Shown: positions 1-64,000 of the stretch, piece after piece
How positions within the stretch are numbered: the stretch's first letter is position 1
Layout of the letters: each line of letters starts with the position of its first letter
NCBI RefSeq assembly: GCF_014467015.1
Contig: NZ_CP058559.1
Location: forward strand, 2,480,001-2,544,000
Source: Alkalicella caledoniensis
GTDB lineage: Bacteria; Bacillota; Proteinivoracia; Proteinivoracales; Proteinivoracaceae
Reading direction: 5' to 3'
Length of the DNA: 64,000 nucleotides
The notes under the pieces: model-generated
Seen by the model: only the letters and a program-made list of their open reading frames with translations
What the model was told of the DNA's origin: nothing
Database searches by the model: none
Program-made: the position numbers and the translations under genes

Positions 1-2
1 AC

Positions 3-1052
3 AGAGCAGTACAGATCGTAAGGGATACCAAGAAGGATAAAGAGGTAGTGCCAAACCTTATGAAGGGTTTTGAAATTGATGAAATTCAAGCTGAATTTAT
101 AGCAGATATCAAGCTGCGTAATTTCAACCAAGAATATATCTTAAACAAAACAAAAGATATAAAAGCCCTTGAAAAGGATATAAAGAATCTCGAGTCTACG
201 CTGAAAAACGAGGAAAAAGTAAAGAAAATAATAATCACTGAACTAGAGCAAGTAGCCGAAAAATATGGTAAACCCCGTAAAACTGAAATAATAGAGGAAA
301 AACATATAGAGGTAGTTACTGTGGAAAATCTTATAGAAGATTACAATGTAAAATTCTTTATAACCAGTGAAAACTATCTTAAAAAGATTCCCCTAACATC
401 ACTAAGGAGTAGCAGTAATGGCCAAAAGCTAAAGGACGACGATTTCATAACTCAAGAAATAGAAGGAACTAACAAATCAGAGCTACTGCTATTTTCCAAC
501 AAGGCCGTTGTTTATAAGGTTAGAGCATATGAATTGGAAGATAAAAAAACAAGCAGCTTAGGGGATTACCTGAAAAATTTATTAAACCTAGCTGATGACG
601 AAAGAATAATTTACATGGCTGTAACAGATGACTATACTGGATATATGCTCTTCTTCTACAAAAACGGGAAATGCGCCAAGATACCTTTAGAAAGTTACCA
701 AACAAAAACAAACAGGAAGCAGCTAGCAAATGCTTATTCAGATGATGAAAAACTCATACACATAGAACACATCAAAGAGGAAAAAGAACTAGTGGCAGCT
801 AGTAGTATTAAAAAGGTATTAGTATTTAACACCGGGGAAATTAGTCCGAAAACCACTAGAAATTCTGTTGGAGTGCAGGTGCTAAAACCTAAAAAAGGTA
901 GCTCACTGACAATGATTAAAGAACTGGACAAGGTTAACTTTAACAATATAGATTACTATAGAGGAAAGGTTGCCGCCATAGGAACTTTTCTGAAAAGAGA
1001 TGACTCCTTAGAAAAAGTGGAAGAGTTGACATTTGAAGGATTAGATGAATAA
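3..1052 (+). CDS. DNA topoisomerase subunit A (GyrA/ParC type), 3' part only
   Basis: This is the C-terminal third of a type IIA topoisomerase A subunit; the 5' part lies outside the window, and the frame is open from base 3. The first ~70 residues match the coiled-coil/tower segment of the family: FEIDEIQAEFIADIKLRNF resembles the usual IQAxAIxxMxLxxL pattern, followed by a charged helix rich in E and K. The remainder fits a degenerate GyrA-type beta-propeller, with repeated blades such as YMAVTDDYTGYMLFF and SSIKKVLVFNTGEISP. The product would bind and wrap DNA during supercoiling or decatenation. Clostridia often carry a second gyrA-like gene paired with a gyrB-like gene, so I cannot separate gyrase from topoisomerase IV here. 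A strong terminator follows directly. Confidence 0.85.
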   Translation, partial: RAVQIVRDTKKDKEVVPNLMKGFEIDEIQAEFIADIKLRNFNQEYILNKTKDIKALEKDIKNLESTLKNEEKVKKIIITELEQVAEKYGKPRKTEIIEEKHIEVVTVENLIEDYNVKFFITSENYLKKIPLTSLRSSSNGQKLKDDDFITQEIEGTNKSELLLFSNKAVVYKVRAYELEDKKTSSLGDYLKNLLNLADDERIIYMAVTDDYTGYMLFFYKNGKCAKIPLESYQTKTNRKQLANAYSDDEKLIHIEHIKEEKELVAASSIKKVLVFNTGEISPKTTRNSVGVQVLKPKKGSSLTMIKELDKVNFNNIDYYRGKVAAIGTFLKRDDSLEKVEELTFEGLDE

Positions 1053-1055
1053 CCA

Positions 1056-1086
1056 AAAACCCCTAGCATGAGTGCTAGGGGTTTGC
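1056..1086 (+). terminator. Intrinsic terminator after the topoisomerase gene
   Basis: Perfect 12-bp stem (AAACCCCTAGCA / TGCTAGGGGTTT) with a TGAG loop, starting four bases after the stop codon. The U-tract is short. The right arm core GTGCTAGGGGTTC occurs again at about 1188-1200, so this terminator seems to have been partly duplicated. Confidence 0.8.
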
Positions 1087-1122
1087 TGCGTAGTATACAA
1101 ACTCTACAAAGTGCATAGATAC

Positions 1123-1152
1123 TGTAGGGTGCAGGGCTCCGTACCTGCCCGG
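1123..1152 (+). repeat. Hairpin repeat copy R1 (divergent)
   Basis: Begins TGTAGGG and can fold through GCAGG / CCTGC. It resembles copies R2-R4 (1641, 22994, 23051) in overall design but has a longer loop and lacks the CTGAC end. It is the least certain member of the family. Confidence 0.45.
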
Positions 1153-1284
1153 ACCTGAGAGGAAAACCTATGTAAGTCACTCTGTTAGTGCTAGGGGTTC
1201 ATAAATTCAACAATTATCAAGATTAATAGTCACTAGTAACATTATTGTAATTATGCTAAAATTATGTCAAAAGGAAATGGGGGA

Positions 1285-1503
1285 ATGGGGATGAGTGATT
1301 CATTTTATGGTAGTGAAAGACATGGAATCATCTTGTTAGTGCAACTTATTATTGCAATACTTTATGCCATTATTGTACCTATCTGGGCATATATAGATGC
1401 AGAAAAAAGAGGAAAGGATGATCCTGGCACTGCAGCAGCGATAGTTTTCTTTGGGGGACCATTAGGATTAATATATTGGCTAAGTGTAAGGCCACCTAAA
1501 TAA
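1285..1503 (+). CDS. Small membrane protein of unknown function
   Basis: A 72-residue protein with one clear hydrophobic segment (about residues 14-35, IILLVQLIIAILYAIIVPIW), then a charged DAEKRGKDDPGT turn and a second, weaker hydrophobic stretch (AAAIVFFGGPLGLIYWL). The pattern YxDAxKRGxxxPxxxAxxxFFxGPxGLIxYW is typical of short two-helix inner-membrane proteins seen in many Firmicutes and Archaea, but I know no established function. An upstream in-frame ATG at 1264 has no ribosome binding site. AAAGGA at 1269-1274 favours ATG 1285, and ATG 1291 is also possible. It stands alone, followed by its own terminator. Confidence 0.65.
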   Translation: MGMSDSFYGSERHGIILLVQLIIAILYAIIVPIWAYIDAEKRGKDDPGTAAAIVFFGGPLGLIYWLSVRPPK

Positions 1504-1504
1504 T

Positions 1505-1536
1505 AAACAGATCTCAATTTTGAGGTCTGTTTATTA
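1505..1536 (+). terminator. Intrinsic terminator after the small membrane protein
   Basis: AACAGATCTCAA / TTGAGGTCTGTT stem with one G-T pair and a TTT loop, followed by TTATTACTTT. It begins right at the stop codon. Confidence 0.7.
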
Positions 1537-1589
1537 CTTTAAACCTAAAGGAAAGAACATAATAGACACTGATAACACAGATAATCACG

Positions 1590-1774
1590 ATTTAAATGCC
1601 CACAGTAAAAAAGTGAAGTATTGTCCTAGCTTTCCTCCTTTGTAGGGGGCACTCTTGTAGTGCCCTGACAGTATGAAAGCACTAGCAGGTTTTGAATGTC
1701 AAGATGGTACAAAAGCAACCCCTACTAAACTTTATATCTATCCATAAATTTAAATGCCCGTAAAGATTGTGAAG
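1590..1774. repeat. Imperfect direct repeat pair flanking hairpin repeat R2
   Basis: The segments at 1590-1617 and 1749-1774 both start TTTAAATGCCC and both end GTGAAG, with a GTAAA in between. They flank about 130 bp that contain the R2 hairpin. This could be a duplicated insertion target or an old tandem duplication; no transposase is present. Confidence 0.4.
1641..1669 (+). repeat. Hairpin repeat copy R2
   Basis: TGTAGGG, then stem GGCACT, loop CTTGT, stem AGTGCC, then CTGAC. The flanks and loop match copies R3 and R4 at 23 kb while the stem bases differ and still pair. Confidence 0.7.
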
Positions 1775-1899
1775 ACAACAGTCACTGATATAATAAAAGA
1801 TTAATTGACACTGCGGAAGCAGATATGACCATTTTACAGTTATTCAAAGTTCTACCGCGTAAATCGGCCATTGATTTCAAACATATAGAAGGAAATTAA
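1744..1899 (+). pseudogene. Possible decayed coding remnant
   Basis: The frame ending at the TAA at 1897-1899 reads IDTAEADMTILQLFKVLPRK and then SAIDFKHIEGN. Continuing upstream in the same frame it crosses a single TGA at 1786-1788 preceded by LNARKDCEDNSH. The residue composition looks like real coding sequence, but there is no start or ribosome binding site, and I do not recognise the family. It could equally be chance. The adjacent direct repeats suggest local rearrangement. Apart from this and the repeats I see nothing else in 1537-1952. Confidence 0.25.
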
Positions 1900-1952
1900 C
1901 ACTAAGTATTGAATATTATAATAAATGGTTAGTTAACTAAGGGGGGACTACA

Positions 1953-2117
1953 ATGAATACAAAATACTTAACTATAACAACGGCAATACTGGGATTTGTA
2001 GCTTTTGGATTGAGTATGATCTTTGTAAATCAAATTCCTATAATCACACTAGTTGGTATAGCCGGTTTTGTATGTTTCACTTATTCGGTCTATAAACTAG
2101 TGGAGTATAAATTCTAA
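1953..2117 (+). CDS. 54-residue two-helix membrane protein, unknown function
   Basis: An ATG at 1953 is preceded by a GGGGGGA ribosome binding site. The 54-residue product has two hydrophobic helices: about residues 8-27 (TTAILGFVAFGLSMIFV) and 29-49 (PIITLVGIAGFVCFTYSVY), with short charged ends (MNTKY and KLVEYKF). The clean initiation signal and the two well-formed helices support a real gene. No family is recognised. It lies tail-to-tail with the BASS transporter, only 12 bp from that gene's stop codon and with no obvious terminator between them. Confidence 0.55.
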   Translation: MNTKYLTITTAILGFVAFGLSMIFVNQIPIITLVGIAGFVCFTYSVYKLVEYKF

Positions 2118-2129
2118 TTTGATTAAAAT

Positions 2130-3056
2130 CTATTTATCTTTTCTGTTCCAGTAAGTTGCTAATGCCGTTCCTGATATATTATGCCACACACTGAATAGTG
2201 CTCCTGGCAAAGCTGCTAGGGGTCCGAAGTGAACAGTTGCCAACGAAACTGCAAGTCCTGAGTTTTGCATGCCAACCTCCAAGGTAATAGCTCTAACCTT
2301 ATCTTCATCTATCTTGAAGAATCTCCCTATGGAGTAACCTAAAAGAAGTCCTAATAGATTATGCAATACCACTACTAAGAAAACTAAAGCTCCAGAAGTA
2401 AAGATTCGCTCAGAATTAGCACCGATTATGGCACCAACTATTACTAGTATAGTAACCACAGACACTAAAGGTAGAACTTTAAGGCTTGTTTCGACATAGT
2501 TTCTAAAAAGCTTCCTAGTAAATATACCTAAAACTACAGGGATAAGAACTATTTTTAGTATATCTACAAATAAGGCCGATGCAGAGACTGGTAGCCACTG
2601 TCCCGCAAAAATTAACATAATGAGTGGTGTTAAAAAAGGGGCAAGAATTGTGGAAATAGATGTCATAGTAACGGAAACTGGGACGTTGCCACGGGCTAAA
2701 TAAGTTATAACATTTGAAGCTGTACCCCCTGGACAAGCACCAAGCAATATTACACCTATGGCAAGTTCGGGATCGAGATTAAAAACCTTGGCAATCAAGA
2801 ACGCCACAAGTGACATAACAACAAACTGTGCTAAAACTCCCACTAAAATAGCCTTAGGTTGAAGTAAAACCAGTTTGAAATCTTCACCCTTTAGTGTCAT
2901 GCCCATTCCAAACATGATTACACCTAAAAACAAAGGTATATGTGGTAATGACCATGCAAAGGTAGAAGGGTTTAAAATACCTATAATAGAAACGAAAATG
3001 ATCCATACAGAAAAATATTTGCCAGCAATACTACTTAACTTTTCTAAAATCTTCAC
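2130..3056 (-). CDS. Bile acid:sodium symporter (BASS) family transporter
   Basis: A 308-residue, roughly 10-helix integral membrane protein of the BASS/SBF fold. Family hallmarks are the LLGACPGGTASNVITYLA segment (about residues 103-121), which corresponds to the conserved GCxPGGxxSNxxT motif of the Na+-site crossing helix, and the later EVGMQNSGLAVSLA segment (about 258-272). Members import organic anions such as bile acids, ketopantoate/pantothenate precursors or 2-keto acids using sodium. The bacterial substrate cannot be read from the sequence. The start is a GTG with AGGAGG nine bases upstream. It is monocistronic on the minus strand, with no related enzyme next to it. Confidence 0.88.
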   Translation of the reverse strand: MKILEKLSSIAGKYFSVWIIFVSIIGILNPSTFAWSLPHIPLFLGVIMFGMGMTLKGEDFKLVLLQPKAILVGVLAQFVVMSLVAFLIAKVFNLDPELAIGVILLGACPGGTASNVITYLARGNVPVSVTMTSISTILAPFLTPLIMLIFAGQWLPVSASALFVDILKIVLIPVVLGIFTRKLFRNYVETSLKVLPLVSVVTILVIVGAIIGANSERIFTSGALVFLVVVLHNLLGLLLGYSIGRFFKIDEDKVRAITLEVGMQNSGLAVSLATVHFGPLAALPGALFSVWHNISGTALATYWNRKDK

Positions 3057-3256
3057 ACTAAATGAAGCCTCCTAATAATATAATATAATAACTATATAAA
3101 TTTTATCTAAAACAAGCACATTGTCAATATAAAGTTTTATATGCAAACTATCTTCAACAAAATCATTGAAGCCTTACTAGTTTTATAGTAGAATTAATAG
3201 GTAATCGAAATAATTTGTCGATACTTAAAAATTCTCAACGTAAGGGGAAATGCTAA

Positions 3257-5029
3257 TTGAAAAAGAAATCTGTTGTTAAGATTTTATGGCGTGTGGGGTT
3301 GGAAGCAAGAAAATATAAGTTCCATCTAATAGTTGCCATGTTGAGTACTTTGGCCCTAACGGCAGTTAACCTATCTGCCCCAAGGGTGTTAACAAGTATG
3401 ACTGCCATGGTGGAGCAGGGAATCTCCCAAGACCAACTTGGGGATATTGGAAAACTGACCCTAATTTTACTAGGCCTTTATCTCTTTAAAATAACCTTTA
3501 GGTTTATGGCTAGCTACCTATCCCATAAAGCTGCTTGGCAACTAGTAGAAGATATGCGTATGAAGGTATATAACAAAATTCAAGGTTTTTCCATGAGCTT
3601 TTTCCATGACAAGCAAACCGGTGATTTAATGAGCCGTGTAGTTAATGATACGGCTACATTCGAGCTTCTTTACGCTCACATCATACCAGAAACAGTGACA
3701 AATGTAGTTACTCTAGTGGGAGTTACTGTTATATTACTATCAATAAACTTTAGGCTTGCCCTGTTAACAGCTATACCTATACCATTTATTTTAATATGTT
3801 CATGGATTTTTGCTACTAAAGTACGCCCAAATTTTAGGGTTATGCAAAAATCCTTAGCTGGCCTTAACTCCCAATTGCAAGATAACATTTCAGGTATAAA
3901 GGAAATACAAGCATTTGGTCAACAAGATAGAGAAACTGCTAGGGTAGAGAAAAAAGCATCCATCTTTACCAGTAGTATGCTTAAAGCCCTAAAGCTTAGT
4001 GCAGTTTATCATCCTAGTGTTGAGTTTATAACGTCCATAGGTACAATAATGGTTGTAGGTTTCGGTGGTTATTTTGCATATCAAGGACAGATATCCGTAT
4101 CTGATATTGTAGGGTTCTTGTTATATCTTTCATTATTCTATGCACCTATTTCCGGTATAGCTAACCTTTTAGAACAGGCTCAACAAGCTTTAGCAGGAGC
4201 TGAAAGGGTACTGGATATTCTAGATACACCCAATGATATAATTGATGAGCCTGGTGCAAAGGATTTATCTGATGTAAAAGGTGAAATAGAGTTTGATAAT
4301 GTAAGCTTTCACTATATTGAGGAAAGTCCTATATTAAAAAATGTCAGCTTTACAGCAGAACCAGGAAAGATGATAGCCCTTGTTGGGCCTACAGGTGTAG
4401 GTAAGTCAACTACAACTCAATTAGCTGCTAGATTCTATGAGCCAATAGAAGGAACTATTAGAATAGATGGTAATGACCTTCGTTCAATCAAATTGCAAAG
4501 TTTAAGATCACAAATTGCCATGGTACTACAAGATACATTTTTGTTCAATGGTACTATAGCAGAAAATATAGCTTATCCCCGTCAACATGTGGAGATGGAT
4601 GAAATAATTGAGGCAGCTCGTATAGCAAGGATTCATGATGATATTATGCAGATGCCAAATAAATATGAAACTAAAATAGGAGAGAGGGGTATAAAGCTCT
4701 CCGGTGGACAAAAGCAAAGGTTATCTATTGCAAGGGCAATCTTATGTAAGGCCCCTGTGTTAATACTTGATGAAGCTACAGCATCGGTGGATGTTGAAAC
4801 AGAAGCTCATATCCAACAGGCAATTAACGACCTAGCTGGAACAAGAACAATCATTGCCATAGCCCATCGTTTATCCACAGTTAGGAAAGCTGACCAAATA
4901 CTAGTTTTCGAAAACGGAGAAATAGTTCAGCGGGGGAACCATGATCAACTAATGGCACAAGAAGGACTGTATCGTCGCATGTGTATCGCCCAAGAAAAAG
5001 GAGCAAAACTAGAAGAAGAGATAGCATAA
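3257..5029 (+). CDS. ABC exporter, fused membrane and ATPase domains (MsbA/LmrA type)
   Basis: A 590-residue half-transporter. Residues ~20-310 form the six-helix exporter membrane domain, with the intracellular coupling helix ending in DKQTGDLMSRVVNDT. Residues ~340-575 form the nucleotide-binding domain: Walker A GPTGVGKST (~377-385), Q-loop LQDTF, signature LSGGQKQR (~481-488), Walker B LILDEATAS (~501-509) and switch histidine IAHRLST. All catalytic motifs are intact, so it should be an active homodimeric exporter of lipid, drug or peptide. The start codon is TTG with AAGGGG upstream. It is alone between its promoter region and a perfect terminator hairpin, and nothing nearby indicates its substrate. 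Confidence 0.9.
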   Translation: MKKKSVVKILWRVGLEARKYKFHLIVAMLSTLALTAVNLSAPRVLTSMTAMVEQGISQDQLGDIGKLTLILLGLYLFKITFRFMASYLSHKAAWQLVEDMRMKVYNKIQGFSMSFFHDKQTGDLMSRVVNDTATFELLYAHIIPETVTNVVTLVGVTVILLSINFRLALLTAIPIPFILICSWIFATKVRPNFRVMQKSLAGLNSQLQDNISGIKEIQAFGQQDRETARVEKKASIFTSSMLKALKLSAVYHPSVEFITSIGTIMVVGFGGYFAYQGQISVSDIVGFLLYLSLFYAPISGIANLLEQAQQALAGAERVLDILDTPNDIIDEPGAKDLSDVKGEIEFDNVSFHYIEESPILKNVSFTAEPGKMIALVGPTGVGKSTTTQLAARFYEPIEGTIRIDGNDLRSIKLQSLRSQIAMVLQDTFLFNGTIAENIAYPRQHVEMDEIIEAARIARIHDDIMQMPNKYETKIGERGIKLSGGQKQRLSIARAILCKAPVLILDEATASVDVETEAHIQQAINDLAGTRTIIAIAHRLSTVRKADQILVFENGEIVQRGNHDQLMAQEGLYRRMCIAQEKGAKLEEEIA

Positions 5030-5065
5030 ACAAAGTCGCCGAAAGGTAATACTCCATAGAAAGCT

Positions 5066-5112
5066 CGCAAATAACCCATTACCCACAAAGGTAATGGGTT
5101 ATTTGCGTATTT
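5066..5112 (+). terminator. Intrinsic terminator after the ABC exporter
   Basis: Perfect 18-bp stem (5066-5083 with 5090-5107) around a six-base loop, followed by T-rich DNA. It is one of the longest perfect hairpins in the window. Confidence 0.8.
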
Positions 5113-5239
5113 ATATTTCATTTTTTTATATTAGATATTTCTAATTTCAGATACTAGAGCATATACGTTATAAAAAGAATGTGGGTTTATTCTAAGAAAA
5201 GGCTTATTCTTATTTGTGCTATTATGGAGGGATTAGTAG

Positions 5240-7324
5240 ATGAGGTACTTCGCAAAGATATTAGTGGAAAAAAGAAAGATAATAATGTTTATTTTTTTAA
5301 TAATTTCAATTATAAGTATTTTTTTAATACCTTTAGTAGGAATCAATTATGACCTAAGTGCTTACTTACCAGAAAGAAGTAATACTAGAGAGGCAATGGG
5401 TATAATGCAGAAAGAGTTCTCCCTAACAAGCCACGCACAGGTGATGGTGGAGGATATCTCAGTTTCAGAAGCTGTATTGATTAAAGGGCAAATTGAACAA
5501 GTTGAAGGAGTAAAGAGTGTTATTTGGCTTGATGACTTAGTGGATGTATATCAGCCACTGGAAATACATCAGAGCAAAGTGGCGGAAAACTATTACAAAG
5601 ATAGGGTAGCCCTTTTTCAAGTGGAATTTAGTGAAGATGAATACAGCTTACAAACAGGAAAAGCTATAGAGGAACTAAAAGAAGTTGTTGGGGAAAGGGC
5701 ATTGCTAAGGGGCACAGCTGTTAGGTCAAAAGCTCTGAGGGAAAGCACTCTTGAGGAAGTCTTTTTTATTACCATTTTTGTTGTGCCAATTTTTCTTCTT
5801 ATACTAGTGATAACAACGAGATCGTGGTTTGAGCCTGTGATATACCTATTTGTCATAGGTATATCTGTAATAATTAACATGGGAACAAACCTTTTATTTG
5901 GGGAGATCTCCTTCATAACATTATCCAGTGCATCGGTGTTGCAGCTGGCCCTTTCCATGGACTACTCCCTATTCTTAATGCATAGGTTTAGTGAGGAACG
6001 TGAGAAGGGGTTAGATTTAAGGGAGGCCATGGTAAAGGCTATTACAAAATCATTTTCATCCTTGGCAGCTAGCTGCCTCACAACAGTAGCTGGGTTTGTG
6101 GCCCTTATGTTTATGCGCTATAGGATAGGTCTAGACATGAGCTTGGTTTTAGGCAAAGGGATAATCCTTAGCCTAATCAGTGTTATTTTTCTTTTGCCCA
6201 GTGTTACCATATTATCAGATAGAATTATTCAACGCACATACCACGGCTCCTTTTTGCCATCCCTAGGAATAATTGCAAATGGGATACTAAAAAAAGGAGT
6301 CCCTGGTCTAGTAATAGTAGGACTACTTGTTATACCAGGGTATTTTGCCCAAAGCTCAAATACATTTGTTTATGGGGAAAGCGCCGTAATAGAGGATGAA
6401 GATAGCATAGTAGGGAGTCACCAACAACAAATAGAGGCTAAATTTGGTGTAGATAACCCAATGATACTTTTATTACCCCCAAGTGATAGAGGGAAGGAAA
6501 ATGAATTAGTCAAAGCTTTAATGGAGAAAGAGTACATATCTTCAATACATTCACTTGTAACCCTAGTAGACCCTTATATACCTAAGGAGGTAATACCTAG
6601 GGGTGTGCTTGATAATTTTTTAACCCAAAGCTATAGTAGAATGGTTTTAGCACTAGATGTACCAGTTGAAAGTGAAATAACTTTCTTGGCAGTGGAGGAT
6701 TTGAAGGGAATGGTCCATGATTACTACGGTGAGGGTTATTATTTATTAGGTTCATCGGCCAGTGTTGCTGAAATAAAAGATTTAGTAGATAAGGATTTTA
6801 CAATGGTAGATATTATATCTGTTGTGGCTGTTGCATTCATAATGATGATTGCATTTCGTTCATTATCCTTACCGATTTTACTAGTCCTAGTGATAAAATC
6901 AGCTATTTGGATTAACATGTCAGTACCTTATTTCATGGATAGGTCACTATCCTTTGTTGGTTATATGATAGTTAGTGCAGTTCAACTAGGAGCAACAATA
7001 GATTACGCCATATTATTGTCTAATAGATATATGGATAATAGAAGAATAATGGAAAAGAAAGAAGCTGCCATTCAAGCCTTGGAAAATTCAGGTTGGTCTA
7101 TCATAACTTCAGCTTTAATTCTTTTTGTAGCGGGTATGGGTGTATATATAATTTCGACAGTAGGAGAGGTTTCTGAGATGGGGCTTCTAATAGGTAGAGG
7201 TGCCTTGCTAAGTGGTTCAATGGTTTTTATTGTATTGCCACAATTGTTAGTAATATTTGACCCTCTGATAGTAAAGACCACTGTCAGATGGAAACATAAC
7301 ATAGAAAATGGAGAGGAGATTTAG
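5240..7324 (+). CDS. MMPL/RND-family membrane protein
   Basis: A 694-residue protein with the duplicated layout of the MMPL/RND superfamily: one N-terminal helix (residues 13-34), an extracytoplasmic domain, a six-helix bundle (~170-330), then the same pattern again. The intramembrane acidic motifs of the proton relay are present in both halves: LSMDYSLFLMHRF and GATIDYAILLSNRY. Proteins of this type move lipids or other hydrophobic compounds across the Gram-positive membrane, and the substrate is unknown here. The next gene starts four bases after the stop and encodes a frameshifted YhgE-like partner, so the two form one transcription unit. The start ATG has GGAGGG upstream. Confidence 0.88.
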   Translation: MRYFAKILVEKRKIIMFIFLIISIISIFLIPLVGINYDLSAYLPERSNTREAMGIMQKEFSLTSHAQVMVEDISVSEAVLIKGQIEQVEGVKSVIWLDDLVDVYQPLEIHQSKVAENYYKDRVALFQVEFSEDEYSLQTGKAIEELKEVVGERALLRGTAVRSKALRESTLEEVFFITIFVVPIFLLILVITTRSWFEPVIYLFVIGISVIINMGTNLLFGEISFITLSSASVLQLALSMDYSLFLMHRFSEEREKGLDLREAMVKAITKSFSSLAASCLTTVAGFVALMFMRYRIGLDMSLVLGKGIILSLISVIFLLPSVTILSDRIIQRTYHGSFLPSLGIIANGILKKGVPGLVIVGLLVIPGYFAQSSNTFVYGESAVIEDEDSIVGSHQQQIEAKFGVDNPMILLLPPSDRGKENELVKALMEKEYISSIHSLVTLVDPYIPKEVIPRGVLDNFLTQSYSRMVLALDVPVESEITFLAVEDLKGMVHDYYGEGYYLLGSSASVAEIKDLVDKDFTMVDIISVVAVAFIMMIAFRSLSLPILLVLVIKSAIWINMSVPYFMDRSLSFVGYMIVSAVQLGATIDYAILLSNRYMDNRRIMEKKEAAIQALENSGWSIITSALILFVAGMGVYIISTVGEVSEMGLLIGRGALLSGSMVFIVLPQLLVIFDPLIVKTTVRWKHNIENGEEI

Positions 7325-7327
7325 CTT

Positions 7328-9018
7328 ATGAGGGCAAATGTTTTGAAAGTATTATCCCTTTCATTTAGTATTCTTTTAGTGGTGGGAAGTTTGTTTTTTT
7401 CTCCCACTCAATTAAAGGTATTTGCTAATGAAACTGTTGTAGAAAATGTATTGCCACTTACCCCTAAGGATGAGACAGTTTATGGGATATTAGATAATTA
7501 CGGATCAGTAGAATCTGTCTATGTTGTTAACTATTTTAGGGTTCCTGTAAATGGAACTTACATTGATTATGGAGAATATGAATATGTGGAAAACATGACA
7601 AATACTGTTAAAGAAATTATCAACGGTGATGAAATAAAGTGGACACTAAATAAGAACCCAGAGGGGTTTTACTATAAAGGAAAGATGTTATCTAAAGAGC
7701 TTCCTTGGCAAGTAGATATAGGCTATAAACTAAATGGAGCTAAGCTACTGTCAAAGAGTTAGGTGGAGCCTCAGGGGTTGTGGAAATATCCATAAGGGTT
7801 TTGCCAAATGACAATTCTCACAGTTATTTTCTTGACAATTACGTGATGCAAATACAGCTTCCCGTGGATCAAAGGGTGGTTAGCATCATAGATGCCCAAG
7901 AAGCGAATATAGTGGTGACAGGTAAAAATGCCACCTTAAGCTATACCATTATGCCCCACGACACTGGGGAATATAGAATCATGCTTGAATCCGAAAAATT
8001 TCAGCTGGATAGCTTTAACTTAGTTGTGTCACATTTTGAACTTGCATTAGGTATAGATCAAGGGGAAATAAATCAAGGTATTCATGGTCTTAGTAACGGA
8101 ATGTATGAAATGATACAGGGGACTAATAATCTTCAAAAGGGTATGGTGGATTTCTCCCAAGGTATTGGGGATTTGACAAGGGGAGTAACCCTGCTGAACT
8201 CTAATGGTAAATATATAATAGACGGAATGGTTAACTACCAAAATGGAATTATTGAATTTGACTCATCAATAAGTGAGCTGGTTAAAGGCTCCGAGGGAAT
8301 CAATGAAGGATTAAGTAAAGTTGCATCAGAGGGAAAACCACTTTTGAAGGGATATGAACAAGTGGCAGAAGGTATAGGCAAATATATGCCATGTCCTGAG
8401 ACAATGCAATACCTTAGACTAGCTGCAAAATATTCTGATAGTACGAACCCAATTCAAGCACACATGGGAATGTTAGCAGAGATTGTACTCCAACAATTAA
8501 CTCAAATAGAAGAACTGTATAATGGTCTTAATATGTTAAATCAAGGACTAGGCAATTACATGGGGGGGGTTTCTGAGATAGCAGAGCAATACGATTCTTT
8601 TCATAGTGGGCTTTTAATGTTACCAGCTGCCACTGAACAAATGAATATAGGCTTTCAGTTGCTTTTAGATGGGAATAAAGATTTTATAGGGGGATTTAGC
8701 CCCATAAATGATGGATTGGCACAGATTGATAAGGGGTTTAAAGATGTTCCCCAAAATGTTGGAAACCTGCTAAAGGGGCAGGAAAAAGTTAAGGGCGGAA
8801 TTGATGAGGCAGGACAGCTTATAAACGACTTTTTCGGAGATAAGAATGACGCAGAACCTGTGTCATTTGTAGCTCCTGAAAGGGGATTAGTTAATACAGT
8901 ACAGTTCGTGTTAACTACCCCAAGTATAGAACCTCAAATCAAGGGGGAAGAAGCTATAGATACAAGTGGTGGAGGAAAGGGTTTCATAGGTAGATTTTTG
9001 GATTTGTTTCGAAAATAA
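7328..9018 (+). pseudogene. YhgE-like secreted repeat protein, frameshifted
   Basis: Two frames together make one protein. The first (7328-7762) has a signal-peptide-like N-terminus and ends early at TAG 7760. The second is open from 7744 and continues with KELGGASGVVEISIRVLPND. Adding one A to the AAA run at 7753-7755 joins them as ...KLLSKELGGASGVVEI, the normal sequence of this family. The middle of the protein (about 8040-8800) contains degenerate GLxxLxxGxxxL pseudo-repeats as in YhgE/Pip-like proteins, and it ends ERGLVNTVQFVLTTPSIEPQ plus a basic tail with no C-terminal membrane segment. Such proteins accompany MMPL transporters in Clostridia and are probably surface accessory factors. 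It is either a real recent mutation or a homopolymer sequencing error. Confidence 0.8.
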
Positions 9019-9054
9019 CAATTAGCCCCCTATTGATCCATAGGGGGCTAATTG
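9019..9054. terminator. Bidirectional terminator between convergent units
   Basis: Near-perfect stem CAATTAGCCCCCTAT / ATAGGGGGCTAATTG with a six-base loop. It sits exactly between the stop codon of the YhgE-like gene (plus strand) and the reconstructed stop of the M24 peptidase gene (minus strand, 9058). Confidence 0.8.
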
Positions 9055-9057
9055 CTA

Positions 9058-10309
9058 TTAGTTAACTACCAAAAATTCTGTTTGTCTTGAGGGTAAGTAT
9101 TTAAGTCCTTCTATAGTAAAAGCAACCGTCTCTTCTAAAAATATAGTTACCTCTTGATTATCCCACTCTGGTACATCTTTTGAGCATTAAGCTCTAAAGC
9201 GTAACAGGTATCATGATAAAGGGGGTAATCCCCTCTTACCGGTACTACACCTTGATTATCCCAAAGGCCAATTATTGGCCCTATGCCATGTCCATGATAC
9301 CCTATGGGATGAGTGTAAAGCATTGCCTTCATACCTAGTTTTTTTGCTTCCTCCATTGAAGAGGTGAATATTTCATTTCCAGTTCGATTTGGAACAAAGT
9401 TTTCGGCCACTATGTCTTGGAAGTCATTACAGTTACTTAAAGCAGCCTTTATACCCCTGGGTACTTCTGTCTCATTAGGGTGTAGAACATAGGCTACCCT
9501 CTGGGTATCTGTGCTAAGCCCTAAATACTTAATCCCAACATCACAGTGCAATATATCACCGTGGGTGATGGTGGTATTAGATATTCTATTTTCCTTTATA
9601 CCTTTTCTTTGTAAGTCTACTGTGGGTGTAAACCAAGCTTCAAGGCCTAGGTCATTTATCCTCTGCATTATCCACCATTGCACCTCATCGGTTGTAGTTT
9701 TATTTGGGGTAATCACCCTGCTCGAAAAGGCTTCTTCGATTATATCAATGACTATATTGTAAATTGGATGGTATTTTTTAAGCTCAAGTTGGCTCCGGGT
9801 TTCTAGCCAGCCTATACATAGTTTTTCAGCACTGACTATTTTACTTTGGTGGATACTTAGATTTTGGTGTAGCAGCTCATAGAGCCCTTGACTTAAACCA
9901 TCTGCAAGGGCATAGTCCTTTGAGGTGTTGATACCTATATTTTTTGGATTCCTTTCAGATATAATCCTGTTTAAGGATTCCCACTGAGATTCAGTGTTGC
10001 TATCCCACATTCCTTTATAGAATTTTTCCAAGGTCGGGCTAGGCCTACTTATACTTAGGCACTCAAGGACATCGCTAGAATCCAGATAAAAAACTAAACC
10101 AGAAAGCCTTGAAGCTGTCCTTTGTAAATAAGGTATCAAAGTTTTATATACTGGGTCTTCGTTATACTCCCTTGCCAGCACAACCCACATGTCTATCCCA
10201 GTTCTTTTCATGATTTTTGGTAGAACATTTTAAGACGATACTCTAACCATTCATCTACAATTTTCTGTTGTTCCTTGATAGGTATTATTTTTAAAGAATT
10301 AATGGACAT
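9058..10309 (-). pseudogene. M24-family metallopeptidase (Xaa-Pro aminopeptidase-like), two frameshifts
   Basis: The longest open part (9147-10211) encodes an M24 pita-bread domain with the metal-site segments HCDVGIKYLGLSTDTQR, THPIGYHGHGIGP and the final glutamate in CYALELNAQK. Both ends are broken. Upstream, ATG 10309 with AAGGGGG in front starts MSINSLKIIPIKEQQKIVDE; adding one A at the run 10228-10231 gives RLKNVLPKIMKRTGIDMW, the expected family sequence. Downstream, adding one A at 9178-9181 turns the early stop into AQKDVPEWDNQEVTIFLEET and continues to the TAA at 9058. The repaired protein would be about 417 residues, a plausible full length. Function is inferred from the family: removal of N-terminal residues from proline-containing peptides. 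Confidence 0.8.
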
Positions 10310-10477
10310 GAACAAACCCCCTTCTAATATATTATTATGTCTTTATTTCTCTGCTATTAGGTTTTTCCCTCTTTTTTAGCAATATGAAATCCCCTTGCAA
10401 ATACAAGAAAATTAAGTGATAATAATTATATAATAATGTCAATACCTAAATATACATAAACCTAAGGAGGCGGAAAT

Positions 10478-11479
10478 ATGTCTAATAACATCCTTGTAAC
10501 TAAAACATTTATGTCCACATCCTATGACCCATGGTACAATCTTGCCCTAGAAGAGTACCTACTTAACCAAGTTCAAAAGGGAGAAGTTTATCTTTACCTA
10601 TGGCAAAACCAAAACACTGTTGTTATAGGAAGGAATCAAAATCCTTGGAGAGAGTGTAAGTGTAAAGAATTAGAAGAGCAAGATGGTAAGCTGGCCCGTA
10701 GATTATCCGGCGGAGGTGCAGTTTACCATGACTTAGGTAACTTAAACTTTACCTTTATAATGGACAAGAAAATTTATGATCTAAAAAGGCAGCTAGATGT
10801 TATAATCCAAGCCCTTAAGAAACTAGGAATTCATGCAGAATTTAGCGGTAGAAATGATATATTAGTCCATGGAAAGAAATTTTCCGGAAATGCCTATTAT
10901 TATAGAAAGCTAGTAGCATATCACCATGGAACAATTATGGTTGATGTGGATTTTTCAAAACTAGCTGGATTTTTGCAGGTGTCAAAAGAAAAAATTGAAT
11001 CAAAGGGAATTAAATCTGTTGAATCAAGGGTTGTTAATCTAAAAGAAATCCAACCAGAATTAACACTAGAAAGCCTAAAGGAAGCCTTGTTAGAAAGTTT
11101 TGTTGAGGAATATGGTGGTACTGGTGAGAGAATTCAACTAAAAGACACTGAAGAAGTGGCTAAATTCCAAGAAAAATACTCATCTTGGGAATGGAGATAT
11201 GGTGAAACCCCTAAGTTTGATTTAACTTTATCTAACAGATTTCCCTGGGGTGGTGTTGAAATAGGTCTACAGCTTAGAAATGCTAACGTAGTATCAGCCA
11301 AGATTTTTTCGGACTCTTTAGAGCCAGACATAATAGAAGAAGTAGCCAAGAAATTGACAAATGTTAAGTTTGACGTAAGGTCAATGGTAGATAGTATAGT
11401 AAGTATAGAAGCTAAATCGGACAAAGAAGCTGAAATCTTAGCAGATCTATCAGAATGGATTAAAGTAAAGTCTTTCTAA
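10478..11479 (+). CDS. lplA: Lipoate-protein ligase A
   Basis: A 333-residue LplA. It activates lipoate with ATP and transfers it to lysines of 2-oxoacid dehydrogenase or glycine-cleavage carrier proteins. The N-terminal catalytic domain shows RRLSGGGAVYHDLGNLNF (about residues 71-88, lipoate/ATP binding) and GRNDILVHGKKFSGNA (about 126-141) with the conserved lysine. Residues ~240-333 form the C-terminal accessory domain, so this is the two-domain ligase rather than the LipB/LplJ short form. It starts at ATG with AAGGAGG and optimal spacing. No glycine-cleavage or dehydrogenase genes are near, so it probably scavenges external lipoate. It is monocistronic, with a strong terminator. Confidence 0.93.
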   Translation: MSNNILVTKTFMSTSYDPWYNLALEEYLLNQVQKGEVYLYLWQNQNTVVIGRNQNPWRECKCKELEEQDGKLARRLSGGGAVYHDLGNLNFTFIMDKKIYDLKRQLDVIIQALKKLGIHAEFSGRNDILVHGKKFSGNAYYYRKLVAYHHGTIMVDVDFSKLAGFLQVSKEKIESKGIKSVESRVVNLKEIQPELTLESLKEALLESFVEEYGGTGERIQLKDTEEVAKFQEKYSSWEWRYGETPKFDLTLSNRFPWGGVEIGLQLRNANVVSAKIFSDSLEPDIIEEVAKKLTNVKFDVRSMVDSIVSIEAKSDKEAEILADLSEWIKVKSF

Positions 11480-11505
11480 AGCGCCTTCGGGCGCTTTCTT
11501 TTTTT
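11478..11505 (+). terminator. Intrinsic terminator after lplA
   Basis: AAAGCGCC-TTCG-GGCGCTTT tetraloop hairpin followed by CTT and a long T run. It overlaps the lplA stop codon. Confidence 0.9.
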
Positions 11506-11616
11506 AAATAAACTCAAAAATTCTGGCAAATCTAAAAGGAATTAGGCGGATTTTGTCGAAATATAAGGCTAAGGACATGGTTTGAAGTAAGCTAGTCTTC
11601 CTAAGGAGGGTTCGTT

Positions 11617-14181
11617 ATGAGCATAAGAAAATCAATAACCCTTTTACTAACTACAATATTTTTATGTGTTGTTACAATTTCAAATTCTGAAGCTTATGGT
11701 TCCAAAGAAGTGAAAAATATTTTAGTTATATCTTCGTACCATAGGGGTCTTGCATGGAGTGACTCTTTTAATGAGGCCATTATGGCTGCATCTGATGAAA
11801 AGTATGATGAAGTGAATATTTTCATTGAACACATGGACTGGAAAAATAATCCCACTAAGGAGAATCTCAACCTACTTTACCAGATGTTTAGCTATAAATA
11901 TCAGGATGTTATTTGGGATATGATAATTACTTTTGATGATGCTGCATTAGAATTTGCTATTGATAATAGGGGGGAGATACTTACTTATGCACCCATTGTT
12001 TTTGCAGGAGTTAGTGAGTTAAGTGCTAAAGAATTAACATCTGGGCATAAGGACATATCAGGAGTCACAGAAGAGTTTGATATAGAAAATACTATGGATC
12101 TGGCCTTGGCTCTATACCCACAGCTAGAGAATATATACATAATAAATGATATGACAAGAAGTGGCGTTACTATGGGGAATCAAGCAGCTTTAAGTATTAA
12201 AGCTGCTTACCCGGAACTTAACATAATATCTACTGATGAGCTTTATTTGGAAGAAGTAATAAACAAGGCAAATAAACTCCCTGATAACAGTGCTGTTTTA
12301 ATTACAGTATTTTATACTGATGCAGATACATCTATTTTGGGATTTAAAAGCAATACTCGATACTTTGTAGAAAACGTAGGGAATGTTCCAATTTTTGTAC
12401 TGTATGACTTTAATTTGGGAACAGGAGCCATTGGTGGAAGTGTTTTAAGTGGTAACATCCAAGGCATGCAAGCATTTGATATAGCATACGATGTGATATG
12501 GAACGGAGAGAACATTGATAGTATTCCTTTCGTTGTAGGACAGTCATATAGTAAGATAGTGGATTATTATGCTTTAAAAGAAATGAGCCTAGATAATGCT
12601 CAGATACCTGAAGGGTTTGAGATTATAAACAAGCCATTAACACTTTTGGATACACATAAGGAACTGGTAATCAGTGTTTTAATTATTGGCGCTATGCTAG
12701 TAGTTTTTATTGCTATTCTCGCCTACTATGTAAAAAGGCTAATATATATGCGCAACTCATTGGAGAATATTAATTCTGAGCAATTAAAGCTCTATGAAGA
12801 ATTAGCTACCTCTGATGAGGAATTAAAAGCTCAGTTTGTAGAACTTGAATATACTAATAAAGAGCTGGCTACAGCCCAGGATAGACTTAAACATATGGCA
12901 TACCATGACTTTTTAACAGGTCTGCCGAACAGAGCAGGATTTTCCAGATCATTTAATAATCTTGTGGAAGGAAATACAGCTGAGGAAATCAATATAATTA
13001 TGCTTGATATAGATAACTTCAAACTGGTTAATGACACCATGGGGCATATTTTCGGAGATGAAGTTATAACAAAAGTGGGACAAAGGATCGAGAATATTGT
13101 TAAGCCTGATGCTGAAGTCTATAGATTAGGTGGAGATGAATTTGTAATCATGGTTCCAAATGAAGATGCAGAGAAAGTAGCAAATTTTGCCCAAGGGGTA
13201 TTGGAATTTTTCCATTCTCCTTTGATAATTAAGGGAAACAGTATAAATATCTCTTTTAGCATGGGGATGGTAACATATCCTAAAGATGGGCTAGATGCAG
13301 ATGAGTTGATTAAGAAGGCAGATATAGCTATGTATAAATCAAAATCAGTGTCAAAAGGAACATTAACCATTTTCACTGAGCAAATGTTTGAGGACTTAAA
13401 TAGGCGAAAAAAGATAGAACAACACTTACGAGACGCACTAGAAAATAATGAACTATATTTAAATTTTCAGCCACAGTATAATATTAAAGAAAATAAAGTT
13501 TGGGGTGTAGAATCACTGGTAAGATGGAAAAATGAAGAATTAGGGAGTGTTTCTCCAGCGGAATTTATATCAATAGCTGAAGAGACCCAAATGATAATTC
13601 CCATAGGCAACTTTGTTTTAGAAGAGTCATGTAAGTTTATAAAAGCCTTACATGAAATGGGTTATAACGATTTATGTATATCTATAAACATATCGCCTGC
13701 TCAGTTAGTACAGGTGGATTTCGTGGAAACAGTTTTGAGAATCATAGAAAAACATCAAGTATCTTTCCATAGTATTGAATTTGAAATTACAGAATCAATA
13801 ATGCTAGATTCCTTTGATATGGTTATTGAAAAGCTAGATATATTGAGGGAGAGGGGCATTAAAATAGCCCTAGATGATTTTGGTACAGGGTACTCATCCC
13901 TTACTTACTTAAGGCTACTGCCAATAAATACATTAAAAATCGATAAAAGCTTCATAAATGACATTAATATGAATTTTAATGAAGAAAGCTTCCTGTCTGC
14001 AATTATTGATATGGGTAAATTGATTCAGATTGAAATTGTAGCTGAGGGTGTAGAACTTTTAGAGCAATATAATTTTGTTTCAAATAACCTTTGTGATAGA
14101 GTTCAAGGGTACTATTATGCAAAACCTATGACAGGTGAAGATGTAATAGAGTTCATAAAAAAATCCCAAAGGAATATATAA
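11617..14181 (+). CDS. GGDEF-EAL sensor with periplasmic-binding-like input domain
   Basis: An 854-residue membrane sensor for cyclic-di-GMP. Residues 1-26 are a signal/anchor. About 30-340 form an extracytoplasmic domain of the ABC-transporter substrate-binding-like type (VKNILVISSYHRGLAWSD at its start). A transmembrane helix at about 348-372 and a short coiled coil follow, then the GGDEF domain with an intact signature RLGGDEFVIM (~505) and an EAL domain (~600-850). The EAL signature reads GVESLVRW, with serine for alanine, but DDFGTGYSSLTYL and other catalytic segments remain. It could be bifunctional or a phosphodiesterase with a regulatory GGDEF. It has its own AAGGAGG site and terminator, and no partner genes. 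Confidence 0.88.
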   Translation: MSIRKSITLLLTTIFLCVVTISNSEAYGSKEVKNILVISSYHRGLAWSDSFNEAIMAASDEKYDEVNIFIEHMDWKNNPTKENLNLLYQMFSYKYQDVIWDMIITFDDAALEFAIDNRGEILTYAPIVFAGVSELSAKELTSGHKDISGVTEEFDIENTMDLALALYPQLENIYIINDMTRSGVTMGNQAALSIKAAYPELNIISTDELYLEEVINKANKLPDNSAVLITVFYTDADTSILGFKSNTRYFVENVGNVPIFVLYDFNLGTGAIGGSVLSGNIQGMQAFDIAYDVIWNGENIDSIPFVVGQSYSKIVDYYALKEMSLDNAQIPEGFEIINKPLTLLDTHKELVISVLIIGAMLVVFIAILAYYVKRLIYMRNSLENINSEQLKLYEELATSDEELKAQFVELEYTNKELATAQDRLKHMAYHDFLTGLPNRAGFSRSFNNLVEGNTAEEINIIMLDIDNFKLVNDTMGHIFGDEVITKVGQRIENIVKPDAEVYRLGGDEFVIMVPNEDAEKVANFAQGVLEFFHSPLIIKGNSINISFSMGMVTYPKDGLDADELIKKADIAMYKSKSVSKGTLTIFTEQMFEDLNRRKKIEQHLRDALENNELYLNFQPQYNIKENKVWGVESLVRWKNEELGSVSPAEFISIAEETQMIIPIGNFVLEESCKFIKALHEMGYNDLCISINISPAQLVQVDFVETVLRIIEKHQVSFHSIEFEITESIMLDSFDMVIEKLDILRERGIKIALDDFGTGYSSLTYLRLLPINTLKIDKSFINDINMNFNEESFLSAIIDMGKLIQIEIVAEGVELLEQYNFVSNNLCDRVQGYYYAKPMTGEDVIEFIKKSQRNI

Positions 14182-14196
14182 CAGCCCCATTTCACA

Positions 14197-14231
14197 AGGC
14201 ACCTTATTTAAATAGGTGCCTCTTTTTCTTT
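14197..14231 (+). terminator. Intrinsic terminator after the GGDEF-EAL gene
   Basis: AGGCACCT and AGGTGCCT arms around an AT-rich loop, followed by CTTTTTCTTT. Confidence 0.85.
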
Positions 14232-14306
14232 AGGAATATTAATTTAAGTATTACAAAAGGATATACTATTTTCATATAGAAATAAGGTAATATACTTTCA
14301 TGAGGA

Positions 14307-15512
14307 GTGATTAAAATAGCTACAAAAAAACTATACTTACAAGATAGTTACATAAGGGAATTTGGAGCTAAGATTATAGAACAAGGCATACGAAATAACC
14401 AGAATTATGTTGTGCTAGATCAAACAGCTTTTTATCCAGAAGGGGGTGGGCAGCCCTGGGATGAAGGGACAATTGACAATGTAAAAGTAGTAAAGGTATT
14501 AGAGGAAGAAGGCATTGTATACCACTATACAGAAGAGGAAGTGGAAGCAACCAACATAAAAGGCAGCATTGATTGGGTAAGGCGTTTCGATCATATGCAA
14601 CAGCATTTAGGTCAGCATATTTTGTCTGGAGCTTTTGAGCAGGTGCTTGATGGTGAGACAGTAGGGTTTCATCTCGGTGATGAGTATGTGACTGTGGATA
14701 TTGCCATAAGTTCCATTGGAAATGATCAGCTTAACAAAGTGGAAGATTTAGCAAATGAAATTATCCAAAGGAATGTAATGGTAAAAACCTATATAGTTAA
14801 TAAAGATGAAGTGCAGAAAATCCCCATGAGAAAACCTCCAAAAGTAGATGAGGATATAAGAATAGTTGAAGTTGACTCCACTGATTATTCTGGATGTGGA
14901 GGTACACATCCAAATTTTACAGGAGAAGTTGGACTTGTTAAGATAACAAAGTTGGAGAAAAATAGAGGCAATGTAAGGGTAGAGTTTTTGTGTGGAAGTA
15001 GAGCTATTAGGGATTATAGATTGAAAAACAGTATTGTGTTGGATAGTTCATCTATTCTTTCGAGGTCTTACTTAGAGTTGAAAGAAGGGATTATGTCACT
15101 TCAACAGGAAACAAAAGAGCTTGCAAGGGATAATAAGCTATTAAAACAAGCCCTAAATGAACATAGAGCTAAAGAGTATTATTTGACAGCTAAGGAGTAC
15201 AATGGCACAAAAATAGTTTCAGAAGTATTTTCCCATAATGATTTTTCAGACCTAACATCTCTAGCAGGTAGTATCGCTTCACAAAAAGGAGTTGCTGTAC
15301 TTTTTGCAAACAAAGATGATAAAGCACAGATTATTTTTACGTGTTCTAAGGATGTGGATGCGGATATGAATGTACTACTTAAAAGCATCTTACCTGCAAT
15401 TAATGGAACAGGGGGAGGAAATAAGTTCAGAGCCCAAGGAGGAGCAAAAAACACTGATGGACTTGAGGAAGCTATTCAGAAGGCTTTTGATATATTAGTT
15501 GGGAATAATTGA
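14307..15512 (+). CDS. Alanyl-tRNA editing protein (long AlaX with DHHA1 domain)
   Basis: A 401-residue stand-alone homologue of the AlaRS editing half. It hydrolyses Ser- or Gly-tRNA(Ala). Residues ~1-90 resemble the N-terminal barrel (TAFYPEGGGQPWDEG). The zinc-dependent editing site has HMQQHLGQH (HxxxH, ~96-104) and a second pair in YSGCGGTHPNFTGEVG (Cys ~197, His ~201). After a short coiled coil (~250-295), a DHHA1 domain ends with GTGGGNKFRAQGGA. The start is uncertain: GTG at 14307 overlaps the only good GAGGAG, so initiation may use the nearby ATT 14310 or ATA 14316. It is monocistronic with a terminator. Confidence 0.88.
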   Translation: MIKIATKKLYLQDSYIREFGAKIIEQGIRNNQNYVVLDQTAFYPEGGGQPWDEGTIDNVKVVKVLEEEGIVYHYTEEEVEATNIKGSIDWVRRFDHMQQHLGQHILSGAFEQVLDGETVGFHLGDEYVTVDIAISSIGNDQLNKVEDLANEIIQRNVMVKTYIVNKDEVQKIPMRKPPKVDEDIRIVEVDSTDYSGCGGTHPNFTGEVGLVKITKLEKNRGNVRVEFLCGSRAIRDYRLKNSIVLDSSSILSRSYLELKEGIMSLQQETKELARDNKLLKQALNEHRAKEYYLTAKEYNGTKIVSEVFSHNDFSDLTSLAGSIASQKGVAVLFANKDDKAQIIFTCSKDVDADMNVLLKSILPAINGTGGGNKFRAQGGAKNTDGLEEAIQKAFDILVGNN

Positions 15513-15520
15513 TTAAGTTG

Positions 15521-15545
15521 AAGCAGCCTAAAGGGCTGCTTTTTA
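15521..15545 (+). terminator. Intrinsic terminator after the tRNA-editing gene
   Basis: AAGCAGCC-TAAAG-GGCTGCTT hairpin followed by TTTATG. Confidence 0.8.
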
Positions 15546-15628
15546 TGTACTTAAGTAGCAAAAGAAAAAGGTATATTCAATAAAAATATAGAATATTAAG
15601 TTAAGTAAATCTTTAATGGGGTGAGAAA

Positions 15629-16441
15629 GTGGATGGAATTGTATCTAATATACAACGGTTTTCTATACATGACGGTCCTGGTATTAGAACAACTGTTTTT
15701 TTAAAGGGCTGTCCTTTGAGTTGTTGGTGGTGTCACAATCCTGAAAATATACAACCCTTTGTACAGGAGTTGTATTATCAAGAACGCTGTGTAAACTGTG
15801 GTAATTGTGATAGTTTGTGTAACTACAATGCTAGGGAGTCAGCGGGTAAAAGATTGACTACTGAAGATGTTCTAAAGGAAATAAAAAAGGATCAAATTTT
15901 TTTTGAGGAATCAGGAGGGGGCGTTACTTTTTCCGGTGGAGAGCCATTTATGCAGACAGAGTTTCTAAAGGAATTATTAGTAGAATGTAAAAGTGCAGAT
16001 ATTCATACAGTTGTTGATACCAGCGGGTTTACTCCTTGGAAAAACATTGAGTCAATTGTAGATTATGTGGATTTATTTTTATATGATATCAAGATTATGG
16101 ATAACTTCCAGCATCTAAAATTTACTGGGGTATCCAACAATATAATATTAGATAACCTATACAGACTATCAAACTTAAATAAAAAAATCATTGTAAGGAT
16201 CCCTTTAATAAAAGGTTTCAATGACAATGAAAGTAATATTAAAAAGACAATATCATTTTTAAAAGGCATTCAATTGGTAGGTATAGATATACTACCATAT
16301 CATAAAATGGGGATGGAAAAATACAAAAGGTTGAACATGACCTATAAACTCACTGGAGATGAAAAACCTAGGGAGATAGTCATGGAGAGTATCCAAAATA
16401 TGTTTAAATCAGCAGGATTTAAAGTGAAGATAGGAGGGTAA
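15629..16441 (+). CDS. Glycyl-radical enzyme activase (radical SAM), partner of HypD
   Basis: A 270-residue PflA-family activase. It cleaves S-adenosylmethionine to place the glycyl radical on the enzyme encoded next to it. The radical-SAM cluster motif is CPLSCWWC (CxxxCxxC) after the family opening IQRFSIHDGPGIRTTVFLKG. GGGVTFSGGEPFMQ binds SAM. Unlike most glycyl-radical activases, which carry a ferredoxin-like insert with two extra [4Fe-4S] sites, only one four-cysteine set is present (RCVNCGNCDSLC), running straight into LTTEDVLKEI. The start is GTG with GGGGTGAG. The stop overlaps the first possible start of the dehydratase gene, so the pair is translationally coupled. Confidence 0.93.
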   Translation: MDGIVSNIQRFSIHDGPGIRTTVFLKGCPLSCWWCHNPENIQPFVQELYYQERCVNCGNCDSLCNYNARESAGKRLTTEDVLKEIKKDQIFFEESGGGVTFSGGEPFMQTEFLKELLVECKSADIHTVVDTSGFTPWKNIESIVDYVDLFLYDIKIMDNFQHLKFTGVSNNIILDNLYRLSNLNKKIIVRIPLIKGFNDNESNIKKTISFLKGIQLVGIDILPYHKMGMEKYKRLNMTYKLTGDEKPREIVMESIQNMFKSAGFKVKIGG

Positions 16442-16446
16442 TGAGT

Positions 16447-18813
16447 ATGCTGTCAGAAAGAGTGAGAATCCTAAGGAATCAAAGTGTAGATGCTATACCA
16501 CGTATCTCCATGGAAAGGGCTCAAATATTAGATGAAGTATACAAGAAATACGAAGGTAAAGTCTCTGTACCTGTACTAAGGGCTCTGTTTTTAAAAGAAC
16601 TAATGAGCAACAAAGAGCTGTGTATAAACGAAGGTGAACTAATTGTTGGTGAAAGGGGGCAGGCACCAGCAGCTACACCAACATACCCTGAGCTTTGCTG
16701 CCACACTATGGAAGACCTGGATATAATGGATAAAAGAGAAAAAATATTCTTCAAGGTTTCGGAAGTGGATAAGCAGGTTCAGAAGGAACAAATAATCCCC
16801 TATTGGGAAAAAAGATCCATGAGACATTATATATTAACGAATATGGATGAACAGTGGAAAAAATGTTATAAGGCAGGTATATTCACAGAGTTCATGGAAC
16901 AAAGGGGACCTGGCCATACGGTTGCCGATGGTAAAATTTATAAAAGGGGATTTAAGGACTTTAAAGAGGATATAAAGAGAGAAATATCAGCCTTGGACTT
17001 TTTAAATGACCCTGAGGCCCTTGATAAGCGTGAACAACTTAAAGCTATGGATATAGCCTGTGATGCAATTATAATCTTAGCTAATCGCTATGTAGAGTTA
17101 GCAGAGGAAATGGCAGTGGATGAAACAGATGAAACACGTAAATCAGAACTACTAATCATAGCAAAAACTTGTAGCAATGTGCCCCTAAATGCACCTGAAA
17201 CTTTCCATGAAGCCCTTCAAATGTATTGGTTTGTTCACCTTTGTGTTGTATCTGAGCTAAATCCTTGGGATTCCTTTAGCCCGGGGAGGCTGGACCAACA
17301 CCTTAACCCTTTTTACCAAAGAGAAATAATAGATGGTACATTGACCAGAGAAACGGCCAAGGAACTACTGCAGTGTTTTTGGATAAAATTTAACAATCAG
17401 CCAGCACCTCCAAAAGTGGGGGTAACACTGAAAGAAAGCGGAACTTATACAGATTTTGCAAACATAAACAGTGGTGGACTGAGAGCAGATGGCTCAGATG
17501 GAGTAAATGAAGTGAGCTACTTAATACTAGATGTTATTGATGAAATGAAACTCTTGCAACCAAGTTCTAATGTGCAAATAAGTAAAAAGACCCCAAAGAG
17601 ATTTCTAAAAAGGGCATTGGAGATTTCCAGAAAAGGGTGGGGGCAGCCTTCTTTTTTTAACACTGATATTGTTATTCAAGAGATGCTAGTACAAGGGAAA
17701 TCGTTAGTTGATGCACGGGAAGGCGGAAATAGTGGCTGTGTGGAAACAGGGGCATTTGGAAAAGAAGCATTTATTCTAACGGGATACTTTAACCTGCCAA
17801 AGGTTTTAGAGATTACACTAAACAACGGGAAAGATCCCATCACAGATGAGTTGTTGGGCATCCAAACAGGTGAGATAGACAAGTTTAATTCATACGAGGA
17901 ATTATTTCAGGCATATGAGAAACAACTGAACCATTTCATTGATATCAAGGTCAAGGGTAATAATATAATAGAAAGATTATATGCTACAAAGATGCCTGTT
18001 CCTTTTTTATCGGTTATAATAGACGACTGCATTTCTAAGGGCAAGGATTACAATTCTGGTGGTGCGAGATATAATACATCCTATATACAAGGAGTAGGTA
18101 TTGGTAATATTACAGACATGTTATCTTCTATCAAGTACAATGTATTTGATAACAGGAAATTTACCATGACAGAACTAGTGGAAGCGTTGAAAGATAACTT
18201 TGAAGGGGAACAATTTAGATACATTGAAAATATAGTCAAAAATCATACTCCTAAGTATGGAAATGATGATGATTATGCAGATGAGATTATGAAATCGGTT
18301 TTTGAAACCTACCATAAGGAAGTTACAGGGCGCCCCAATGTTAAAGGAGGGGTTCACAGAATAAACATGCTTCCCACCACATGCCATGTCTACTTTGGTT
18401 CCGTCCTTGGAGCTACCCCAGATGGCAGAAAAGCTTGCACACCTCTAGCAGATGGTATAAGTCCTTCAAAGGGTGCAGATAAAAATGGACCAACCGCTGT
18501 TATCAAATCAGCTTCAAAAATGGATCATGTTCTTACGGGAGGAACATTATTAAATCAAAAATTTATACCAGATGTTGTTTCGGGTGATGGAGGCTTAGAG
18601 AATTTAGTTCACTTGGTGCGAACTTACTTCACACTAGATGGGCATCATATTCAGTTTAACGTTATTGACAAAAATACACTAATACAGGCACAGCGAAAAC
18701 CAGAAGACCACAGAAACCTAATAGTAAGGGTGGCAGGTTATAGTGACTTTTTTGCAAATCTAGATAAGACATTACAAGATGAGATAATAGAAAGAACTGA
18801 ACAGGGATTTTAA
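16447..18813 (+). CDS. hypD: trans-4-hydroxy-L-proline dehydratase (glycyl radical enzyme)
   Basis: A 788-residue pyruvate-formate-lyase-like enzyme. It removes water from trans-4-hydroxy-L-proline to give pyrroline-5-carboxylate, which is then reduced to proline for fermentation. The thiyl cysteine lies in GGNSGCVETGAFGKEA and the glycyl radical glycine in RVAGYSDFF near the C-terminus. In this numbering they are about C431 and G764, and the spacing matches the HypD family. Long stretches such as FTEFMEQRGPGHTV, KFNNQPAPPKVG and DEMKLLQPSSNVQISKK fit HypD better than glycerol or choline lyases, as judged from memory of the Clostridioides difficile protein. ATG 16441 is only two bases from GGAGGG, so ATG 16447 is preferred. 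No proC (pyrroline-5-carboxylate reductase) is adjacent. Confidence 0.93.
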   Translation: MLSERVRILRNQSVDAIPRISMERAQILDEVYKKYEGKVSVPVLRALFLKELMSNKELCINEGELIVGERGQAPAATPTYPELCCHTMEDLDIMDKREKIFFKVSEVDKQVQKEQIIPYWEKRSMRHYILTNMDEQWKKCYKAGIFTEFMEQRGPGHTVADGKIYKRGFKDFKEDIKREISALDFLNDPEALDKREQLKAMDIACDAIIILANRYVELAEEMAVDETDETRKSELLIIAKTCSNVPLNAPETFHEALQMYWFVHLCVVSELNPWDSFSPGRLDQHLNPFYQREIIDGTLTRETAKELLQCFWIKFNNQPAPPKVGVTLKESGTYTDFANINSGGLRADGSDGVNEVSYLILDVIDEMKLLQPSSNVQISKKTPKRFLKRALEISRKGWGQPSFFNTDIVIQEMLVQGKSLVDAREGGNSGCVETGAFGKEAFILTGYFNLPKVLEITLNNGKDPITDELLGIQTGEIDKFNSYEELFQAYEKQLNHFIDIKVKGNNIIERLYATKMPVPFLSVIIDDCISKGKDYNSGGARYNTSYIQGVGIGNITDMLSSIKYNVFDNRKFTMTELVEALKDNFEGEQFRYIENIVKNHTPKYGNDDDYADEIMKSVFETYHKEVTGRPNVKGGVHRINMLPTTCHVYFGSVLGATPDGRKACTPLADGISPSKGADKNGPTAVIKSASKMDHVLTGGTLLNQKFIPDVVSGDGGLENLVHLVRTYFTLDGHHIQFNVIDKNTLIQAQRKPEDHRNLIVRVAGYSDFFANLDKTLQDEIIERTEQGF

Positions 18814-18821
18814 AAAAAAAT

Positions 18822-18860
18822 TAATACTACTATTGACTGAGTGAGTCAATAGTAGTATTA
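18822..18860. terminator. Perfect 17-bp inverted repeat at the end of the hypD operon
   Basis: TAATACTACTATTGACT and its exact complement around GAGTG. It may end the hypD transcript, but no T-run follows and it includes the first TetR operator and the -35 box of the next promoter. It may therefore serve only as DNA structure or operator. Confidence 0.45.
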
Positions 18861-18883
18861 TTAAATTGACTCAGCTAGTCAAT
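18833..18883 (+). promoter_or_regulatory. Sigma-A promoter with two TetR operators
   Basis: TTGACT (18833-18838), a 17-bp spacer and TATTAT (18856-18861) make a good vegetative promoter. Two 19-bp palindromes, ATTGACTGAGTGAGTCAAT (18832-18850) and ATTGACTCAGCTAGTCAAT (18865-18883), share TTGACT/AGTCAA half-sites and lie 33 bp apart centre to centre. The first covers the -35 box and spacer and the second the likely start site. The TetR-type gene 22 bp downstream is the obvious repressor, giving autoregulation relieved by a ligand. Confidence 0.75.
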
Positions 18884-18904
18884 CCAATGAAATGAGGTGG
18901 AAAA

Positions 18905-19522
18905 ATGTACTCAAGATTCATGAACCTTGATGAAGAGAAGAGAATACGGATAATAAATGCAGCGATGAAAGAGTTCGCCACCCATGGATTTAAGGGTGCT
19001 AAAACAGATAATATAATAAAACAAGCTGGTATTTCTAAGGGACTACTTTTTCATTATTTTGGCACAAAGAAGGGTCTGTTTGATTTCATACTTGATTATT
19101 CAATGGAAATATGCGTTAATTTCCTAGATGAAATTAATATGGATGAAGATATTTTAACAAGGCTTAGGGAGAACACTCTGATAAAAATCAAACTTGCAAA
19201 ACAAAGTCCTGACCTATTTAACTTTATAATTACAGCCAGTGAAAGGGATGAAGAGGATATTCAAAAGGAAACAAAGGAAAGGATAGAGAAATTTACTGAA
19301 TTGGCTTACTCAAAAATGTTCAGTGGCATTGATTACTCCAAGTTTAAGGAAGGGATTGATATACAGCAAGCAATGGATGTGATTATGTGGACAATTGAAG
19401 GTTTTTCAAACAAATCCATGGTGATTTATAAGGAGAAAATGGTTGAGGATGTATTAAATGAAGAGTTATTTACAGAACTTGATAGTTATTTAAATATTTT
19501 AAGGGAAAGCTTATACAAATAA
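18905..19522 (+). CDS. TetR-family repressor of the adjacent ABC operon
   Basis: A 205-residue regulator. The N-terminal HTH (residues ~13-55) shows the family pattern: RIINAAMKEFATHGFKGAKT, then IIKQAGISKGLLFHYFGTKKGLFDFIL. The rest is an all-helical ligand-binding domain of unknown specificity. It is the first gene of a three-gene operon with an ABC ATPase (17 bp downstream) and a permease, and two matching palindromic operators lie immediately upstream. I infer that it represses its own operon until an efflux substrate binds. GGTGG precedes the ATG. Confidence 0.9.
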   Translation: MYSRFMNLDEEKRIRIINAAMKEFATHGFKGAKTDNIIKQAGISKGLLFHYFGTKKGLFDFILDYSMEICVNFLDEINMDEDILTRLRENTLIKIKLAKQSPDLFNFIITASERDEEDIQKETKERIEKFTELAYSKMFSGIDYSKFKEGIDIQQAMDVIMWTIEGFSNKSMVIYKEKMVEDVLNEELFTELDSYLNILRESLYK

Positions 19523-19539
19523 AAAGTGGGGGTGTTTTT

Positions 19540-20424
19540 ATGTCAATCATCAAGGTAGAAAATTTAACTAAGACCTACAAGAATGGAAAAGGAATTTTTG
19601 ACCTAAATTTTGAAGTTAAAGAAGGAGAAGTTTTTGGTTATTTAGGACCAAACGGAGCTGGGAAAACAACAACTATACGCCAGCTTATGGGTTTTACCAA
19701 TGCTGACAAGGGCAGTACAACCATATTGGGCTTAGACTGTAGAACTCAGGCCGAAGAGATACAAAAATCAGTTGGTTACTTACCAGGGGAAATAGCATTT
19801 TTTGATAATATGACAGGAACAGATTTCTTACAGTTCATGAACCATATGCGACAAACCAAAGATAAAACAAGAATGAACCAATTGATGGAGAGATTTGAAC
19901 TAGATGCCAGCCGTAAAATCCGAAGAATGTCCAAAGGTATGAAGCAAAAGGTTGGTATCATAGCTGCATTTATGCATGATCCCAAGGTTTATATTTTAGA
20001 TGAGCCTACCAGTGGCCTTGACCCATTAATGCAGAAAAATTTCATAGACCTTATCAATGAGGAAAAAAGCCGTGGTAAAACTGTTATGATGTCATCGCAT
20101 ATTTTTGAGGAGATTGAGCGTACGTCAGATAGAGTAGGTGTAATTAGGGATGGGATACTAGTGGCTGTGGAGGATGTTCATTCCATCAAAGCAGACCTGA
20201 GGAAGGTTTTTGTGATTACAGTGGATAAGAACGAAGATATTGAACTATTAAAGTCAAGTGGTTTAGAAATTTCCAAAGTCTCCGGCAAACAAATTGAGAT
20301 TGTAGTGAGTACTGACTATCAAAACTTTACTACTAACTTATCTAGGTGCAAGGTGTTGAGTATTGATATATTAAATCAAAGTCTTGAACAAGTATTTATG
20401 AAGTACTATGGAAAGGGGGAGTAA
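19540..20424 (+). CDS. ABC transporter ATPase subunit (ABC-2 efflux)
   Basis: A 294-residue nucleotide-binding subunit. Walker A GPNGAGKTTT (~39-48), a signature-like RRMSKGMKQKVG (~129-140), Walker B VYILDEPTSGLDP (~150-162) and switch histidine MMSSHIFEEIE. The C-terminal ~80 residues match the extension seen in DrrA/NatA-type ATPases. It works with the membrane subunit encoded four bases downstream, as an antibiotic or lipid exporter under the TetR regulator. The start ATG has GGGGGTG upstream. Confidence 0.9.
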   Translation: MSIIKVENLTKTYKNGKGIFDLNFEVKEGEVFGYLGPNGAGKTTTIRQLMGFTNADKGSTTILGLDCRTQAEEIQKSVGYLPGEIAFFDNMTGTDFLQFMNHMRQTKDKTRMNQLMERFELDASRKIRRMSKGMKQKVGIIAAFMHDPKVYILDEPTSGLDPLMQKNFIDLINEEKSRGKTVMMSSHIFEEIERTSDRVGVIRDGILVAVEDVHSIKADLRKVFVITVDKNEDIELLKSSGLEISKVSGKQIEIVVSTDYQNFTTNLSRCKVLSIDILNQSLEQVFMKYYGKGE

Positions 20425-20428
20425 TAAC

Positions 20429-21229
20429 ATGAATAATACTTTATTTAAAGCTACCTTTAAATCAAACTGGGGTGTAGGTTTAATCATTATAGCTGTTATG
20501 TTTATGTATTTTTCTATTATGGTTTCCATGTTTGACCCTGAAGGGATAGAAGGTTTAGTAGCTATGATGGAATCATTGCCTAAAGAAATGGTGGCTGCTT
20601 TGGGTTTTAATGATCTAGGAACTACACTAACTACTTACCTTGGGAGTGCATATTATAACTTTATCGCCATAATGTTTCCCTTGATTTTTATAATTATTGT
20701 TGGAAATAGACTTATAGCAAAACATGTAGACAGTGGCTCCATGGCATATCTACTATCAACACCAAACTCTAGACTTAAGATAGTCAGGACTCAAGCTCTA
20801 TTTTTTATAGCCAGTATTACAACAATTTTTGTTTTTCTTATTGTGGCAGGAATAGGGATAAGTCAAGCAATGTTTCCCGGCCAACTAGAAATTGGTGGAT
20901 TTATACTCTTGAATATTGTAACACTCTTTTTGTTCTATGCCATAAGTGGAATAAGCTTTTTCTTCTCTTGTATATTTGATGACACCAAGTATTCTTTAAG
21001 CTTTGGAGCTGGTGTCCCAGTGGCTTTTTTCGTAATCAACCTACTGGCAAATGCTGGTGAACAAATGTCATTTTTAAGATATTTTACAATTTTTACTTTG
21101 TTAAACCCAGGGCAAATACTTGAAGGAAGTTCGTTTACTGTAGTAGCCTTATTATCCTTGTTAGCCATTGCAGCAGCTACCTATCTAAGTGGGATAGTAA
21201 TGTTCAATCGCAGGAATTTGCCATTATAA
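20429..21229 (+). CDS. ABC-2 type permease
   Basis: A membrane subunit of 266 residues with about six hydrophobic helices: one near the N-terminus, a large loop with the GFNDLGTTLTTYLG segment, then five further helices ending in a conserved NRRNLPL tail. Start choice: ATG 20408 lies inside the ATPase gene and contains the ribosome binding site, whereas ATG 20429 is correctly spaced after AAGGGGGAG. It partners the preceding ATPase, and its substrate is unknown. A weak terminator hairpin follows. Confidence 0.87.
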   Translation: MNNTLFKATFKSNWGVGLIIIAVMFMYFSIMVSMFDPEGIEGLVAMMESLPKEMVAALGFNDLGTTLTTYLGSAYYNFIAIMFPLIFIIIVGNRLIAKHVDSGSMAYLLSTPNSRLKIVRTQALFFIASITTIFVFLIVAGIGISQAMFPGQLEIGGFILLNIVTLFLFYAISGISFFFSCIFDDTKYSLSFGAGVPVAFFVINLLANAGEQMSFLRYFTIFTLLNPGQILEGSSFTVVALLSLLAIAAATYLSGIVMFNRRNLPL

Positions 21230-21263
21230 GAAGGAACCCACTATCAACTAAATAATCAAAATG

Positions 21264-21302
21264 AAATCAATATCGAACCCAGTGGTACGGTATTGATTTT
21301 TG
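21264..21302 (+). terminator. Intrinsic terminator after the TetR-ABC operon
   Basis: AATCAATATCG pairs with CGGTATTGATT (one G-T pair) around a 12-base loop, followed by TTTTTGAG. Confidence 0.6.
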
Positions 21303-21456
21303 AGTTGATTCTTCTTATGTTTTTGACACAAGGTGTTATATATTATAGGATTGATATATAGTTCCGGATATTAATTAAGATCTACATAATAAAAAAAGTT
21401 AAGTAGAGGGTGTTATAGATATGTATTACTTAACACTTTTGTAGGGGGTATGAATA

Positions 21457-22155
21457 ATGAAAAATAGGGAGAAAAGACTCCTATTAGCAGCACTAACTTT
21501 TACTTTGCTAACAGTGGCCTTAATATATATTATTATAATAAAAGACTTAACCACCATAGATGACAAGGTACATAGCCTGATTGCTACTTGGTGGAAAGAG
21601 GAGTTAAGTCCAATAATTAGGGGATTTACTTTTCTCGCAGACACTAAAACTAGCTTTATTTTAACTGTGATAGCACTTGGCTATTTAGTATATAAAAAGC
21701 TATATAAGTATGGCTTTTTACTCATTACCAGCATGGGAGGGGGAGTTATTATCACATATATTATGAAAACAACAATTGCCCGCGACCGTCCGGGGGAAAT
21801 AGCTCACATGAATATTTGGGGTCTGTTCACAGATAGAGTATCATATAGTTTTCCCAGTGGCCATGCTCTGAAAGCATTGTTGTTATTTGGAGTAGTAATT
21901 TATACAATTTACTGGGAAATGGAAAAAGGTAACTTAAGAAAATGGTTGATTTCAGGTTTAGTGTTTATTATCACTGTTGTAGGGATAGGACAAATTCTCC
22001 TCCATAGACATTTTGCCTCTGATATAGTAGGTGGTTATCTAGTTGCCTTAGCTTGGCTTTTCTTCTGTATAGCAATAAATGAGCCACTGATGAATTTTAT
22101 TAGGAATATATTGCCTGAAGGTGCACGAAATAAGCTAGAGGGGAGCATAGGTTAA
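21457..22155 (+). CDS. PAP2-family membrane phosphatase
   Basis: A 232-residue, six-helix phosphatase. All three signature motifs of the lipid phosphatase/phosphotransferase family are present: KTTIARDRPG (~101-110), SFPSGHA (~130-136) and RHFASDIVGG (~180-189), where the two histidines are the nucleophile and the acid/base. The likely substrate is undecaprenyl-pyrophosphate or phosphatidylglycerophosphate at the outer face of the membrane. The glycosylase gene begins one base after its stop codon, so the two are cotranscribed without an obvious functional link. GTAGGGGG precedes the start at suitable spacing. Confidence 0.87.
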   Translation: MKNREKRLLLAALTFTLLTVALIYIIIIKDLTTIDDKVHSLIATWWKEELSPIIRGFTFLADTKTSFILTVIALGYLVYKKLYKYGFLLITSMGGGVIITYIMKTTIARDRPGEIAHMNIWGLFTDRVSYSFPSGHALKALLLFGVVIYTIYWEMEKGNLRKWLISGLVFIITVVGIGQILLHRHFASDIVGGYLVALAWLFFCIAINEPLMNFIRNILPEGARNKLEGSIG

Positions 22156-22156
22156 A

Positions 22157-22765
22157 TTGAATGAACAATATTTTATATACAGTGATAAAGAGATAGAATA
22201 CTTGAAGAAAAAAGATAAAAAACTAGGGCTAGCCATTGAACGCATAGGACTGATTAAAAGAAAGATAAACCCAGATGTATTTGCCTCCCTTATTGAAAGT
22301 ATAGTGGGACAACAGATTTCAACAAAGGCAGCAGAAACTGTTAATTCAAGATTGTTAGCAATAGCTGGGAAATTGACACCTGAGGAGATATCAAAATTAG
22401 AACTTGACCAAATACAAAAATGTGGAATGTCATTGCGTAAAGCAGGATATATAAAAGGTATTGCGGACGCTGCAATTAATGGTGCAGTTGAATTCGACAA
22501 ATTACATATGCTAGAAAATAATGAGATAATAAGAAAGTTATCTTCCCTAAATGGTGTGGGAGAATGGACAGCAGAAATGCTCCTTATTTTTTCACTGCAA
22601 AGACCCGATGTAGTAAGCTATAAGGACCTCGCCATTCGTAGGGGTATAATGAAACTATACGGTCTAAAAGAACTATCAAAGGATAAGTTTGTAAGATATA
22701 AAAAAAGATATTCTCCCTGGGGATCAGTGGCTTCACTTTATTTGTGGGCAATATCAGCCCAATAG
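22157..22765 (+). CDS. AlkA-type DNA-3-methyladenine glycosylase
   Basis: A 202-residue HhH-GPD protein for base-excision repair of alkylated DNA. The helix-hairpin-helix with the GPD-like loop is LSSLNGVGEWTAEMLLIF (~129-146), followed by the catalytic aspartate region RPDVVSYKDLAIRRGI. The earlier segment SIVGQQISTKAAETV (~49-63) is typical of AlkA. It lacks the N-terminal accessory domain and the FeS cluster of EndoIII. The start is TTG one base after the phosphatase stop; GAGGGGAG lies about 11 bases upstream, slightly far, so the exact start is uncertain. Confidence 0.87.
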   Translation: MNEQYFIYSDKEIEYLKKKDKKLGLAIERIGLIKRKINPDVFASLIESIVGQQISTKAAETVNSRLLAIAGKLTPEEISKLELDQIQKCGMSLRKAGYIKGIADAAINGAVEFDKLHMLENNEIIRKLSSLNGVGEWTAEMLLIFSLQRPDVVSYKDLAIRRGIMKLYGLKELSKDKFVRYKKRYSPWGSVASLYLWAISAQ

Positions 22766-22857
22766 TATGGCTTTTAGTAATGTCGCATATTAAAGCGTCG
22801 CTAAAGCTCCTCTATATGGAACCCGAGGTTCCCTTCGAATATCACCCTCCTTAAAAC

Positions 22858-22878
22858 GGCAGGGGTGAACCCCTACAA
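22858..22878 (-). repeat. Hairpin repeat copy R5 (short form)
   Basis: Read on the minus strand it is TTGTAGGGGTTCACCCCTGCC, a minimal GGGG/CCCC hairpin sharing the TGTAGGGG start of the other copies. Confidence 0.45.
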
Positions 22879-22880
22879 CC

Positions 22881-22917
22881 CCAAAAACCATAGAGAAAAT
22901 CACTCTATGGTTTTTGG
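22881..22917. terminator. Terminator-like hairpin inside the repeat region
   Basis: CCAAAAACCATAGAG pairs perfectly with CTCTATGGTTTTTGG around a seven-base loop. The arms end in A and T runs on both strands, so it could stop transcription from the glycosylase side. Confidence 0.6.
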
Positions 22918-22993
22918 TACAAAATTCTGCGTCGAGACTTAAGGCTTCTATCTAAACTCCAGAAGGGAACCGCTCCAATTCACCGTCCATGGT

Positions 22994-23022
22994 TGTAGGG
23001 GGTGGTCTTGTACCACCCTGAC
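22994..23022 (+). repeat. Hairpin repeat copy R3
   Basis: TGTAGGG, stem GGTGGT, loop CTTGT, stem ACCACC, then CTGAC. It forms an inverted pair with R4, 28 bp away. Confidence 0.7.
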
Positions 23023-23050
23023 TTTCAAAAAGGTCTAGATGGTTTTGATT

Positions 23051-23079
23051 GTCAGGGCCCCACAAGGGGACCCCCTACC
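23051..23079 (-). repeat. Hairpin repeat copy R4
   Basis: On the minus strand: GGTAGGG, stem GGTCCC, loop CTTGT, stem GGGGCC, then CTGAC. The CTTGT loop and CTGAC end match R2 and R3, while the stem differs and still pairs, with one G-U. Confidence 0.7.
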
Positions 23080-23157
23080 AGTCGCCTCGAATTAATTGTA
23101 CTGCTTTTTAATATGCACATCTAGGGTCATGACTTTGTCTGAGGTTTGTCTACAAGC

Positions 23158-23193
23158 TTAAAGCACCTGCTTGCTTAAGCAGGTGCTTTAATT
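23158..23193. terminator. Bidirectional terminator before the YeiH-type gene
   Basis: TAAAGCACCTGCTT and AAGCAGGTGCTTTA arms around GCTT, with A/T flanks on both sides. It serves the minus-strand gene ending at 23232. Confidence 0.8.
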
Positions 23194-23231
23194 ATTATAA
23201 AGAACATTTTTTGACTTGGCACAATTTGCAC

Positions 23232-24260
23232 CTATATTTGACCCAGAAGGGTTTGCACCAAAAACGACACTACAACCACCAGAGTAGAAATTATAAAACC
23301 GTGTAAAAGTGGTGCAAAACCTGATTTTTTAAGCTTACTAAAATCTGTTCTAAGACCTATGGCCCCTAATGACATAACCATTAGGAATCTGCTTATATCT
23401 GATACAGATGAACTAAGGGGATCTGGGATTAGCCCTGTGCTTTTTACTGCCACTAATCCTAAAAACATTAAAATAAACCAAGGAAAGATCTTTTGAATGT
23501 TTACTTTTGTTTTCTTTGAAAGGGACGCTTCATTTATTTTTTTGTCTTTGCTGTTTAAACGCTCATTAATAAATGAAAAAGCCAAAACTACTGGGACAAT
23601 AGCCAAAGTCCTAGTAAGTTTAACTATCACAGCAAAGTTTCCTGCTGCATTAGAAAAAGCATAGCCTGCTGCAACCACCGATGAAGTATCATTCACAGCA
23701 GTCCCAGTCCAAAGCCCAAATCCTAAATCAGTCATGTTAAAATAAACTCCCATAAGTGGAAAAAGAACAACCATTAGTATATCAAATATAAAGGTTGCCG
23801 ATATGGCATAGGCAATATCACTGTCTTTAGCATTTATAACTGGTGCAACTGCTGCAATGGCAGAACCCCCACATATACCAGTTCCAGTAGATATAAGACC
23901 AGATAGTTTCCAATCCATTTTTAATAGCTTTCCAAATAAGTAACCGCCACCGTATGCAGTAATCAGTGTAAAAACCATAACAATGAGAGAGAACTTACCT
24001 ACCTCTAAAACCTGAGTGAAGCTCAGTGAAATCCCCATTAGTATTATAGCTAATCGTAATATTTTTTTTGATGTAAATCCAAAACCACTTTGTAAAAACT
24101 TGTACCTTTGGGTAATTGGACTTAAGAGCATACCTAAAAGCAGAGACAAAACTCCTGCTCCAATTATGTGCCAAGGCATAAGATTAGTTATGATAACGGA
24201 AAATGCAGCCAAAAATAAAGTGAAGGCTACTCCACCTATAATACCTCTAATATTAGACAT
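23232..24260 (-). CDS. YeiH-family putative sulfate/sulfonate exporter
   Basis: A 342-residue protein with about ten transmembrane helices. Family landmarks are KLSGLISTGTGICGGSAIAA (about 118-137) and GLWTGTAVNDTSSVVAAGYA. The end MSLGAIGLRTDFSKLKKSG is also typical of the UPF0324/YeiH group. Members are often under sulfur or cysteine control and are described as putative sulfate exporters. No experimental role can be assigned from sequence, and no cysteine genes are nearby. ATG with AGGGAG upstream. It is a monocistronic minus-strand gene sharing a terminator with the repeat cluster. Confidence 0.83.
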   Translation of the reverse strand: MSNIRGIIGGVAFTLFLAAFSVIITNLMPWHIIGAGVLSLLLGMLLSPITQRYKFLQSGFGFTSKKILRLAIILMGISLSFTQVLEVGKFSLIVMVFTLITAYGGGYLFGKLLKMDWKLSGLISTGTGICGGSAIAAVAPVINAKDSDIAYAISATFIFDILMVVLFPLMGVYFNMTDLGFGLWTGTAVNDTSSVVAAGYAFSNAAGNFAVIVKLTRTLAIVPVVLAFSFINERLNSKDKKINEASLSKKTKVNIQKIFPWFILMFLGLVAVKSTGLIPDPLSSSVSDISRFLMVMSLGAIGLRTDFSKLKKSGFAPLLHGFIISTLVVVVSFLVQTLLGQI

Positions 24261-24538
24261 TGAATCAACTCCCTAAGTTAGTCATCTTTGATTTTATCAC
24301 TTGGGCAGAATAAAATCTAGACCACAAAAATATTCTTGCCCAGTAAAGGGATAAACTGTTGATGGTATATATTAACTATGTTAGAATTGAATTTGTGATC
24401 AACAATCTACTTGAACTATACAATGTTTTATTATAGGGCTAGAAGCCTGCTGACCTTCAGGATAATCACAGCATACTTCCTGAATTGTGATTGTTAGAAA
24501 TAACTTGTTACTAAAATGGGGATAATGGAGGTGCCAAA

Positions 24539-25357
24539 ATGAATGAAGCATTACTAATACTTTCTAAGGTATTCCCAATAGTATTACTTATCATCTTAGG
24601 AAATACCCTTCAGAGGTTTAGTTTTTTTAGGAATAATACTATTGACGAGTTAAAGAAATTTGTAATTAACATAGCCTTACCTGCACTACTTTTTTTAGCT
24701 TTTACGGAGACAAAATTTGAAGCAAAATATAGTCTAATTTTTATTGCTGTATTTGCTACAGTGTATGGGACAACGGAAATGTTCAAAATTGCCTTAGTTG
24801 ACATAGGAAACGGTTTCTTCTTCTTTTTAATACTTTTGAGTTATCTTGAAAAACTAAATGGAAAGCCTATGAACTTAAAGACTGTTGTATTATCCTTTAT
24901 CAAGTCACCAATAATTCTCGCTCTATTAGCTGGCCTAAGTGTGGGTAGCATAGGCGCAATTGGTGTTTTAGAAGCAAATCCTTTGACAAGCTCCTTACTT
25001 GAAATGCTGAGGCTTATTTCAGCCTTGGTGGTACCAGTTATCTGTATAGTTATTGGTTATGAGTTAAAAATAGATCTAAAAAACATCACTGAACCCATAA
25101 AAATAGTATTACTACGGATGTCCATATCATTATCTTTAGCGTTTTTAATAAACACTTTTGTATTGGGAATGTTCCTTCAATTGGATAATATATTTAAAAT
25201 AGCCTTATACACAATGTTTTTACTACCACCATCCTTTATACTTCCAATTTTCATAGAAAGTGAAAGTGGTAAGGAAAAACAGCTAGTATTAAATGTTCTA
25301 TCTATCCACATAATTTTGTCTATAATAGTGTTCATAGCAATGATACTATTTGTTTAG
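24539..25357 (+). CDS. Auxin-efflux-carrier (AEC) family transporter with internal deletion
   Basis: A 272-residue carrier of the AEC/BASS-like fold, against a usual ~310. The N-terminus (SKVFPIVLLIILGNTLQRF, then ELKKFVINIALPALLFLAF) and the second half (ASLIKSPI-like ending in helices with VVPVICIVIGYELKIDL) are typical. Between YSLIFIAVFA and TVYGTTEMFKIALVDIGNG about 40-45 residues are missing, normally covering helix 3 and most of helix 4. The frame is kept, so it looks like a real in-frame deletion rather than a sequencing slip. The protein may be non-functional. It was likely a malate or other organic anion carrier, and the substrate cannot be deduced. A good GGAGG precedes the ATG. 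Confidence 0.7.
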   Translation: MNEALLILSKVFPIVLLIILGNTLQRFSFFRNNTIDELKKFVINIALPALLFLAFTETKFEAKYSLIFIAVFATVYGTTEMFKIALVDIGNGFFFFLILLSYLEKLNGKPMNLKTVVLSFIKSPIILALLAGLSVGSIGAIGVLEANPLTSSLLEMLRLISALVVPVICIVIGYELKIDLKNITEPIKIVLLRMSISLSLAFLINTFVLGMFLQLDNIFKIALYTMFLLPPSFILPIFIESESGKEKQLVLNVLSIHIILSIIVFIAMILFV

Positions 25358-25487
25358 AATAAAATTTATATGGGCATTAAACCCACTATAAAATATAGTA
25401 GTGATATAGTTGTCTTATTTTAAGTAGAGCAAATCTTATTGAACAATATAACCCCTTGTGATAAAATAACCTTATAATTTTCCAAAC

Positions 25488-25652
25488 GGAAAAAGGGAGT
25501 AGCTGTAGCCTTTATGGTTGCGGGTAGAGTCAACATACTGGTCCTAGGGGATCTGGTTTTACCCACTTTATTGTGCTAAAGGAGCGAGACTTTTACGTTT
25601 ATTAAGCTGGTGTTTACACCGGTTTATTAAACATAAAGGCCTCGCCCTTTTT
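25488..25652 (+). ncRNA. yybP-ykoY manganese riboswitch with expression-platform terminator
   Basis: The leader shows the motif's conserved pieces in order: AAAAAGGGAGTAGCT (25490-25504), a short hairpin, GTCAACATACTGGTC (25529-25543), a second stem, and GGAGCGAGACTTTTACG at the 3' side. The last part also forms the left arm of a long terminator hairpin (25581-25648, GCGAG...CTCGC) ending in CCCTTTTTGTTG. The gene behind it encodes a GDT1/MneA-type manganese exporter, the classic target of this class: Mn2+ binding should favour anti-termination and export. Boundaries are approximate. Confidence 0.85.
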
Positions 25653-25788
25653 GTTGTCAGCTTGAAAATATATTTGTTACAAGAATTTTGAATTTATAAC
25701 CTCTGTAAGGAAAACATAAATTTGTGAGCTATCATTACATCACTATCTACATATTTCAAATTAACTCAGTGAAAGGAGAATTAAAAAA

Positions 25789-26880
25789 ATGTACGAAATT
25801 ATCCAAGCTTTTCTACTTATCTTAATAGCTGAAATGGGTGACAAAACCCAAATTCTCGCTATGGCTTTTGCTACTAAATTTTCACTAGGCAAAGTACTTT
25901 TGGGTGTACTCATTGGCTCTGGATTAAATCATGGACTAGCTGCTATTTTAGGTACATATCTTACTAACATAGTCCCTATAGAGACCATAAGGATTATAGC
26001 TGCATTTGCATTTATTGGCTTTGGATTATGGTCATTAAAGATAGATGAGGATGATGAGGAAGGTGAAGAAGCAAGTTCAGCAAAATATGGTCCTGTTGCT
26101 ACGGTTGCTCTTGCCTTTTTCATGGGAGAAATGGGTGATAAAACTCAACTAACAGTAATCACATTGGCATCCCAGGCCAATTTGCCACTCTTTACTGTAT
26201 TTGGTTCCGTGGCAGGGATGGTTGTAGTAAGTAGTATCGGCGTGTTCGTGGGAAGCAGGTTAGGTAGAAAGATACCTGAGATTCCATTGAAGATCGCTGC
26301 TGCGGCTATTTTTATATTGTTTGGCTTAATGGGTTTAAACGAGTCTGTTCCAACACAATACAAAACTATTCCTCTAACAATAGTATTCCTTTCAGCCTTA
26401 GGGTTAGTTGTCACATGGATGTTAAATAACATTAGAAAAATAACTTCACCTCAAAATACACCTTACAAAAGGGCTGCCCATGATTTATACTTAAACACCC
26501 AAAGAGTACAATTAGCTCTAAAGAAAGTGACCGATACCAATAACCATAGCTTAAAGAATAAAGAGTTGGACTACACCATACAAACAATTATCAATAATCT
26601 AGAAAAAGCTCAAGAAAAAGAGGAATTTATCCCTAAGAATAGGTGGGATATACCACAATACAATGGTTTAAGGGTTAGTACAAAAGAACTAAAAGAAAGC
26701 CTGAAAGAAACAATGGAAACCTGCAGGGAGTGTCCAGCCCACAACGAAAACTGTGTATGTAATCAAACTAGAAGAGAGCTAGAAAAGATTTACTTAGGAA
26801 AAGAGGTTGAATATAAAGGCGATGTTCAAGAGTATTACAAGAAACTAAAAAAACAAGACCCTAATTTTGAGGATAAATAA
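25789..26880 (+). CDS. GDT1/UPF0016-family Mn2+ exporter with C-terminal cytosolic extension
   Basis: A 363-residue protein. Residues 1-~215 are the six-helix GDT1 (TMEM165) transporter with both duplicated metal-binding signatures: AEMGDKTQILAMAFATK (~13-29) and GEMGDKTQLTVITLASQ (~109-125), separated by an acidic loop (DEDDEEGEE). Family members export manganese or exchange Ca2+/Mn2+ for protons. The Mn2+ riboswitch upstream strongly supports manganese. A soluble extension of about 145 residues follows, predicted helical and ending with a cysteine cluster (CRECPAHNENCVC) that is not part of the usual ~200-residue family. It may bind metal, but that is inference. GAAAGGAG precedes the ATG. 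Confidence 0.9.
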   Translation: MYEIIQAFLLILIAEMGDKTQILAMAFATKFSLGKVLLGVLIGSGLNHGLAAILGTYLTNIVPIETIRIIAAFAFIGFGLWSLKIDEDDEEGEEASSAKYGPVATVALAFFMGEMGDKTQLTVITLASQANLPLFTVFGSVAGMVVVSSIGVFVGSRLGRKIPEIPLKIAAAAIFILFGLMGLNESVPTQYKTIPLTIVFLSALGLVVTWMLNNIRKITSPQNTPYKRAAHDLYLNTQRVQLALKKVTDTNNHSLKNKELDYTIQTIINNLEKAQEKEEFIPKNRWDIPQYNGLRVSTKELKESLKETMETCRECPAHNENCVCNQTRRELEKIYLGKEVEYKGDVQEYYKKLKKQDPNFEDK

Positions 26881-27033
26881 TATTCGTAATAATTTGCGGT
26901 CTAGTCCCTTACCCAAACTCAACTATAAAGGAAAGAAAGTAACCAGTATAGATGATACTGAAAATTTACAATAACATCAAATAAATAACTATGCTATAAT
27001 ATCTATAAAATACCAGTGGGTGGAGGCATGTGT

Positions 27034-27714
27034 ATGGAAAGTAAACGCATTTGGGAGATAGACCTTCTACGGGCAATTGCTATCATTCTTATGATTATAT
27101 TTCACTTTGTTTATGACCTAAACGAATTTTTAGGCATAGACATTAACTACAGAAGTGGATTTTGGTACTGGGAAGGTAAGATATCTGCTTTGATATTTAT
27201 CTTCGTTTCTGGTATAAGTAGTGGTTTTAGTAAACATAGCTTCAAAAGGGGACTTAAGGTTTTAGGTTATGGAATGATAGTTACTGCAGTTACATACGTT
27301 GCTTTAGGTGATATGTACATAAGGTTTGGCATTTTACATCTTTTAGGCACCTGTATGATAATTTTTCCAGTACTAAAGGCAATGAACAACTGGTTACTCC
27401 TAGGCATTTCAGCAGTAATATTCTATATTTCTCCTGTTGTGAGCAGCGCGAAAGCTAGTAATGCTTTACTTCTACCACTAGGCTTAAAATATCCCGGTCT
27501 AAGGGCAGCTGACTATTATCCGTTGATACCATATCTAGCTGTATTCATTTTGGGTGTCATATCATATAAGTTATACTACCATAAGAAAAAGAGTTTATTT
27601 AATTTTACTTTGTATAACGAAACAATTAGCGTAATAAGTCAAAAATCCCTACTCATCTATTTGATTCACCAACCCTTATTGTTAGCAGGGATTTATCTAT
27701 ATAGTCTTACCTAG
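27034..27714 (+). CDS. DUF1624 / HGSNAT-type integral membrane acyltransferase-like protein
   Basis: A 227-residue membrane protein with about seven helices, beginning RIWEIDLLRAIAIILMIIFH, the DLLRGxAIxxMxxxH signature of DUF1624, which is related to heparan-alpha-glucosaminide N-acetyltransferase and acyltransferase-3 proteins. It ends SQKSLLIYLIHQPLLL, also typical. The function in bacteria is not established; acetylation of a cell-envelope glycan is plausible. Of three in-frame starts (27016 GTG, 27028 ATG, 27034 ATG), only 27034 is correctly spaced after GGTGGAGG. A terminator follows, so it is probably monocistronic. Confidence 0.8.
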   Translation: MESKRIWEIDLLRAIAIILMIIFHFVYDLNEFLGIDINYRSGFWYWEGKISALIFIFVSGISSGFSKHSFKRGLKVLGYGMIVTAVTYVALGDMYIRFGILHLLGTCMIIFPVLKAMNNWLLLGISAVIFYISPVVSSAKASNALLLPLGLKYPGLRAADYYPLIPYLAVFILGVISYKLYYHKKKSLFNFTLYNETISVISQKSLLIYLIHQPLLLAGIYLYSLT

Positions 27715-27719
27715 ACAAA

Positions 27720-27753
27720 AAAACAAATGGTTTTTGATTAGCCATTTGTTTTC
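27720..27753 (+). terminator. Intrinsic terminator after the DUF1624 gene
   Basis: AAAACAAATGG / CCATTTGTTTT stem with an 11-base loop and TCCTTT after it. It shows that the upstream in-frame start at 27734 of the next gene is not used. Confidence 0.75.
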
Positions 27754-27859
27754 CTTTAGTATGAATTGTTGTGCTAAACCCAAAAACAATATAGAAGTTT
27801 TACCCAAAATGAAATATAATAAATTACTAAGTGATACTGCTGAGAAAGTTGGGGAAACC

Positions 27860-29896
27860 ATGGAAAAACTATATAAGATACTGCTTTTTTTAGTACCAAT
27901 ATATCTAGTAATTTACCTTTTATGGATGATAACGTTGGGTATTAGTAATGATACAGTAACATTTATAGGGAATAATTTGTCTATACTTGGGGTACTAGTA
28001 GCTGCTGTTTGTACATTTTTAACATATAAAAAGAGTGCAAAAATAGAAAGGAAGTTCTGGTTATTGATTTTTATAGGGACATCAGCATATGTTTTAGCTG
28101 ATGTCGCCTGGATATACTATGAATCTATAATAGGGGTAGGAGTACCTTCACCTGGACTTCCAGACTACTTATATCTGACCCATGGAATAATGTATATAGT
28201 AGCTATGTTGGCGCTTACATATAAGCAAACAGGTTTATACTATGGTTTTCAAATGATACTGGACATGCTTATAACAGGAACAGTTGTACTTACGTTGGGA
28301 TGGCATTTTTTAATCTATCCCGCTTTTGTGGTGAAATCTGATATTTTAAGTGAAATAATAGTCTCACTATCTTACATAGTTATAGACCTAGTTCTACTAT
28401 GTGGATATTTATATATTTACTTAGGAAGAAAGATTAGGTTAAACAAAAAAGCAACAGCAATGTTTATGTTAGGTCTTGGAATATACATAAGTGCAGACTT
28501 TTACTACCTATTCTTAACATATAACGGAACATATCACTTATCTAGATGGATTGACCCTTTTTGGGTTTTGGGGCTTATGATAATTGGTCTTGCAGGAATA
28601 AAACATATTATTGAAACTAGAAAGAACATTGTTTCTACAGAAGAAAGAAGCAGTTTGATATATGATAAAATCAGAATGATTGTTCCTTATCTTGGTATAA
28701 CTGTGTTATTTGTAGTCCAATTAGTACACATGGATTCTATTAACAGTCTTTTTATTGGAATAGCCCTGATTATGGTCTTAGGTATTGTTAGACAGATAAT
28801 GGTTTTAATTCAAAATAAAGAGCTTATTAAATCACTACAAATCGCTAATAGAGAGCTGAACTATTTAAGTAGGTACAACAAACTTACAGGACTCTACAAT
28901 AGGATGTACTTTGACGAAGAATTAAGGAGATTGCAGCACAGTACTGATTTTCCAATAACTATTATGGTTTGTGATCTAGATGGACTGAAAATAATAAACG
29001 ATACCATGGGCCATGAAAAGGGAGATTTATTGTTAATTGCGTGTTCAAATTTGCTCAAAACCTCTTTAAGAAGTTCAGATATTGTTGCTAGGATAGGTGG
29101 AGATGAGTTTGCTGCTATTCTCACTAAAACGGAGCAGTCTTCTGCAGAAGAGCTTGTTAAGAAGATCAAGAAAAATGTTCTTATATACAACCAAAACAAC
29201 AAGGAACTGCCCATGAGTCTTTCCATTGGTATATCAACAACAGAGAGTAAAGATTATTCCCTTGAACAACTGTTAAAAGAAGCTGACGACAAAATGTATA
29301 ATGAAAAGCTCATTCAGAAAAAGAGTAGTAAAAGTCAAATAATTGACTCATTAATGGCTGCATTAGAAGAAAGGGATCATATAACTGAAGGACATGCCCA
29401 TAGGGTTGCAGAGCACTGTGTGAAAATGGGTGAACAACTAAATCTATCGTCTAATGTTATAACCAACTTAGCTTTGCTAGCACAAGTTCATGATTTAGGT
29501 AAGGTTGGTATCCCTGACTCTATTTTATTTAAAAAGGGTCCACTGTCAGACGAAGAGTGGAAGATTATGCGCCAACACCCAGAAAAAGGTTACCGTATAG
29601 CCATTGCATCTAACAATCTTGTTAACGTTGCTGACTTGATACTTAAACATCATGAAAGGTGGGATGGAAAAGGTTACCCCTTAGGCCTTAAAGAAAAGGA
29701 GATACCAATAGAATGTCGCATACTTGCTATTGTGGACTCATTTGATGCCATAACAAGTAAAAGACCATATAAAGAAGCTAGAAGTACAGAAGAAGCTTTA
29801 AAAGAACTACAACGCTGTTCCGGAACGCAGTTTGATCCTGAACTTGTACAATTGTTTTTAGAACTAATAAATACAGATATGAAAGGTGTAGTATGA
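27860..29896 (+). CDS. Membrane GGDEF and HD-GYP protein (cyclic-di-GMP turnover)
   Basis: A 678-residue sensor. The N-terminal half (residues ~5-320) has about eight to nine transmembrane helices of unknown input specificity. Next is a GGDEF domain with intact RIGGDEFAAIL (~411) for diguanylate cyclase activity, then an HD-GYP phosphodiesterase with HAHRVAEHC, VHDLGKVGIPDSIL (~542-555) and ILKHHERWDGKGYPLG (~593-608). Both catalytic signatures are present, so it may both make and break c-di-GMP, or one domain may be regulatory. The start at 27860 follows GGGG at good spacing; earlier in-frame starts fall inside a terminator. The last four bases overlap the phzF-like gene (ATGA), indicating translational coupling. 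Confidence 0.87.
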   Translation: MEKLYKILLFLVPIYLVIYLLWMITLGISNDTVTFIGNNLSILGVLVAAVCTFLTYKKSAKIERKFWLLIFIGTSAYVLADVAWIYYESIIGVGVPSPGLPDYLYLTHGIMYIVAMLALTYKQTGLYYGFQMILDMLITGTVVLTLGWHFLIYPAFVVKSDILSEIIVSLSYIVIDLVLLCGYLYIYLGRKIRLNKKATAMFMLGLGIYISADFYYLFLTYNGTYHLSRWIDPFWVLGLMIIGLAGIKHIIETRKNIVSTEERSSLIYDKIRMIVPYLGITVLFVVQLVHMDSINSLFIGIALIMVLGIVRQIMVLIQNKELIKSLQIANRELNYLSRYNKLTGLYNRMYFDEELRRLQHSTDFPITIMVCDLDGLKIINDTMGHEKGDLLLIACSNLLKTSLRSSDIVARIGGDEFAAILTKTEQSSAEELVKKIKKNVLIYNQNNKELPMSLSIGISTTESKDYSLEQLLKEADDKMYNEKLIQKKSSKSQIIDSLMAALEERDHITEGHAHRVAEHCVKMGEQLNLSSNVITNLALLAQVHDLGKVGIPDSILFKKGPLSDEEWKIMRQHPEKGYRIAIASNNLVNVADLILKHHERWDGKGYPLGLKEKEIPIECRILAIVDSFDAITSKRPYKEARSTEEALKELQRCSGTQFDPELVQLFLELINTDMKGVV

Positions 29897-30723
29897 AAAT
29901 CTATAAGTTAACGTCTTTTACTGATAATGTATGTGGTGGGAACCTTGCAGGAGTTGTCCTAGGGGCTGATGATTTAGAGATAAGGGATATGTTAAGAATA
30001 GCTGGTGAAGTAGGGTATTCTGAAACCGCCTTTGTTATGGAATCTACACAAGCTGATTTTAAGGTTAGGTTTTTTACACCCACGGAAGAAGTAGACTTAT
30101 GTGGCCATGCTACCATTGCTGTATTCAATTTGTTAAGAGAACTTGAAATAGTAAGTGTTGGCAATGTATATACCCAAGAGACCAAGGCTGGTATCTTGAA
30201 TGTATTTGTTACGGATTGTGAGGTACTAATGGAACAAAATTTGCCTATATTTGGGGAAATTATTCCTATAAGTGAATTACTAGATTGTTTCAACAACATT
30301 AGTGGACATATTGATAAAATGCCCATACAAATAGTATCAACAGGACTGAGGGATATTTTACTACCCATTAAAAGTCTGGAGAAATTATTGAATCTAGAAC
30401 CTAACGTAAGTAAAATCAAGGATATTAGCCAAAGATATAATGTTATTGGTATTCACGCATTTACATTGGAGACTTTGAATAGAACTAGTGCCCATACTAG
30501 AAACTTTGCTCCACTTTATGGAATAGATGAAGAATCAGCCACCGGAACATCCAATGGTGCACTTGCCTGCTACTTGCATGAATATTTAAACACGAAGTCT
30601 AAACATTATGTAATGGAGCAAGGTTATTGTTTAAATAGACCTTCCATTATAAAAGTAGAGCTTAGTACAACAAATGGAATAATAAATACTGTCAAGGTTG
30701 GTGGAAGTGCAGTTATTATTTGA
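29893..30723 (+). CDS. PhzF-family isomerase/epimerase
   Basis: A 276-residue protein of the PhzF/diaminopimelate-epimerase fold. The N-terminus YKLTSFTDNVCGGNLAGVVL is characteristic, with the catalytic acid region GYSETAFVM, the FFTPTEEVDLCGHATIA motif at about 56-72, and a second set GIDEESATGTSNGALACYL near residues 213-231. It has both half-domains. PhzF proteins isomerise diverse small metabolites and the substrate here is unknown. It overlaps the c-di-GMP gene by four bases and is 15 bp from a cytidine deaminase-like gene, so the three form one operon. Confidence 0.9.
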   Translation: MKIYKLTSFTDNVCGGNLAGVVLGADDLEIRDMLRIAGEVGYSETAFVMESTQADFKVRFFTPTEEVDLCGHATIAVFNLLRELEIVSVGNVYTQETKAGILNVFVTDCEVLMEQNLPIFGEIIPISELLDCFNNISGHIDKMPIQIVSTGLRDILLPIKSLEKLLNLEPNVSKIKDISQRYNVIGIHAFTLETLNRTSAHTRNFAPLYGIDEESATGTSNGALACYLHEYLNTKSKHYVMEQGYCLNRPSIIKVELSTTNGIINTVKVGGSAVII

Positions 30724-30738
30724 TAAGGAGTGATTGTT

Positions 30739-31131
30739 ATGGACTTTTCACAATTAAAAGCCCTTGCTCTATCGAAGGTTAACCCTAGAAGACTATCTAA
30801 TCACTGTCATGTTGCTTCTGTGGCCTGTGCCTTAGAAACAGACACCGGAAACATATATACAGGTGTTTGCATTGATACCGCCTGTGGTATGGGTTTTTGT
30901 GCAGAACATGCTGCTATAGCTCAAATGATTACAAAGGAAGAATCTCATATAGTGAGAATTGTTGCTGTATCAACTAGCGGTCAAATTTACCCGCCATGCG
31001 GGAGATGTAGGGAGTTTATGTTCCAGGTGGATCCTAAGAATTTAGCTGCAGAAATAATGATTTCAGAAGAGAAAATAGTTGAGCTAGAAGAATTACTTCC
31101 ATATAGATGGGAAGAAAAGAGTTCCCCCTAG
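30739..31131 (+). CDS. Cytidine deaminase-like zinc enzyme
   Basis: A 130-residue member of the cytidine deaminase superfamily. The zinc site reads GMGFCAEHAAIAQM (C/H-A-E with the catalytic glutamate, about residues 54-67) and YPPCGRCREFMFQ (the PCxxC pair, ~87-99). Its size and layout fit a single-domain tetrameric CDA, but it also resembles blasticidin-S-deaminase-like enzymes, so the nucleoside substrate is not certain. AAGGAG at 30724-30729 supports ATG 30739 over the GTG nine bases earlier. It is the last gene of the operon, followed by a strong terminator. Confidence 0.85.
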   Translation: MDFSQLKALALSKVNPRRLSNHCHVASVACALETDTGNIYTGVCIDTACGMGFCAEHAAIAQMITKEESHIVRIVAVSTSGQIYPPCGRCREFMFQVDPKNLAAEIMISEEKIVELEELLPYRWEEKSSP

Positions 31132-31147
31132 GTTCTTATTGCTTGTG

Positions 31148-31169
31148 GCGCCGAGAGGCGCTTTTTTTA
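31148..31169 (+). terminator. Intrinsic terminator after the deaminase operon
   Basis: GCGCC-GAGA-GGCGC hairpin followed by seven T residues. Confidence 0.88.
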
Positions 31170-31230
31170 TTGACTTATTCCACAATAAATGGTAAATTGA
31201 AAATTGAACGGTGTTTAACAGGAGGGAATT

Positions 31231-31707
31231 ATGATTATAAAAATTATTAAAGCCAGTGAGAATTGTTTGCACAGTGTAGTGGATATAATAAACGATGCTA
31301 CTTTAAACTTAAACAAAAAAGGTATTAATCAGTGGAGTTACCCCTGCGATGCAAAAGAAGTTGAACAAGATATTATGATGAACCATGTTTATATTCTGGT
31401 TCTAAATGATAATGTTGTTGGGACATTTTCCCTAAAACCCATTGAACATTATGCTCCAGTGGATGTTGAACCAAATAGTAAATATCTATATAGGTTAGCT
31501 ATTTTATCTGCATACAAGGGTAACAATTTGGGTAAAGAAATGATGGAATATGTCTGTAGAACTGCTAGGTGTCTAGGTAGTACAATTTATCTAGACTGCT
31601 GGGCGGGGAATAAGAAACTACGTAATTTCTATACAGAAGCTGGGTTTGAATTCCTTGGTGATTTTCCAGAAGAGGACTATTTTATAAGTGTATTCAAATA
31701 TAAGTAG
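31231..31707 (+). CDS. GNAT-family N-acetyltransferase
   Basis: A 158-residue single-domain acetyltransferase. Motif A is visible as RLAILSAYKGNNLGKEMMEYV (residues ~90-110), with the Q/RxxGxG/A-like acetyl-CoA loop in the form YKGNNLG. Motif B includes IYLDCWAGNKKLRNFYTEAGFEFLG. The acceptor substrate is unknown. GGAGGG upstream of ATG. It stands just before a TetR gene, with 29 bp between, and may be cotranscribed with it. Confidence 0.85.
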   Translation: MIIKIIKASENCLHSVVDIINDATLNLNKKGINQWSYPCDAKEVEQDIMMNHVYILVLNDNVVGTFSLKPIEHYAPVDVEPNSKYLYRLAILSAYKGNNLGKEMMEYVCRTARCLGSTIYLDCWAGNKKLRNFYTEAGFEFLGDFPEEDYFISVFKYK

Positions 31708-31736
31708 TGTACAAAAGAGTTAAGGGGTGAAAAAAA

Positions 31737-32354
31737 TTGTCCGAGAATCCGCAAGATTTGAATCAAGAACACATAAAAAATAAGATACTCAATGCAGCTA
31801 GGGATATAATCTCAAAAGAAGGGGTACAAGGACTATCAATTCGAAAAATTACAAAAACAATAGGGTACTCGCCAGGGATTGTATATCACTACTTTACTGA
31901 TAAGAATGAAATTGTTGAAACAATTATGAGCGAAGGGTTCGGCAAGATTATGGCTTCAATAAAATCAGTGCAAAAAAATGAAAAGGAACCTGAAAAAGAG
32001 ATTAAAGAAGTATTTTCAAACTTTATAAAAACAACCTTAAAATACCCTGAAGAATACAAAGCTTTTGTACTAAATGATGATCCGGCCATTACTAAAAGGA
32101 TCTCTGTCCTAGATAAGGGAACAACTGAGAAAAGACCTACTTTAATAGCTCTGAGGGAGAACATCCAAAGGGGAATAGATCTAGGCAGGTATGCTCCAAG
32201 GGATCCAGAACTAACGGCACAAATTGTATGGACATCTATTTCAGGTCTTTTAATAAGATTGATATTGGAAAAAAATATACCCGAAGAACAGGTAAATAGG
32301 TTAATTGAGCATCAGTTTGAAATGCTGTTTAATGGATTGTTAGCTTATAACTAA
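31737..32354 (+). CDS. TetR-family regulator
   Basis: A 205-residue regulator with an N-terminal HTH (~15-60): IKNKILNAARDIISKEGVQG, then IRKITKTIGYSPGIVYHYFTDKNEIVE. Its C-terminal helical domain has no assigned ligand. The start is TTG with AAGGGGTG eight bases upstream. It lies 41 bp before the flavodoxin-like gene and probably regulates it or the following FMN-binding protein. I see no clear palindromic operator. Confidence 0.85.
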   Translation: MSENPQDLNQEHIKNKILNAARDIISKEGVQGLSIRKITKTIGYSPGIVYHYFTDKNEIVETIMSEGFGKIMASIKSVQKNEKEPEKEIKEVFSNFIKTTLKYPEEYKAFVLNDDPAITKRISVLDKGTTEKRPTLIALRENIQRGIDLGRYAPRDPELTAQIVWTSISGLLIRLILEKNIPEEQVNRLIEHQFEMLFNGLLAYN

Positions 32355-32395
32355 TGTTAACTTGGGACAAACAGAATACGAGAGGAGAGAATTAG

Positions 32396-32878
32396 ATGAG
32401 AACATTGATTGTTTATAGCACAAAATATGGAACTACAGAAAAATGTGCTAGGATATTATCAGAAAAACTTGGGGGAAATACAACTTTACACAACTTGAAG
32501 GTAAGTGGTACGCCTGATACTAATGAGTTTGATACGATAATTATTGGTGGATCTATTTATGTAGGTCAGATGATAAAAGAGGTCACTGATTTTTGTTCTA
32601 ATAATACTGAAACCCTGAAGAACAAAAAGCTAGGTTTATTTATTTGCTGTATGAGAGATAAAGAGCTTGCGGAGCAGCAATTATCTACGTTGTATCCCAA
32701 AGAACTTCTTGATAAAGCCATGGTAAAAGATTATTTTGGAGGAGAGTTTATTTTCAGCAAGATGAGTTTTGTTGATAAGCTAATCGCAAAAGTGGTGGCA
32801 AAGGCAAAAGAAGATGTATCAACCATATCAGAGGAAAAAATAAGTAGTTTCGCTAATAAAATAAAGGCCTTTGCATAG
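32396..32878 (+). CDS. Flavodoxin-like protein (HemG/FldA superfamily)
   Basis: A 160-residue flavodoxin-fold protein. The phosphate-binding loop YSTKYGTTEKCA (residues 6-17) and the second FMN segment IIIGGSIYVGQMIKE (about 49-63) are clear. The GGSIYVG form and the basic C-terminal helix resemble the HemG protoporphyrinogen oxidase group rather than electron-carrier flavodoxins, but the window has no heme synthesis genes. A terminator overlaps the stop codon. Confidence 0.85.
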   Translation: MRTLIVYSTKYGTTEKCARILSEKLGGNTTLHNLKVSGTPDTNEFDTIIIGGSIYVGQMIKEVTDFCSNNTETLKNKKLGLFICCMRDKELAEQQLSTLYPKELLDKAMVKDYFGGEFIFSKMSFVDKLIAKVVAKAKEDVSTISEEKISSFANKIKAFA

Positions 32879-32897
32879 CAAAGCCTTTATTTTATTA
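32861..32897 (+). terminator. Intrinsic terminator after the flavodoxin gene
   Basis: ATAAAGGCCTTTGC and GCAAAGCCTTTAT arms with one bulged base, then TTTATT. It overlaps the stop codon. Confidence 0.75.
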
Positions 32898-33053
32898 CAT
32901 ATGTCCAAGTGTTTGGGGTACAAGATAAATTTCCGGATGTTGTTCACAAATTGTTAACAATTATAATCAGATTTTTAGTTTACAAGTAGTAGCTATAATG
33001 GTAAATTATTATTTGAACACTGTTCAATGATAATTAAAGTAGGAGTGATAAAT

Positions 33054-33434
33054 ATGTTGAAAAAAATAGTTATAGGAATTGTAGTGCTTTTGGTGATCTT
33101 CGGGGGTGGGAGACTTGCTATACACGTGATGAGTAAGAATCTAGTGAAAGATGTGGTGGTATCAAGTGTAGACTTAGCCAGTATTAGTGATGGTGAATAT
33201 ATAGGAGCCATCTCTATGGAACCAGTAAATGCTGAGGTGAAAGTAATAGTAGAAAATAGTATAATAAAAGATATAATCATACTAAAACACGAGCATGGCC
33301 TTGGTGAAAAAGGAGAAAGGGTAATTGAAAATGTCATCGAGAGCCAATCACTGGAAGTGGATACCATAAGTGGAGCTACAGCTAGTAGTACAATAATATT
33401 AAAGGCTATTGAAAACGCGTTATTAGGAAAGTAA
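33054..33434 (+). CDS. Membrane-anchored FMN-binding domain protein
   Basis: A 126-residue protein: an N-terminal helix (residues 4-24, IVIGIVVLLVIFGGGRLAIHV) anchors a short FMN-binding domain that ends with the flavinylation-type motif DTISGATASSTIILKAI, where FMN is attached to threonine in SGAT. Proteins of this kind join NADH:quinone or extracellular electron-transfer chains. No flavin transferase gene (apbE) is nearby. AGGAG sits nine bases before ATG 33054, so the earlier in-frame start at 33027 is rejected. Distal to the flavodoxin gene but separated by its terminator. Confidence 0.8.
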   Translation: MLKKIVIGIVVLLVIFGGGRLAIHVMSKNLVKDVVVSSVDLASISDGEYIGAISMEPVNAEVKVIVENSIIKDIIILKHEHGLGEKGERVIENVIESQSLEVDTISGATASSTIILKAIENALLGK

Positions 33435-33565
33435 ACTCTAAGGATTAGCAATTAATGCTGTGAGAAATTGGGTAGAAAAATAACATTGGGATGTACAACC
33501 AGGGAGACTGAAAATGTAATATAGTGTAGGAGTTCGATCCTATAAGAATCAGCAGATAAAACTAA

Positions 33566-33597
33566 AGGACTCAAAGGCTTTAAACCTTTGAGTCCTC
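33566..33597. terminator. Bidirectional terminator between the FMN-binding gene and ychF
   Basis: AGGACTCAAAGG and CCTTTGAGTCCT arms with a seven-base loop and T-rich ends on both strands. It serves convergent transcription. Confidence 0.8.
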
Positions 33598-33659
33598 TTA
33601 ATTTTAATTTACTTATAGGGAAGGTAAACCTATCCTAGATTTTAAAGTCTTATACATTT

Positions 33660-34757
33660 CTACACATTAAACCTAAAGTTAACAACATCTCCATCTTTCA
33701 TGATGTATTCCTTACCTTCTACTCTAACAAGACCTTTTTCCTTAGCAGATGTCATACTGCCACCATGTGCCATTAGGTCATCGAAGGCTATAACTTCAGC
33801 TCTTATGAAACCTCTTTCTATGTCTGAGTGGATTTTCCCTGCAGCTTGTGGTGCAGCTGTTCCAACTTTGATTGTCCAAGCCCTTGATTCCATGGGACCA
33901 GCAGTTAAAAAACTCATAAGACCTAATAGCTTATAACTTGCTTGAATCAGTTTATCTAAACCAGACTTCTCTACACCTAAATCATTTAAAAACTCTTTTT
34001 TCTCCTCTGGATCTAGCTGAGATATTTCTTCTTCTATTTGAGCACTGACAACAACAACCTCTGCATCTTCAGTTGAAGCAAACTCTCTAACTGTTCCCAC
34101 ATGGGGGTTAGTATTTCCATCATCCATTAGGTCATCTTCAGAAACATTGGCCACATAGATAATTGGCTTTGAGCTTAGAAGATTGAAAGACTTAACAATT
34201 TCTTTTTCATCATCTGATAAATCAAGTACCCTAGCAGATTTACCATCCTCTAAAACTGCAATAACCTTTTTCATTACCTCTACTTCCGCGGCAATAGCTT
34301 TGTCTGTTTTTGCAGCTTTTTGAGATTTTTGAATCCTTCTCTCTAACATTTCCATGTCGGAGAATATAAGTTCTAGGCTAATTGTTTCAATATCCCTTAA
34401 TGGTCCAACACCGCCATCAACATGTACAACATTATCATTTTCAAAGCATCGTACAACATGTACTATAGCTTCAACCTCTCTAATATGTGAAAGAAATTTA
34501 TTTCCTAGGCCTTCCCCTCGACTAGCACCCTTAACAAGTCCTGCTATATCGTAAAATTCGATGGCAGTTGGTACAATCTTTTTAGAAGTATAAATTTCAG
34601 CTAGTTTATCAAGTCTGTCGTCTGGAACAGCAACAACTCCCACATTTGGTTCGATAGTACAAAAAGGATAATTTGCAGACTCTGCTCCTGCTTGAGTAAT
34701 TGCATTAAATAAAGTACTTTTCCCTACGTTAGGTAATCCAACAATTCCTAATTTCAT
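33660..34757 (-). CDS. ychF: Redox-regulated ATPase YchF (Obg family)
   Basis: A 365-residue YchF. G1 is GLPNVGKSTLF (6-16), with NYPFCTIEPNVGVV and G3 DIAGLVKGAS following. The nucleotide-specificity motif NVSEDD replaces the usual NKxD, matching the ATP preference of YchF. A coiled coil inserted in the G domain is followed by a C-terminal TGS domain ending in DGDVVNFRFNV. The protein binds the ribosome and is linked to the oxidative-stress response. ATG with GAAAGGAAAG upstream. It stands alone and is highly conserved. Confidence 0.95.
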   Translation of the reverse strand: MKLGIVGLPNVGKSTLFNAITQAGAESANYPFCTIEPNVGVVAVPDDRLDKLAEIYTSKKIVPTAIEFYDIAGLVKGASRGEGLGNKFLSHIREVEAIVHVVRCFENDNVVHVDGGVGPLRDIETISLELIFSDMEMLERRIQKSQKAAKTDKAIAAEVEVMKKVIAVLEDGKSARVLDLSDDEKEIVKSFNLLSSKPIIYVANVSEDDLMDDGNTNPHVGTVREFASTEDAEVVVVSAQIEEEISQLDPEEKKEFLNDLGVEKSGLDKLIQASYKLLGLMSFLTAGPMESRAWTIKVGTAAPQAAGKIHSDIERGFIRAEVIAFDDLMAHGGSMTSAKEKGLVRVEGKEYIMKDGDVVNFRFNV

Positions 34758-34966
34758 TTGATCTTTCCTTTCTTTTATATAAATATTTTTATATTTAAGT
34801 TTGCCTATGATTTCTTTTTCTACACAATATTAAATTATATTATAGTTTAATAATAAGTGCAATGCTATGATAAAATCAGTATTCAAAAAGATAAACAAAA
34901 TTTCATTAAGGAATTACTAATGACAATTTAATTTATAAAATATTGTAATAAACTTGAAAAATTGTA

Positions 34967-35024
34967 TTGACGAACATGTACGTACATGTTATAATTAAAT
35001 CAAGATATCTTGTACGTACATGTA
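34967..35024 (+). promoter_or_regulatory. Trehalose operon promoter with two TreR-type operators
   Basis: TTGACG (34967-34972), exactly 17 bp, then TATAAT (34990-34995). The spacer itself is the palindrome AACATGTACGTACATGT. A second copy (TTGTACGTACATG) lies at 35010-35022, 34 bp away centre to centre. Both contain TGTACGTACA. The GntR-family repressor encoded at 38293 in the same operon is the likely binder, released by trehalose-6-phosphate. This explains the 316-bp gap before the operon; the rest of 34758-34960 shows no other clear signal. Confidence 0.8.
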
Positions 35025-35073
35025 TAGCGCGCTGATCCACTATGGAAAGTATTAAAAAAAGGGAGGATTCATT

Positions 35074-36516
35074 ATGGGTAAGTATTCTAATGACATCTTA
35101 GAACTACTAAAAGGTATTGGTGGCAAGGAAAACATAGTTACTGTTTCTCACTGTGCTACACGCCTACGCTTTGTACTTGCTGATCCAAAACAAGCAAATG
35201 TTAAGGCTATCGAAAGTGTAAAATCTGTTAAAGGTTCTTTTACACAGGCAGGTCAATTTCAAGTAATCATCGGCAATGATGTATCTACATTCTACAATGA
35301 GCTTATAAAGGAAACGGGTATTAAAGAAAGCACTAAAGATGATGCTAAAAAAGCTGGAAGGCAAAATCTTAACTTCCTTCAAAGAATGATATCCCATCTA
35401 GCTGAAATATTTGCACCGATAATTCCTGCAATCGTAGTTGGTGGACTTATATTAGGTTTTAGAAATGTTATAGGTGAAATAAAAATGCTAGAAGATGGTA
35501 CTAAAACCCTAACTGATGTTTCTCAATTTTGGGCAGGGACTAACCACTTCTTATGGTTAATTGGTGAAGCAATATTTCACTTCTTACCCGTTGGTATAAC
35601 ATGGTCCATAGCTAGAAAAATGGGAACCACTCAAATTCTTGGAATCGTACTAGGTCTTACATTAGTATCACCCCAGCTTATGAATGCATACGGCATGGCA
35701 GGTGGTGGAGAGCCAGGAGTTTGGGACTTTGGTTTTACGCAAATCCAAATGATAGGTTATCAAGCTCAAGTAATTCCAGCAATGCTAGCAGGATTTATCC
35801 TATGTTTTCTGGAAATTAGGATCCGCAAAATTGTTCCTGAATATATATCTATGATTGTTGTTCCTTTCTTCGCATTAGTACCAACAGTACTAGTTGCCCA
35901 TGTAGTGCTAGGTCCAATTGGCTGGCAAATAGGTTCTTTCATTTCTGATGTTGTATATGCAGGTCTTACGTCTGCAGTAGGGTGGTTGTTTGCATCTATA
36001 TTTGGCTTCTTATATGCACCCCTTGTAATCACTGGGTTACATCATATGACAAATGCAATCGACTTACAGTTAATGAGTGACATCGGTGGAACAAATCTTT
36101 GGCCAATGATAGCGTTATCAAACATAGCTCAAGGAGCCGCAGTTGTTGGTATCATTTTCTTAAATAGAAACAACCCAAGCAAGGAAGAAGAAAAACAAGT
36201 TTCTATTCCAGCAGCCATCTCTTGTTTCCTAGGAGTTACAGAGCCAGCGATGTTTGGTATAAACTTAAAATATGTTTTTCCATTCTTAGCAGCTATGATA
36301 GGTTCTGCCCTTGCAGGTGTGTTCTCAGTAGCAACTGGTGTTATGGCTAACTCTATTGGAGTTGGAGGATTGCCTGGTATTCTTGCTATCCAAACAGGGC
36401 ATTGGGGTACTTTCGCCATATCAATGCTGATAGCTTTAGGGGTACCATTTGCACTTACTCTTGTATTTGCAAACAGAAAGATCTTAGTTAAAAAAGACGA
36501 TCAACTTTCTGCATAA
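35074..36516 (+). CDS. treP: PTS trehalose transporter, EIIBC
   Basis: A 480-residue EIIB-EIIC protein that imports trehalose as trehalose-6-phosphate. The EIIB domain carries the phosphorylated cysteine in TVSHCATRLRFVLADP (~26-41). A linker leads to the EIIC domain (~105-470) of ~10 helices with the glucose-superfamily segments IIPAIVVGGLILGFRN and FLGVTEPAMFGINLKY (~390-405), which bind sugar. There is no EIIA domain, so the general EIIA of another system must donate phosphate. GGGAGG precedes the ATG. First gene of the tre operon. Confidence 0.93.
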   Translation: MGKYSNDILELLKGIGGKENIVTVSHCATRLRFVLADPKQANVKAIESVKSVKGSFTQAGQFQVIIGNDVSTFYNELIKETGIKESTKDDAKKAGRQNLNFLQRMISHLAEIFAPIIPAIVVGGLILGFRNVIGEIKMLEDGTKTLTDVSQFWAGTNHFLWLIGEAIFHFLPVGITWSIARKMGTTQILGIVLGLTLVSPQLMNAYGMAGGGEPGVWDFGFTQIQMIGYQAQVIPAMLAGFILCFLEIRIRKIVPEYISMIVVPFFALVPTVLVAHVVLGPIGWQIGSFISDVVYAGLTSAVGWLFASIFGFLYAPLVITGLHHMTNAIDLQLMSDIGGTNLWPMIALSNIAQGAAVVGIIFLNRNNPSKEEEKQVSIPAAISCFLGVTEPAMFGINLKYVFPFLAAMIGSALAGVFSVATGVMANSIGVGGLPGILAIQTGHWGTFAISMLIALGVPFALTLVFANRKILVKKDDQLSA

Positions 36517-36531
36517 TTTAGTGGGAATTTA

Positions 36532-36562
36532 AAAGGGGGGACCTATGCTCCCCTCTTTATTT
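36532..36562 (+). terminator. Intercistronic hairpin between treP and treC
   Basis: AAAGGGGGGA and TCCCCTCTTT arms around a seven-base loop, then TATTTTAT. It is a likely leaky terminator or RNA stabiliser that would lower downstream expression. Confidence 0.55.
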
Positions 36563-36590
36563 TATAAAGGTAAATAAAGGAGTAGATAAC

Positions 36591-38258
36591 ATGAAAGATT
36601 TCGAAAAAAGTGTCGTCTACCAAATATATCCCAAGTCGTTTAAGGATTCTAATGGAGATGGATTTGGAGATTTAAAGGGTGTAATAGAAAAACTAGACTA
36701 TTTAGCAAAACTAGGGGTGGATTATATATGGTTAACTCCCTTTTATGTTTCCCCACAAAAGGATAATGGCTATGATGTGGCAGAGTACTGTAAAATTGAC
36801 TCCAGATTTGGGACAATGGCTGACTTTGAACAACTTATTAAAGAAGCAAGTAAGAGAGATATAGATGTAATGTTGGATATGGTATTTAACCATACATCAA
36901 CAGAACATCCTTGGTTCAAGAGAGCACTACTTGGTGAAAAAAAGTACAAAGACTATTATATTTTTAAGAAACCAGTAAATGGAGGGGAACCTACCAATTG
37001 GATTTCAAAATTTGGTGGTTCTGCATGGCAAAAGGTGAAGGAGTTTGATGAATACTACCTTCATTTATTTGATGTGACACAAGCAGACCTCAACTGGGAA
37101 AACCCGGATCTGAGGGAAGAAATTTATCAGGTGGTAAATTTTTGGATGGATAAAGGTGTAAAAGGTTTTAGATTAGATGTAATTAACCTGATTTCAAAGC
37201 CTCAGACTTTTGAAAATGACCTAGAAGGGGATGGTCGCAGATTTTATACCGACGGTCCTAAAATACACAAATATCTTAAAGAACTTAATAGAGAAACATT
37301 TGGAAAAAAAGAAGGTATTTTAACAGTTGGTGAGATGTCTTCCACAACCATAGATAATTGTATTAAGTATTCAAATCCTGATGAACAAGAACTATCCATG
37401 GTATTCAACTTTCATCATTTGAAGGTTGACTATCAAAATGGTGATAAGTGGACATCCATGGATTTTGACTTCATCCAGTTGAAGAAATTATTTAACACAT
37501 GGCAAGTTGGAATGCAAGAGGGGAATGGATGGAATGCTGTTTTTTGGTGTAATCATGATCAACCAAGGATAGTGTCCCGCTTTGGTGATGACAAAACATA
37601 TCACAAAGAGTCTGCAAAAATGCTCGGCACAACCATTCATATGATGAGGGGAACTCCCTATATATATCAGGGAGAAGAAATAGGGATGACAAATGCCTAT
37701 TTCGAAAGTATAGAAGATTATAGGGATATTGAATCAATTAACTACTACAATATCCTAATGGAAAAAGGGAAAAGTAAAGGGGAAATTATTAAAATACTGC
37801 AACAAAAGTCTAGAGATAATTCTAGGACCCCCATGCAATGGGATAAAACCCCTCAGGGTGGTTTTACATCGGGGATCCCGTGGATAGATGTGAATAAAAA
37901 TTATGGTCATATTAACTCAGAAAATGCTTTGGCTGATAGCTCTTCAATTTTCTATCACTATAAGAAGTTGATTTCTCTTCGTAAGGAATTGGACATTATC
38001 GCCTATGGAGATTACTATCCAATACTTGAACAGCACCCAAGTATTTTTGCCTATATGAGAGAATACAAAAATGAAAAGCTTTTGGTCATAAACAATTTTT
38101 ACCCTGAGGAAAGTGAATTCAACTTGCCTGAAGATATTAACTTAGAGGGCTATCAAGACGAGTTAGTTATCTCTAACTATGAAAACACACAAAAAACTTT
38201 TAGAGGAAGTATTAACCTTAGGCCATATGAATCCCTTGTGTTTCATCTTGTAAAATAA
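36591..38258 (+). CDS. treC: Alpha,alpha-phosphotrehalase (trehalose-6-phosphate hydrolase)
   Basis: A 555-residue GH13 enzyme that splits trehalose-6-phosphate into glucose and glucose-6-phosphate. All four GH13 regions are seen: I DMVFNHTS (~99-106), II GFRLDVINL with the nucleophile aspartate (~195-203), III GEMSS with the acid/base glutamate (~247), and IV WCNHDQPR with the transition-state aspartate (~318-325). The N-terminus VVYQIYPKSFKDSNGDGFGDLKGV is typical. It lies downstream of the transporter and upstream of treR in one operon. GGAG precedes the ATG. Confidence 0.95.
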   Translation: MKDFEKSVVYQIYPKSFKDSNGDGFGDLKGVIEKLDYLAKLGVDYIWLTPFYVSPQKDNGYDVAEYCKIDSRFGTMADFEQLIKEASKRDIDVMLDMVFNHTSTEHPWFKRALLGEKKYKDYYIFKKPVNGGEPTNWISKFGGSAWQKVKEFDEYYLHLFDVTQADLNWENPDLREEIYQVVNFWMDKGVKGFRLDVINLISKPQTFENDLEGDGRRFYTDGPKIHKYLKELNRETFGKKEGILTVGEMSSTTIDNCIKYSNPDEQELSMVFNFHHLKVDYQNGDKWTSMDFDFIQLKKLFNTWQVGMQEGNGWNAVFWCNHDQPRIVSRFGDDKTYHKESAKMLGTTIHMMRGTPYIYQGEEIGMTNAYFESIEDYRDIESINYYNILMEKGKSKGEIIKILQQKSRDNSRTPMQWDKTPQGGFTSGIPWIDVNKNYGHINSENALADSSSIFYHYKKLISLRKELDIIAYGDYYPILEQHPSIFAYMREYKNEKLLVINNFYPEESEFNLPEDINLEGYQDELVISNYENTQKTFRGSINLRPYESLVFHLVK

Positions 38259-38292
38259 CCAGAATAATGCTACAATGACTTCGGTGATGAAA

Positions 38293-39006
38293 ATGGATAG
38301 TAAATACTTTAAAATTTACAATGATATTACTGTGAAAATTGAAAAAAAAGAAATAACTCCCAACACAAAACTCCCTTCAGAAAATGAAATGATGACACTT
38401 TATGACGTATCTAGGGATACAGTTAGAAAAGCCCTAAATATGTTAGAGAGTAATGGATTTATTCAAAAGATCAAAGGGAAAGGATCTTTTGTGCTGGATA
38501 TAAACCGGTTTGATTTCCCTGTTTCTGGTCTTACAAGCTTTAAGGAGCTGGCGGAAAAACTAGGACAAAAATCCAATACCCATGTAAAGGAACTAGAGCT
38601 CATCAGTCCAGATGACTACCTGATGAGGCACCTAAAATTGTCTCCTGAAGATGAAGTCTGGAAGGTCATCAGGGTAAGGGAAATTGGCAATAGGAAAATC
38701 ATATTGGATAAAGACTATTTTAATAAAAAGTATGTTCCAGAGCTTACAAAAGAAATATGTGAAGATTCTATATATGACTATATAGAGAATGAACTTAATC
38801 TAAGTATAAGTTTTGCAAAAAAGGAGATCACTGTTCAACAAGCCACAAGTGAGGATAAAGTGCTCCTAGACTTAAAAAACTATGATATGATTGTTGTGGT
38901 AAAAACCCATGTATATTTAGAAGATGCAAGCCTTTTTCAATATACAGAATCACGCCACAGACCCGACAAGTTTAGATTCGTAGATTTCGCAAGAAGACAA
39001 CATTAA
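38293..39006 (+). CDS. treR: Trehalose operon repressor, GntR family
   Basis: A 237-residue regulator with an N-terminal winged HTH (LPSENEMMTLYDVSRDTVRKAL, ~25-46) and a C-terminal UTRA ligand domain ending YTESRHRPDKFRF. Its position behind treP-treC and the paired TGTACGTACA operators at the promoter identify it as TreR, released by trehalose-6-phosphate. Start: ATG 38293 is preceded by GGTGATG, weak but correctly spaced; earlier in-frame ATGs (38275, 38287) lack a site. A terminator follows. Confidence 0.9.
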   Translation: MDSKYFKIYNDITVKIEKKEITPNTKLPSENEMMTLYDVSRDTVRKALNMLESNGFIQKIKGKGSFVLDINRFDFPVSGLTSFKELAEKLGQKSNTHVKELELISPDDYLMRHLKLSPEDEVWKVIRVREIGNRKIILDKDYFNKKYVPELTKEICEDSIYDYIENELNLSISFAKKEITVQQATSEDKVLLDLKNYDMIVVVKTHVYLEDASLFQYTESRHRPDKFRFVDFARRQH

Positions 39007-39032
39007 AGACACTCCAGAAGGAGTGTCTTTAT
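39005..39032 (+). terminator. Intrinsic terminator after treR
   Basis: AAAGACACTCC-AGAA-GGAGTGTCTTT hairpin followed by ATATTT, ending the tre operon. Confidence 0.82.
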
Positions 39033-39148
39033 ATTTGTTATTTTGATGATATTTTAAATTTTAAGAACATTGTTGTAAAAAACTATAAGTAATATATAAT
39101 TGAAGTACTGAGAGTTAGCGAAGAAATACAAAATTGAGGAGGGGGATA

Positions 39149-39706
39149 ATGGGTAGAAAGATATTGGCATTTTTTATTTGTATGCTTATAGTTTTAATAA
39201 GCCTTTATTTCTACAACTATACTAGGGAAATGACAACATCATATAGATTTTCTTCTGATGGAGAAGTAATTGAGGAAAAATACATTAATAGGCGTAATAA
39301 GCAAGCTTATACTGAGTTTTTAGAGAAAAGTTATTACATTGAAAAATATGATCACACAGTACCACCTTTGAAGAATTTTCTAGATGTCGAAGTAGAAACT
39401 TCTGATGGGACTATGAGTTTAGAAAAATTTTTAAATGAAGATCAATTACAATATAGAGTGAAAGTGGTTTTTTCTGAAATGATTGAGGAGGAGTTAGCCC
39501 ATACAGGGAGGCTTGTTTGGGATAGTAAGAGTAAAGGATACTTAAAGGTCTATATACTTATTCATGGGATGGGGATTGAAAAGACTGCTGGGATTAATCT
39601 AGATTCAAAAGAGATAATTAACTATAATCAGGAAGCAAATTTAGAAAGAACAACAAAGAGGTTCTTTCCAAAGTCAATAATTATCGACAAATCAAAGTTA
39701 GAGTGA
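39149..39706 (+). CDS. Predicted secreted or membrane-anchored protein of unknown function
   Basis: A 185-residue protein. Residues 4-23 (ILAFFICMLIVLISLYFYNY) are a signal/anchor helix without a lipobox; the remainder is soluble, charged and predicted mixed alpha/beta (VIEEKYINRRNKQAYTEF, RLVWDSKSKGYLKVYILIHG). I recognise no domain. The start is taken at ATG 39149 because AGGAGGGGG lies eight bases upstream; a TTG 15 bases earlier would put that site inside the gene. Monocistronic. Confidence 0.7.
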   Translation: MGRKILAFFICMLIVLISLYFYNYTREMTTSYRFSSDGEVIEEKYINRRNKQAYTEFLEKSYYIEKYDHTVPPLKNFLDVEVETSDGTMSLEKFLNEDQLQYRVKVVFSEMIEEELAHTGRLVWDSKSKGYLKVYILIHGMGIEKTAGINLDSKEIINYNQEANLERTTKRFFPKSIIIDKSKLE

Positions 39707-39798
39707 TATTTTTATCTTGAGATTTAAGTGAGTTAAATTACTGCTACTAGACGTTAACCATTAACCATTCCCATATTTCTAACTATATTTTATCTATA

Positions 39799-39832
39799 AA
39801 AGATGCATCTACATAAAGTAGGTGCATTTATA
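39799..39832 (+). terminator. Probable terminator after the unknown secreted protein
   Basis: AGATGCATCTAC and GTAGGTGCATTT arms around ATAAA, followed by ATATTGTTTA. It is 90 bp past the stop codon. The remainder of 39707-40022 shows only an ACGGATCCGT palindrome at about 39865 and no gene. Confidence 0.6.
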
Positions 39833-40022
39833 TTGTTTAAAAATAAAATCTTCTTTCAAAGTTAACGGATCCGTATAATACGTGTAATTACTTTTAAAAG
39901 ATCCTTCCTAGGCCCTTGCTTTTTAGTTTTTAGCGACCTTTTCAATCCAAAATACAGGAATAGTACTTATCTTCATCGAATAATAAAAGAATAAACTGTT
40001 CAATAATAAGGGGTGAGCTAGG

Positions 40023-41783
40023 ATGTACAATGAAAAGGTACTGAAGCACTTTGCAAATCCTAAGAATATGGGTGAAATTGCAGGTGCCAGTGGTATAGGA
40101 CATACTGGAAATCCATCTGACGGTGACAAAATAACCATCTACATTAAAGTAGAGAATGATACTATAAATGATATAAGATTTAAAACCTTTGGCTGTGCAG
40201 CAGCCATAGCTGCTAGTAGTATGCTTACGGAATTGGCGAGGGGTAAATCCATCCACAAAGCACTAAGCATAACAAACGAGGATGTAGCAGCTGCTTTAGG
40301 TGGCCTACCACCACAAAAACTGAAATGCTCCAACATAGCAGCTGATGCCCTGCATGAAGCCATAGCAGACTATAAAAGCAAACCTCAAAATGAAAGCTGT
40401 CCTGTGAAGGAGGAAGCAGTATCAAGTTCTTGTGCTACACTTCCAGCGGGCACCAGTGAAATATTATCAAGTAATCAAATACAAAGATATCTAAGGCAGA
40501 TAATTATGCCACAGATAAGTGGCATAGGCCAAAAGAAAATCATAGACACAAGAATCCAAATCTGCTCAGAAACATTAGACTATGCAGAAGTATTACTGTA
40601 CTACATGGTGGCCATGGGTGTAGAAAATATTACCCTTTACTTAGAAGAGAAGGAACAAAGATGGCAATCTGTAAAAGAACAGTTACTTGATTTTAACCCA
40701 GAGTTACAGTTGAAAGTAGCTGATGAAGTAACAGATTCTTATATTGATTACATCCTTATCATAGGCAGTAAAAGGTTTCTTAGCTCAGTATCAAATAGGC
40801 ATAGTAGCAATAACATTGCTACTATGGTTTTAGCACCAAACCCATGGAGTGGAGCAATAAGGCTCCTAGAAGATAGGGTTGATATAATAGACTTTGTTAA
40901 TACACTTCCAAAGTCTGAAGCTGATACCATAGGGCAAACACTATCAAATGCATTTATAGGTATCCTTGCGGTCACAGAACTGATAAAGGATATATTATCC
41001 ATAGGCCAAACCCTAGAAAATGGTTTCTACTATAATCTTATGGAATGTAACTTCAGTGATAATGAAATAATAGTGGGAAATTCACAATTAACCAGCAATC
41101 AAAAAGAAAAACTGTCAAATTTAAAAGTTTTAATAATAGGGGCTGGTGGTCTTGGATCTCCCGTAGCCCTTGGTCTTACAAAACTTGGTATAGGTCAAAT
41201 TGGATTAGTGGATTTTGACTCTGTTGAAATAACAAACTTGAACCGCCAGGTACTTCATAGCACCTCTAGGATTGGCAAGCTAAAGGTCGAGTCAGCTAAA
41301 ATGATGCTAAGTAAAATCAACCCTAACATCCATATCCAAGCCATCCCTACGGCTTTAAATAAAGATAATGCTTCAGAGCTAATTAAAGACTACCACATAG
41401 TGGTTGACGGACTTGACAATATTCCCACTAGATATATACTAAACGATGCCTGTTATAGAGCAAAGAAACCATTTGTAGAAGCTGGTGTACTAACATTCTA
41501 CGGTCAGATTACATCAATAAAACCCCAAAAAACACCATGCTATCGTTGTTTATATCCAGAAAGGGAAGACGATAGCAATATTCCGGGATGTTCAGAACTT
41601 GGTGTGTTGGGTACAGTTCCAGGTCTTATAGGAATACTACAAGTGGTAGAAGTGCTGAAAACCCTATTAAATATTAAGTCTAGACTTGATGGGGGTTTGT
41701 TAATGTATGATGCCTTAGAGAGGGAGTTCAATATAATACCACTCCTTAGGAGTCAATCTTGCTCACTGTGTGGTAAAGAATAG
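40023..41783 (+). CDS. IscU-like scaffold fused to tandem E1-like (ThiF/MoeB) domains
   Basis: A 586-residue fusion with three parts. (1) Residues 1-~122 match IscU/NifU-N: start MYNEKVLKHFANPKNMGEI, Cys58 in FKTFGCAAAIAASS, Cys102 in KLKCSNIAADAL. The first ligand cysteine of the usual PxCGD is Asp33 (NPSDGD). (2) Residues ~150-345 begin with the E1-type helix NQIQRYLRQIIMPQISGIGQ, but the GxGxxG nucleotide loop is absent, so this looks like an inactive E1-like copy. (3) Residues ~365-586 are a full ThiF/MoeB/HesA domain: LIIGAGGLGSPVALGL, VDFDSVEITNLNRQVL, VDGLDNIPTRYILND, catalytic-type Cys523 and a zinc site Cys506/509/580/583. It could activate a sulfur-carrier protein and deliver sulfur to FeS or cofactor assembly; that is inference. 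Confidence 0.88.
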   Translation: MYNEKVLKHFANPKNMGEIAGASGIGHTGNPSDGDKITIYIKVENDTINDIRFKTFGCAAAIAASSMLTELARGKSIHKALSITNEDVAAALGGLPPQKLKCSNIAADALHEAIADYKSKPQNESCPVKEEAVSSSCATLPAGTSEILSSNQIQRYLRQIIMPQISGIGQKKIIDTRIQICSETLDYAEVLLYYMVAMGVENITLYLEEKEQRWQSVKEQLLDFNPELQLKVADEVTDSYIDYILIIGSKRFLSSVSNRHSSNNIATMVLAPNPWSGAIRLLEDRVDIIDFVNTLPKSEADTIGQTLSNAFIGILAVTELIKDILSIGQTLENGFYYNLMECNFSDNEIIVGNSQLTSNQKEKLSNLKVLIIGAGGLGSPVALGLTKLGIGQIGLVDFDSVEITNLNRQVLHSTSRIGKLKVESAKMMLSKINPNIHIQAIPTALNKDNASELIKDYHIVVDGLDNIPTRYILNDACYRAKKPFVEAGVLTFYGQITSIKPQKTPCYRCLYPEREDDSNIPGCSELGVLGTVPGLIGILQVVEVLKTLLNIKSRLDGGLLMYDALEREFNIIPLLRSQSCSLCGKE

Positions 41784-41869
41784 GAGTTAATAAAGCTTCT
41801 GAACATTGACAAACAAAGAAAAGCTAAGTAGAATTTTAATACGATATCTCAATAAAGGGTTGATGGACA

Positions 41870-43276
41870 ATGAACTTATTCAGTAATACTGTATCAATAA
41901 TATTTATCTTAAACATGATTTTTGCAATCACATTGGTCTTTTTGGAGAGAAGGGATCCTACAACCACATGGGCATGGATACTAATACTAAACTTGTTACC
42001 TGGTATCGGATTCATACTCTACCTGTTTTTAGGATTGCGCTTTAGAAAAAGAAAAGTTTATGGTGAAAAACAGATTAAAGACTTCAAGCTAGAACAACGA
42101 TTTAACCAGGAATTTTCTTGTGAAGGACCTGAATGCCATCTGTTTGAAGGTATGCTTAATTTAGGGCTAAGAAGTAGTCCAACCTCAAATTTAGGTATGA
42201 ACAGTTTGGATATATTTGTAAAGGGTGAAGATAAGTTTGATGACTTGTTTAAGTCCATCCAAGGGGCGAAGTATCATGTGCATGTGAACTACTATATTAT
42301 AAAAAACGATAGCCTTGGTCAAAAGCTAGTTGATTTATTAACCTTAAAGGCCCTAGAAGGTGTTGAAGTTAGGGTTTTATTCGACAGTGTAGGCTGTAGA
42401 AAGCTACCTCGTAATTTTTTCTCAAAACTTGAAGAAGCAGGGGGAAAAGCAAGTAACTTCTCTAGGTCATTCTTAGATTTAAACTATAGAAATCATAGAA
42501 AAATAGTTATAATAGATGGAAGTATAGGTTATATAGGCGGGTTTAATGTTGGCATAGAGTACCTTGGCCAAAATGAAGAATTTGGATTTTGGAGAGATAC
42601 CCACCTTAAAGTACATGGTGACAGTGTAGATAGTTTGCAATACAGATTTCTTCTTGATTGGAGTTTTGCCACAGAGGAAGAGATTCCATATAATGAACAG
42701 TTTTTCCCTCAGAAAGAACAGATAGGCACTGTGAAAATGCAAATTGTTTCTTCAGGGCCTGACTCTAAAGAAGAGGAGATTAAATCTCTATTTCTAAAAA
42801 TGATTTATAGTGCAAAGGACTCCATATATATCCAAACACCCTACTTTATACCTGACCAAACAATGCTAGAAGCATTGAGGATAGCAACTATGTCAGGGGT
42901 TGATGTACGAATAGTTATACCTGACAAGCCTGATCATCTATTTGTTTATGAAGCTAACCACTCATACATGGGTGTGATGCTTGCTACAGGTGCCAAATGC
43001 TACCTCTATAGAGGTGGATTCATGCACAGTAAAACAATAGTGGTGGATGGGGAGTTAGCCAGTGTTGGCACAACAAATATGGATGTTAGGAGCTTTAAAC
43101 TAAATTTTGAGATTAATGCTTTTATATATGATCAAGAAACTTCAACAAAGCTAAAGGACATTTTCATGGAAGATCTAAGGAAATGTGAAGAAGTGACCAT
43201 GGAAGCATACAACAAAAGGAGTAATTGGCTTAAATTTAAAGAGTCTATATCTAGACTGATATCACCAATATTATAA
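41870..43276 (+). CDS. Cardiolipin synthase (phospholipase D family)
   Basis: A 468-residue cardiolipin synthase. Two N-terminal membrane helices (residues ~7-27 and ~34-55, with the PLDc_N segment ERRDPTTTWAWILILNLLPG) are followed by two PLD catalytic repeats. HKD motif one is YRNHRKIVIIDGSIGYIGG (~204-222) and motif two is MHSKTIVVDGELASVGTTN (~385-403). It condenses two phosphatidylglycerol molecules into cardiolipin. No other phospholipid genes are adjacent. ATG with AAAGGGTTG upstream. Strong terminator follows. Confidence 0.93.
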   Translation: MNLFSNTVSIIFILNMIFAITLVFLERRDPTTTWAWILILNLLPGIGFILYLFLGLRFRKRKVYGEKQIKDFKLEQRFNQEFSCEGPECHLFEGMLNLGLRSSPTSNLGMNSLDIFVKGEDKFDDLFKSIQGAKYHVHVNYYIIKNDSLGQKLVDLLTLKALEGVEVRVLFDSVGCRKLPRNFFSKLEEAGGKASNFSRSFLDLNYRNHRKIVIIDGSIGYIGGFNVGIEYLGQNEEFGFWRDTHLKVHGDSVDSLQYRFLLDWSFATEEEIPYNEQFFPQKEQIGTVKMQIVSSGPDSKEEEIKSLFLKMIYSAKDSIYIQTPYFIPDQTMLEALRIATMSGVDVRIVIPDKPDHLFVYEANHSYMGVMLATGAKCYLYRGGFMHSKTIVVDGELASVGTTNMDVRSFKLNFEINAFIYDQETSTKLKDIFMEDLRKCEEVTMEAYNKRSNWLKFKESISRLISPIL

Positions 43277-43277
43277 T

Positions 43278-43325
43278 TTAAAAGCACCACGTAAGGCTAA
43301 GTAGCCCTTGGTGGTGCTTTTAAAT
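43278..43325. terminator. Bidirectional terminator after cardiolipin synthase
   Basis: TTAAAAGCACCAC and GTGGTGCTTTTAA arms, enclosing a loop that can itself pair (AAGGCTA...AGCCCTT). It serves the convergent NhaC gene too. Confidence 0.78.
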
Positions 43326-43352
43326 TACTAGAAATACTGCTAAATAGAGTGA

Positions 43353-44741
43353 TTACTTATTATTATCTAACCTCCGAACCCCAAACCCAGTATACCCATA
43401 AAATATATTTATTAAGGGAACTAAAAGGTTTAGGAAGGCGAAGGGTGCATAAACGAAGGGATGGACCCCAAGGGTTGCCATCATAAATGCTCCACATGTA
43501 TTCCATGGAATCAGGGGTGAAGTTACAGTACCACCTGCTTCTAATGTCCTAGACAATACACTTGCATGTAACCCTTTATCCTTGTAGGGATCCCGATACA
43601 TTCTTCCAGGGACCACAAGAGATAAATACTGATCTCCAGTTAAAAGATTGACAGCAATACAAGTAAGTATGGTAGTTAAAATCAGAGAGCCTGTGGAATT
43701 AGCAAGCTTTAATATTGCCCTTCCCACAGCATGTAGCATACCTGTCTGCTCCAATATGCCACCAAAAGTCAAAGCTATCAAAATAAGGGATACTGTCCAC
43801 ATCATACCATCTAAACCACCACGACTTAGCAAGTCATCAACTATTTCAACACCTGACTCTATCTCAAAGCCATAGTGAGCAGCGTTTATAACGGAACCGA
43901 AATCTGCACCTTGAAAAATCATTGCAAAAATACCACCTAAGATTGCACCGGTGATTAAACCAGGGAGTGCAGGGACCTTCAAAATTACTATTATAATAAC
44001 GGCTATAGGAGGAATCAACAAAAGGGGAGAAATATTAAAGTTATCTGATAGAGCATTGGTGATAGAGTTTATTTGACTTACATCTATTTCAGAACCTGCA
44101 TAATTTAGCCCTAAGATGGTGTAGATTATCAGAGCTATTATAAAGGCCGGTACAGTGGTATACAACATACTCCTTATATGATCAAATATATTGCTTCCAG
44201 CCATGGCAGGTGATAAATTAGTTGTGTCTGACAAAGGAGATAGTTTATCTCCAAAATAAGCCCCTGAGATTATAGCTCCTGCTACCATACCAGAAGGGAT
44301 ATCTAAGCCTACCCCTATACCTAATAAAGCTATACCAACTGTTCCTGCAGTTGTCCACGAGCTACCTGTAGAAATTGAAACTACAGCACAAATTATAGCT
44401 GTAGCCAGTAGAAAAATACTAGGGGATAAGATTTGCAAACCGTAAAAAATCATTGTTGGAACTGTCCCACTTAAGATCCATGTTCCAATAATACTACCTA
44501 TAACCATCAGTATTAGTATTGCTTGCATTGCAAGCTTTATGGTATCAATAATGCCTTCCTCTAATTCACCCCAAGTGTAACCTAAAACAAACACTGCTAC
44601 AGACGATGCCACGATTATGGCAAGGATTAGGGGAATATGAGGGTCAGCTTCAAAAACAAAAACAGCTAAGTACAAAATTACAACTAAGAAAAGAATGGGA
44701 ATTAACGCATGGGACAAAGTTGCTTGTTTTTTAGTGCTCAC
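43353..44741 (-). CDS. NhaC-family Na+/H+ antiporter
   Basis: A 462-residue antiporter with about 11-12 helices. The conserved segments STGSSWTTAGTVGIALLGIG, IISGAYFGDKLSPLSDTTNL (~150-169) and GGILEQTGMLHAVG are typical NhaC. Members swap sodium for protons, and some exchange malate/lactate or amino acids. This copy is more like classical NhaC than the second one at 53819. The start is GTG with AAGGAG. It follows a YetF-type gene by 20 bp on the minus strand, so the two are probably cotranscribed. Confidence 0.9.
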   Translation of the reverse strand: MSTKKQATLSHALIPILFLVVILYLAVFVFEADPHIPLILAIIVASSVAVFVLGYTWGELEEGIIDTIKLAMQAILILMVIGSIIGTWILSGTVPTMIFYGLQILSPSIFLLATAIICAVVSISTGSSWTTAGTVGIALLGIGVGLDIPSGMVAGAIISGAYFGDKLSPLSDTTNLSPAMAGSNIFDHIRSMLYTTVPAFIIALIIYTILGLNYAGSEIDVSQINSITNALSDNFNISPLLLIPPIAVIIIVILKVPALPGLITGAILGGIFAMIFQGADFGSVINAAHYGFEIESGVEIVDDLLSRGGLDGMMWTVSLILIALTFGGILEQTGMLHAVGRAILKLANSTGSLILTTILTCIAVNLLTGDQYLSLVVPGRMYRDPYKDKGLHASVLSRTLEAGGTVTSPLIPWNTCGAFMMATLGVHPFVYAPFAFLNLLVPLINIFYGYTGFGVRRLDNNK

Positions 44742-44761
44742 TTCGAATCATCTCCTTAATT

Positions 44762-45454
44762 CTAATTGGCTTGTCTTCTTTGTACAAAGAGGCCTTCATC
44801 ATCATTGTATTCCGCATAAAGTACATCCTTAATATTGGTTACTTTAGCTTGCTTTAACTTCTGCTTTAGCCATCCTTCATCATATCCTAGGATGCCTAAA
44901 TTATTGTTCACAATATCACCGTCTAGTATGACTGGTAAATTCAGAGAAGGATTTGATGTTTCGATATTTAGGTCATCAAGGGTGGGTTGGTTGTACTTAG
45001 CTTTTTTTATTACCGTTACGTTTCCACTTGTTTCTAAAATTGCGTATTCCACATGCTTGAGAGAGAGCACATCTTTTTCCCGCAGCATACTAAGAAATTC
45101 ACTAAAGTCCAGCCCCTCTTTACTAAGAGCTTGAAAATCTATAATGCCTTTATTAACAATCAAAGTGGGATGACCCTCAATTATTCTCCTAGACTGATAG
45201 AACTTTTGAGTAACTTTTTCAATGAAATATATCAAAGCAGTCCAAACAGAAATAGCAAATAAGACATGATAAAACTCCGTGGTTGGGTCGTAAATTGCAT
45301 TTCCAACTAATTCACCTAATACTATGGCTGATATAAAATCAAAGGGTGTGATTTGTGAAACCAGTCTTTTACCAATAATCTGAACGCTTATTATTAACCC
45401 GACAAAGCCAGCAGTTAATTCAACAAATATTTTAAGAAAAACAGAATCAAACAA
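44762..45454 (-). CDS. DUF421/YetF-family membrane protein
   Basis: A 230-residue protein. Residues 4-~85 form three membrane helices including GLIISVQIIGKRLVSQITPF, the RKxxxQxTPFDF-like signature of the YetF/YcaP group. Two small cytosolic domains follow. Role unknown. Start: TTG at 45454, seven bases after AGGAGGG, is preferred over a more upstream ATG that would place the site inside the gene. It precedes the NhaC gene closely. Confidence 0.8.
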   Translation of the reverse strand: MFDSVFLKIFVELTAGFVGLIISVQIIGKRLVSQITPFDFISAIVLGELVGNAIYDPTTEFYHVLFAISVWTALIYFIEKVTQKFYQSRRIIEGHPTLIVNKGIIDFQALSKEGLDFSEFLSMLREKDVLSLKHVEYAILETSGNVTVIKKAKYNQPTLDDLNIETSNPSLNLPVILDGDIVNNNLGILGYDEGWLKQKLKQAKVTNIKDVLYAEYNDDEGLFVQRRQAN

Positions 45455-45535
45455 ACAGAGCCCTCCTGAAAATGTATTTAAACATAGTCTTTGCACTTTA
45501 TAAGAATAATAAAGCTATTTTGCCAAAATTTACGG

Positions 45536-45571
45536 AAAAAAGGCTGAACAAGAATGTTCAGCCCTTTTAAA
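45536..45571 (-). terminator. Terminator downstream of the aminoglycoside-kinase-like gene
   Basis: On the minus strand GGGCTGAACA-TTCT-TGTTCAGCC is followed by seven T residues, so it ends transcription from the kinase gene. Confidence 0.8.
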
Positions 45572-45647
45572 AATATTTTAGTTATTAGGATGCTCGATGA
45601 ATGTCCCCATCCACTTTGTAGTCTCTACATAGTGAAACTTTTTGAAC

Positions 45648-46568
45648 CTATTGTAAACTTTTAAAATATGAGAGTAATAATTCACATCCGTCGATAATAT
45701 CAGAAATATTATCAGGTTGCTTATGCTCTTCAAAGGTCCAACATATGCTTAGAACCCTAAGAATAAAAACAGAGGCTGCTATATTAGCCATGGGCTCATT
45801 GAACTTATTACTGAAAAGCTCAGTCATTTCATTAAGGCAGTTTAATCTCTCAGAAGAATCCACCATATCTATCTGATTCTCCATAAAACGGGCAGATTCC
45901 ATATATGGTAGACCAATTACACCTTTAGGATCAATGGCTTTCCAACCATTTGAAGTTCTTAAAATATTTTCGTGATGTAAATCTCCGTGTAAAAGAGCTC
46001 TTTTAGAGGATTGGTTTTCTATTCTATTGAATAGATCTTCAGCAACATTGATATAACTAAGCATCTTATTTCCAACCTTATTCTCCCTTCGTGATCTAGC
46101 GAATGCCCTTTGAATCCAGTCACGATAATATGGTAGGCTATGTTTGCCATCTCTATCTATGGATATAGGAAGCTTAGTAATTAATTCTGATGCAATGGCG
46201 ATTCTCTCTGAAGTATTTTCTAAAGAAAGAAGTTGTACCCCCGGGCGTATCCTCTCTAAAAGTAACGCACCAAGATCAACATCATAATCATAAAGATTGC
46301 AAATATTACGTCCTTTATAAATTGATAGGGCTTCCATTTCAGTGAATAAATCCCTATGGGGAACACCTACTTTTAGAGCTACATGGCCATACTTACTATC
46401 TGCAAAGCAGATTAAATTCATAGATAAATCCTTGGATAGCGTGCAATTGGTTAAATTCCACTTCTCTTTGCACAAATGAATAGTTTGATCAAGATTTTCT
46501 AACCAAAGATCACCCTCTTCACCAAAAATCCTTAGAACTTTCCCTTTAAAATCATTAGGTATTTTCAT
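45648..46568 (-). CDS. Aminoglycoside 6-phosphotransferase-like kinase
   Basis: A 306-residue kinase of the APH(6)/hydroxyurea phosphotransferase family. The catalytic loop is RALLHGDLHHENIL (about 190-203) and the metal-binding aspartate is in GWKAIDPKGVIGLPYMES. The nucleotide lysine lies in HVALKVGV. Related enzymes phosphorylate streptomycin, but most chromosomal homologues have unknown substrates, so resistance should not be assumed. It starts at ATG after GAGGAGGAG. Monocistronic with a terminator. Confidence 0.85.
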   Translation of the reverse strand: MKIPNDFKGKVLRIFGEEGDLWLENLDQTIHLCKEKWNLTNCTLSKDLSMNLICFADSKYGHVALKVGVPHRDLFTEMEALSIYKGRNICNLYDYDVDLGALLLERIRPGVQLLSLENTSERIAIASELITKLPISIDRDGKHSLPYYRDWIQRAFARSRRENKVGNKMLSYINVAEDLFNRIENQSSKRALLHGDLHHENILRTSNGWKAIDPKGVIGLPYMESARFMENQIDMVDSSERLNCLNEMTELFSNKFNEPMANIAASVFILRVLSICWTFEEHKQPDNISDIIDGCELLLSYFKSLQ

Positions 46569-46642
46569 TGTTACTCCTCCTCATAGCTTAGTTACTACTG
46601 TCTAATTGATTTTGGTGGAGGTCGCGGTAAATATAAAACACA

Positions 46643-46675
46643 ATTAACCATAGATAGTCCACTTCTATGGTTAAT
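46643..46675. other. Inverted repeat in the divergent gap
   Basis: ATTAACCATAGA and TCTATGGTTAAT arms around nine bases, in the 426-bp gap between the divergent kinase and GntR genes. It may be an operator or RNA hairpin. Besides this and the promoter at 46871 I see no gene in the gap. Confidence 0.4.
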
Positions 46676-46870
46676 AGAATTTTATTGAGTGTTTAAAGTC
46701 AAGTAAACCCTGCCATTGTATCTCTCCTAAGAAAATTTTAATTATATTTTATAGTACTTTCTGAAACATATAAATAATTCAACCCTATAGCCAAAGGGGC
46801 TTTGACCTGATATATAGGTTGTTAATAGACATTAAACATAAATATTAACATTTGTTAACAAAATAAGTAG

Positions 46871-46899
46871 TTGACTTAATAGTTAAATAGTCATATACT
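46871..46899 (+). promoter_or_regulatory. Sigma-A promoter of the GntR-ABC operon
   Basis: TTGACT, 17-bp spacer, TATACT. It lies about 100 bp before the start codon of the GntR gene. The GACT/AGTC ends of the spacer form a loose dyad that could be an operator. Confidence 0.6.
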
Positions 46900-46994
46900 T
46901 AATTACATAAGCAACTAACCAATTAACTAAAAAGATTACCCATAAGGACTGCAGGAAACAAATAACAAACAAAAAACTGAAGGGAGTGAGCAAA

Positions 46995-47363
46995 GTGATC
47001 ATTAATTTTGACTCCGACAAACCCATATACTTACAGTTAGCCGAAGCAGTGGAAGATGACATTCTTAAAGGTATTTTTGAAGAAGAAAGTCAAATAATCT
47101 CCACAACGGAGATTTCTGTAAATTTCAAAATAAATCCTGCCACCGCAGGAAAGGGAATAAACTTATTAGTAGATGAGGGGATTTTATATAAAAAGAGGGG
47201 TGTAGGTATGTTTGTAAGTCCTGGTGCGAAAGGAAAAATACTTGCTAAACGCAAGGAAAAGTTTTATGAAGGATATATAATAAACCTTTTAAATGAGGCG
47301 TCTAAACTAAATATTTCCACAGAAGAAATTATCAAAATGTTAGAAAGGGGAAGTGTAAAATGA
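46995..47363 (+). CDS. GntR-family (YtrA-type) repressor
   Basis: A 122-residue short GntR regulator: winged HTH (INFDSDKPIYLQLAEAVEDD, then IISTTEISVNFKINPATAGKG) with only a brief C-terminal dimer helix, as in the YtrA subgroup. Such proteins repress the ABC operon they head. The start is GTG 46995 with AGGGAG spaced eight bases; GTG 46986 overlaps that site. The last bases overlap the ATPase gene start (ATGA), giving translational coupling. Confidence 0.88.
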   Translation: MIINFDSDKPIYLQLAEAVEDDILKGIFEEESQIISTTEISVNFKINPATAGKGINLLVDEGILYKKRGVGMFVSPGAKGKILAKRKEKFYEGYIINLLNEASKLNISTEEIIKMLERGSVK

Positions 47364-48217
47364 GTGTAATTGAAATTAAAAACTTAACTAAAAACTACGG
47401 GGGAACAAAAGCCTTAGACAGTATCAACCTTACCATTGAACCAAATAAAATATATGGCTTATTAGGTAGAAATGGAGCTGGAAAGACAACACTGTTAAAT
47501 ATAATGACAAACAAACTATTTCCCACAACAGGTGAAATAACACTTGATGGTGAAACAGTTTTTGAAAATGATAAGGCTCTGAACAATATTTTTTACATGA
47601 TGGAAAGAAATCTTTATCCTGAAGGGATGAAGATCAAAGAAGTATTTAAGTGGACTAAAGAATTTTATACAGAGTTTGACACAGAGTATGCTGAAAAATT
47701 AGCAGAGAAGTTTGGGCTTAACATAAATAAAAAGGTAAAGGAGCAATCCACTGGTTACTCCTCAATATTTAAAGCAATAGTAGCTCTAGCCACAAACGCT
47801 AATGTTTTAATTTTCGATGAGCCAGTACTGGGCTTAGATGCTAACCATAGGGACCTTTTATACAAAGAAATACTAAGCAATTATATTGATAATCCAAAAA
47901 CAATAATTATATCTACCCATCTTATAGAAGAAATTGCAGATATTTTAGAAGAGGTAATAATTATTAAGGCAGGTAAAGTGGTGTTGAAAAAATCAGTGGA
48001 GGAGCTTCTATCATCAGCTTATACCATTTCCGGGGAATCATCTAAAGTTGAACAGTACCTGATAGATAAAAAGCATATAGGAACAGAGACCATGGGTAAA
48101 TTTAAATCTGTTACAGTACTAGAAAATAAAAAGGATCATAAATTGGCAATGGAGCTTGATTTAGAGTTTGGTAAAGCAGAGTTGCAAAAACTCTTCATAA
48201 GTCTTACAAATAGCTAG
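47360..48217 (+). CDS. ABC transporter ATPase of a YtrA-controlled operon
   Basis: A 285-residue ATPase. Walker A GRNGAGKTTL (~36-45), Walker B VLIFDEPVLGLDA (~151-163) and the switch histidine ISTHLIEEIAD. The signature region reads STGYSSIFKAIV, a divergent form of LSGGQ as in BcrA/YtrB-like ATPases. It pairs with the permease encoded 11 bp downstream. Family members export cell-wall antibiotics or lipids, controlled by the GntR regulator in front. Confidence 0.88.
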   Translation: MSVIEIKNLTKNYGGTKALDSINLTIEPNKIYGLLGRNGAGKTTLLNIMTNKLFPTTGEITLDGETVFENDKALNNIFYMMERNLYPEGMKIKEVFKWTKEFYTEFDTEYAEKLAEKFGLNINKKVKEQSTGYSSIFKAIVALATNANVLIFDEPVLGLDANHRDLLYKEILSNYIDNPKTIIISTHLIEEIADILEEVIIIKAGKVVLKKSVEELLSSAYTISGESSKVEQYLIDKKHIGTETMGKFKSVTVLENKKDHKLAMELDLEFGKAELQKLFISLTNS

Positions 48218-48228
48218 GAGGGGGAAGT

Positions 48229-48933
48229 ATGAATAATATAGATAAAATTGCTAGATTTCAACTGAAGGATTTTAGAAAGTCAGTTATGATTTACTACACT
48301 GTAATCTTCACGATAATATTATTGATGTTTATAACTACGCGTAACTCAGATAACTTAGGACAATCAAATATGAGCGGAGGAACTTTTATATTCATGTTTA
48401 TCCTGGGGCTCAACTGTTTTAAAACTGCTTTTAAATTAATGCAGGCTAATAATATAACTAGAAAAAGTTTTTATATTGGAAATATAATAGCTTTACTGTC
48501 TACTTCTCTAGTGGTGAGTTTTATCGACTCTGTACTAAACCGAGTATTAAAACAAATAGTCCCCTATGCAGGGAACTTTGAACAAATATTTGGTAACCAA
48601 TCATTTTTTGGGGATTTTATTTGGACTTTCTCCCTATTATTTTTTGCTATGACACTAGGGTGGATGATAACTATGATTTACTACAGAAGTAATTCCATTG
48701 CAAAGATTTTAGTGTCTATTTCTCCTGTATTTCTCATTGTAACCTTTGGATATATAGACAGGATAAATAGTGGTGCACTGTCTAGGTGGATGTTTGACTC
48801 TTTTATGAAAACCATGGGGCTATATGGGGGTAATTCCAATTTCTATGTAGGAATTTTCTCATTTTTAATTGCTACATTGATTATACTTATTCCCAATATA
48901 TTACTGATGAATAAAGCACCTATTAAAGACTAA
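48229..48933 (+). CDS. ABC-2 permease, partner of the preceding ATPase
   Basis: A 234-residue membrane protein with about six helices (for example IYYTVIFTIILLMFI-type first helix and a C-terminal IFSFLIATLIILIPNILLM helix). No recognisable family beyond ABC-2-like permeases. GGAGGGGG precedes the ATG. Another good ribosome binding site follows its stop but leads only to a nine-codon frame. Confidence 0.82.
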   Translation: MNNIDKIARFQLKDFRKSVMIYYTVIFTIILLMFITTRNSDNLGQSNMSGGTFIFMFILGLNCFKTAFKLMQANNITRKSFYIGNIIALLSTSLVVSFIDSVLNRVLKQIVPYAGNFEQIFGNQSFFGDFIWTFSLLFFAMTLGWMITMIYYRSNSIAKILVSISPVFLIVTFGYIDRINSGALSRWMFDSFMKTMGLYGGNSNFYVGIFSFLIATLIILIPNILLMNKAPIKD

Positions 48934-48946
48934 TAGGAGGGGAAAT

Positions 48947-48973
48947 ATGAATAGTAGTAAAATATCAAAATAA
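48947..48973 (+). other. Eight-residue reading frame behind a strong ribosome binding site
   Basis: AGGAGGGG, six bases, then ATG and eight sense codons in all (MNSSKISK) before TAA. Its spacing is ideal, unlike any chance site. It is either the remnant of a third operon gene lost by deletion, or a short regulatory peptide. A terminator stands about 50 bp downstream. Confidence 0.35.
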
Positions 48974-49021
48974 CATATAAAGGAATATAAAAAGCATAAT
49001 AAAAGAGCTTAAGTTTCAATA

Positions 49022-49047
49022 GAAAACGCCCGAGGGCGTTTTTTATT
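49022..49047 (+). terminator. Intrinsic terminator after the GntR-ABC operon
   Basis: AAAACGCCC-GAG-GGCGTTTT hairpin followed by TTATTTTG. Confidence 0.85.
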
Positions 49048-49151
49048 TTGTTGTAATCCATGATATTTAATAAAACGAATAGAAGAAAATATTCAAAGGC
49101 ACAATAATTATGATGCTGTAGAAAATTAGCAAAGTAAAAAGGAGGTTTAAA

Positions 49152-51290
49152 ATGGCTGATATAAAGGAGCAGAAGCAAAAGCCTAATATCAAAGAAGATA
49201 GTAAAACAAATCAGCTGAAAGGTTTCAGTGTAAATCATGATGATACTAAACTGACAACTAATCAAGGTGTAAAACTTTCAAGTACCGATGACTCCCTAAA
49301 AGCAGGTGAACGTGGACCAACACTCATGGAGGACTTTCACTTCAGAGAGAAAATGACACACTTCGACCACGAAAGAATTCCTGAAAGGGTAGTACATGCG
49401 CGAGGTTTTGGGGCACATGGTTATTTCCAATGTTATAAGCCAATGACTGAGTACACAAAAGCCAAATTCCTTCAAGATCCATCAGTGAAAACACCTGTAT
49501 TTGTGCGCTTTTCCACTGTTGTTGGGTCCCGTGGCTCTGCAGATACCGTAAGGGACGTCAGGGGATTTGCAACAAAGTTTTATACAGAAGATGGTAATTA
49601 TGATTTAGTGGCAAATAACATGCCTATTTTCTTTATACATGATGCAATTAAATTCCCAGATATAGTTCATTCCATAAAGCCGGAACCTCACAATGAAATT
49701 CCACAAGCTTCAGCGGCTCATAATACTTTCTGGGATTTCGTTGTAAGTACACCAGAACTTGCACATATGATAATGTGGCTTCTCTCAGATAGGGCAATAC
49801 CAAGAAGTTATAGAATGATGGAAGGCTTTGGTGTAAACACATTTAGATTCGTTAATGATATGGGTAAAGCTCATTTTATAAAATTCCATTGGAAACCATT
49901 ACTAGGGGTACATTCTTTAGTTTGGGATGAAGCTCAAAAAATAGCTGGTAAAGCCCCAGACTTTAATAGAAGAGATCTATGGGACGCCATAAATATGGGA
50001 CAATTCCCTGAATTTGAGTTAGGTGTACAGATACTAAAAGAAGAAGATGAATTTAAGTTTGACTTTGATATCCTAGACGCAACAAAATTCTGGCCTGAAG
50101 AAGATGTTCCTGTGGAAATAATAGGTAAAATGACCCTAAATAGAAACACAGAAAACTTCTTTGCAGAAACAGAACAAGTTGCATTCCACCCTGGAAATGT
50201 CGTGCCAGGAATTGACTTTACAAATGACCCACTTCTCCAAGGTAGGCTATTCTCTTACTTAGATACTCAACTTATTCGTTTAGGTGGTCCTAACTTTCAC
50301 GAGCTTCCTATAAACAGACCACTAGCACCAATACACAACAATCAAAGAGATGGATACCACCGCATGACTATTGATCAAGGTGCCGTAAGCTACTCACCAA
50401 ACTCTATCCAGAATAATGCACCTATGCCAGACCCTAAAAACGGTTATATTCACTATCAAGAAAAAGTGGATGGTAAAAAGGTTAGGGCAAGAAGTGAAAG
50501 CTTCAAAGATTTTTACAGACAAGCTACACTTTTTTGGAATAGCATGTCTGACATAGAAAAACAACATATTATAGAAGCATTCCACTTTGAAGTAGGTAAA
50601 GTTAGTTGTAAAAAAATAAAACAACAAGTTGTAGATATGTTTAATAATGTAGACAGTATGCTTGCCACAGAAATTGCAAAAGGTGTTGGCGCTACACCAC
50701 CGTCAACTGTTGGAGGAAATGATGTTGTAGCAGCTTCTCCAGCAGTAAGCATGGAAAACACTATAAAAGTTGCCCAGACCCGAAAAGTAGCTTTTTTAGT
50801 GGAAAATGGCTTTAACTATCAAGATGTTACTCAAACAATGCAAGCACTAAAAGACGCTGGTGTAAGTGTTGAAATAGTAAGCAAAAATATTGGTGTGTTA
50901 AATAGTATGGATAACCAAGAACTTGAAGCAGGACAAAACTACCTTACTACTGCCTCTGTGCTTTATGACGCAGTATTTATCCCAGGTGGAAGAGAATGTG
51001 CCAATACTTTAGCTAACCAGGGTGACTCAATGGGCTTTGTTAACGAAGCCTTTAAACATGCAAAAGCCATAGCCTCTTCAAATGAGGGTATTGACTTCCT
51101 AGAGTCTACCCAAATTCAAGGTGTTGCATTGGCAGGTATGGAAAATACAGGGGATGTGGTAACAGAGCTTGGAGTTGTAACAATCAGAAACACAGCTGAT
51201 TTAGGCAAATTCGGTCAAGAGTTTATTAAAGCTATAGCCGAGCATAGGCATTGGGCAAGAAAAGATATAAAAGAAAAAGTGCCAGGCTAA
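49152..51290 (+). CDS. katE: Large-subunit heme catalase (KatE/HPII type)
   Basis: A 712-residue clade-II catalase that dismutates hydrogen peroxide. Distal histidine lies in ERVVHARGFGAHGYFQ (~77-92), the active-site asparagine in LVANNMPIFFIHDA, and the heme-ligand tyrosine in RLFSYLDTQLIRLGGPNF (~366-383). Residues ~545-700 form the C-terminal flavodoxin/DJ-1-like domain found only in large catalases (KVAFLVENGFNYQDV). AAGGAGG before ATG. It stands alone between two terminators. A heme catalase is notable in an apparently anaerobic genome and could be horizontally acquired; the window holds no heme synthesis genes. Confidence 0.95.
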   Translation: MADIKEQKQKPNIKEDSKTNQLKGFSVNHDDTKLTTNQGVKLSSTDDSLKAGERGPTLMEDFHFREKMTHFDHERIPERVVHARGFGAHGYFQCYKPMTEYTKAKFLQDPSVKTPVFVRFSTVVGSRGSADTVRDVRGFATKFYTEDGNYDLVANNMPIFFIHDAIKFPDIVHSIKPEPHNEIPQASAAHNTFWDFVVSTPELAHMIMWLLSDRAIPRSYRMMEGFGVNTFRFVNDMGKAHFIKFHWKPLLGVHSLVWDEAQKIAGKAPDFNRRDLWDAINMGQFPEFELGVQILKEEDEFKFDFDILDATKFWPEEDVPVEIIGKMTLNRNTENFFAETEQVAFHPGNVVPGIDFTNDPLLQGRLFSYLDTQLIRLGGPNFHELPINRPLAPIHNNQRDGYHRMTIDQGAVSYSPNSIQNNAPMPDPKNGYIHYQEKVDGKKVRARSESFKDFYRQATLFWNSMSDIEKQHIIEAFHFEVGKVSCKKIKQQVVDMFNNVDSMLATEIAKGVGATPPSTVGGNDVVAASPAVSMENTIKVAQTRKVAFLVENGFNYQDVTQTMQALKDAGVSVEIVSKNIGVLNSMDNQELEAGQNYLTTASVLYDAVFIPGGRECANTLANQGDSMGFVNEAFKHAKAIASSNEGIDFLESTQIQGVALAGMENTGDVVTELGVVTIRNTADLGKFGQEFIKAIAEHRHWARKDIKEKVPG

Positions 51291-51296
51291 GGCAGA

Positions 51297-51324
51297 AAAA
51301 GCCCCGACAATTTCGGGGCTTATT
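51297..51324 (+). terminator. Intrinsic terminator after katE
   Basis: AAGCCCCGA-CAAT-TTCGGGGCTT hairpin followed by ATTTC. Confidence 0.85.
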
Positions 51325-51420
51325 TCAATAACTGGTGGCATGAAAAACCTTTTTCTCATAGTTCTACTAAAAAAACATAGTATATACTAAAATATAAAAA
51401 ACAAAGGGAGTGGCATAAAT

Positions 51421-51807
51421 ATGATTATAAAAGGCATCACTTACAAAAAAATACTAACATATGCTGGGTCCTTTTTTGTATTTTTAGGTGTACTGGGTAT
51501 ATTTCTACCTCTATTTCCAACCACACCATTTCTTTTGATAGCAGCATTTTGCTATAGTAAGGGCTCAAAAAAACATTATAACTGGATAATAAAGAATAGG
51601 GTCTTCGGTAAGTACATAAAAGATTATCGAGAAGGTAAAGGGATACCACTACATGCTAAGGTGCTTAGTATAACAACACTGTGGATATCCATAGGATTCT
51701 CTGTGTTATTAATACCTTCCCATCAGGCAATACGTATCATAATGCTTTTTGTAGCAACTGGGGTAACAATATATTTAATAAAAGTCAAAACACTAAAAAC
51801 CATATGA
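51421..51807 (+). CDS. DUF454 (YbaN-family) inner-membrane protein
   Basis: A 128-residue membrane protein with three to four helices. The family signature GVLGIFLPLFPTTPFLLIAAFCYSKGS (about residues 22-48) is complete, followed by a cytosolic KYIKDYREGKGIP loop. Function unknown. ATG with GGGAG upstream. It is monocistronic between the catalase and the sigma-54-like region. Confidence 0.85.
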   Translation: MIIKGITYKKILTYAGSFFVFLGVLGIFLPLFPTTPFLLIAAFCYSKGSKKHYNWIIKNRVFGKYIKDYREGKGIPLHAKVLSITTLWISIGFSVLLIPSHQAIRIIMLFVATGVTIYLIKVKTLKTI

Positions 51808-51907
51808 TTCACTTTATAATGGAATTGAAAAAAGGGTTTGAGAAAGAAATCATCTGTTTTTTAGAGAATTTAAGATAGAATGGGTATAATTCGTATTTAC
51901 CTTTATT

Positions 51908-51934
51908 TGGCGCCTTTAGGCGTCTTTTTTATTT
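51908..51934 (+). terminator. Intrinsic terminator after the DUF454 gene
   Basis: TTGGCGCC-TTTA-GGCGTC hairpin with a G-U pair, then TTTTTTATTT. Confidence 0.8.
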
Positions 51935-52052
51935 CAATATGCTATGTTATAATCAGAGAGTGTAAAATGGCACGAAAATAAACCATGTGGAATAAAAACA
52001 GACCACGAAAAATGTAGGTTTTTAGGGAGGGCTAAAACAGTGGTTTGATTTC

Positions 52053-52083
52053 ATTCCAAACACCAAAAAGGTGTGTTTGGAAT
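52053..52083 (+). promoter_or_regulatory. Candidate upstream activator site (inverted repeat)
   Basis: ATTCCAAACAC and GTGTTTGGAAT, perfect 11-bp arms around nine bases, about 45 bp upstream of the -24 box. No T-run follows, so it is a poor terminator. It is the best candidate enhancer for the regulator encoded downstream. Confidence 0.6.
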
Positions 52084-52110
52084 ACCCCTGAGAAATAGGC
52101 ATATAAAGTT

Positions 52111-52126
52111 TGGCACGGTTATTGCA
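52111..52126 (+). promoter_or_regulatory. Sigma-54 (-24/-12) promoter
   Basis: TGGCACGGTTATTGCA matches the TGGCAC-N5-TTGCA consensus exactly in both boxes. It lies 66 bp before the start codon of the EBP-like regulator gene and would drive regulator, carrier and methionine gamma-lyase. Confidence 0.8.
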
Positions 52127-52191
52127 ATAATGATAACGAAGATGTGACGAGCTTAAATCAGCCTAAAAATTAAAGAATAGGATGATGAAAA

Positions 52192-53751
52192 GTGAACACA
52201 AAAAGGATTAAAATTATTACAACCATTGATAGGGCTAACATAACCTATGACATTATCTCCATTTTCCGTAGACACAATGTTTATATACAATGGATGGAAG
52301 TTTATACCTCTGTGCTTTATATCAAATTTCCCATTGATGACAATATACAGTGGACTTTAATAAAAGACGAAATTCTTAGTGTGGAAAATGTTGATACCAT
52401 CGATGAAATAGACTTGATTGCTGTGGAAGAAAGAGAATTAGAAATGACTACGGTGCTTGATACAGTTTTCTATGGGATAGTCATACTTGATAGGTTTAAT
52501 AAAATTAAGTACATTAACAAATATGCTGCAGAAAATATTTTTTACGTTGCAGCTAACCTTGTGAAGAATAAAGTAATCACTGACTTTATATCAGAAAAAG
52601 CCTTTAAAAAAGTTGGGACTGAAAAAGTTTCAGCTGAAGAGAACATTGAAATCGAAATAGGAAACAAACCGTATCTAATAAATACACATCCAATAACAAA
52701 TGAAAAAGATATATCCTTTGGTAAGTTGATCACCATGCAAGACATAGATAAAATAGATAAGGTTTTAAATAGGAGACGCTATGACAACCCAATAACATTC
52801 AATGATATTGTGGGAAATAGTAAGGAAATGAAGGAAGTTATAGAATACGCCATGCTTTTTGCACCTTCAGATTCTCCAATCTTAATTACTGGCGAAAGTG
52901 GGACAGGAAAAGAACTCTTTGCTAGGGGTATCCATAACCATAGCCGAAGGGCAAACAAAACCTTCGTGGCCATAAACTGTGCAGCTATCCCTGACCAACT
53001 GTTAGAAAGTGAACTTTTTGGTTACGAGGGTGGTGCCTTCACAGATAGTAAAAAAGGTGGCAAAAGCGGTATATTTGAAATTGCCAATGGTGGAACAGTA
53101 TTTTTAGATGAAATCGGAGAGATGGCACCACATTTACAAACAAAACTTCTTAGGGTATTACAGGAAGGTAAAATCCGCAAAATTGGTAGCCATGTGGAGA
53201 TACCTATAGACGTTAGAATTATCTCTGCAACAAATCAGAATATCGAAGAGCTAGTTAAAGAGAAAAAATTTAGACTAGATCTACTATATAGAATTAATAT
53301 TTTTAAACTTAACATTCCCGCCCTGAGGGAGAGAAAAGATGATATTACGGTACTAACTGATCATTTCATAGCAATATATAAAGAAAAATATAACAAAAGT
53401 ATTGAGTTTGTAGACTCTCTAGCCATAGAGAAGCTACATAATTATAGCTGGCCCGGCAATGTAAGGGAATTACAAAATGTAATTGAAAGGGCAGTGGCAT
53501 TAAGTAAAAACTCTATAAATGGGAAGGAGGTTCTGCTAAACTACGCGCTGGAAGATTCTGTTACAGAGCATTACGAGCATTCAACTAACCTAAAGGACAA
53601 GTTGGGAGTAGTTGAAAAAGAAATTATCATTAGCGCTTTAAAAAGAAACAAAAGTATAAGGCAAGCTGCTAAGGATCTAGATGTTACACACACGCTACTA
53701 ATAAACAGAATCAAAAAGTACGAGTTAAAAGAGTGGATAGAGCAAGAGTAA
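52192..53751 (+). CDS. Sigma-54-dependent transcriptional activator (TyrR/PrdR-like)
   Basis: A 519-residue regulator with four parts: an N-terminal ACT-like domain (~1-75), a PAS domain (~80-185), an AAA+ domain with Walker A GESGTGKELFARGIH (~234) and Walker B GGTVFLDEIGEMAPH, and a C-terminal FIS-type HTH (IRQAAKDLDVTHTLLINRIKKY, ~482-503). The sigma-54-contact loop, normally GAFTGA, reads GAFTDS. ACT suggests amino-acid sensing. It stands right behind a -24/-12 promoter and in front of a methionine-type carrier and methionine gamma-lyase, so it probably activates its own operon. Start GTG with a weak GATGAT-like site. Confidence 0.88.
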   Translation: MNTKRIKIITTIDRANITYDIISIFRRHNVYIQWMEVYTSVLYIKFPIDDNIQWTLIKDEILSVENVDTIDEIDLIAVEERELEMTTVLDTVFYGIVILDRFNKIKYINKYAAENIFYVAANLVKNKVITDFISEKAFKKVGTEKVSAEENIEIEIGNKPYLINTHPITNEKDISFGKLITMQDIDKIDKVLNRRRYDNPITFNDIVGNSKEMKEVIEYAMLFAPSDSPILITGESGTGKELFARGIHNHSRRANKTFVAINCAAIPDQLLESELFGYEGGAFTDSKKGGKSGIFEIANGGTVFLDEIGEMAPHLQTKLLRVLQEGKIRKIGSHVEIPIDVRIISATNQNIEELVKEKKFRLDLLYRINIFKLNIPALRERKDDITVLTDHFIAIYKEKYNKSIEFVDSLAIEKLHNYSWPGNVRELQNVIERAVALSKNSINGKEVLLNYALEDSVTEHYEHSTNLKDKLGVVEKEIIISALKRNKSIRQAAKDLDVTHTLLINRIKKYELKEWIEQE

Positions 53752-53818
53752 TCATACCTAATATAATATTTCTAATCTAATAATTATAACTCAATTAAAA
53801 AAAGGGATGGTGTAAATT

Positions 53819-55174
53819 ATGAATAAACAAGTTAAAGCAAATGGTTGGGCATTACTTCCGTTTTTAGTTTTCGTAGGAATTTTCTTAGGTAGCGGTATTA
53901 TTTTAGAAATGCAAGGTGTAGACATGGCATTCTACAAATTCCCAGCACCAGTTGCAGCTATGGCTGGTATTGTTTTCGCATTCATTATGTTTAAAGGTAC
54001 AATAGAAGAGAAATTCAATGATTTTGTTCGTGGTTGTGGTGATAACGATATCATCGTTATGTGTACAATCTACCTTCTAGCAGGTGCTTTTTCCACAGTA
54101 ACAGGAAGTATGGGTGCTATTGACTCAGCAGTAAACTTCGGACTTACCTATATTCCAGCACAATTTGTTATGGCAGGACTATTCTTAATTTGTATGTTAC
54201 TTTCCACAGCTATTGGAACGTCCATGGGTGCTATCGGTGCAATTGGTCCTATAGCTTATGCAGTAGCTCTAACAGCTGGTCTTAATGTTCCTCTTACCAT
54301 GGCTGCTGTACTAGGCGGTTGTATGTGTGGGGATAACCTATCAATTATTTCTGATACAACCATTGCTGCCACTAAAACTCAAGGCTGTGAAATGCGTGAT
54401 AAATTTAAACTAAACTTCCTAATAGTATTGCCAGCGGCAATTATTACAATTGTACTATTACTAATCTTTGGTAGACCAGAAAGTATTACAGCCATTGAAA
54501 TTGGTTCTTACAACTTAGTTAAAATATTACCATATGTGTTTGTATTAGTATTTGCACTTATCGGTATGAATGTATTTGCAGTTCTAACAGGTGGTATCTT
54601 CATTTCAGGTGCTATCGGTATGATCTACGGAGAATTCAACATTTTAGGATTTGCTGAATCTATTCAATCAGGTTTTGTTGGAGTATTTAACATCTTCTTA
54701 CTTTCAATGCTTACAGGTGGACTTGCGGCACTAGTTACAAAAGCAGGTGGTCTACAGTTCTTACTTGAAAAGATTCAAAAGCTTATCAAAGGACAAAAGT
54801 CCGCAGAAGCTGGTATCGCTGCACTAGTTTCTATTACAGATGCTGCAGTAGCTAACAACACAGTAGCTATCATTATAAATGGACCTATAGCAAAACAAAT
54901 CAGTACTAAGTATAAAGTTGACCCAAGAAGAAGTGCCGTCATACTAGATATCTTTGCTTGTGTAATGCAAGGTGCTATACCATACGGAGCTCAAATGCTT
55001 CTAATTGGTACTCTAGCAATGGGAACTATTTCTCCACTGCAAATCATTCCACTTCTTTGGTACCAAATGCTATTAGTTGTTGCAGCAATAATCTCAATTT
55101 ATATACCATACGCAAATGGTGTTATCAAGAAAAACCCATGGAAATGGGAAGATGAAGAAAAGCAAGTAGCATAA
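53819..55174 (+). CDS. NhaC-superfamily carrier, probable methionine/amino-acid transporter
   Basis: A 451-residue protein with about 12 helices. Conserved segments are STAIGTSMGAIGAIGPIAYAVAL (~120-142), GGCMCGDNLSIISDTTIAAT (~161-180) and AAVANNTVAIIINGPIA. It belongs to the NhaC ion-transporter superfamily, close to YuiF/MetT-like members. Position immediately before methionine gamma-lyase under a common regulator suggests sodium-coupled methionine uptake rather than ion homeostasis; this is inference. AAGGGATGG precedes the ATG. A hairpin follows before the next gene. Confidence 0.85.
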   Translation: MNKQVKANGWALLPFLVFVGIFLGSGIILEMQGVDMAFYKFPAPVAAMAGIVFAFIMFKGTIEEKFNDFVRGCGDNDIIVMCTIYLLAGAFSTVTGSMGAIDSAVNFGLTYIPAQFVMAGLFLICMLLSTAIGTSMGAIGAIGPIAYAVALTAGLNVPLTMAAVLGGCMCGDNLSIISDTTIAATKTQGCEMRDKFKLNFLIVLPAAIITIVLLLIFGRPESITAIEIGSYNLVKILPYVFVLVFALIGMNVFAVLTGGIFISGAIGMIYGEFNILGFAESIQSGFVGVFNIFLLSMLTGGLAALVTKAGGLQFLLEKIQKLIKGQKSAEAGIAALVSITDAAVANNTVAIIINGPIAKQISTKYKVDPRRSAVILDIFACVMQGAIPYGAQMLLIGTLAMGTISPLQIIPLLWYQMLLVVAAIISIYIPYANGVIKKNPWKWEDEEKQVA

Positions 55175-55190
55175 TATTTAAGTCTATATA

Positions 55191-55230
55191 TCTGGGCATA
55201 ACTACAGCTATGCCCAGATTATATATATAT
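55191..55230 (+). terminator. Intercistronic hairpin between carrier and megL
   Basis: TCTGGGCATA and TATGCCCAGA perfect arms around eight bases, then TTATATATATATTTTGAT. It is a possible partial terminator that separates expression of the carrier and the lyase. Confidence 0.6.
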
Positions 55231-55267
55231 TTTGATAAACTTATTGATAAAAAAGGGAGGACTTAAA

Positions 55268-56470
55268 ATGAAAAAAGAACAACTGTCAAACAAAGGTTTT
55301 AGTACTCAAACAATTCACGGCGGACATGTTAAAGACGAGATGTATGGCTCATTAGCAGCTCCAATTTATGCTACATCCACGTATATATTTGACTCTGCAG
55401 AACAAGGTGGAAGAAGATTTGCTTTAGAGGAAGGTGGATACATCTACTCAAGGTTAGGTAACCCAACGGTTACACCTGTGGAAGAAAAATTAGCTTTACT
55501 AGAAGAAGGTGAAGCTGCCCTTGCTACTGCTTCTGGTATCGGTGCTATCTCTTCTGCTCTATGGACAATTCTTAAAGCTGGAGATCACATTGTAGCTGAC
55601 GAAACCCTTTATGGCTGTACCTATGCATATATGCACCACGGTCTAACAAGATTTGGAGTGGAAGTAACATTTGTTGATGCTTCTAAGCCAGAAAACGTTA
55701 AAAACGCAATGAAAGAAAACACAAAAGTAGTTTATATTGAGAGTCCGGTTAACCCACACTTGAAAATAATTGATATCGCAGCAATAGCTGAAATCGCTCA
55801 TGCTCAAGAAGATGTTAAACTTATTGTTGACAACACTTTTGCAACACCGTACCTACAAAAACCACTTACACTGGGAGCAGACGTTGTTGTTCACTCCGCA
55901 ACTAAATACCTAAACGGTCACGGTGATGTTATCGCAGGTTTTGTTGTAGGTTCATTAGATTTCGTAACCCAAGTACGTCTTGTTGGTGTTAAAGATATGA
56001 CTGGTGCTTCATTAAGTCCATTTGACGCTTTCCTAGTTGGAAGAGGTATGAAAACTCTTGACCTAAGAATGGAAAGACACTGTGCTAATGGAATGGCAGT
56101 TGCTGAGTTCTTAGAGCAACATCCAATGGTAGAAAGAGTTTACTACCCTGGTCTAAAAAATGACCCATACCATGAAGCAGCTAAAAAACAGATGAAAATG
56201 TTTGGTGGAATCGTTGCCTTTGAAGTAAAAGGTGGTTTCGAAGCAGGTAAAAAAGTTATAAACTCTGTTCAAATGTGTAAATTAGCAGTAAGTTTAGGAG
56301 ATGCTGAAACACTAGTACAACATCCAGCGTCCATGACTCACTCAACCTACACTCCAGAAGAACTTGCAGCAGTAGGTATAAGCACAGGACTAGTTCGTGT
56401 ATCAGCTGGACTAGAAAATGCAGAAGATATCATTGCAGATCTAGCTCAAGCCTTAGAGCAAATTAAATAA
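55268..56470 (+). CDS. megL: L-methionine gamma-lyase
   Basis: A 400-residue PLP enzyme of the Cys/Met metabolism family. It converts methionine to methanethiol, 2-oxobutyrate and ammonia. The PLP lysine is K213 in VHSATKYLNGHGDVIAG. The marker cysteine of methionine gamma-lyases is present as C117 in DETLYGCTYAYM, distinguishing it from cystathionine lyases/synthases. GYIYSRLGNPTVTPVE is the substrate loop. ATG 55268 follows GGGAGG at good spacing; a TTG 36 bases upstream is rejected. Last gene of the sigma-54-type unit. Confidence 0.93.
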   Translation: MKKEQLSNKGFSTQTIHGGHVKDEMYGSLAAPIYATSTYIFDSAEQGGRRFALEEGGYIYSRLGNPTVTPVEEKLALLEEGEAALATASGIGAISSALWTILKAGDHIVADETLYGCTYAYMHHGLTRFGVEVTFVDASKPENVKNAMKENTKVVYIESPVNPHLKIIDIAAIAEIAHAQEDVKLIVDNTFATPYLQKPLTLGADVVVHSATKYLNGHGDVIAGFVVGSLDFVTQVRLVGVKDMTGASLSPFDAFLVGRGMKTLDLRMERHCANGMAVAEFLEQHPMVERVYYPGLKNDPYHEAAKKQMKMFGGIVAFEVKGGFEAGKKVINSVQMCKLAVSLGDAETLVQHPASMTHSTYTPEELAAVGISTGLVRVSAGLENAEDIIADLAQALEQIK

Positions 56471-56511
56471 TTAAACAACCCAAAATAACAACAAACCCAA
56501 AAAAATAACCA

Positions 56512-56540
56512 AAGCCCCGAACTTGTTTCGGGGTTTTTTA
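56512..56540 (+). terminator. Intrinsic terminator after megL
   Basis: CCCCGAA and TTCGGGG arms around CTTGT, followed by TTTTTT, 40 bp past the stop. Confidence 0.85.
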
Positions 56541-56745
56541 ATTTATCCAACCACTGTCCCCGTGTTAATTTTGATAGGTAAGTAATTAGATGTAGTATGA
56601 TAAACACTTTGTATCTATATGGCCGTTACTAATTAAAAATAGAAATAATAAAATCTTTCAATGTGAATATACATCATAATAAAGGTTAAATGTAGCCAAT
56701 GATATACAGTAAAAAGGTAGAAATAAGAAAAAAGGGGGAAATATA

Positions 56746-57267
56746 TTGAAGAAAGATACTATATTTATTACAAGAACTGGCTTACTACTTGCTTTGGCAT
56801 TGGTATTTCAACTGGGATTTAGACTTTTTGCCCAGCCTGTTGTTGGTCCAATGGTAAACTTTGTGCTAATATTTAGTGCTATTTACGTAGGGACATTATC
56901 AGGCGTGATCATTGGGGCATTAACTCCACTGATAGCATTTATGGTTGGTATAATGCCACTTTTCCCCGTGGTGCCATTTGTAATGATAGGAAATGCCTTG
57001 CTAGTAATTGTATTTAATTACATTAGACAAAAGATAAGATTAAACACAAACTATGTAGCTGTTGTAGTAGGGGCATTAGTGAAGTATGGATTTTTGGCCA
57101 TATCCGCACGCTATATGGTAGGTCTATTTATTCCAGTAGTCCCGCCACCATTGGTAGCATCTTTGTCCCTACCACAGCTATACACAGCACTTGTAGGTGG
57201 AGGGCTGGCAGTTGTAGTAGCAGAAGTGGTGGGAAAAGCTTTAGTTAAAGAACCGGTACAAAATTAA
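56746..57267 (+). CDS. ECF transporter S-component-like membrane protein
   Basis: A 173-residue protein with about six helices, size and layout of an ECF substrate-binding component (for example LLLALALVFQLGFRLFAQPV and VVPFVMIGNALLVIVFNYI). Substrate unknown; no adjacent T or A components. The start is TTG with AGGGGG. I searched 56541-56745 by eye for a vitamin riboswitch and saw none. A long terminator overlaps the stop. Confidence 0.75.
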   Translation: MKKDTIFITRTGLLLALALVFQLGFRLFAQPVVGPMVNFVLIFSAIYVGTLSGVIIGALTPLIAFMVGIMPLFPVVPFVMIGNALLVIVFNYIRQKIRLNTNYVAVVVGALVKYGFLAISARYMVGLFIPVVPPPLVASLSLPQLYTALVGGGLAVVVAEVVGKALVKEPVQN

Positions 57268-57313
57268 CAAATAGAAGCATTGTTCACTTTGAACTATGCT
57301 TCTATTTGTTTGA
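57266..57313 (+). terminator. Intrinsic terminator after the ECF-like gene
   Basis: AACAAATAGAAGCAT and ATGCTTCTATTTGTT arms around a 16-base loop, starting inside the stop codon. Confidence 0.8.
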
Positions 57314-57377
57314 AAACAAGGAATTAGCTAAAGAATGTAGAATTAGAAATATTACTAAATAATGTGAGGTGAATATT

Positions 57378-57974
57378 ATGGACGTTGATTTGTTGCTTAA
57401 TGACAATTCTTTTTTCAAAGCCATATTTAACGTTATTCCAGCAATAGCACTGATAATGAATGAAGATGGTATGGTATTCACTATAAATGAAGTAGGTAAG
57501 AATTTACTAGGACTATACTCTTATAAAGGTGACTTGCGAGGTGGGGATACACTTAAATGTATAAATAGACACTCTGACCCGAAAGGATGTGGGTTTAGTC
57601 CGCAGTGTAATGATTGCACAATCAGAAAAGCTATCAAAAGTGCAATCAATGGGGAAAAAATAGCTAGAGTCAAAGGTAAATACATAGTGGAAGTAAAAGG
57701 TGAACAAATAGAACTAAATATACTTATAAGTGCTGCGCTAATGGAATATCAAGGTCAAAAATTAGCCATATCTATAATAGAAGACATATCAGAGCTAACA
57801 GAATTAGAAGGACTAATCCCTATCTGTGCTCACTGTAAAAAGATTCGCGATGATGATGGGTATTGGAATAGAGTTGAAGTATACATAGAAAAGCATACTG
57901 AAGCGGAATTTACCCATGACGTTTGCCCCAAATGTATCGAAACAATAAAAAAGAGTCATGCACAATTGCTTTAA
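57378..57974 (+). CDS. PAS protein with cysteine-rich sensor motifs
   Basis: A 198-residue protein. An N-terminal PAS domain (~10-125) contains a cysteine insert, DPKGCGFSPQCNDCTIR (about residues 71-87). The C-terminal module is ICAHCKKIRDDDGYW with FTHDVCPKCIETIKK, a conserved CxxC...CxxC arrangement common at the ends of PAS/response-regulator proteins and possibly binding metal or heme. No output domain is present, so it may act by protein contact. ATG 57378 is preferred, with TGAGGTGA upstream. Confidence 0.8.
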   Translation: MDVDLLLNDNSFFKAIFNVIPAIALIMNEDGMVFTINEVGKNLLGLYSYKGDLRGGDTLKCINRHSDPKGCGFSPQCNDCTIRKAIKSAINGEKIARVKGKYIVEVKGEQIELNILISAALMEYQGQKLAISIIEDISELTELEGLIPICAHCKKIRDDDGYWNRVEVYIEKHTEAEFTHDVCPKCIETIKKSHAQLL

Positions 57975-58005
57975 AGTTAGTAAAATTTGGGAGGAGAGTA
58001 TAGAG

Positions 58006-58263
58006 ATGATTGAATCAAGGTGTGGAATACTGTGTTCAGAATGTGAATATAAAGAAGAAATGGACTGTAAAGGTTGCGTAAACATTGACAAGCCTTTCTG
58101 GGGAGAGAAATGCCCTGTTAAGGTGTGCTGTGAAAGTAAAGAATTATCACACTGTGGACAGTGTGATAATTTCCCTTGTGAATTACTGATACAGTTTGCC
58201 TATGATAAAGAACAAGGGGATGATGGTAAGAGGATAAAACAATGTAAGGCATGGCAAGGGTAA
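58006..58263 (+). CDS. DUF3795 cysteine-rich small protein
   Basis: An 85-residue protein with eleven cysteines in a fixed pattern: CGILCSECEYKEEMDCKGC, then KCPVKVCCESKELSHCGQC, then FPCELL. It fits DUF3795, a predicted metal- or cluster-binding family of unknown role. ATG 58006 follows GGGAGGAG at ten bases; a more upstream frame overlapping the PAS gene lacks a site. It is 31 bp from the PAS gene, so the two are likely cotranscribed. Confidence 0.82.
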   Translation: MIESRCGILCSECEYKEEMDCKGCVNIDKPFWGEKCPVKVCCESKELSHCGQCDNFPCELLIQFAYDKEQGDDGKRIKQCKAWQG

Positions 58264-58300
58264 GTGAAAAATCTACAAATATCCGTTAAGGGGGATAAAA

Positions 58301-58789
58301 ATGCGTTATATAATGAAACAGAAACTATTTTCAATTAAAGATAAATTCACTATTCAAGATGAAACAGAAAACACAGCATACCTTATAGAAGGAACACTTT
58401 TTACGTTAGGCAATAGGTTATCATTTCAAAATAAATACGGGGAAGAGCTACTGAATATTAAACAAAAGGTATTATCCTTTATAACAACCTATGAAATTCT
58501 TAAAGATGAACAAGTATATGCTATTGTAAAGAAAGAACCATTCACATTGTTTAGGTCAAAATTTACAATAGAAGTTTATAATGGTGACTATATTGAAGTG
58601 CAAGGCAATTTCATAGACCACGAATATCAATTCACTAAAGGACAATACACAATTGGGTCTGTTTCAAAGGAGTTTTTCTCTTGGTCAGATACCTATGGGA
58701 TAGACGTGGCTGAAGGTGAAGATGATGAACTTATTCTAGCCTGCGCAGTAATAATAGATATGATTAGCCACAACGGTAAAAGAAGATAA
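58301..58789 (+). CDS. LURP-one-related (YxjI-type) protein
   Basis: A 162-residue beta-rich protein of the LOR/scramblase-like fold. It starts MKQKLFSIKDKFTIQDETEN and contains the twelve-strand tubby-like pattern (ITTYEILKDEQVYAIVKKEP, FIDHEYQFTKG). Function in bacteria is unknown; lipid binding is speculative. GTTAAGGGGG precedes ATG 58301. A strong terminator follows. Confidence 0.8.
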   Translation: MRYIMKQKLFSIKDKFTIQDETENTAYLIEGTLFTLGNRLSFQNKYGEELLNIKQKVLSFITTYEILKDEQVYAIVKKEPFTLFRSKFTIEVYNGDYIEVQGNFIDHEYQFTKGQYTIGSVSKEFFSWSDTYGIDVAEGEDDELILACAVIIDMISHNGKRR

Positions 58790-58805
58790 AGGGGTATCAA
58801 ATCTA

Positions 58806-58850
58806 CATTCAAAAAAACTCTCCAACGGTTTGGAGAGTTTTTTTGAATGT
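58806..58850. terminator. Bidirectional terminator
   Basis: CATTCAAAAAAACTCTCC and its counterpart GGAGAGTTTTTTTGAATG form a long stem around six bases. A/T runs in both arms make it work for the YxjI-type gene and the convergent larA unit. Confidence 0.85.
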
Positions 58851-58862
58851 AAGACAGGTACT

Positions 58863-60149
58863 TTACTTAAAAACTATAGGTAATGTATTCCCTCCATAAG
58901 GCATTAAAGTTATTTTGGGGTTGCTAGGAGCTAATGAATAGGCTACATTCATGGCTTCTTCTGGTGAACCAGCGGGTATGAAACCTAGTTTTTTCACAGT
59001 TTCATCAGGTAGTGCAGAAACCAAGATAAGTTTCCTAAATACACCTGTATAAGCTGTTTTATATGCTGCATAGCCAGGTACCGTAAAGTTCTCCTTAAGA
59101 GCTTTTTCCATGTCTTCCAGGGTACTATACCTAAACCAGCTTAAAAATTCTTCAGCTCCTAACCCTTCGCTGCATTCAGAGAATAAAACAATAACACTAT
59201 CTTCATTGCCACCATAAAGACAGTTATCCATGGTTTTTACACTCTGGTATAAGTTCATGTCCTTTGGATACCCACCTGCTGATGCAACGATGATTTCTGC
59301 CTTTTCTCTTATTTCTATACCATAGAGCTCTCTAATATAGTCACAGCCTTTAAGCCATGCTTTTTCAAAATCGCCACCCACAAATTTAACAAAGTTGCCT
59401 TCTGTATCTAAAACAACATTGAACAGAAAGTCTGGGGAAAATTTACGACATATTTCAGTGATATCTTCTCGCATTGGGTTATCTGATATTTTGTTTGACC
59501 CAGCATTTGGGTTAAGACCTGCTCCTTCACCTTCGTAGAAGGTAAGGCGATGGTTATGTTGAATTGTTTTAAGACCAGCAACACCAGGAACTAAGCTTTT
59601 AGCTCCACCACCAAAGCCTGCGAACAGATGGAACACAATTCCACCTGTTAAAATAACGCGATCTGCTTCCGCTACCCTTTTGTTTATATATATGGGAGTA
59701 CCAAAACTGGATTCTCCCATATACATAAGGTTATTATCATCAAAGCAGTTGTGGTCAAAAACCTTTACCCTTGAGTATAGTTCTTCTCCCACCAATATTT
59801 GAACTTCCTGCAATGTGGATGGACGGTGGGTCCCCAGTGCAACAATTATTTTTATGCTATTGTCATTAATCCCTAGATCATTTAAATAGTTTACTATGTG
59901 GATAAGGAAGAGGTGATTCTTTATCCAAGCCCTAGTAATATCGCTTATAACAATCACAACTTTTTCTCCTGATTTAACAATATCCTTTAAGGGTTTTGAG
60001 CCTACAGGGTTTTCTAATACTCTAATTAACTCACCCTCAATATCATTAATGTTAGTTGAATTCTTTGGTTTAAGTGTTTGAATGATACTTTTTGATGGTA
60101 AAACTATGTCAATGTCTTTCCTGCCATACTTAAATTTATACTTATCCAT
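58863..60149 (-). CDS. LarA-family nickel-pincer hydroxyacid racemase/epimerase
   Basis: A 428-residue LarA homologue. Landmarks: VIVISDITRAWIKNHLF near residue 68, IVALGTHRPSTLQE with the conserved histidine (~104-117), and FHLFAGFGGGAKSLVPGVAG (~173-192) with the lysine that holds the nickel-pincer cofactor, followed by the histidine pair in TIQHNHRL. LarA-like enzymes racemise or epimerise many 2-hydroxyacids. There are no larB/C/E cofactor genes here, so the cofactor must be made elsewhere. It is the last gene of metN-metI-aminotransferase-metQ-larA, nine bases past metQ, which hints at a hydroxy acid related to methionine. Confidence 0.88.
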   Translation of the reverse strand: MDKYKFKYGRKDIDIVLPSKSIIQTLKPKNSTNINDIEGELIRVLENPVGSKPLKDIVKSGEKVVIVISDITRAWIKNHLFLIHIVNYLNDLGINDNSIKIIVALGTHRPSTLQEVQILVGEELYSRVKVFDHNCFDDNNLMYMGESSFGTPIYINKRVAEADRVILTGGIVFHLFAGFGGGAKSLVPGVAGLKTIQHNHRLTFYEGEGAGLNPNAGSNKISDNPMREDITEICRKFSPDFLFNVVLDTEGNFVKFVGGDFEKAWLKGCDYIRELYGIEIREKAEIIVASAGGYPKDMNLYQSVKTMDNCLYGGNEDSVIVLFSECSEGLGAEEFLSWFRYSTLEDMEKALKENFTVPGYAAYKTAYTGVFRKLILVSALPDETVKKLGFIPAGSPEEAMNVAYSLAPSNPKITLMPYGGNTLPIVFK

Positions 60150-60157
60150 GACTTATC

Positions 60158-60955
60158 CTAAAAACCAGGCACTATAGAACCATCAAAGGCTTCCCAAATG
60201 AAATCACGGATTTCCTCGGAGTGGTAAATTTCAATAAGTCTTTTAACCCGGGCATCGTCCTTCAACTCAGGTCTAGTGGCTATAACGTTAACCCATGGTG
60301 AGTCTTGAGGTTCGATAAAAATTGAGTCCCTAACTGGGTTCATACCTGCTTCAATTATGAAGTTTGTGTTTATGGCCGCTACAGCTAAATCAGGAAGGGT
60401 ACGTAAGATAATTGGAGCATCTAGTTCAATAAATTCAAGATTCTTTGGATTTTCTGCAATATCCCTAACTGTGGCACCAATACCAGTACCTTCTTTTAGT
60501 TTAATAATACCTGCTGACTCAAATAGAATTAGAGCCCTTCCTTGGTTTGTAAGATCATTTGGTAGACCTATTTTGTCACCTGTTACTAGTTCATCTAGGG
60601 ATTCTAACTTATTTGAGTAAACACCCATTGGAAAATTAATAGTTGAAGCGATACTTACTATGTTGTAGTTACGGTCTTTGTTAAACTGATCTAGATATGG
60701 CTGATGTTGAAATATATTAACATCAAGCTGTTTTTCGTGTAATTGAATATTAGGCTGAACATACTCATTGAACACAACTAGTTTAATTTCCAAATCTTCC
60801 TTTGCAGCTATCTCTTTGATTTTTTTGCCGATTTCTTCATGGGGTCCACCTGTTACACCGATAACTAGGGTGTTTTCAGAGTCATTGTTTGAACCACAGG
60901 CTGTAAGGCCTAAAAGTATGATTAGTGATAATACAATTCCAATTATTTTTTTCAT
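60158..60955 (-). CDS. metQ: Methionine ABC transporter substrate-binding lipoprotein
   Basis: A 265-residue NlpA/MetQ protein. Signal peptide with lipobox LLGLTACGSN (cleavage before Cys20). Family segments: IGVTGGPHEEIGKKI, LEIKLVVFNEYVQPN, LDVNIFQHQPYLDQF, GDKIGLPNDLTNQGRAL. Binds methionine outside the membrane and delivers it to MetI. ATG with a modest GAGTG upstream. It is separated from metN-metI by an aminotransferase gene, unusual for the usual metNIQ order. Confidence 0.93.
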   Translation of the reverse strand: MKKIIGIVLSLIILLGLTACGSNNDSENTLVIGVTGGPHEEIGKKIKEIAAKEDLEIKLVVFNEYVQPNIQLHEKQLDVNIFQHQPYLDQFNKDRNYNIVSIASTINFPMGVYSNKLESLDELVTGDKIGLPNDLTNQGRALILFESAGIIKLKEGTGIGATVRDIAENPKNLEFIELDAPIILRTLPDLAVAAINTNFIIEAGMNPVRDSIFIEPQDSPWVNVIATRPELKDDARVKRLIEIYHSEEIRDFIWEAFDGSIVPGF

Positions 60956-60971
60956 TTTTTAACACTCACTT

Positions 60972-62156
60972 TCAATTTATATTTAGTAGATTCCCTTTAG
61001 CAGCTTTTTCTCTTAGAAAAGCTAGTTTATTTGTAGCTTCAATTAATGTTTCTTCTTTTTTTGCAAAGTGAAATCTCACATATTTGTTAATATCCTCTTT
61101 GAAGAAACTAGAACCTGGCACTGCTGCAACACCCACTTCCTTTGCCATCCATTCACAAAATACCACATCGCTGCCATCCCAGAACTCTGAGATATCCACC
61201 ATGACATAGTAAGCACCTTGAGGCTCTACATACTTTAGCCCAGCTTCATCTAAACCTTTTAGAAAGACTTTCTTTTTATTGTCATAAAGATTTTGTAATT
61301 TTATATAATATGAATCTGGAAGATTAAGCCCAGCTAAAGCAGCTGCCTGCAAAGGAGCTGCCGCCCCCACCGTAAGGAAATCGTGAACTTTTCTAGCATT
61401 TTCTGTTATAAAACTTGGTGCTATTATATACCCTAATCTCCAGCCAGTTATTGAGTAAGTTTTTGATAAGGAACTACACGAGATAGTTCTTTCATACATT
61501 CCTGGTAGGGAGGCAATATATGTGTGCTCAAAGGGAGGTAAAACTATATGTTCATAAACCTCATCGGCTATAACGAAAGTATCATACTCTATAGCCAGCT
61601 GTGCTATATAATCAAGCTCGTCACGGGAAAATACTTTTCCTGTGGGGTTTGAAGGGTTACACAATACAAGGGCTTTAGGATTTTGTGCAAATGCACTCCT
61701 TAGCTCATCTTTATCGAATGAAAACTGGGGAGGATGAAGGGGTACATAAATTGGTTCAGCCCCACAAAGGATAGTATCGGCTACATAGTTTTCATAAAAG
61801 GGTGAGAAAACGATAACTTTATCTCCGTGGTCGCACACAGTCATCATGGCAACCATCATTGCTTCTGTACTTCCACAGGTTACTACAATATCTGTATCTG
61901 GGTTTATAGCTAACCCCATGTACTTACTTTGCTTTTTAGCTAAAGCTTCTCGAAATTTTTGTGAACCCCAAGTTATTTCGTATTGATGAGGTCCAGTATC
62001 TGCAACTTTTTTTAGTTCATTCACAAGCTCTTGTGGTGGATCAAAATCGGGAAAACCCTGAGAAAGGTTAGTAGCCCCATATTTATTAGCCACACGGGTC
62101 ATTCTTCTTATAAGAGAATCAGTGAAAAAATCAAGACGTTTACTTATCTTAGGCAT
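60972..62156 (-). CDS. PLP aminotransferase, class I/II (methionine-type)
   Basis: A 394-residue fold-type I aminotransferase. The PLP lysine is in CSSLSKTYSITGWRLGYI (~240), with NPSNPTGKVFSRDEL and DEVYEHIVLPP typical of the family. C-terminal arginine for the carboxylate is in KYVRFHFAKKEETL. Overall it is near the YbdL/MtnE methionine or kynurenine-type group. Its place between metI and metQ suggests methionine or a related amino acid is transaminated to its keto acid. AAGGAAG before the ATG. Confidence 0.87.
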   Translation of the reverse strand: MPKISKRLDFFTDSLIRRMTRVANKYGATNLSQGFPDFDPPQELVNELKKVADTGPHQYEITWGSQKFREALAKKQSKYMGLAINPDTDIVVTCGSTEAMMVAMMTVCDHGDKVIVFSPFYENYVADTILCGAEPIYVPLHPPQFSFDKDELRSAFAQNPKALVLCNPSNPTGKVFSRDELDYIAQLAIEYDTFVIADEVYEHIVLPPFEHTYIASLPGMYERTISCSSLSKTYSITGWRLGYIIAPSFITENARKVHDFLTVGAAAPLQAAALAGLNLPDSYYIKLQNLYDNKKKVFLKGLDEAGLKYVEPQGAYYVMVDISEFWDGSDVVFCEWMAKEVGVAAVPGSSFFKEDINKYVRFHFAKKEETLIEATNKLAFLREKAAKGNLLNIN

Positions 62157-62244
62157 TACATTCTTCCTTTCATCTTGTCTTTGTTAAGCAAAACCTTTAC
62201 AAAAGTGTGTTGTTAATGATCTGACCCTGATGAAACTGCAACCC

Positions 62245-62925
62245 TTAATGACTCAATCTCTTTAACAAATAATCCCCCACGGTCTGAACAACATTTACTA
62301 TCAGTAATAATATAATTGTCGTAACAACCATGACATCTGTTCTGAAGTATTGGTATCCATATCTTATGGCAAAGTCTCCTAACCCCCCACCACCTACAGT
62401 TCCTGCAACAGCAGAGAACCCAATTAGACTTACTGTTGTTATGGTAAGTGCATAGATTATACCAGGAAGGGCTTCCACTAGTAGTACCCTGTAAATAATC
62501 TGAAAGGGACTCGACCCCATGGACTTAGCAGCTTCAATGACACCTTTATCAACTTCAAGTAAAGCTGACTCTATTTGTCTAGCCACAAAGGGAGTGGAAG
62601 CGAAGATGAGAGGTACCACTGCACCCTTTAAGCCAATTGTTGTACCCACTAAAAATCTGGTAATAGGTATAATAGCAGTCAACAGTATTACAAAGGGTAA
62701 CGATCTGAAAGTATTTACAACTTTACCTAGAACTGAATTTAACAGCTTATTTTCCATAAGGTTATTCTCGCGGGTAACAGTAAGAATTACCCCTATGGGC
62801 ACTCCCAAAAGTGCAGCAATGAATCCTGCAATTGTAACCATGGCAATGGTATCATTAAAAGCTTTAACTAAATCAGGAAATAGATTGATGACGTTGGGCA
62901 TCAACTGTTTCAAAAACTCCACCAT
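62245..62925 (-). CDS. metI: Methionine ABC transporter permease
   Basis: A 226-residue permease with five to six helices and the EAA-loop KGVIEAAKSMGSSPFQIIY (about 139-157). SLIGFSAVAGTVGGGGLGDFAIRYGYQYF is the MetI signature. ATG 62925 follows GGAGGTG; longer in-frame starts reach into metN. It overlaps the end of metN by 53 bases. Confidence 0.92.
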   Translation of the reverse strand: MVEFLKQLMPNVINLFPDLVKAFNDTIAMVTIAGFIAALLGVPIGVILTVTRENNLMENKLLNSVLGKVVNTFRSLPFVILLTAIIPITRFLVGTTIGLKGAVVPLIFASTPFVARQIESALLEVDKGVIEAAKSMGSSPFQIIYRVLLVEALPGIIYALTITTVSLIGFSAVAGTVGGGGLGDFAIRYGYQYFRTDVMVVTTIILLLIVNVVQTVGDYLLKRLSH

Positions 62926-63949
62926 CTGAAAGCACCTCCACTTTAATATTATTTTGTGTGAGATATCCAATAGCCTTCTTGGTTTTTTCCTCAGTACCAC
63001 TTAACCTGATTATAAGATTACCTAGGGGCACGCCTTGGATATGCTCGATATTACCAAACAGAATACTTGCAAAGACTCCATAATCCATGGAGATTTTTGA
63101 TATAAAAGCTTGGCTAGTCTTTTTACCCATAAAGGATATTTTAACAAGCCTTTGAACTTCACCTGGCTTAGAAGCTAGATCATATTCTAGGAAGCTATCT
63201 ATACTTTCATAACCCATTGTTGAAGCCACAAATTCCTTGGTGATTTTAGCTTGAGGACTAAAAAACACATTCAAGACATCACCAACTTCTACTATCTCAC
63301 CATTTTCCATAACAGCTACCTTGTTGCAAATCTCTTTAATGACGTCCATTTGATGTGTAATTAGTACAATGGTTAGATTGAGTTTTTCGTTAATATCCTT
63401 AAGAAGATTTAAAATTGATCGAGTTGTTTGTGGATCTAAGGCAGAAGTTGCTTCATCACAAAGTAAAACATCAGGATCATTAGCAAGAGCCCTTGCTATT
63501 CCAACCCTTTGTTTTTGACCACCACTTAACTGAGCTGGGTACGCATTTGCTTTGTCTTGAATACCCACAAGCTTTAATAGGTTTATGACCTTTTCTTCAA
63601 TTTGTTTTTTTGTTAGGCCTTTACCCTTTAGGGGATAAGCAACATTAGAAAAAATAGTCCGCCTGCTCATGAGATTAAAATGCTGAAATATCATTCCAAT
63701 TTTCTCTCTCTTTCGCCTTAGCTCAATGTCTTTAAGAGCTGTGAGTTCAATACCATTTACAGTAACCTTGCCTTCATCGGGAGATTCTAGTAGATTTATA
63801 CATCTAATTAAGGTGCTTTTCCCAGCACCACTGTAACCTATTATTCCGTATATGTCTCCTTGCTCCACGTGAAGGTTAACATTCTTTAGGGCATGGACAG
63901 CAGTACCCTTACTGCCGTAGGTCTTGGTAATATTCTCTAATAAAATCAA
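62873..63949 (-). CDS. metN: Methionine ABC transporter ATPase
   Basis: A 358-residue ATPase. Walker A GYSGAGKSTLIRC (~36-48), signature QLSGGQKQRVGIA (~140-152), Walker B LLCDEATSALDP, H-loop VLITHQMDVIK. The C-terminal NIL domain (~270-345) binds methionine and shuts off transport when it is abundant. Start TTG 63949 with AGAGGAGG eight bases upstream; a longer frame runs to 63994. First visible gene of the minus-strand met operon, and the upstream leader lies outside the window. Confidence 0.93.
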   Translation of the reverse strand: MILLENITKTYGSKGTAVHALKNVNLHVEQGDIYGIIGYSGAGKSTLIRCINLLESPDEGKVTVNGIELTALKDIELRRKREKIGMIFQHFNLMSRRTIFSNVAYPLKGKGLTKKQIEEKVINLLKLVGIQDKANAYPAQLSGGQKQRVGIARALANDPDVLLCDEATSALDPQTTRSILNLLKDINEKLNLTIVLITHQMDVIKEICNKVAVMENGEIVEVGDVLNVFFSPQAKITKEFVASTMGYESIDSFLEYDLASKPGEVQRLVKISFMGKKTSQAFISKISMDYGVFASILFGNIEHIQGVPLGNLIIRLSGTEEKTKKAIGYLTQNNIKVEVLSDGGVFETVDAQRHQSIS

Positions 63950-64000
63950 ATGTAATCCTCCTCTTTTTTGTGAAATAAAAAACCCCTTCTCCACATAGAG

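Follow-up and report, generated by a model that had tools for sequence, protein, structure and literature searches.

The closest described relatives of the gene discussed here are the bacterial Mn2+ exporters of the GDT1 family (UPF0016; Pfam PF01169), such as MneA. The gene lies in a 64,000-nucleotide stretch of the Alkalicella caledoniensis genome (contig NZ_CP058559.1, positions 2,480,001 to 2,544,000), referred to here as 'the window'. It shares with these exporters the two EMGDKT motifs, the membrane layout and a Mn2+ riboswitch-like leader, and differs from them in that its product carries about 148 additional residues. Soluble regulatory domains that contain Cys occur in other metal transporters (e.g. 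the copper P-type ATPases), and the window exporter would work alike if the added residues are regulatory; the likeness meant is one of function. The available text of the family review (PMC7380456) gives a riboswitch count of 328/333 for bacterial genes, and makes no mention of a Cys-rich tail; the terms 'cysteine' and 'C-terminal' each occur in it 0 times.

The closest relatives of the tail are members of a free, unnamed Cys-rich family (~150 aa). The full domain comprises 'site I', a cluster of Cys near the N-terminus, and 'site II', of the form C-x2-C-x2/3-H-x3-C. The tail of the window protein and the free proteins have in common ~128 aligned columns, site II and a later G...Y.G...Y pattern, but the free proteins are unfused and possess site I, whereas the window copy is joined to a membrane exporter and has lost that site. 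Small siroheme sulfite reductases (NIR_SIR; PF01077/PF03460), which we liken to the alSir and group I Dsr-LP types, are partner genes of the free family, and in one instance are fused to the domain; they form no part of the window gene.

The window gene and its leader

The features of the locus, all in window coordinates, are these:

25482-25585, + strand: Mn2+ riboswitch-like aptamer (yybP-ykoY, RF00080; cmscan)
25578-25650, + strand: terminator-like hairpin, then a T run; likely expression platform (RNA folding; presumptive terminator)
25789-26880, + strand: whole ORF, 363 aa, predicted GDT1 exporter with C-terminal Cys-rich domain (translation, Pfam)
25789-26433, + strand: GDT1 part, residues 1-215 (Pfam GDT1, two stretches)
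26368-26424, + strand: last hydrophobic segment, residues 194-212 (hydropathy)
26434-26880, + strand: tail, residues 216-363, with the homologous stretch from about residue 224 (hhalign, AlphaFold2)
26530-26574, + strand: place of the lost site I, residues 248-262, with T, S, N and Y for the Cys of relatives (columns C2-C5)
26722-26760, + strand: retained site II, CRECPAHNENCVC, residues 312-324, with C312, C315, H318, C322 and an extra C324 (aligned columns)

The ORF has no internal stops. Pfam GDT1 matches its product as two repeats with 129.2 bits, where the cut-off is 27 (E 7.4e-38), and EMGDKT, which conforms to the family pattern E-x-G-D-K/R-S/T, occurs at residues 15 and 114. In a search of its own one-contig genome, this was the only GDT1 match. 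The protein belongs to the GDT1 family and is likely a Mn2+ exporter, an activity predicted from its sequence. A hydrophobic segment follows the six GDT1 helices in 37 of the 42 GDT1 proteins compared, including all 12 tailed ones. Given this segment, and because the acidic central loop of the family is placed in the cytosol in the available text of PMC7380456, the tail should be cytosolic too.

The original prediction placed the gene under a Mn2+ riboswitch, and a riboswitch-like leader is present. RF00080 matches it over its full length (model positions 1-177) with 35.6 bits and an E-value of 3.3e-8 in cmscan, a score below the Rfam gathering score of 45; for this reason a scan of the window at default settings returned no hit, and we write 'riboswitch-like' throughout. 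Leaders of untailed GDT1 genes score 26.4-49.2 bits against the same model. The aptamer match precedes a putative Mn2+ gene and is followed by the terminator-like hairpin, which has a folding energy of -37.1 kcal/mol (z -7.16); 0/200 shuffled sequences were equally stable. A riboswitch was detected before two of 13 tailed GDT1 genes (that of the window and that of locus L003) versus 17 of 30 untailed ones, counts that ignore kinship and are subject to an E-value cut-off at which bit scores differ slightly between scans; weak leaders can be missed. The tail and the riboswitch are therefore not generally linked. On these same kinship-blind counts, control in the tailed lineages may have moved from RNA to protein.

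The added tail

The tail was originally put at 'about 145 more' residues, and this was right: 148 residues lie beyond the GDT1 match in the window protein versus 1-25 in 30 untailed relatives, these having been picked as single two-repeat ORFs. The Cys-rich addition to the exporter is likewise real. All four Cys of the window protein fall inside CRECPAHNENCVC, and the site II columns C6, C7, H and C8 are all occupied. The protein had been described as 'ending in' this motif; the motif is there, but 39 residues before the stop rather than at the terminus. At site I, none of the four columns is Cys, and the window tail is for this reason better called a diverged homologue than a full member of the stand-alone family.

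A frameshift artefact, or a one-off, was considered and rejected: 13 GDT1 genes, counting that of the window, have a tail, and the genome is a single contig. Between the window and L003 (a Clostridiaceae MAG), the tails are 49.6% identical and the GDT1 parts 67.5%, so the tail changes faster. Second codon positions in the tail change at 0.30 and third positions at 0.58; the frame is open, and both copies have a complete site II. That L003 shares the tail with protected second positions, and that stand-alone homologues exist, indicate that the tail is more than chance.

An unnamed domain family

Sequence comparison establishes the window tail as a divergent version of a Cys-rich domain, ~130 residues long, that has no name. 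In A. caledoniensis itself, the full window protein has one further match, a distant free relative of the tail, 144 residues long, recovered with E 2.2e-6 when the whole protein was the query and with 3.7e-7 when the tail alone was used. Its gene immediately precedes one for a rubrerythrin. A1, the alignment used for wider searches, combined the window and L003 tails with four free proteins. As it contained the window's own tail, homology was retested without this circularity, using rows that had originally been gathered through A1. In hhalign, ten other GDT1 tails matched 20 free proteins with 99.66% probability (E 3.2e-25), and the window and L003 tails matched the same 20 with 98.62% (E 6.4e-16, 128 columns). 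The match is not due to Cys alone, because with every Cys masked the E-values were still 6.3e-20 and 8.3e-11, respectively. The real scores, 151.7 and 94.7, compare with maxima of 23.6 and 19.2 in 100 column permutations each, and with 17.3 and 11.5 for reversed profiles.

No curated Pfam or NCBIfam model accounts for these proteins. Among 32 members scanned with Pfam, none exceeded a curated cut-off (best E 0.0035); the best match, to PF19179, was in one of the 32, the window tail, with 17.5 bits against a cut-off of 26.9. Twenty members scanned with NCBIfam also yielded nothing above cut-off (best E 0.009, in one of 20). The sole PDB match in a sequence search with the free-family profile, an alcohol dehydrogenase, had an E-value of 0.051, and we take it to be chance. 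No relative of the domain was found on viral contigs, and among plasmid records the window tail matched one, from Acetoanaerobium noterae, and two stand-alone queries matched none. (The A. noterae record, L109, is 2.63 Mb long; it is filed among plasmids, and its size suggests a chromosome.) No description of the tail or of the free family was found in titles and the openings of abstracts, a literature that takes in few of the subscription journals.

AlphaFold2 models of residues 225-363, built on two sequences, depict the tail as a five-helix bundle (best model pLDDT 79.7, pTM 0.79), in which site II falls in the stretch linking helix 3 to helix 4. The five models range in pLDDT from 50.7 to 79.7, and those other than the best from 50.7 to 69.7; given this range, and the two sequences on which the models rest, the fold is provisional. 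The corresponding full-length model scores a pLDDT of 47.4, and its membrane part stays under 50. Foldseek with the tail model gave a best E of 1.6. VIA-align superposed it on a PduO-type structure (Z 9.6, rmsd 3.9, 114 aligned) and on a ferritin-like one (Z 8.3, rmsd 4.1, 103 aligned), values commonly seen between helical bundles. Models of viral structures contained no fold match to the tail at E <= 0.001.

Gene neighbours of the domain

With the A1 profile (E <= 0.001), the domain was found in 60 of the 398 genomes sampled from the phylum, and with an alignment of the ten other GDT1 tails, in 59. All 67 places found with A1, together with L003, make up 68 distinct ORFs, whose neighbours were identified by Pfam scans of representatives. 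Thirty-one adjoin the gene for a small, NIR_SIR-containing siroheme sulfite reductase, which usually stands immediately upstream; 14 adjoin a rubrerythrin; 12 are GDT1 tails; one is fused to a sulfite reductase (L052); and ten lie elsewhere, with neither enzyme within 1500 bases. Redox-enzyme neighbours thus accompany 45 of the 56 non-GDT1 ORFs, the fusion not being counted. One of the 31 ORFs on the sulfite reductase side, L061, is also some 1 kb from a rubrerythrin, and in L070 the neighbouring sulfite reductase is in pieces.

The association also shows from the side of the enzyme. Small sulfite reductases (E <= 1e-40) occupy 31 places in 30 of the 398 genomes, and at 30 of these the domain directly adjoins, the exception being genome G302. 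The association of domain and sulfite reductase is strong and, within the reach of our searches, has no name. No small sulfite reductase was found at this threshold in the A. caledoniensis genome, and neither queried enzyme, sulfite reductase or rubrerythrin, was found within 1500 bases of any of the 12 full-length GDT1 tails. The rubrerythrins beside the domain are open frames of 143-176 aa, and two that were scanned with Pfam had no rubredoxin match.

In L061 (2246-4450), genes for a rubrerythrin, an Rrf2-type regulator, a small sulfite reductase and a Cys-rich protein stand in a row on one strand. In L054 (2980-4995), the pair of sulfite reductase and Cys-rich protein occurs twice in tandem, and in L052 (3128-4366), one protein unites a sulfite-reductase-like part with the Cys-rich domain.

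Two Cys/His sites

Cys and His are the most conserved letters of the aligned family. Site II is whole in 14/14 rubrerythrin-side rows, 30/31 sulfite-reductase-side rows and 7/12 GDT1 tails. As for site I, on the sulfite reductase side three columns are Cys in 31/31 rows and the fourth in 22/31, the spacing there being variable; on the rubrerythrin side all columns are Cys in 13/14; and among GDT1 tails the site is whole in 9/12. The window tail keeps site II only (CRECPAHNENC), and five other GDT1 tails keep site I only. None of the 12 lacks both; each retains at least one whole site. A half-length tail in A. noterae also keeps site II (CRHCDIHDTNC). The sites are lost alternately and never together, which suggests that the Cys and His matter, and that the exporter needs only one centre.

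Spread and origin of the tailed exporters

The tail is not unique to this GDT1 gene: any GDT1 occurs in 178 of the 398 genomes, and tailed GDT1 in 11 (G000, G019, G027, G072, G143, G145, G172, G174, G244, G246 and G391). L003 and the A. noterae protein are two further examples. We constructed a tree from 42 GDT1 parts, 12 tailed and 30 untailed, leaving out L105 for its very long branch and L046 as a fragment. The 12 tailed rows and one untailed protein, L009 (G002), form a single group with support 96/93, in which two changes are needed; several branches are long, and the composition of L009 is odd. This tree is consistent with one fusion and one loss. L009 comes from the window's own family and lies within or beside the tailed group, which means that the tail is dispensable. 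In the tree of the domain, from which the fragment L078 was left out, the GDT1 tails need one change; this tree is poorly supported (68/75) and carries a warning for long branches, so the case for a single fusion rests on the GDT1 tree.

What the tail might do

With Cys and His as its most conserved residues, and with its stand-alone members beside redox enzymes, the domain plausibly has a metal or redox role. We judge a redox- or iron-responsive regulator the most likely reading, because the partners of the family are redox enzymes, and we rate its chances as about even: the tail would be a cytosolic thiolate-metal module, holding Zn or Fe-S, that regulates Mn2+ export by redox or iron state. 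The cytosolic C-terminus of the exporter would consist of a fused, Cys-rich helical domain that is otherwise a free protein encoded beside redox enzymes. The domain would bind one or two thiolate-ligated centres, either Zn2+ or an Fe-S cluster, and the tail, and with it the rate of export, would change according to whether such a centre is occupied and whether it is oxidised. Retention or release of Mn2+, in whichever direction, would thereby be tied to iron or redox state, with the leader setting the amount of exporter according to Mn2+, and the tail setting its activity according to another signal. Three findings count against this regulatory reading: the window tail lacks site I and changes faster than the GDT1 part, the untailed L009 shows that an exporter of this group can do without the tail, and the 12 full-length GDT1 tails are not near the queried redox enzymes.

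The original prediction was that the tail may sense metal or redox state and gate export. In kind this is plausible, given the conserved Cys/His and the redox neighbours, but direct sensing of Mn2+ is unlikely. Zn2+, Fe2+ and Fe-S clusters are favoured over Mn2+ by thiolate ligands, which makes CxxCxxHxxxC an improbable Mn2+ sensor; the domain keeps company with sulfite reductase and rubrerythrin rather than with Mn genes; and Mn2+ is already read by the leader. That the Cys-rich tail itself binds Mn2+ and gates export has in its favour that the protein probably exports Mn2+ and that the leader of its gene resembles a Mn2+ riboswitch. We consider it most improbable and have set it aside. The Cys/His sites may, alternatively, be purely structural zinc sites, site II binding Zn2+ to hold helices together in a tail that serves oligomerisation or stability and senses nothing. 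CxxCxxHxxxC is a common spacing for structural zinc, the tail is predicted to be a compact helical bundle, and tails persist after the loss of one site or the other; a plain scaffold alone, however, would not explain the redox enzymes beside so many of the non-GDT1 ORFs, and we regard this explanation as rather unlikely.

The free family might instead serve or escort the siroheme sulfite reductase and rubrerythrin through docking or electron transfer, the exporter copy recruiting such a partner to the membrane. The domain adjoins all but one of the small sulfite reductases and is joined to one in the L052 fusion; L061 unites rubrerythrin, Rrf2, sulfite reductase and domain; and the rubrerythrins, being short and, in the two scanned, without a rubredoxin match, would need an outside donor. 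Against this, gene neighbours are an association, not electron transfer, the window copy keeps a single site, and to our knowledge GDT1 antiporters need no electrons; recruitment of this kind seems to us quite doubtful. Decay of a once-useful fusion in the window's lineage would account for the missing site I, the faster change of the tail and the untailed relative L009, but is at odds with the open frame, the protected second codon positions (0.30 vs 0.58 for third) and the complete site II of the window and L003 tails, and is very unlikely. A broader proposal, also unlikely, is that in anaerobic Firmicutes the unnamed Cys4 + Cys3His family serves small siroheme sulfite reductases, and rubrerythrins that lack rubredoxin, as their dedicated redox partner, and was captured by a Mn2+ exporter. 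The family would then be an electron donor or a redox switch, and Mn2+ would be kept or expelled in response to sulfite, peroxide or iron-sulfur stress, one centre being enough.

Were the regulatory reading true, Mn2+ export in anaerobes would be linked directly, at the level of protein, to redox or iron-sulfur state, beside the known control by Mn2+ at the level of RNA. An unnamed family in 60 of 398 genomes sampled would gain a function and a set of testable partners, and the small siroheme sulfite reductase would gain a missing partner, adjoining at 30/31 places. The unnamed domain family is the more interesting part, more so than the exporter variant itself.

Other observations

Two genes upstream of the tailed GDT1 gene, on the opposite strand (window 23232-24260, -), lies a gene for a putative YeiH/UPF0324-like membrane protein. 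By eye, a counterpart occupies the same relative place in L043, L044 and L045, and lies three genes upstream in L047. In L046 (3281-4393; G391), the GDT1 part is split over two ORFs, and only the second bears the Cys-rich tail. Many GDT1 matches in the phylum sample fall in open frames no longer than 90-140 residues, suggestive of half-size proteins.
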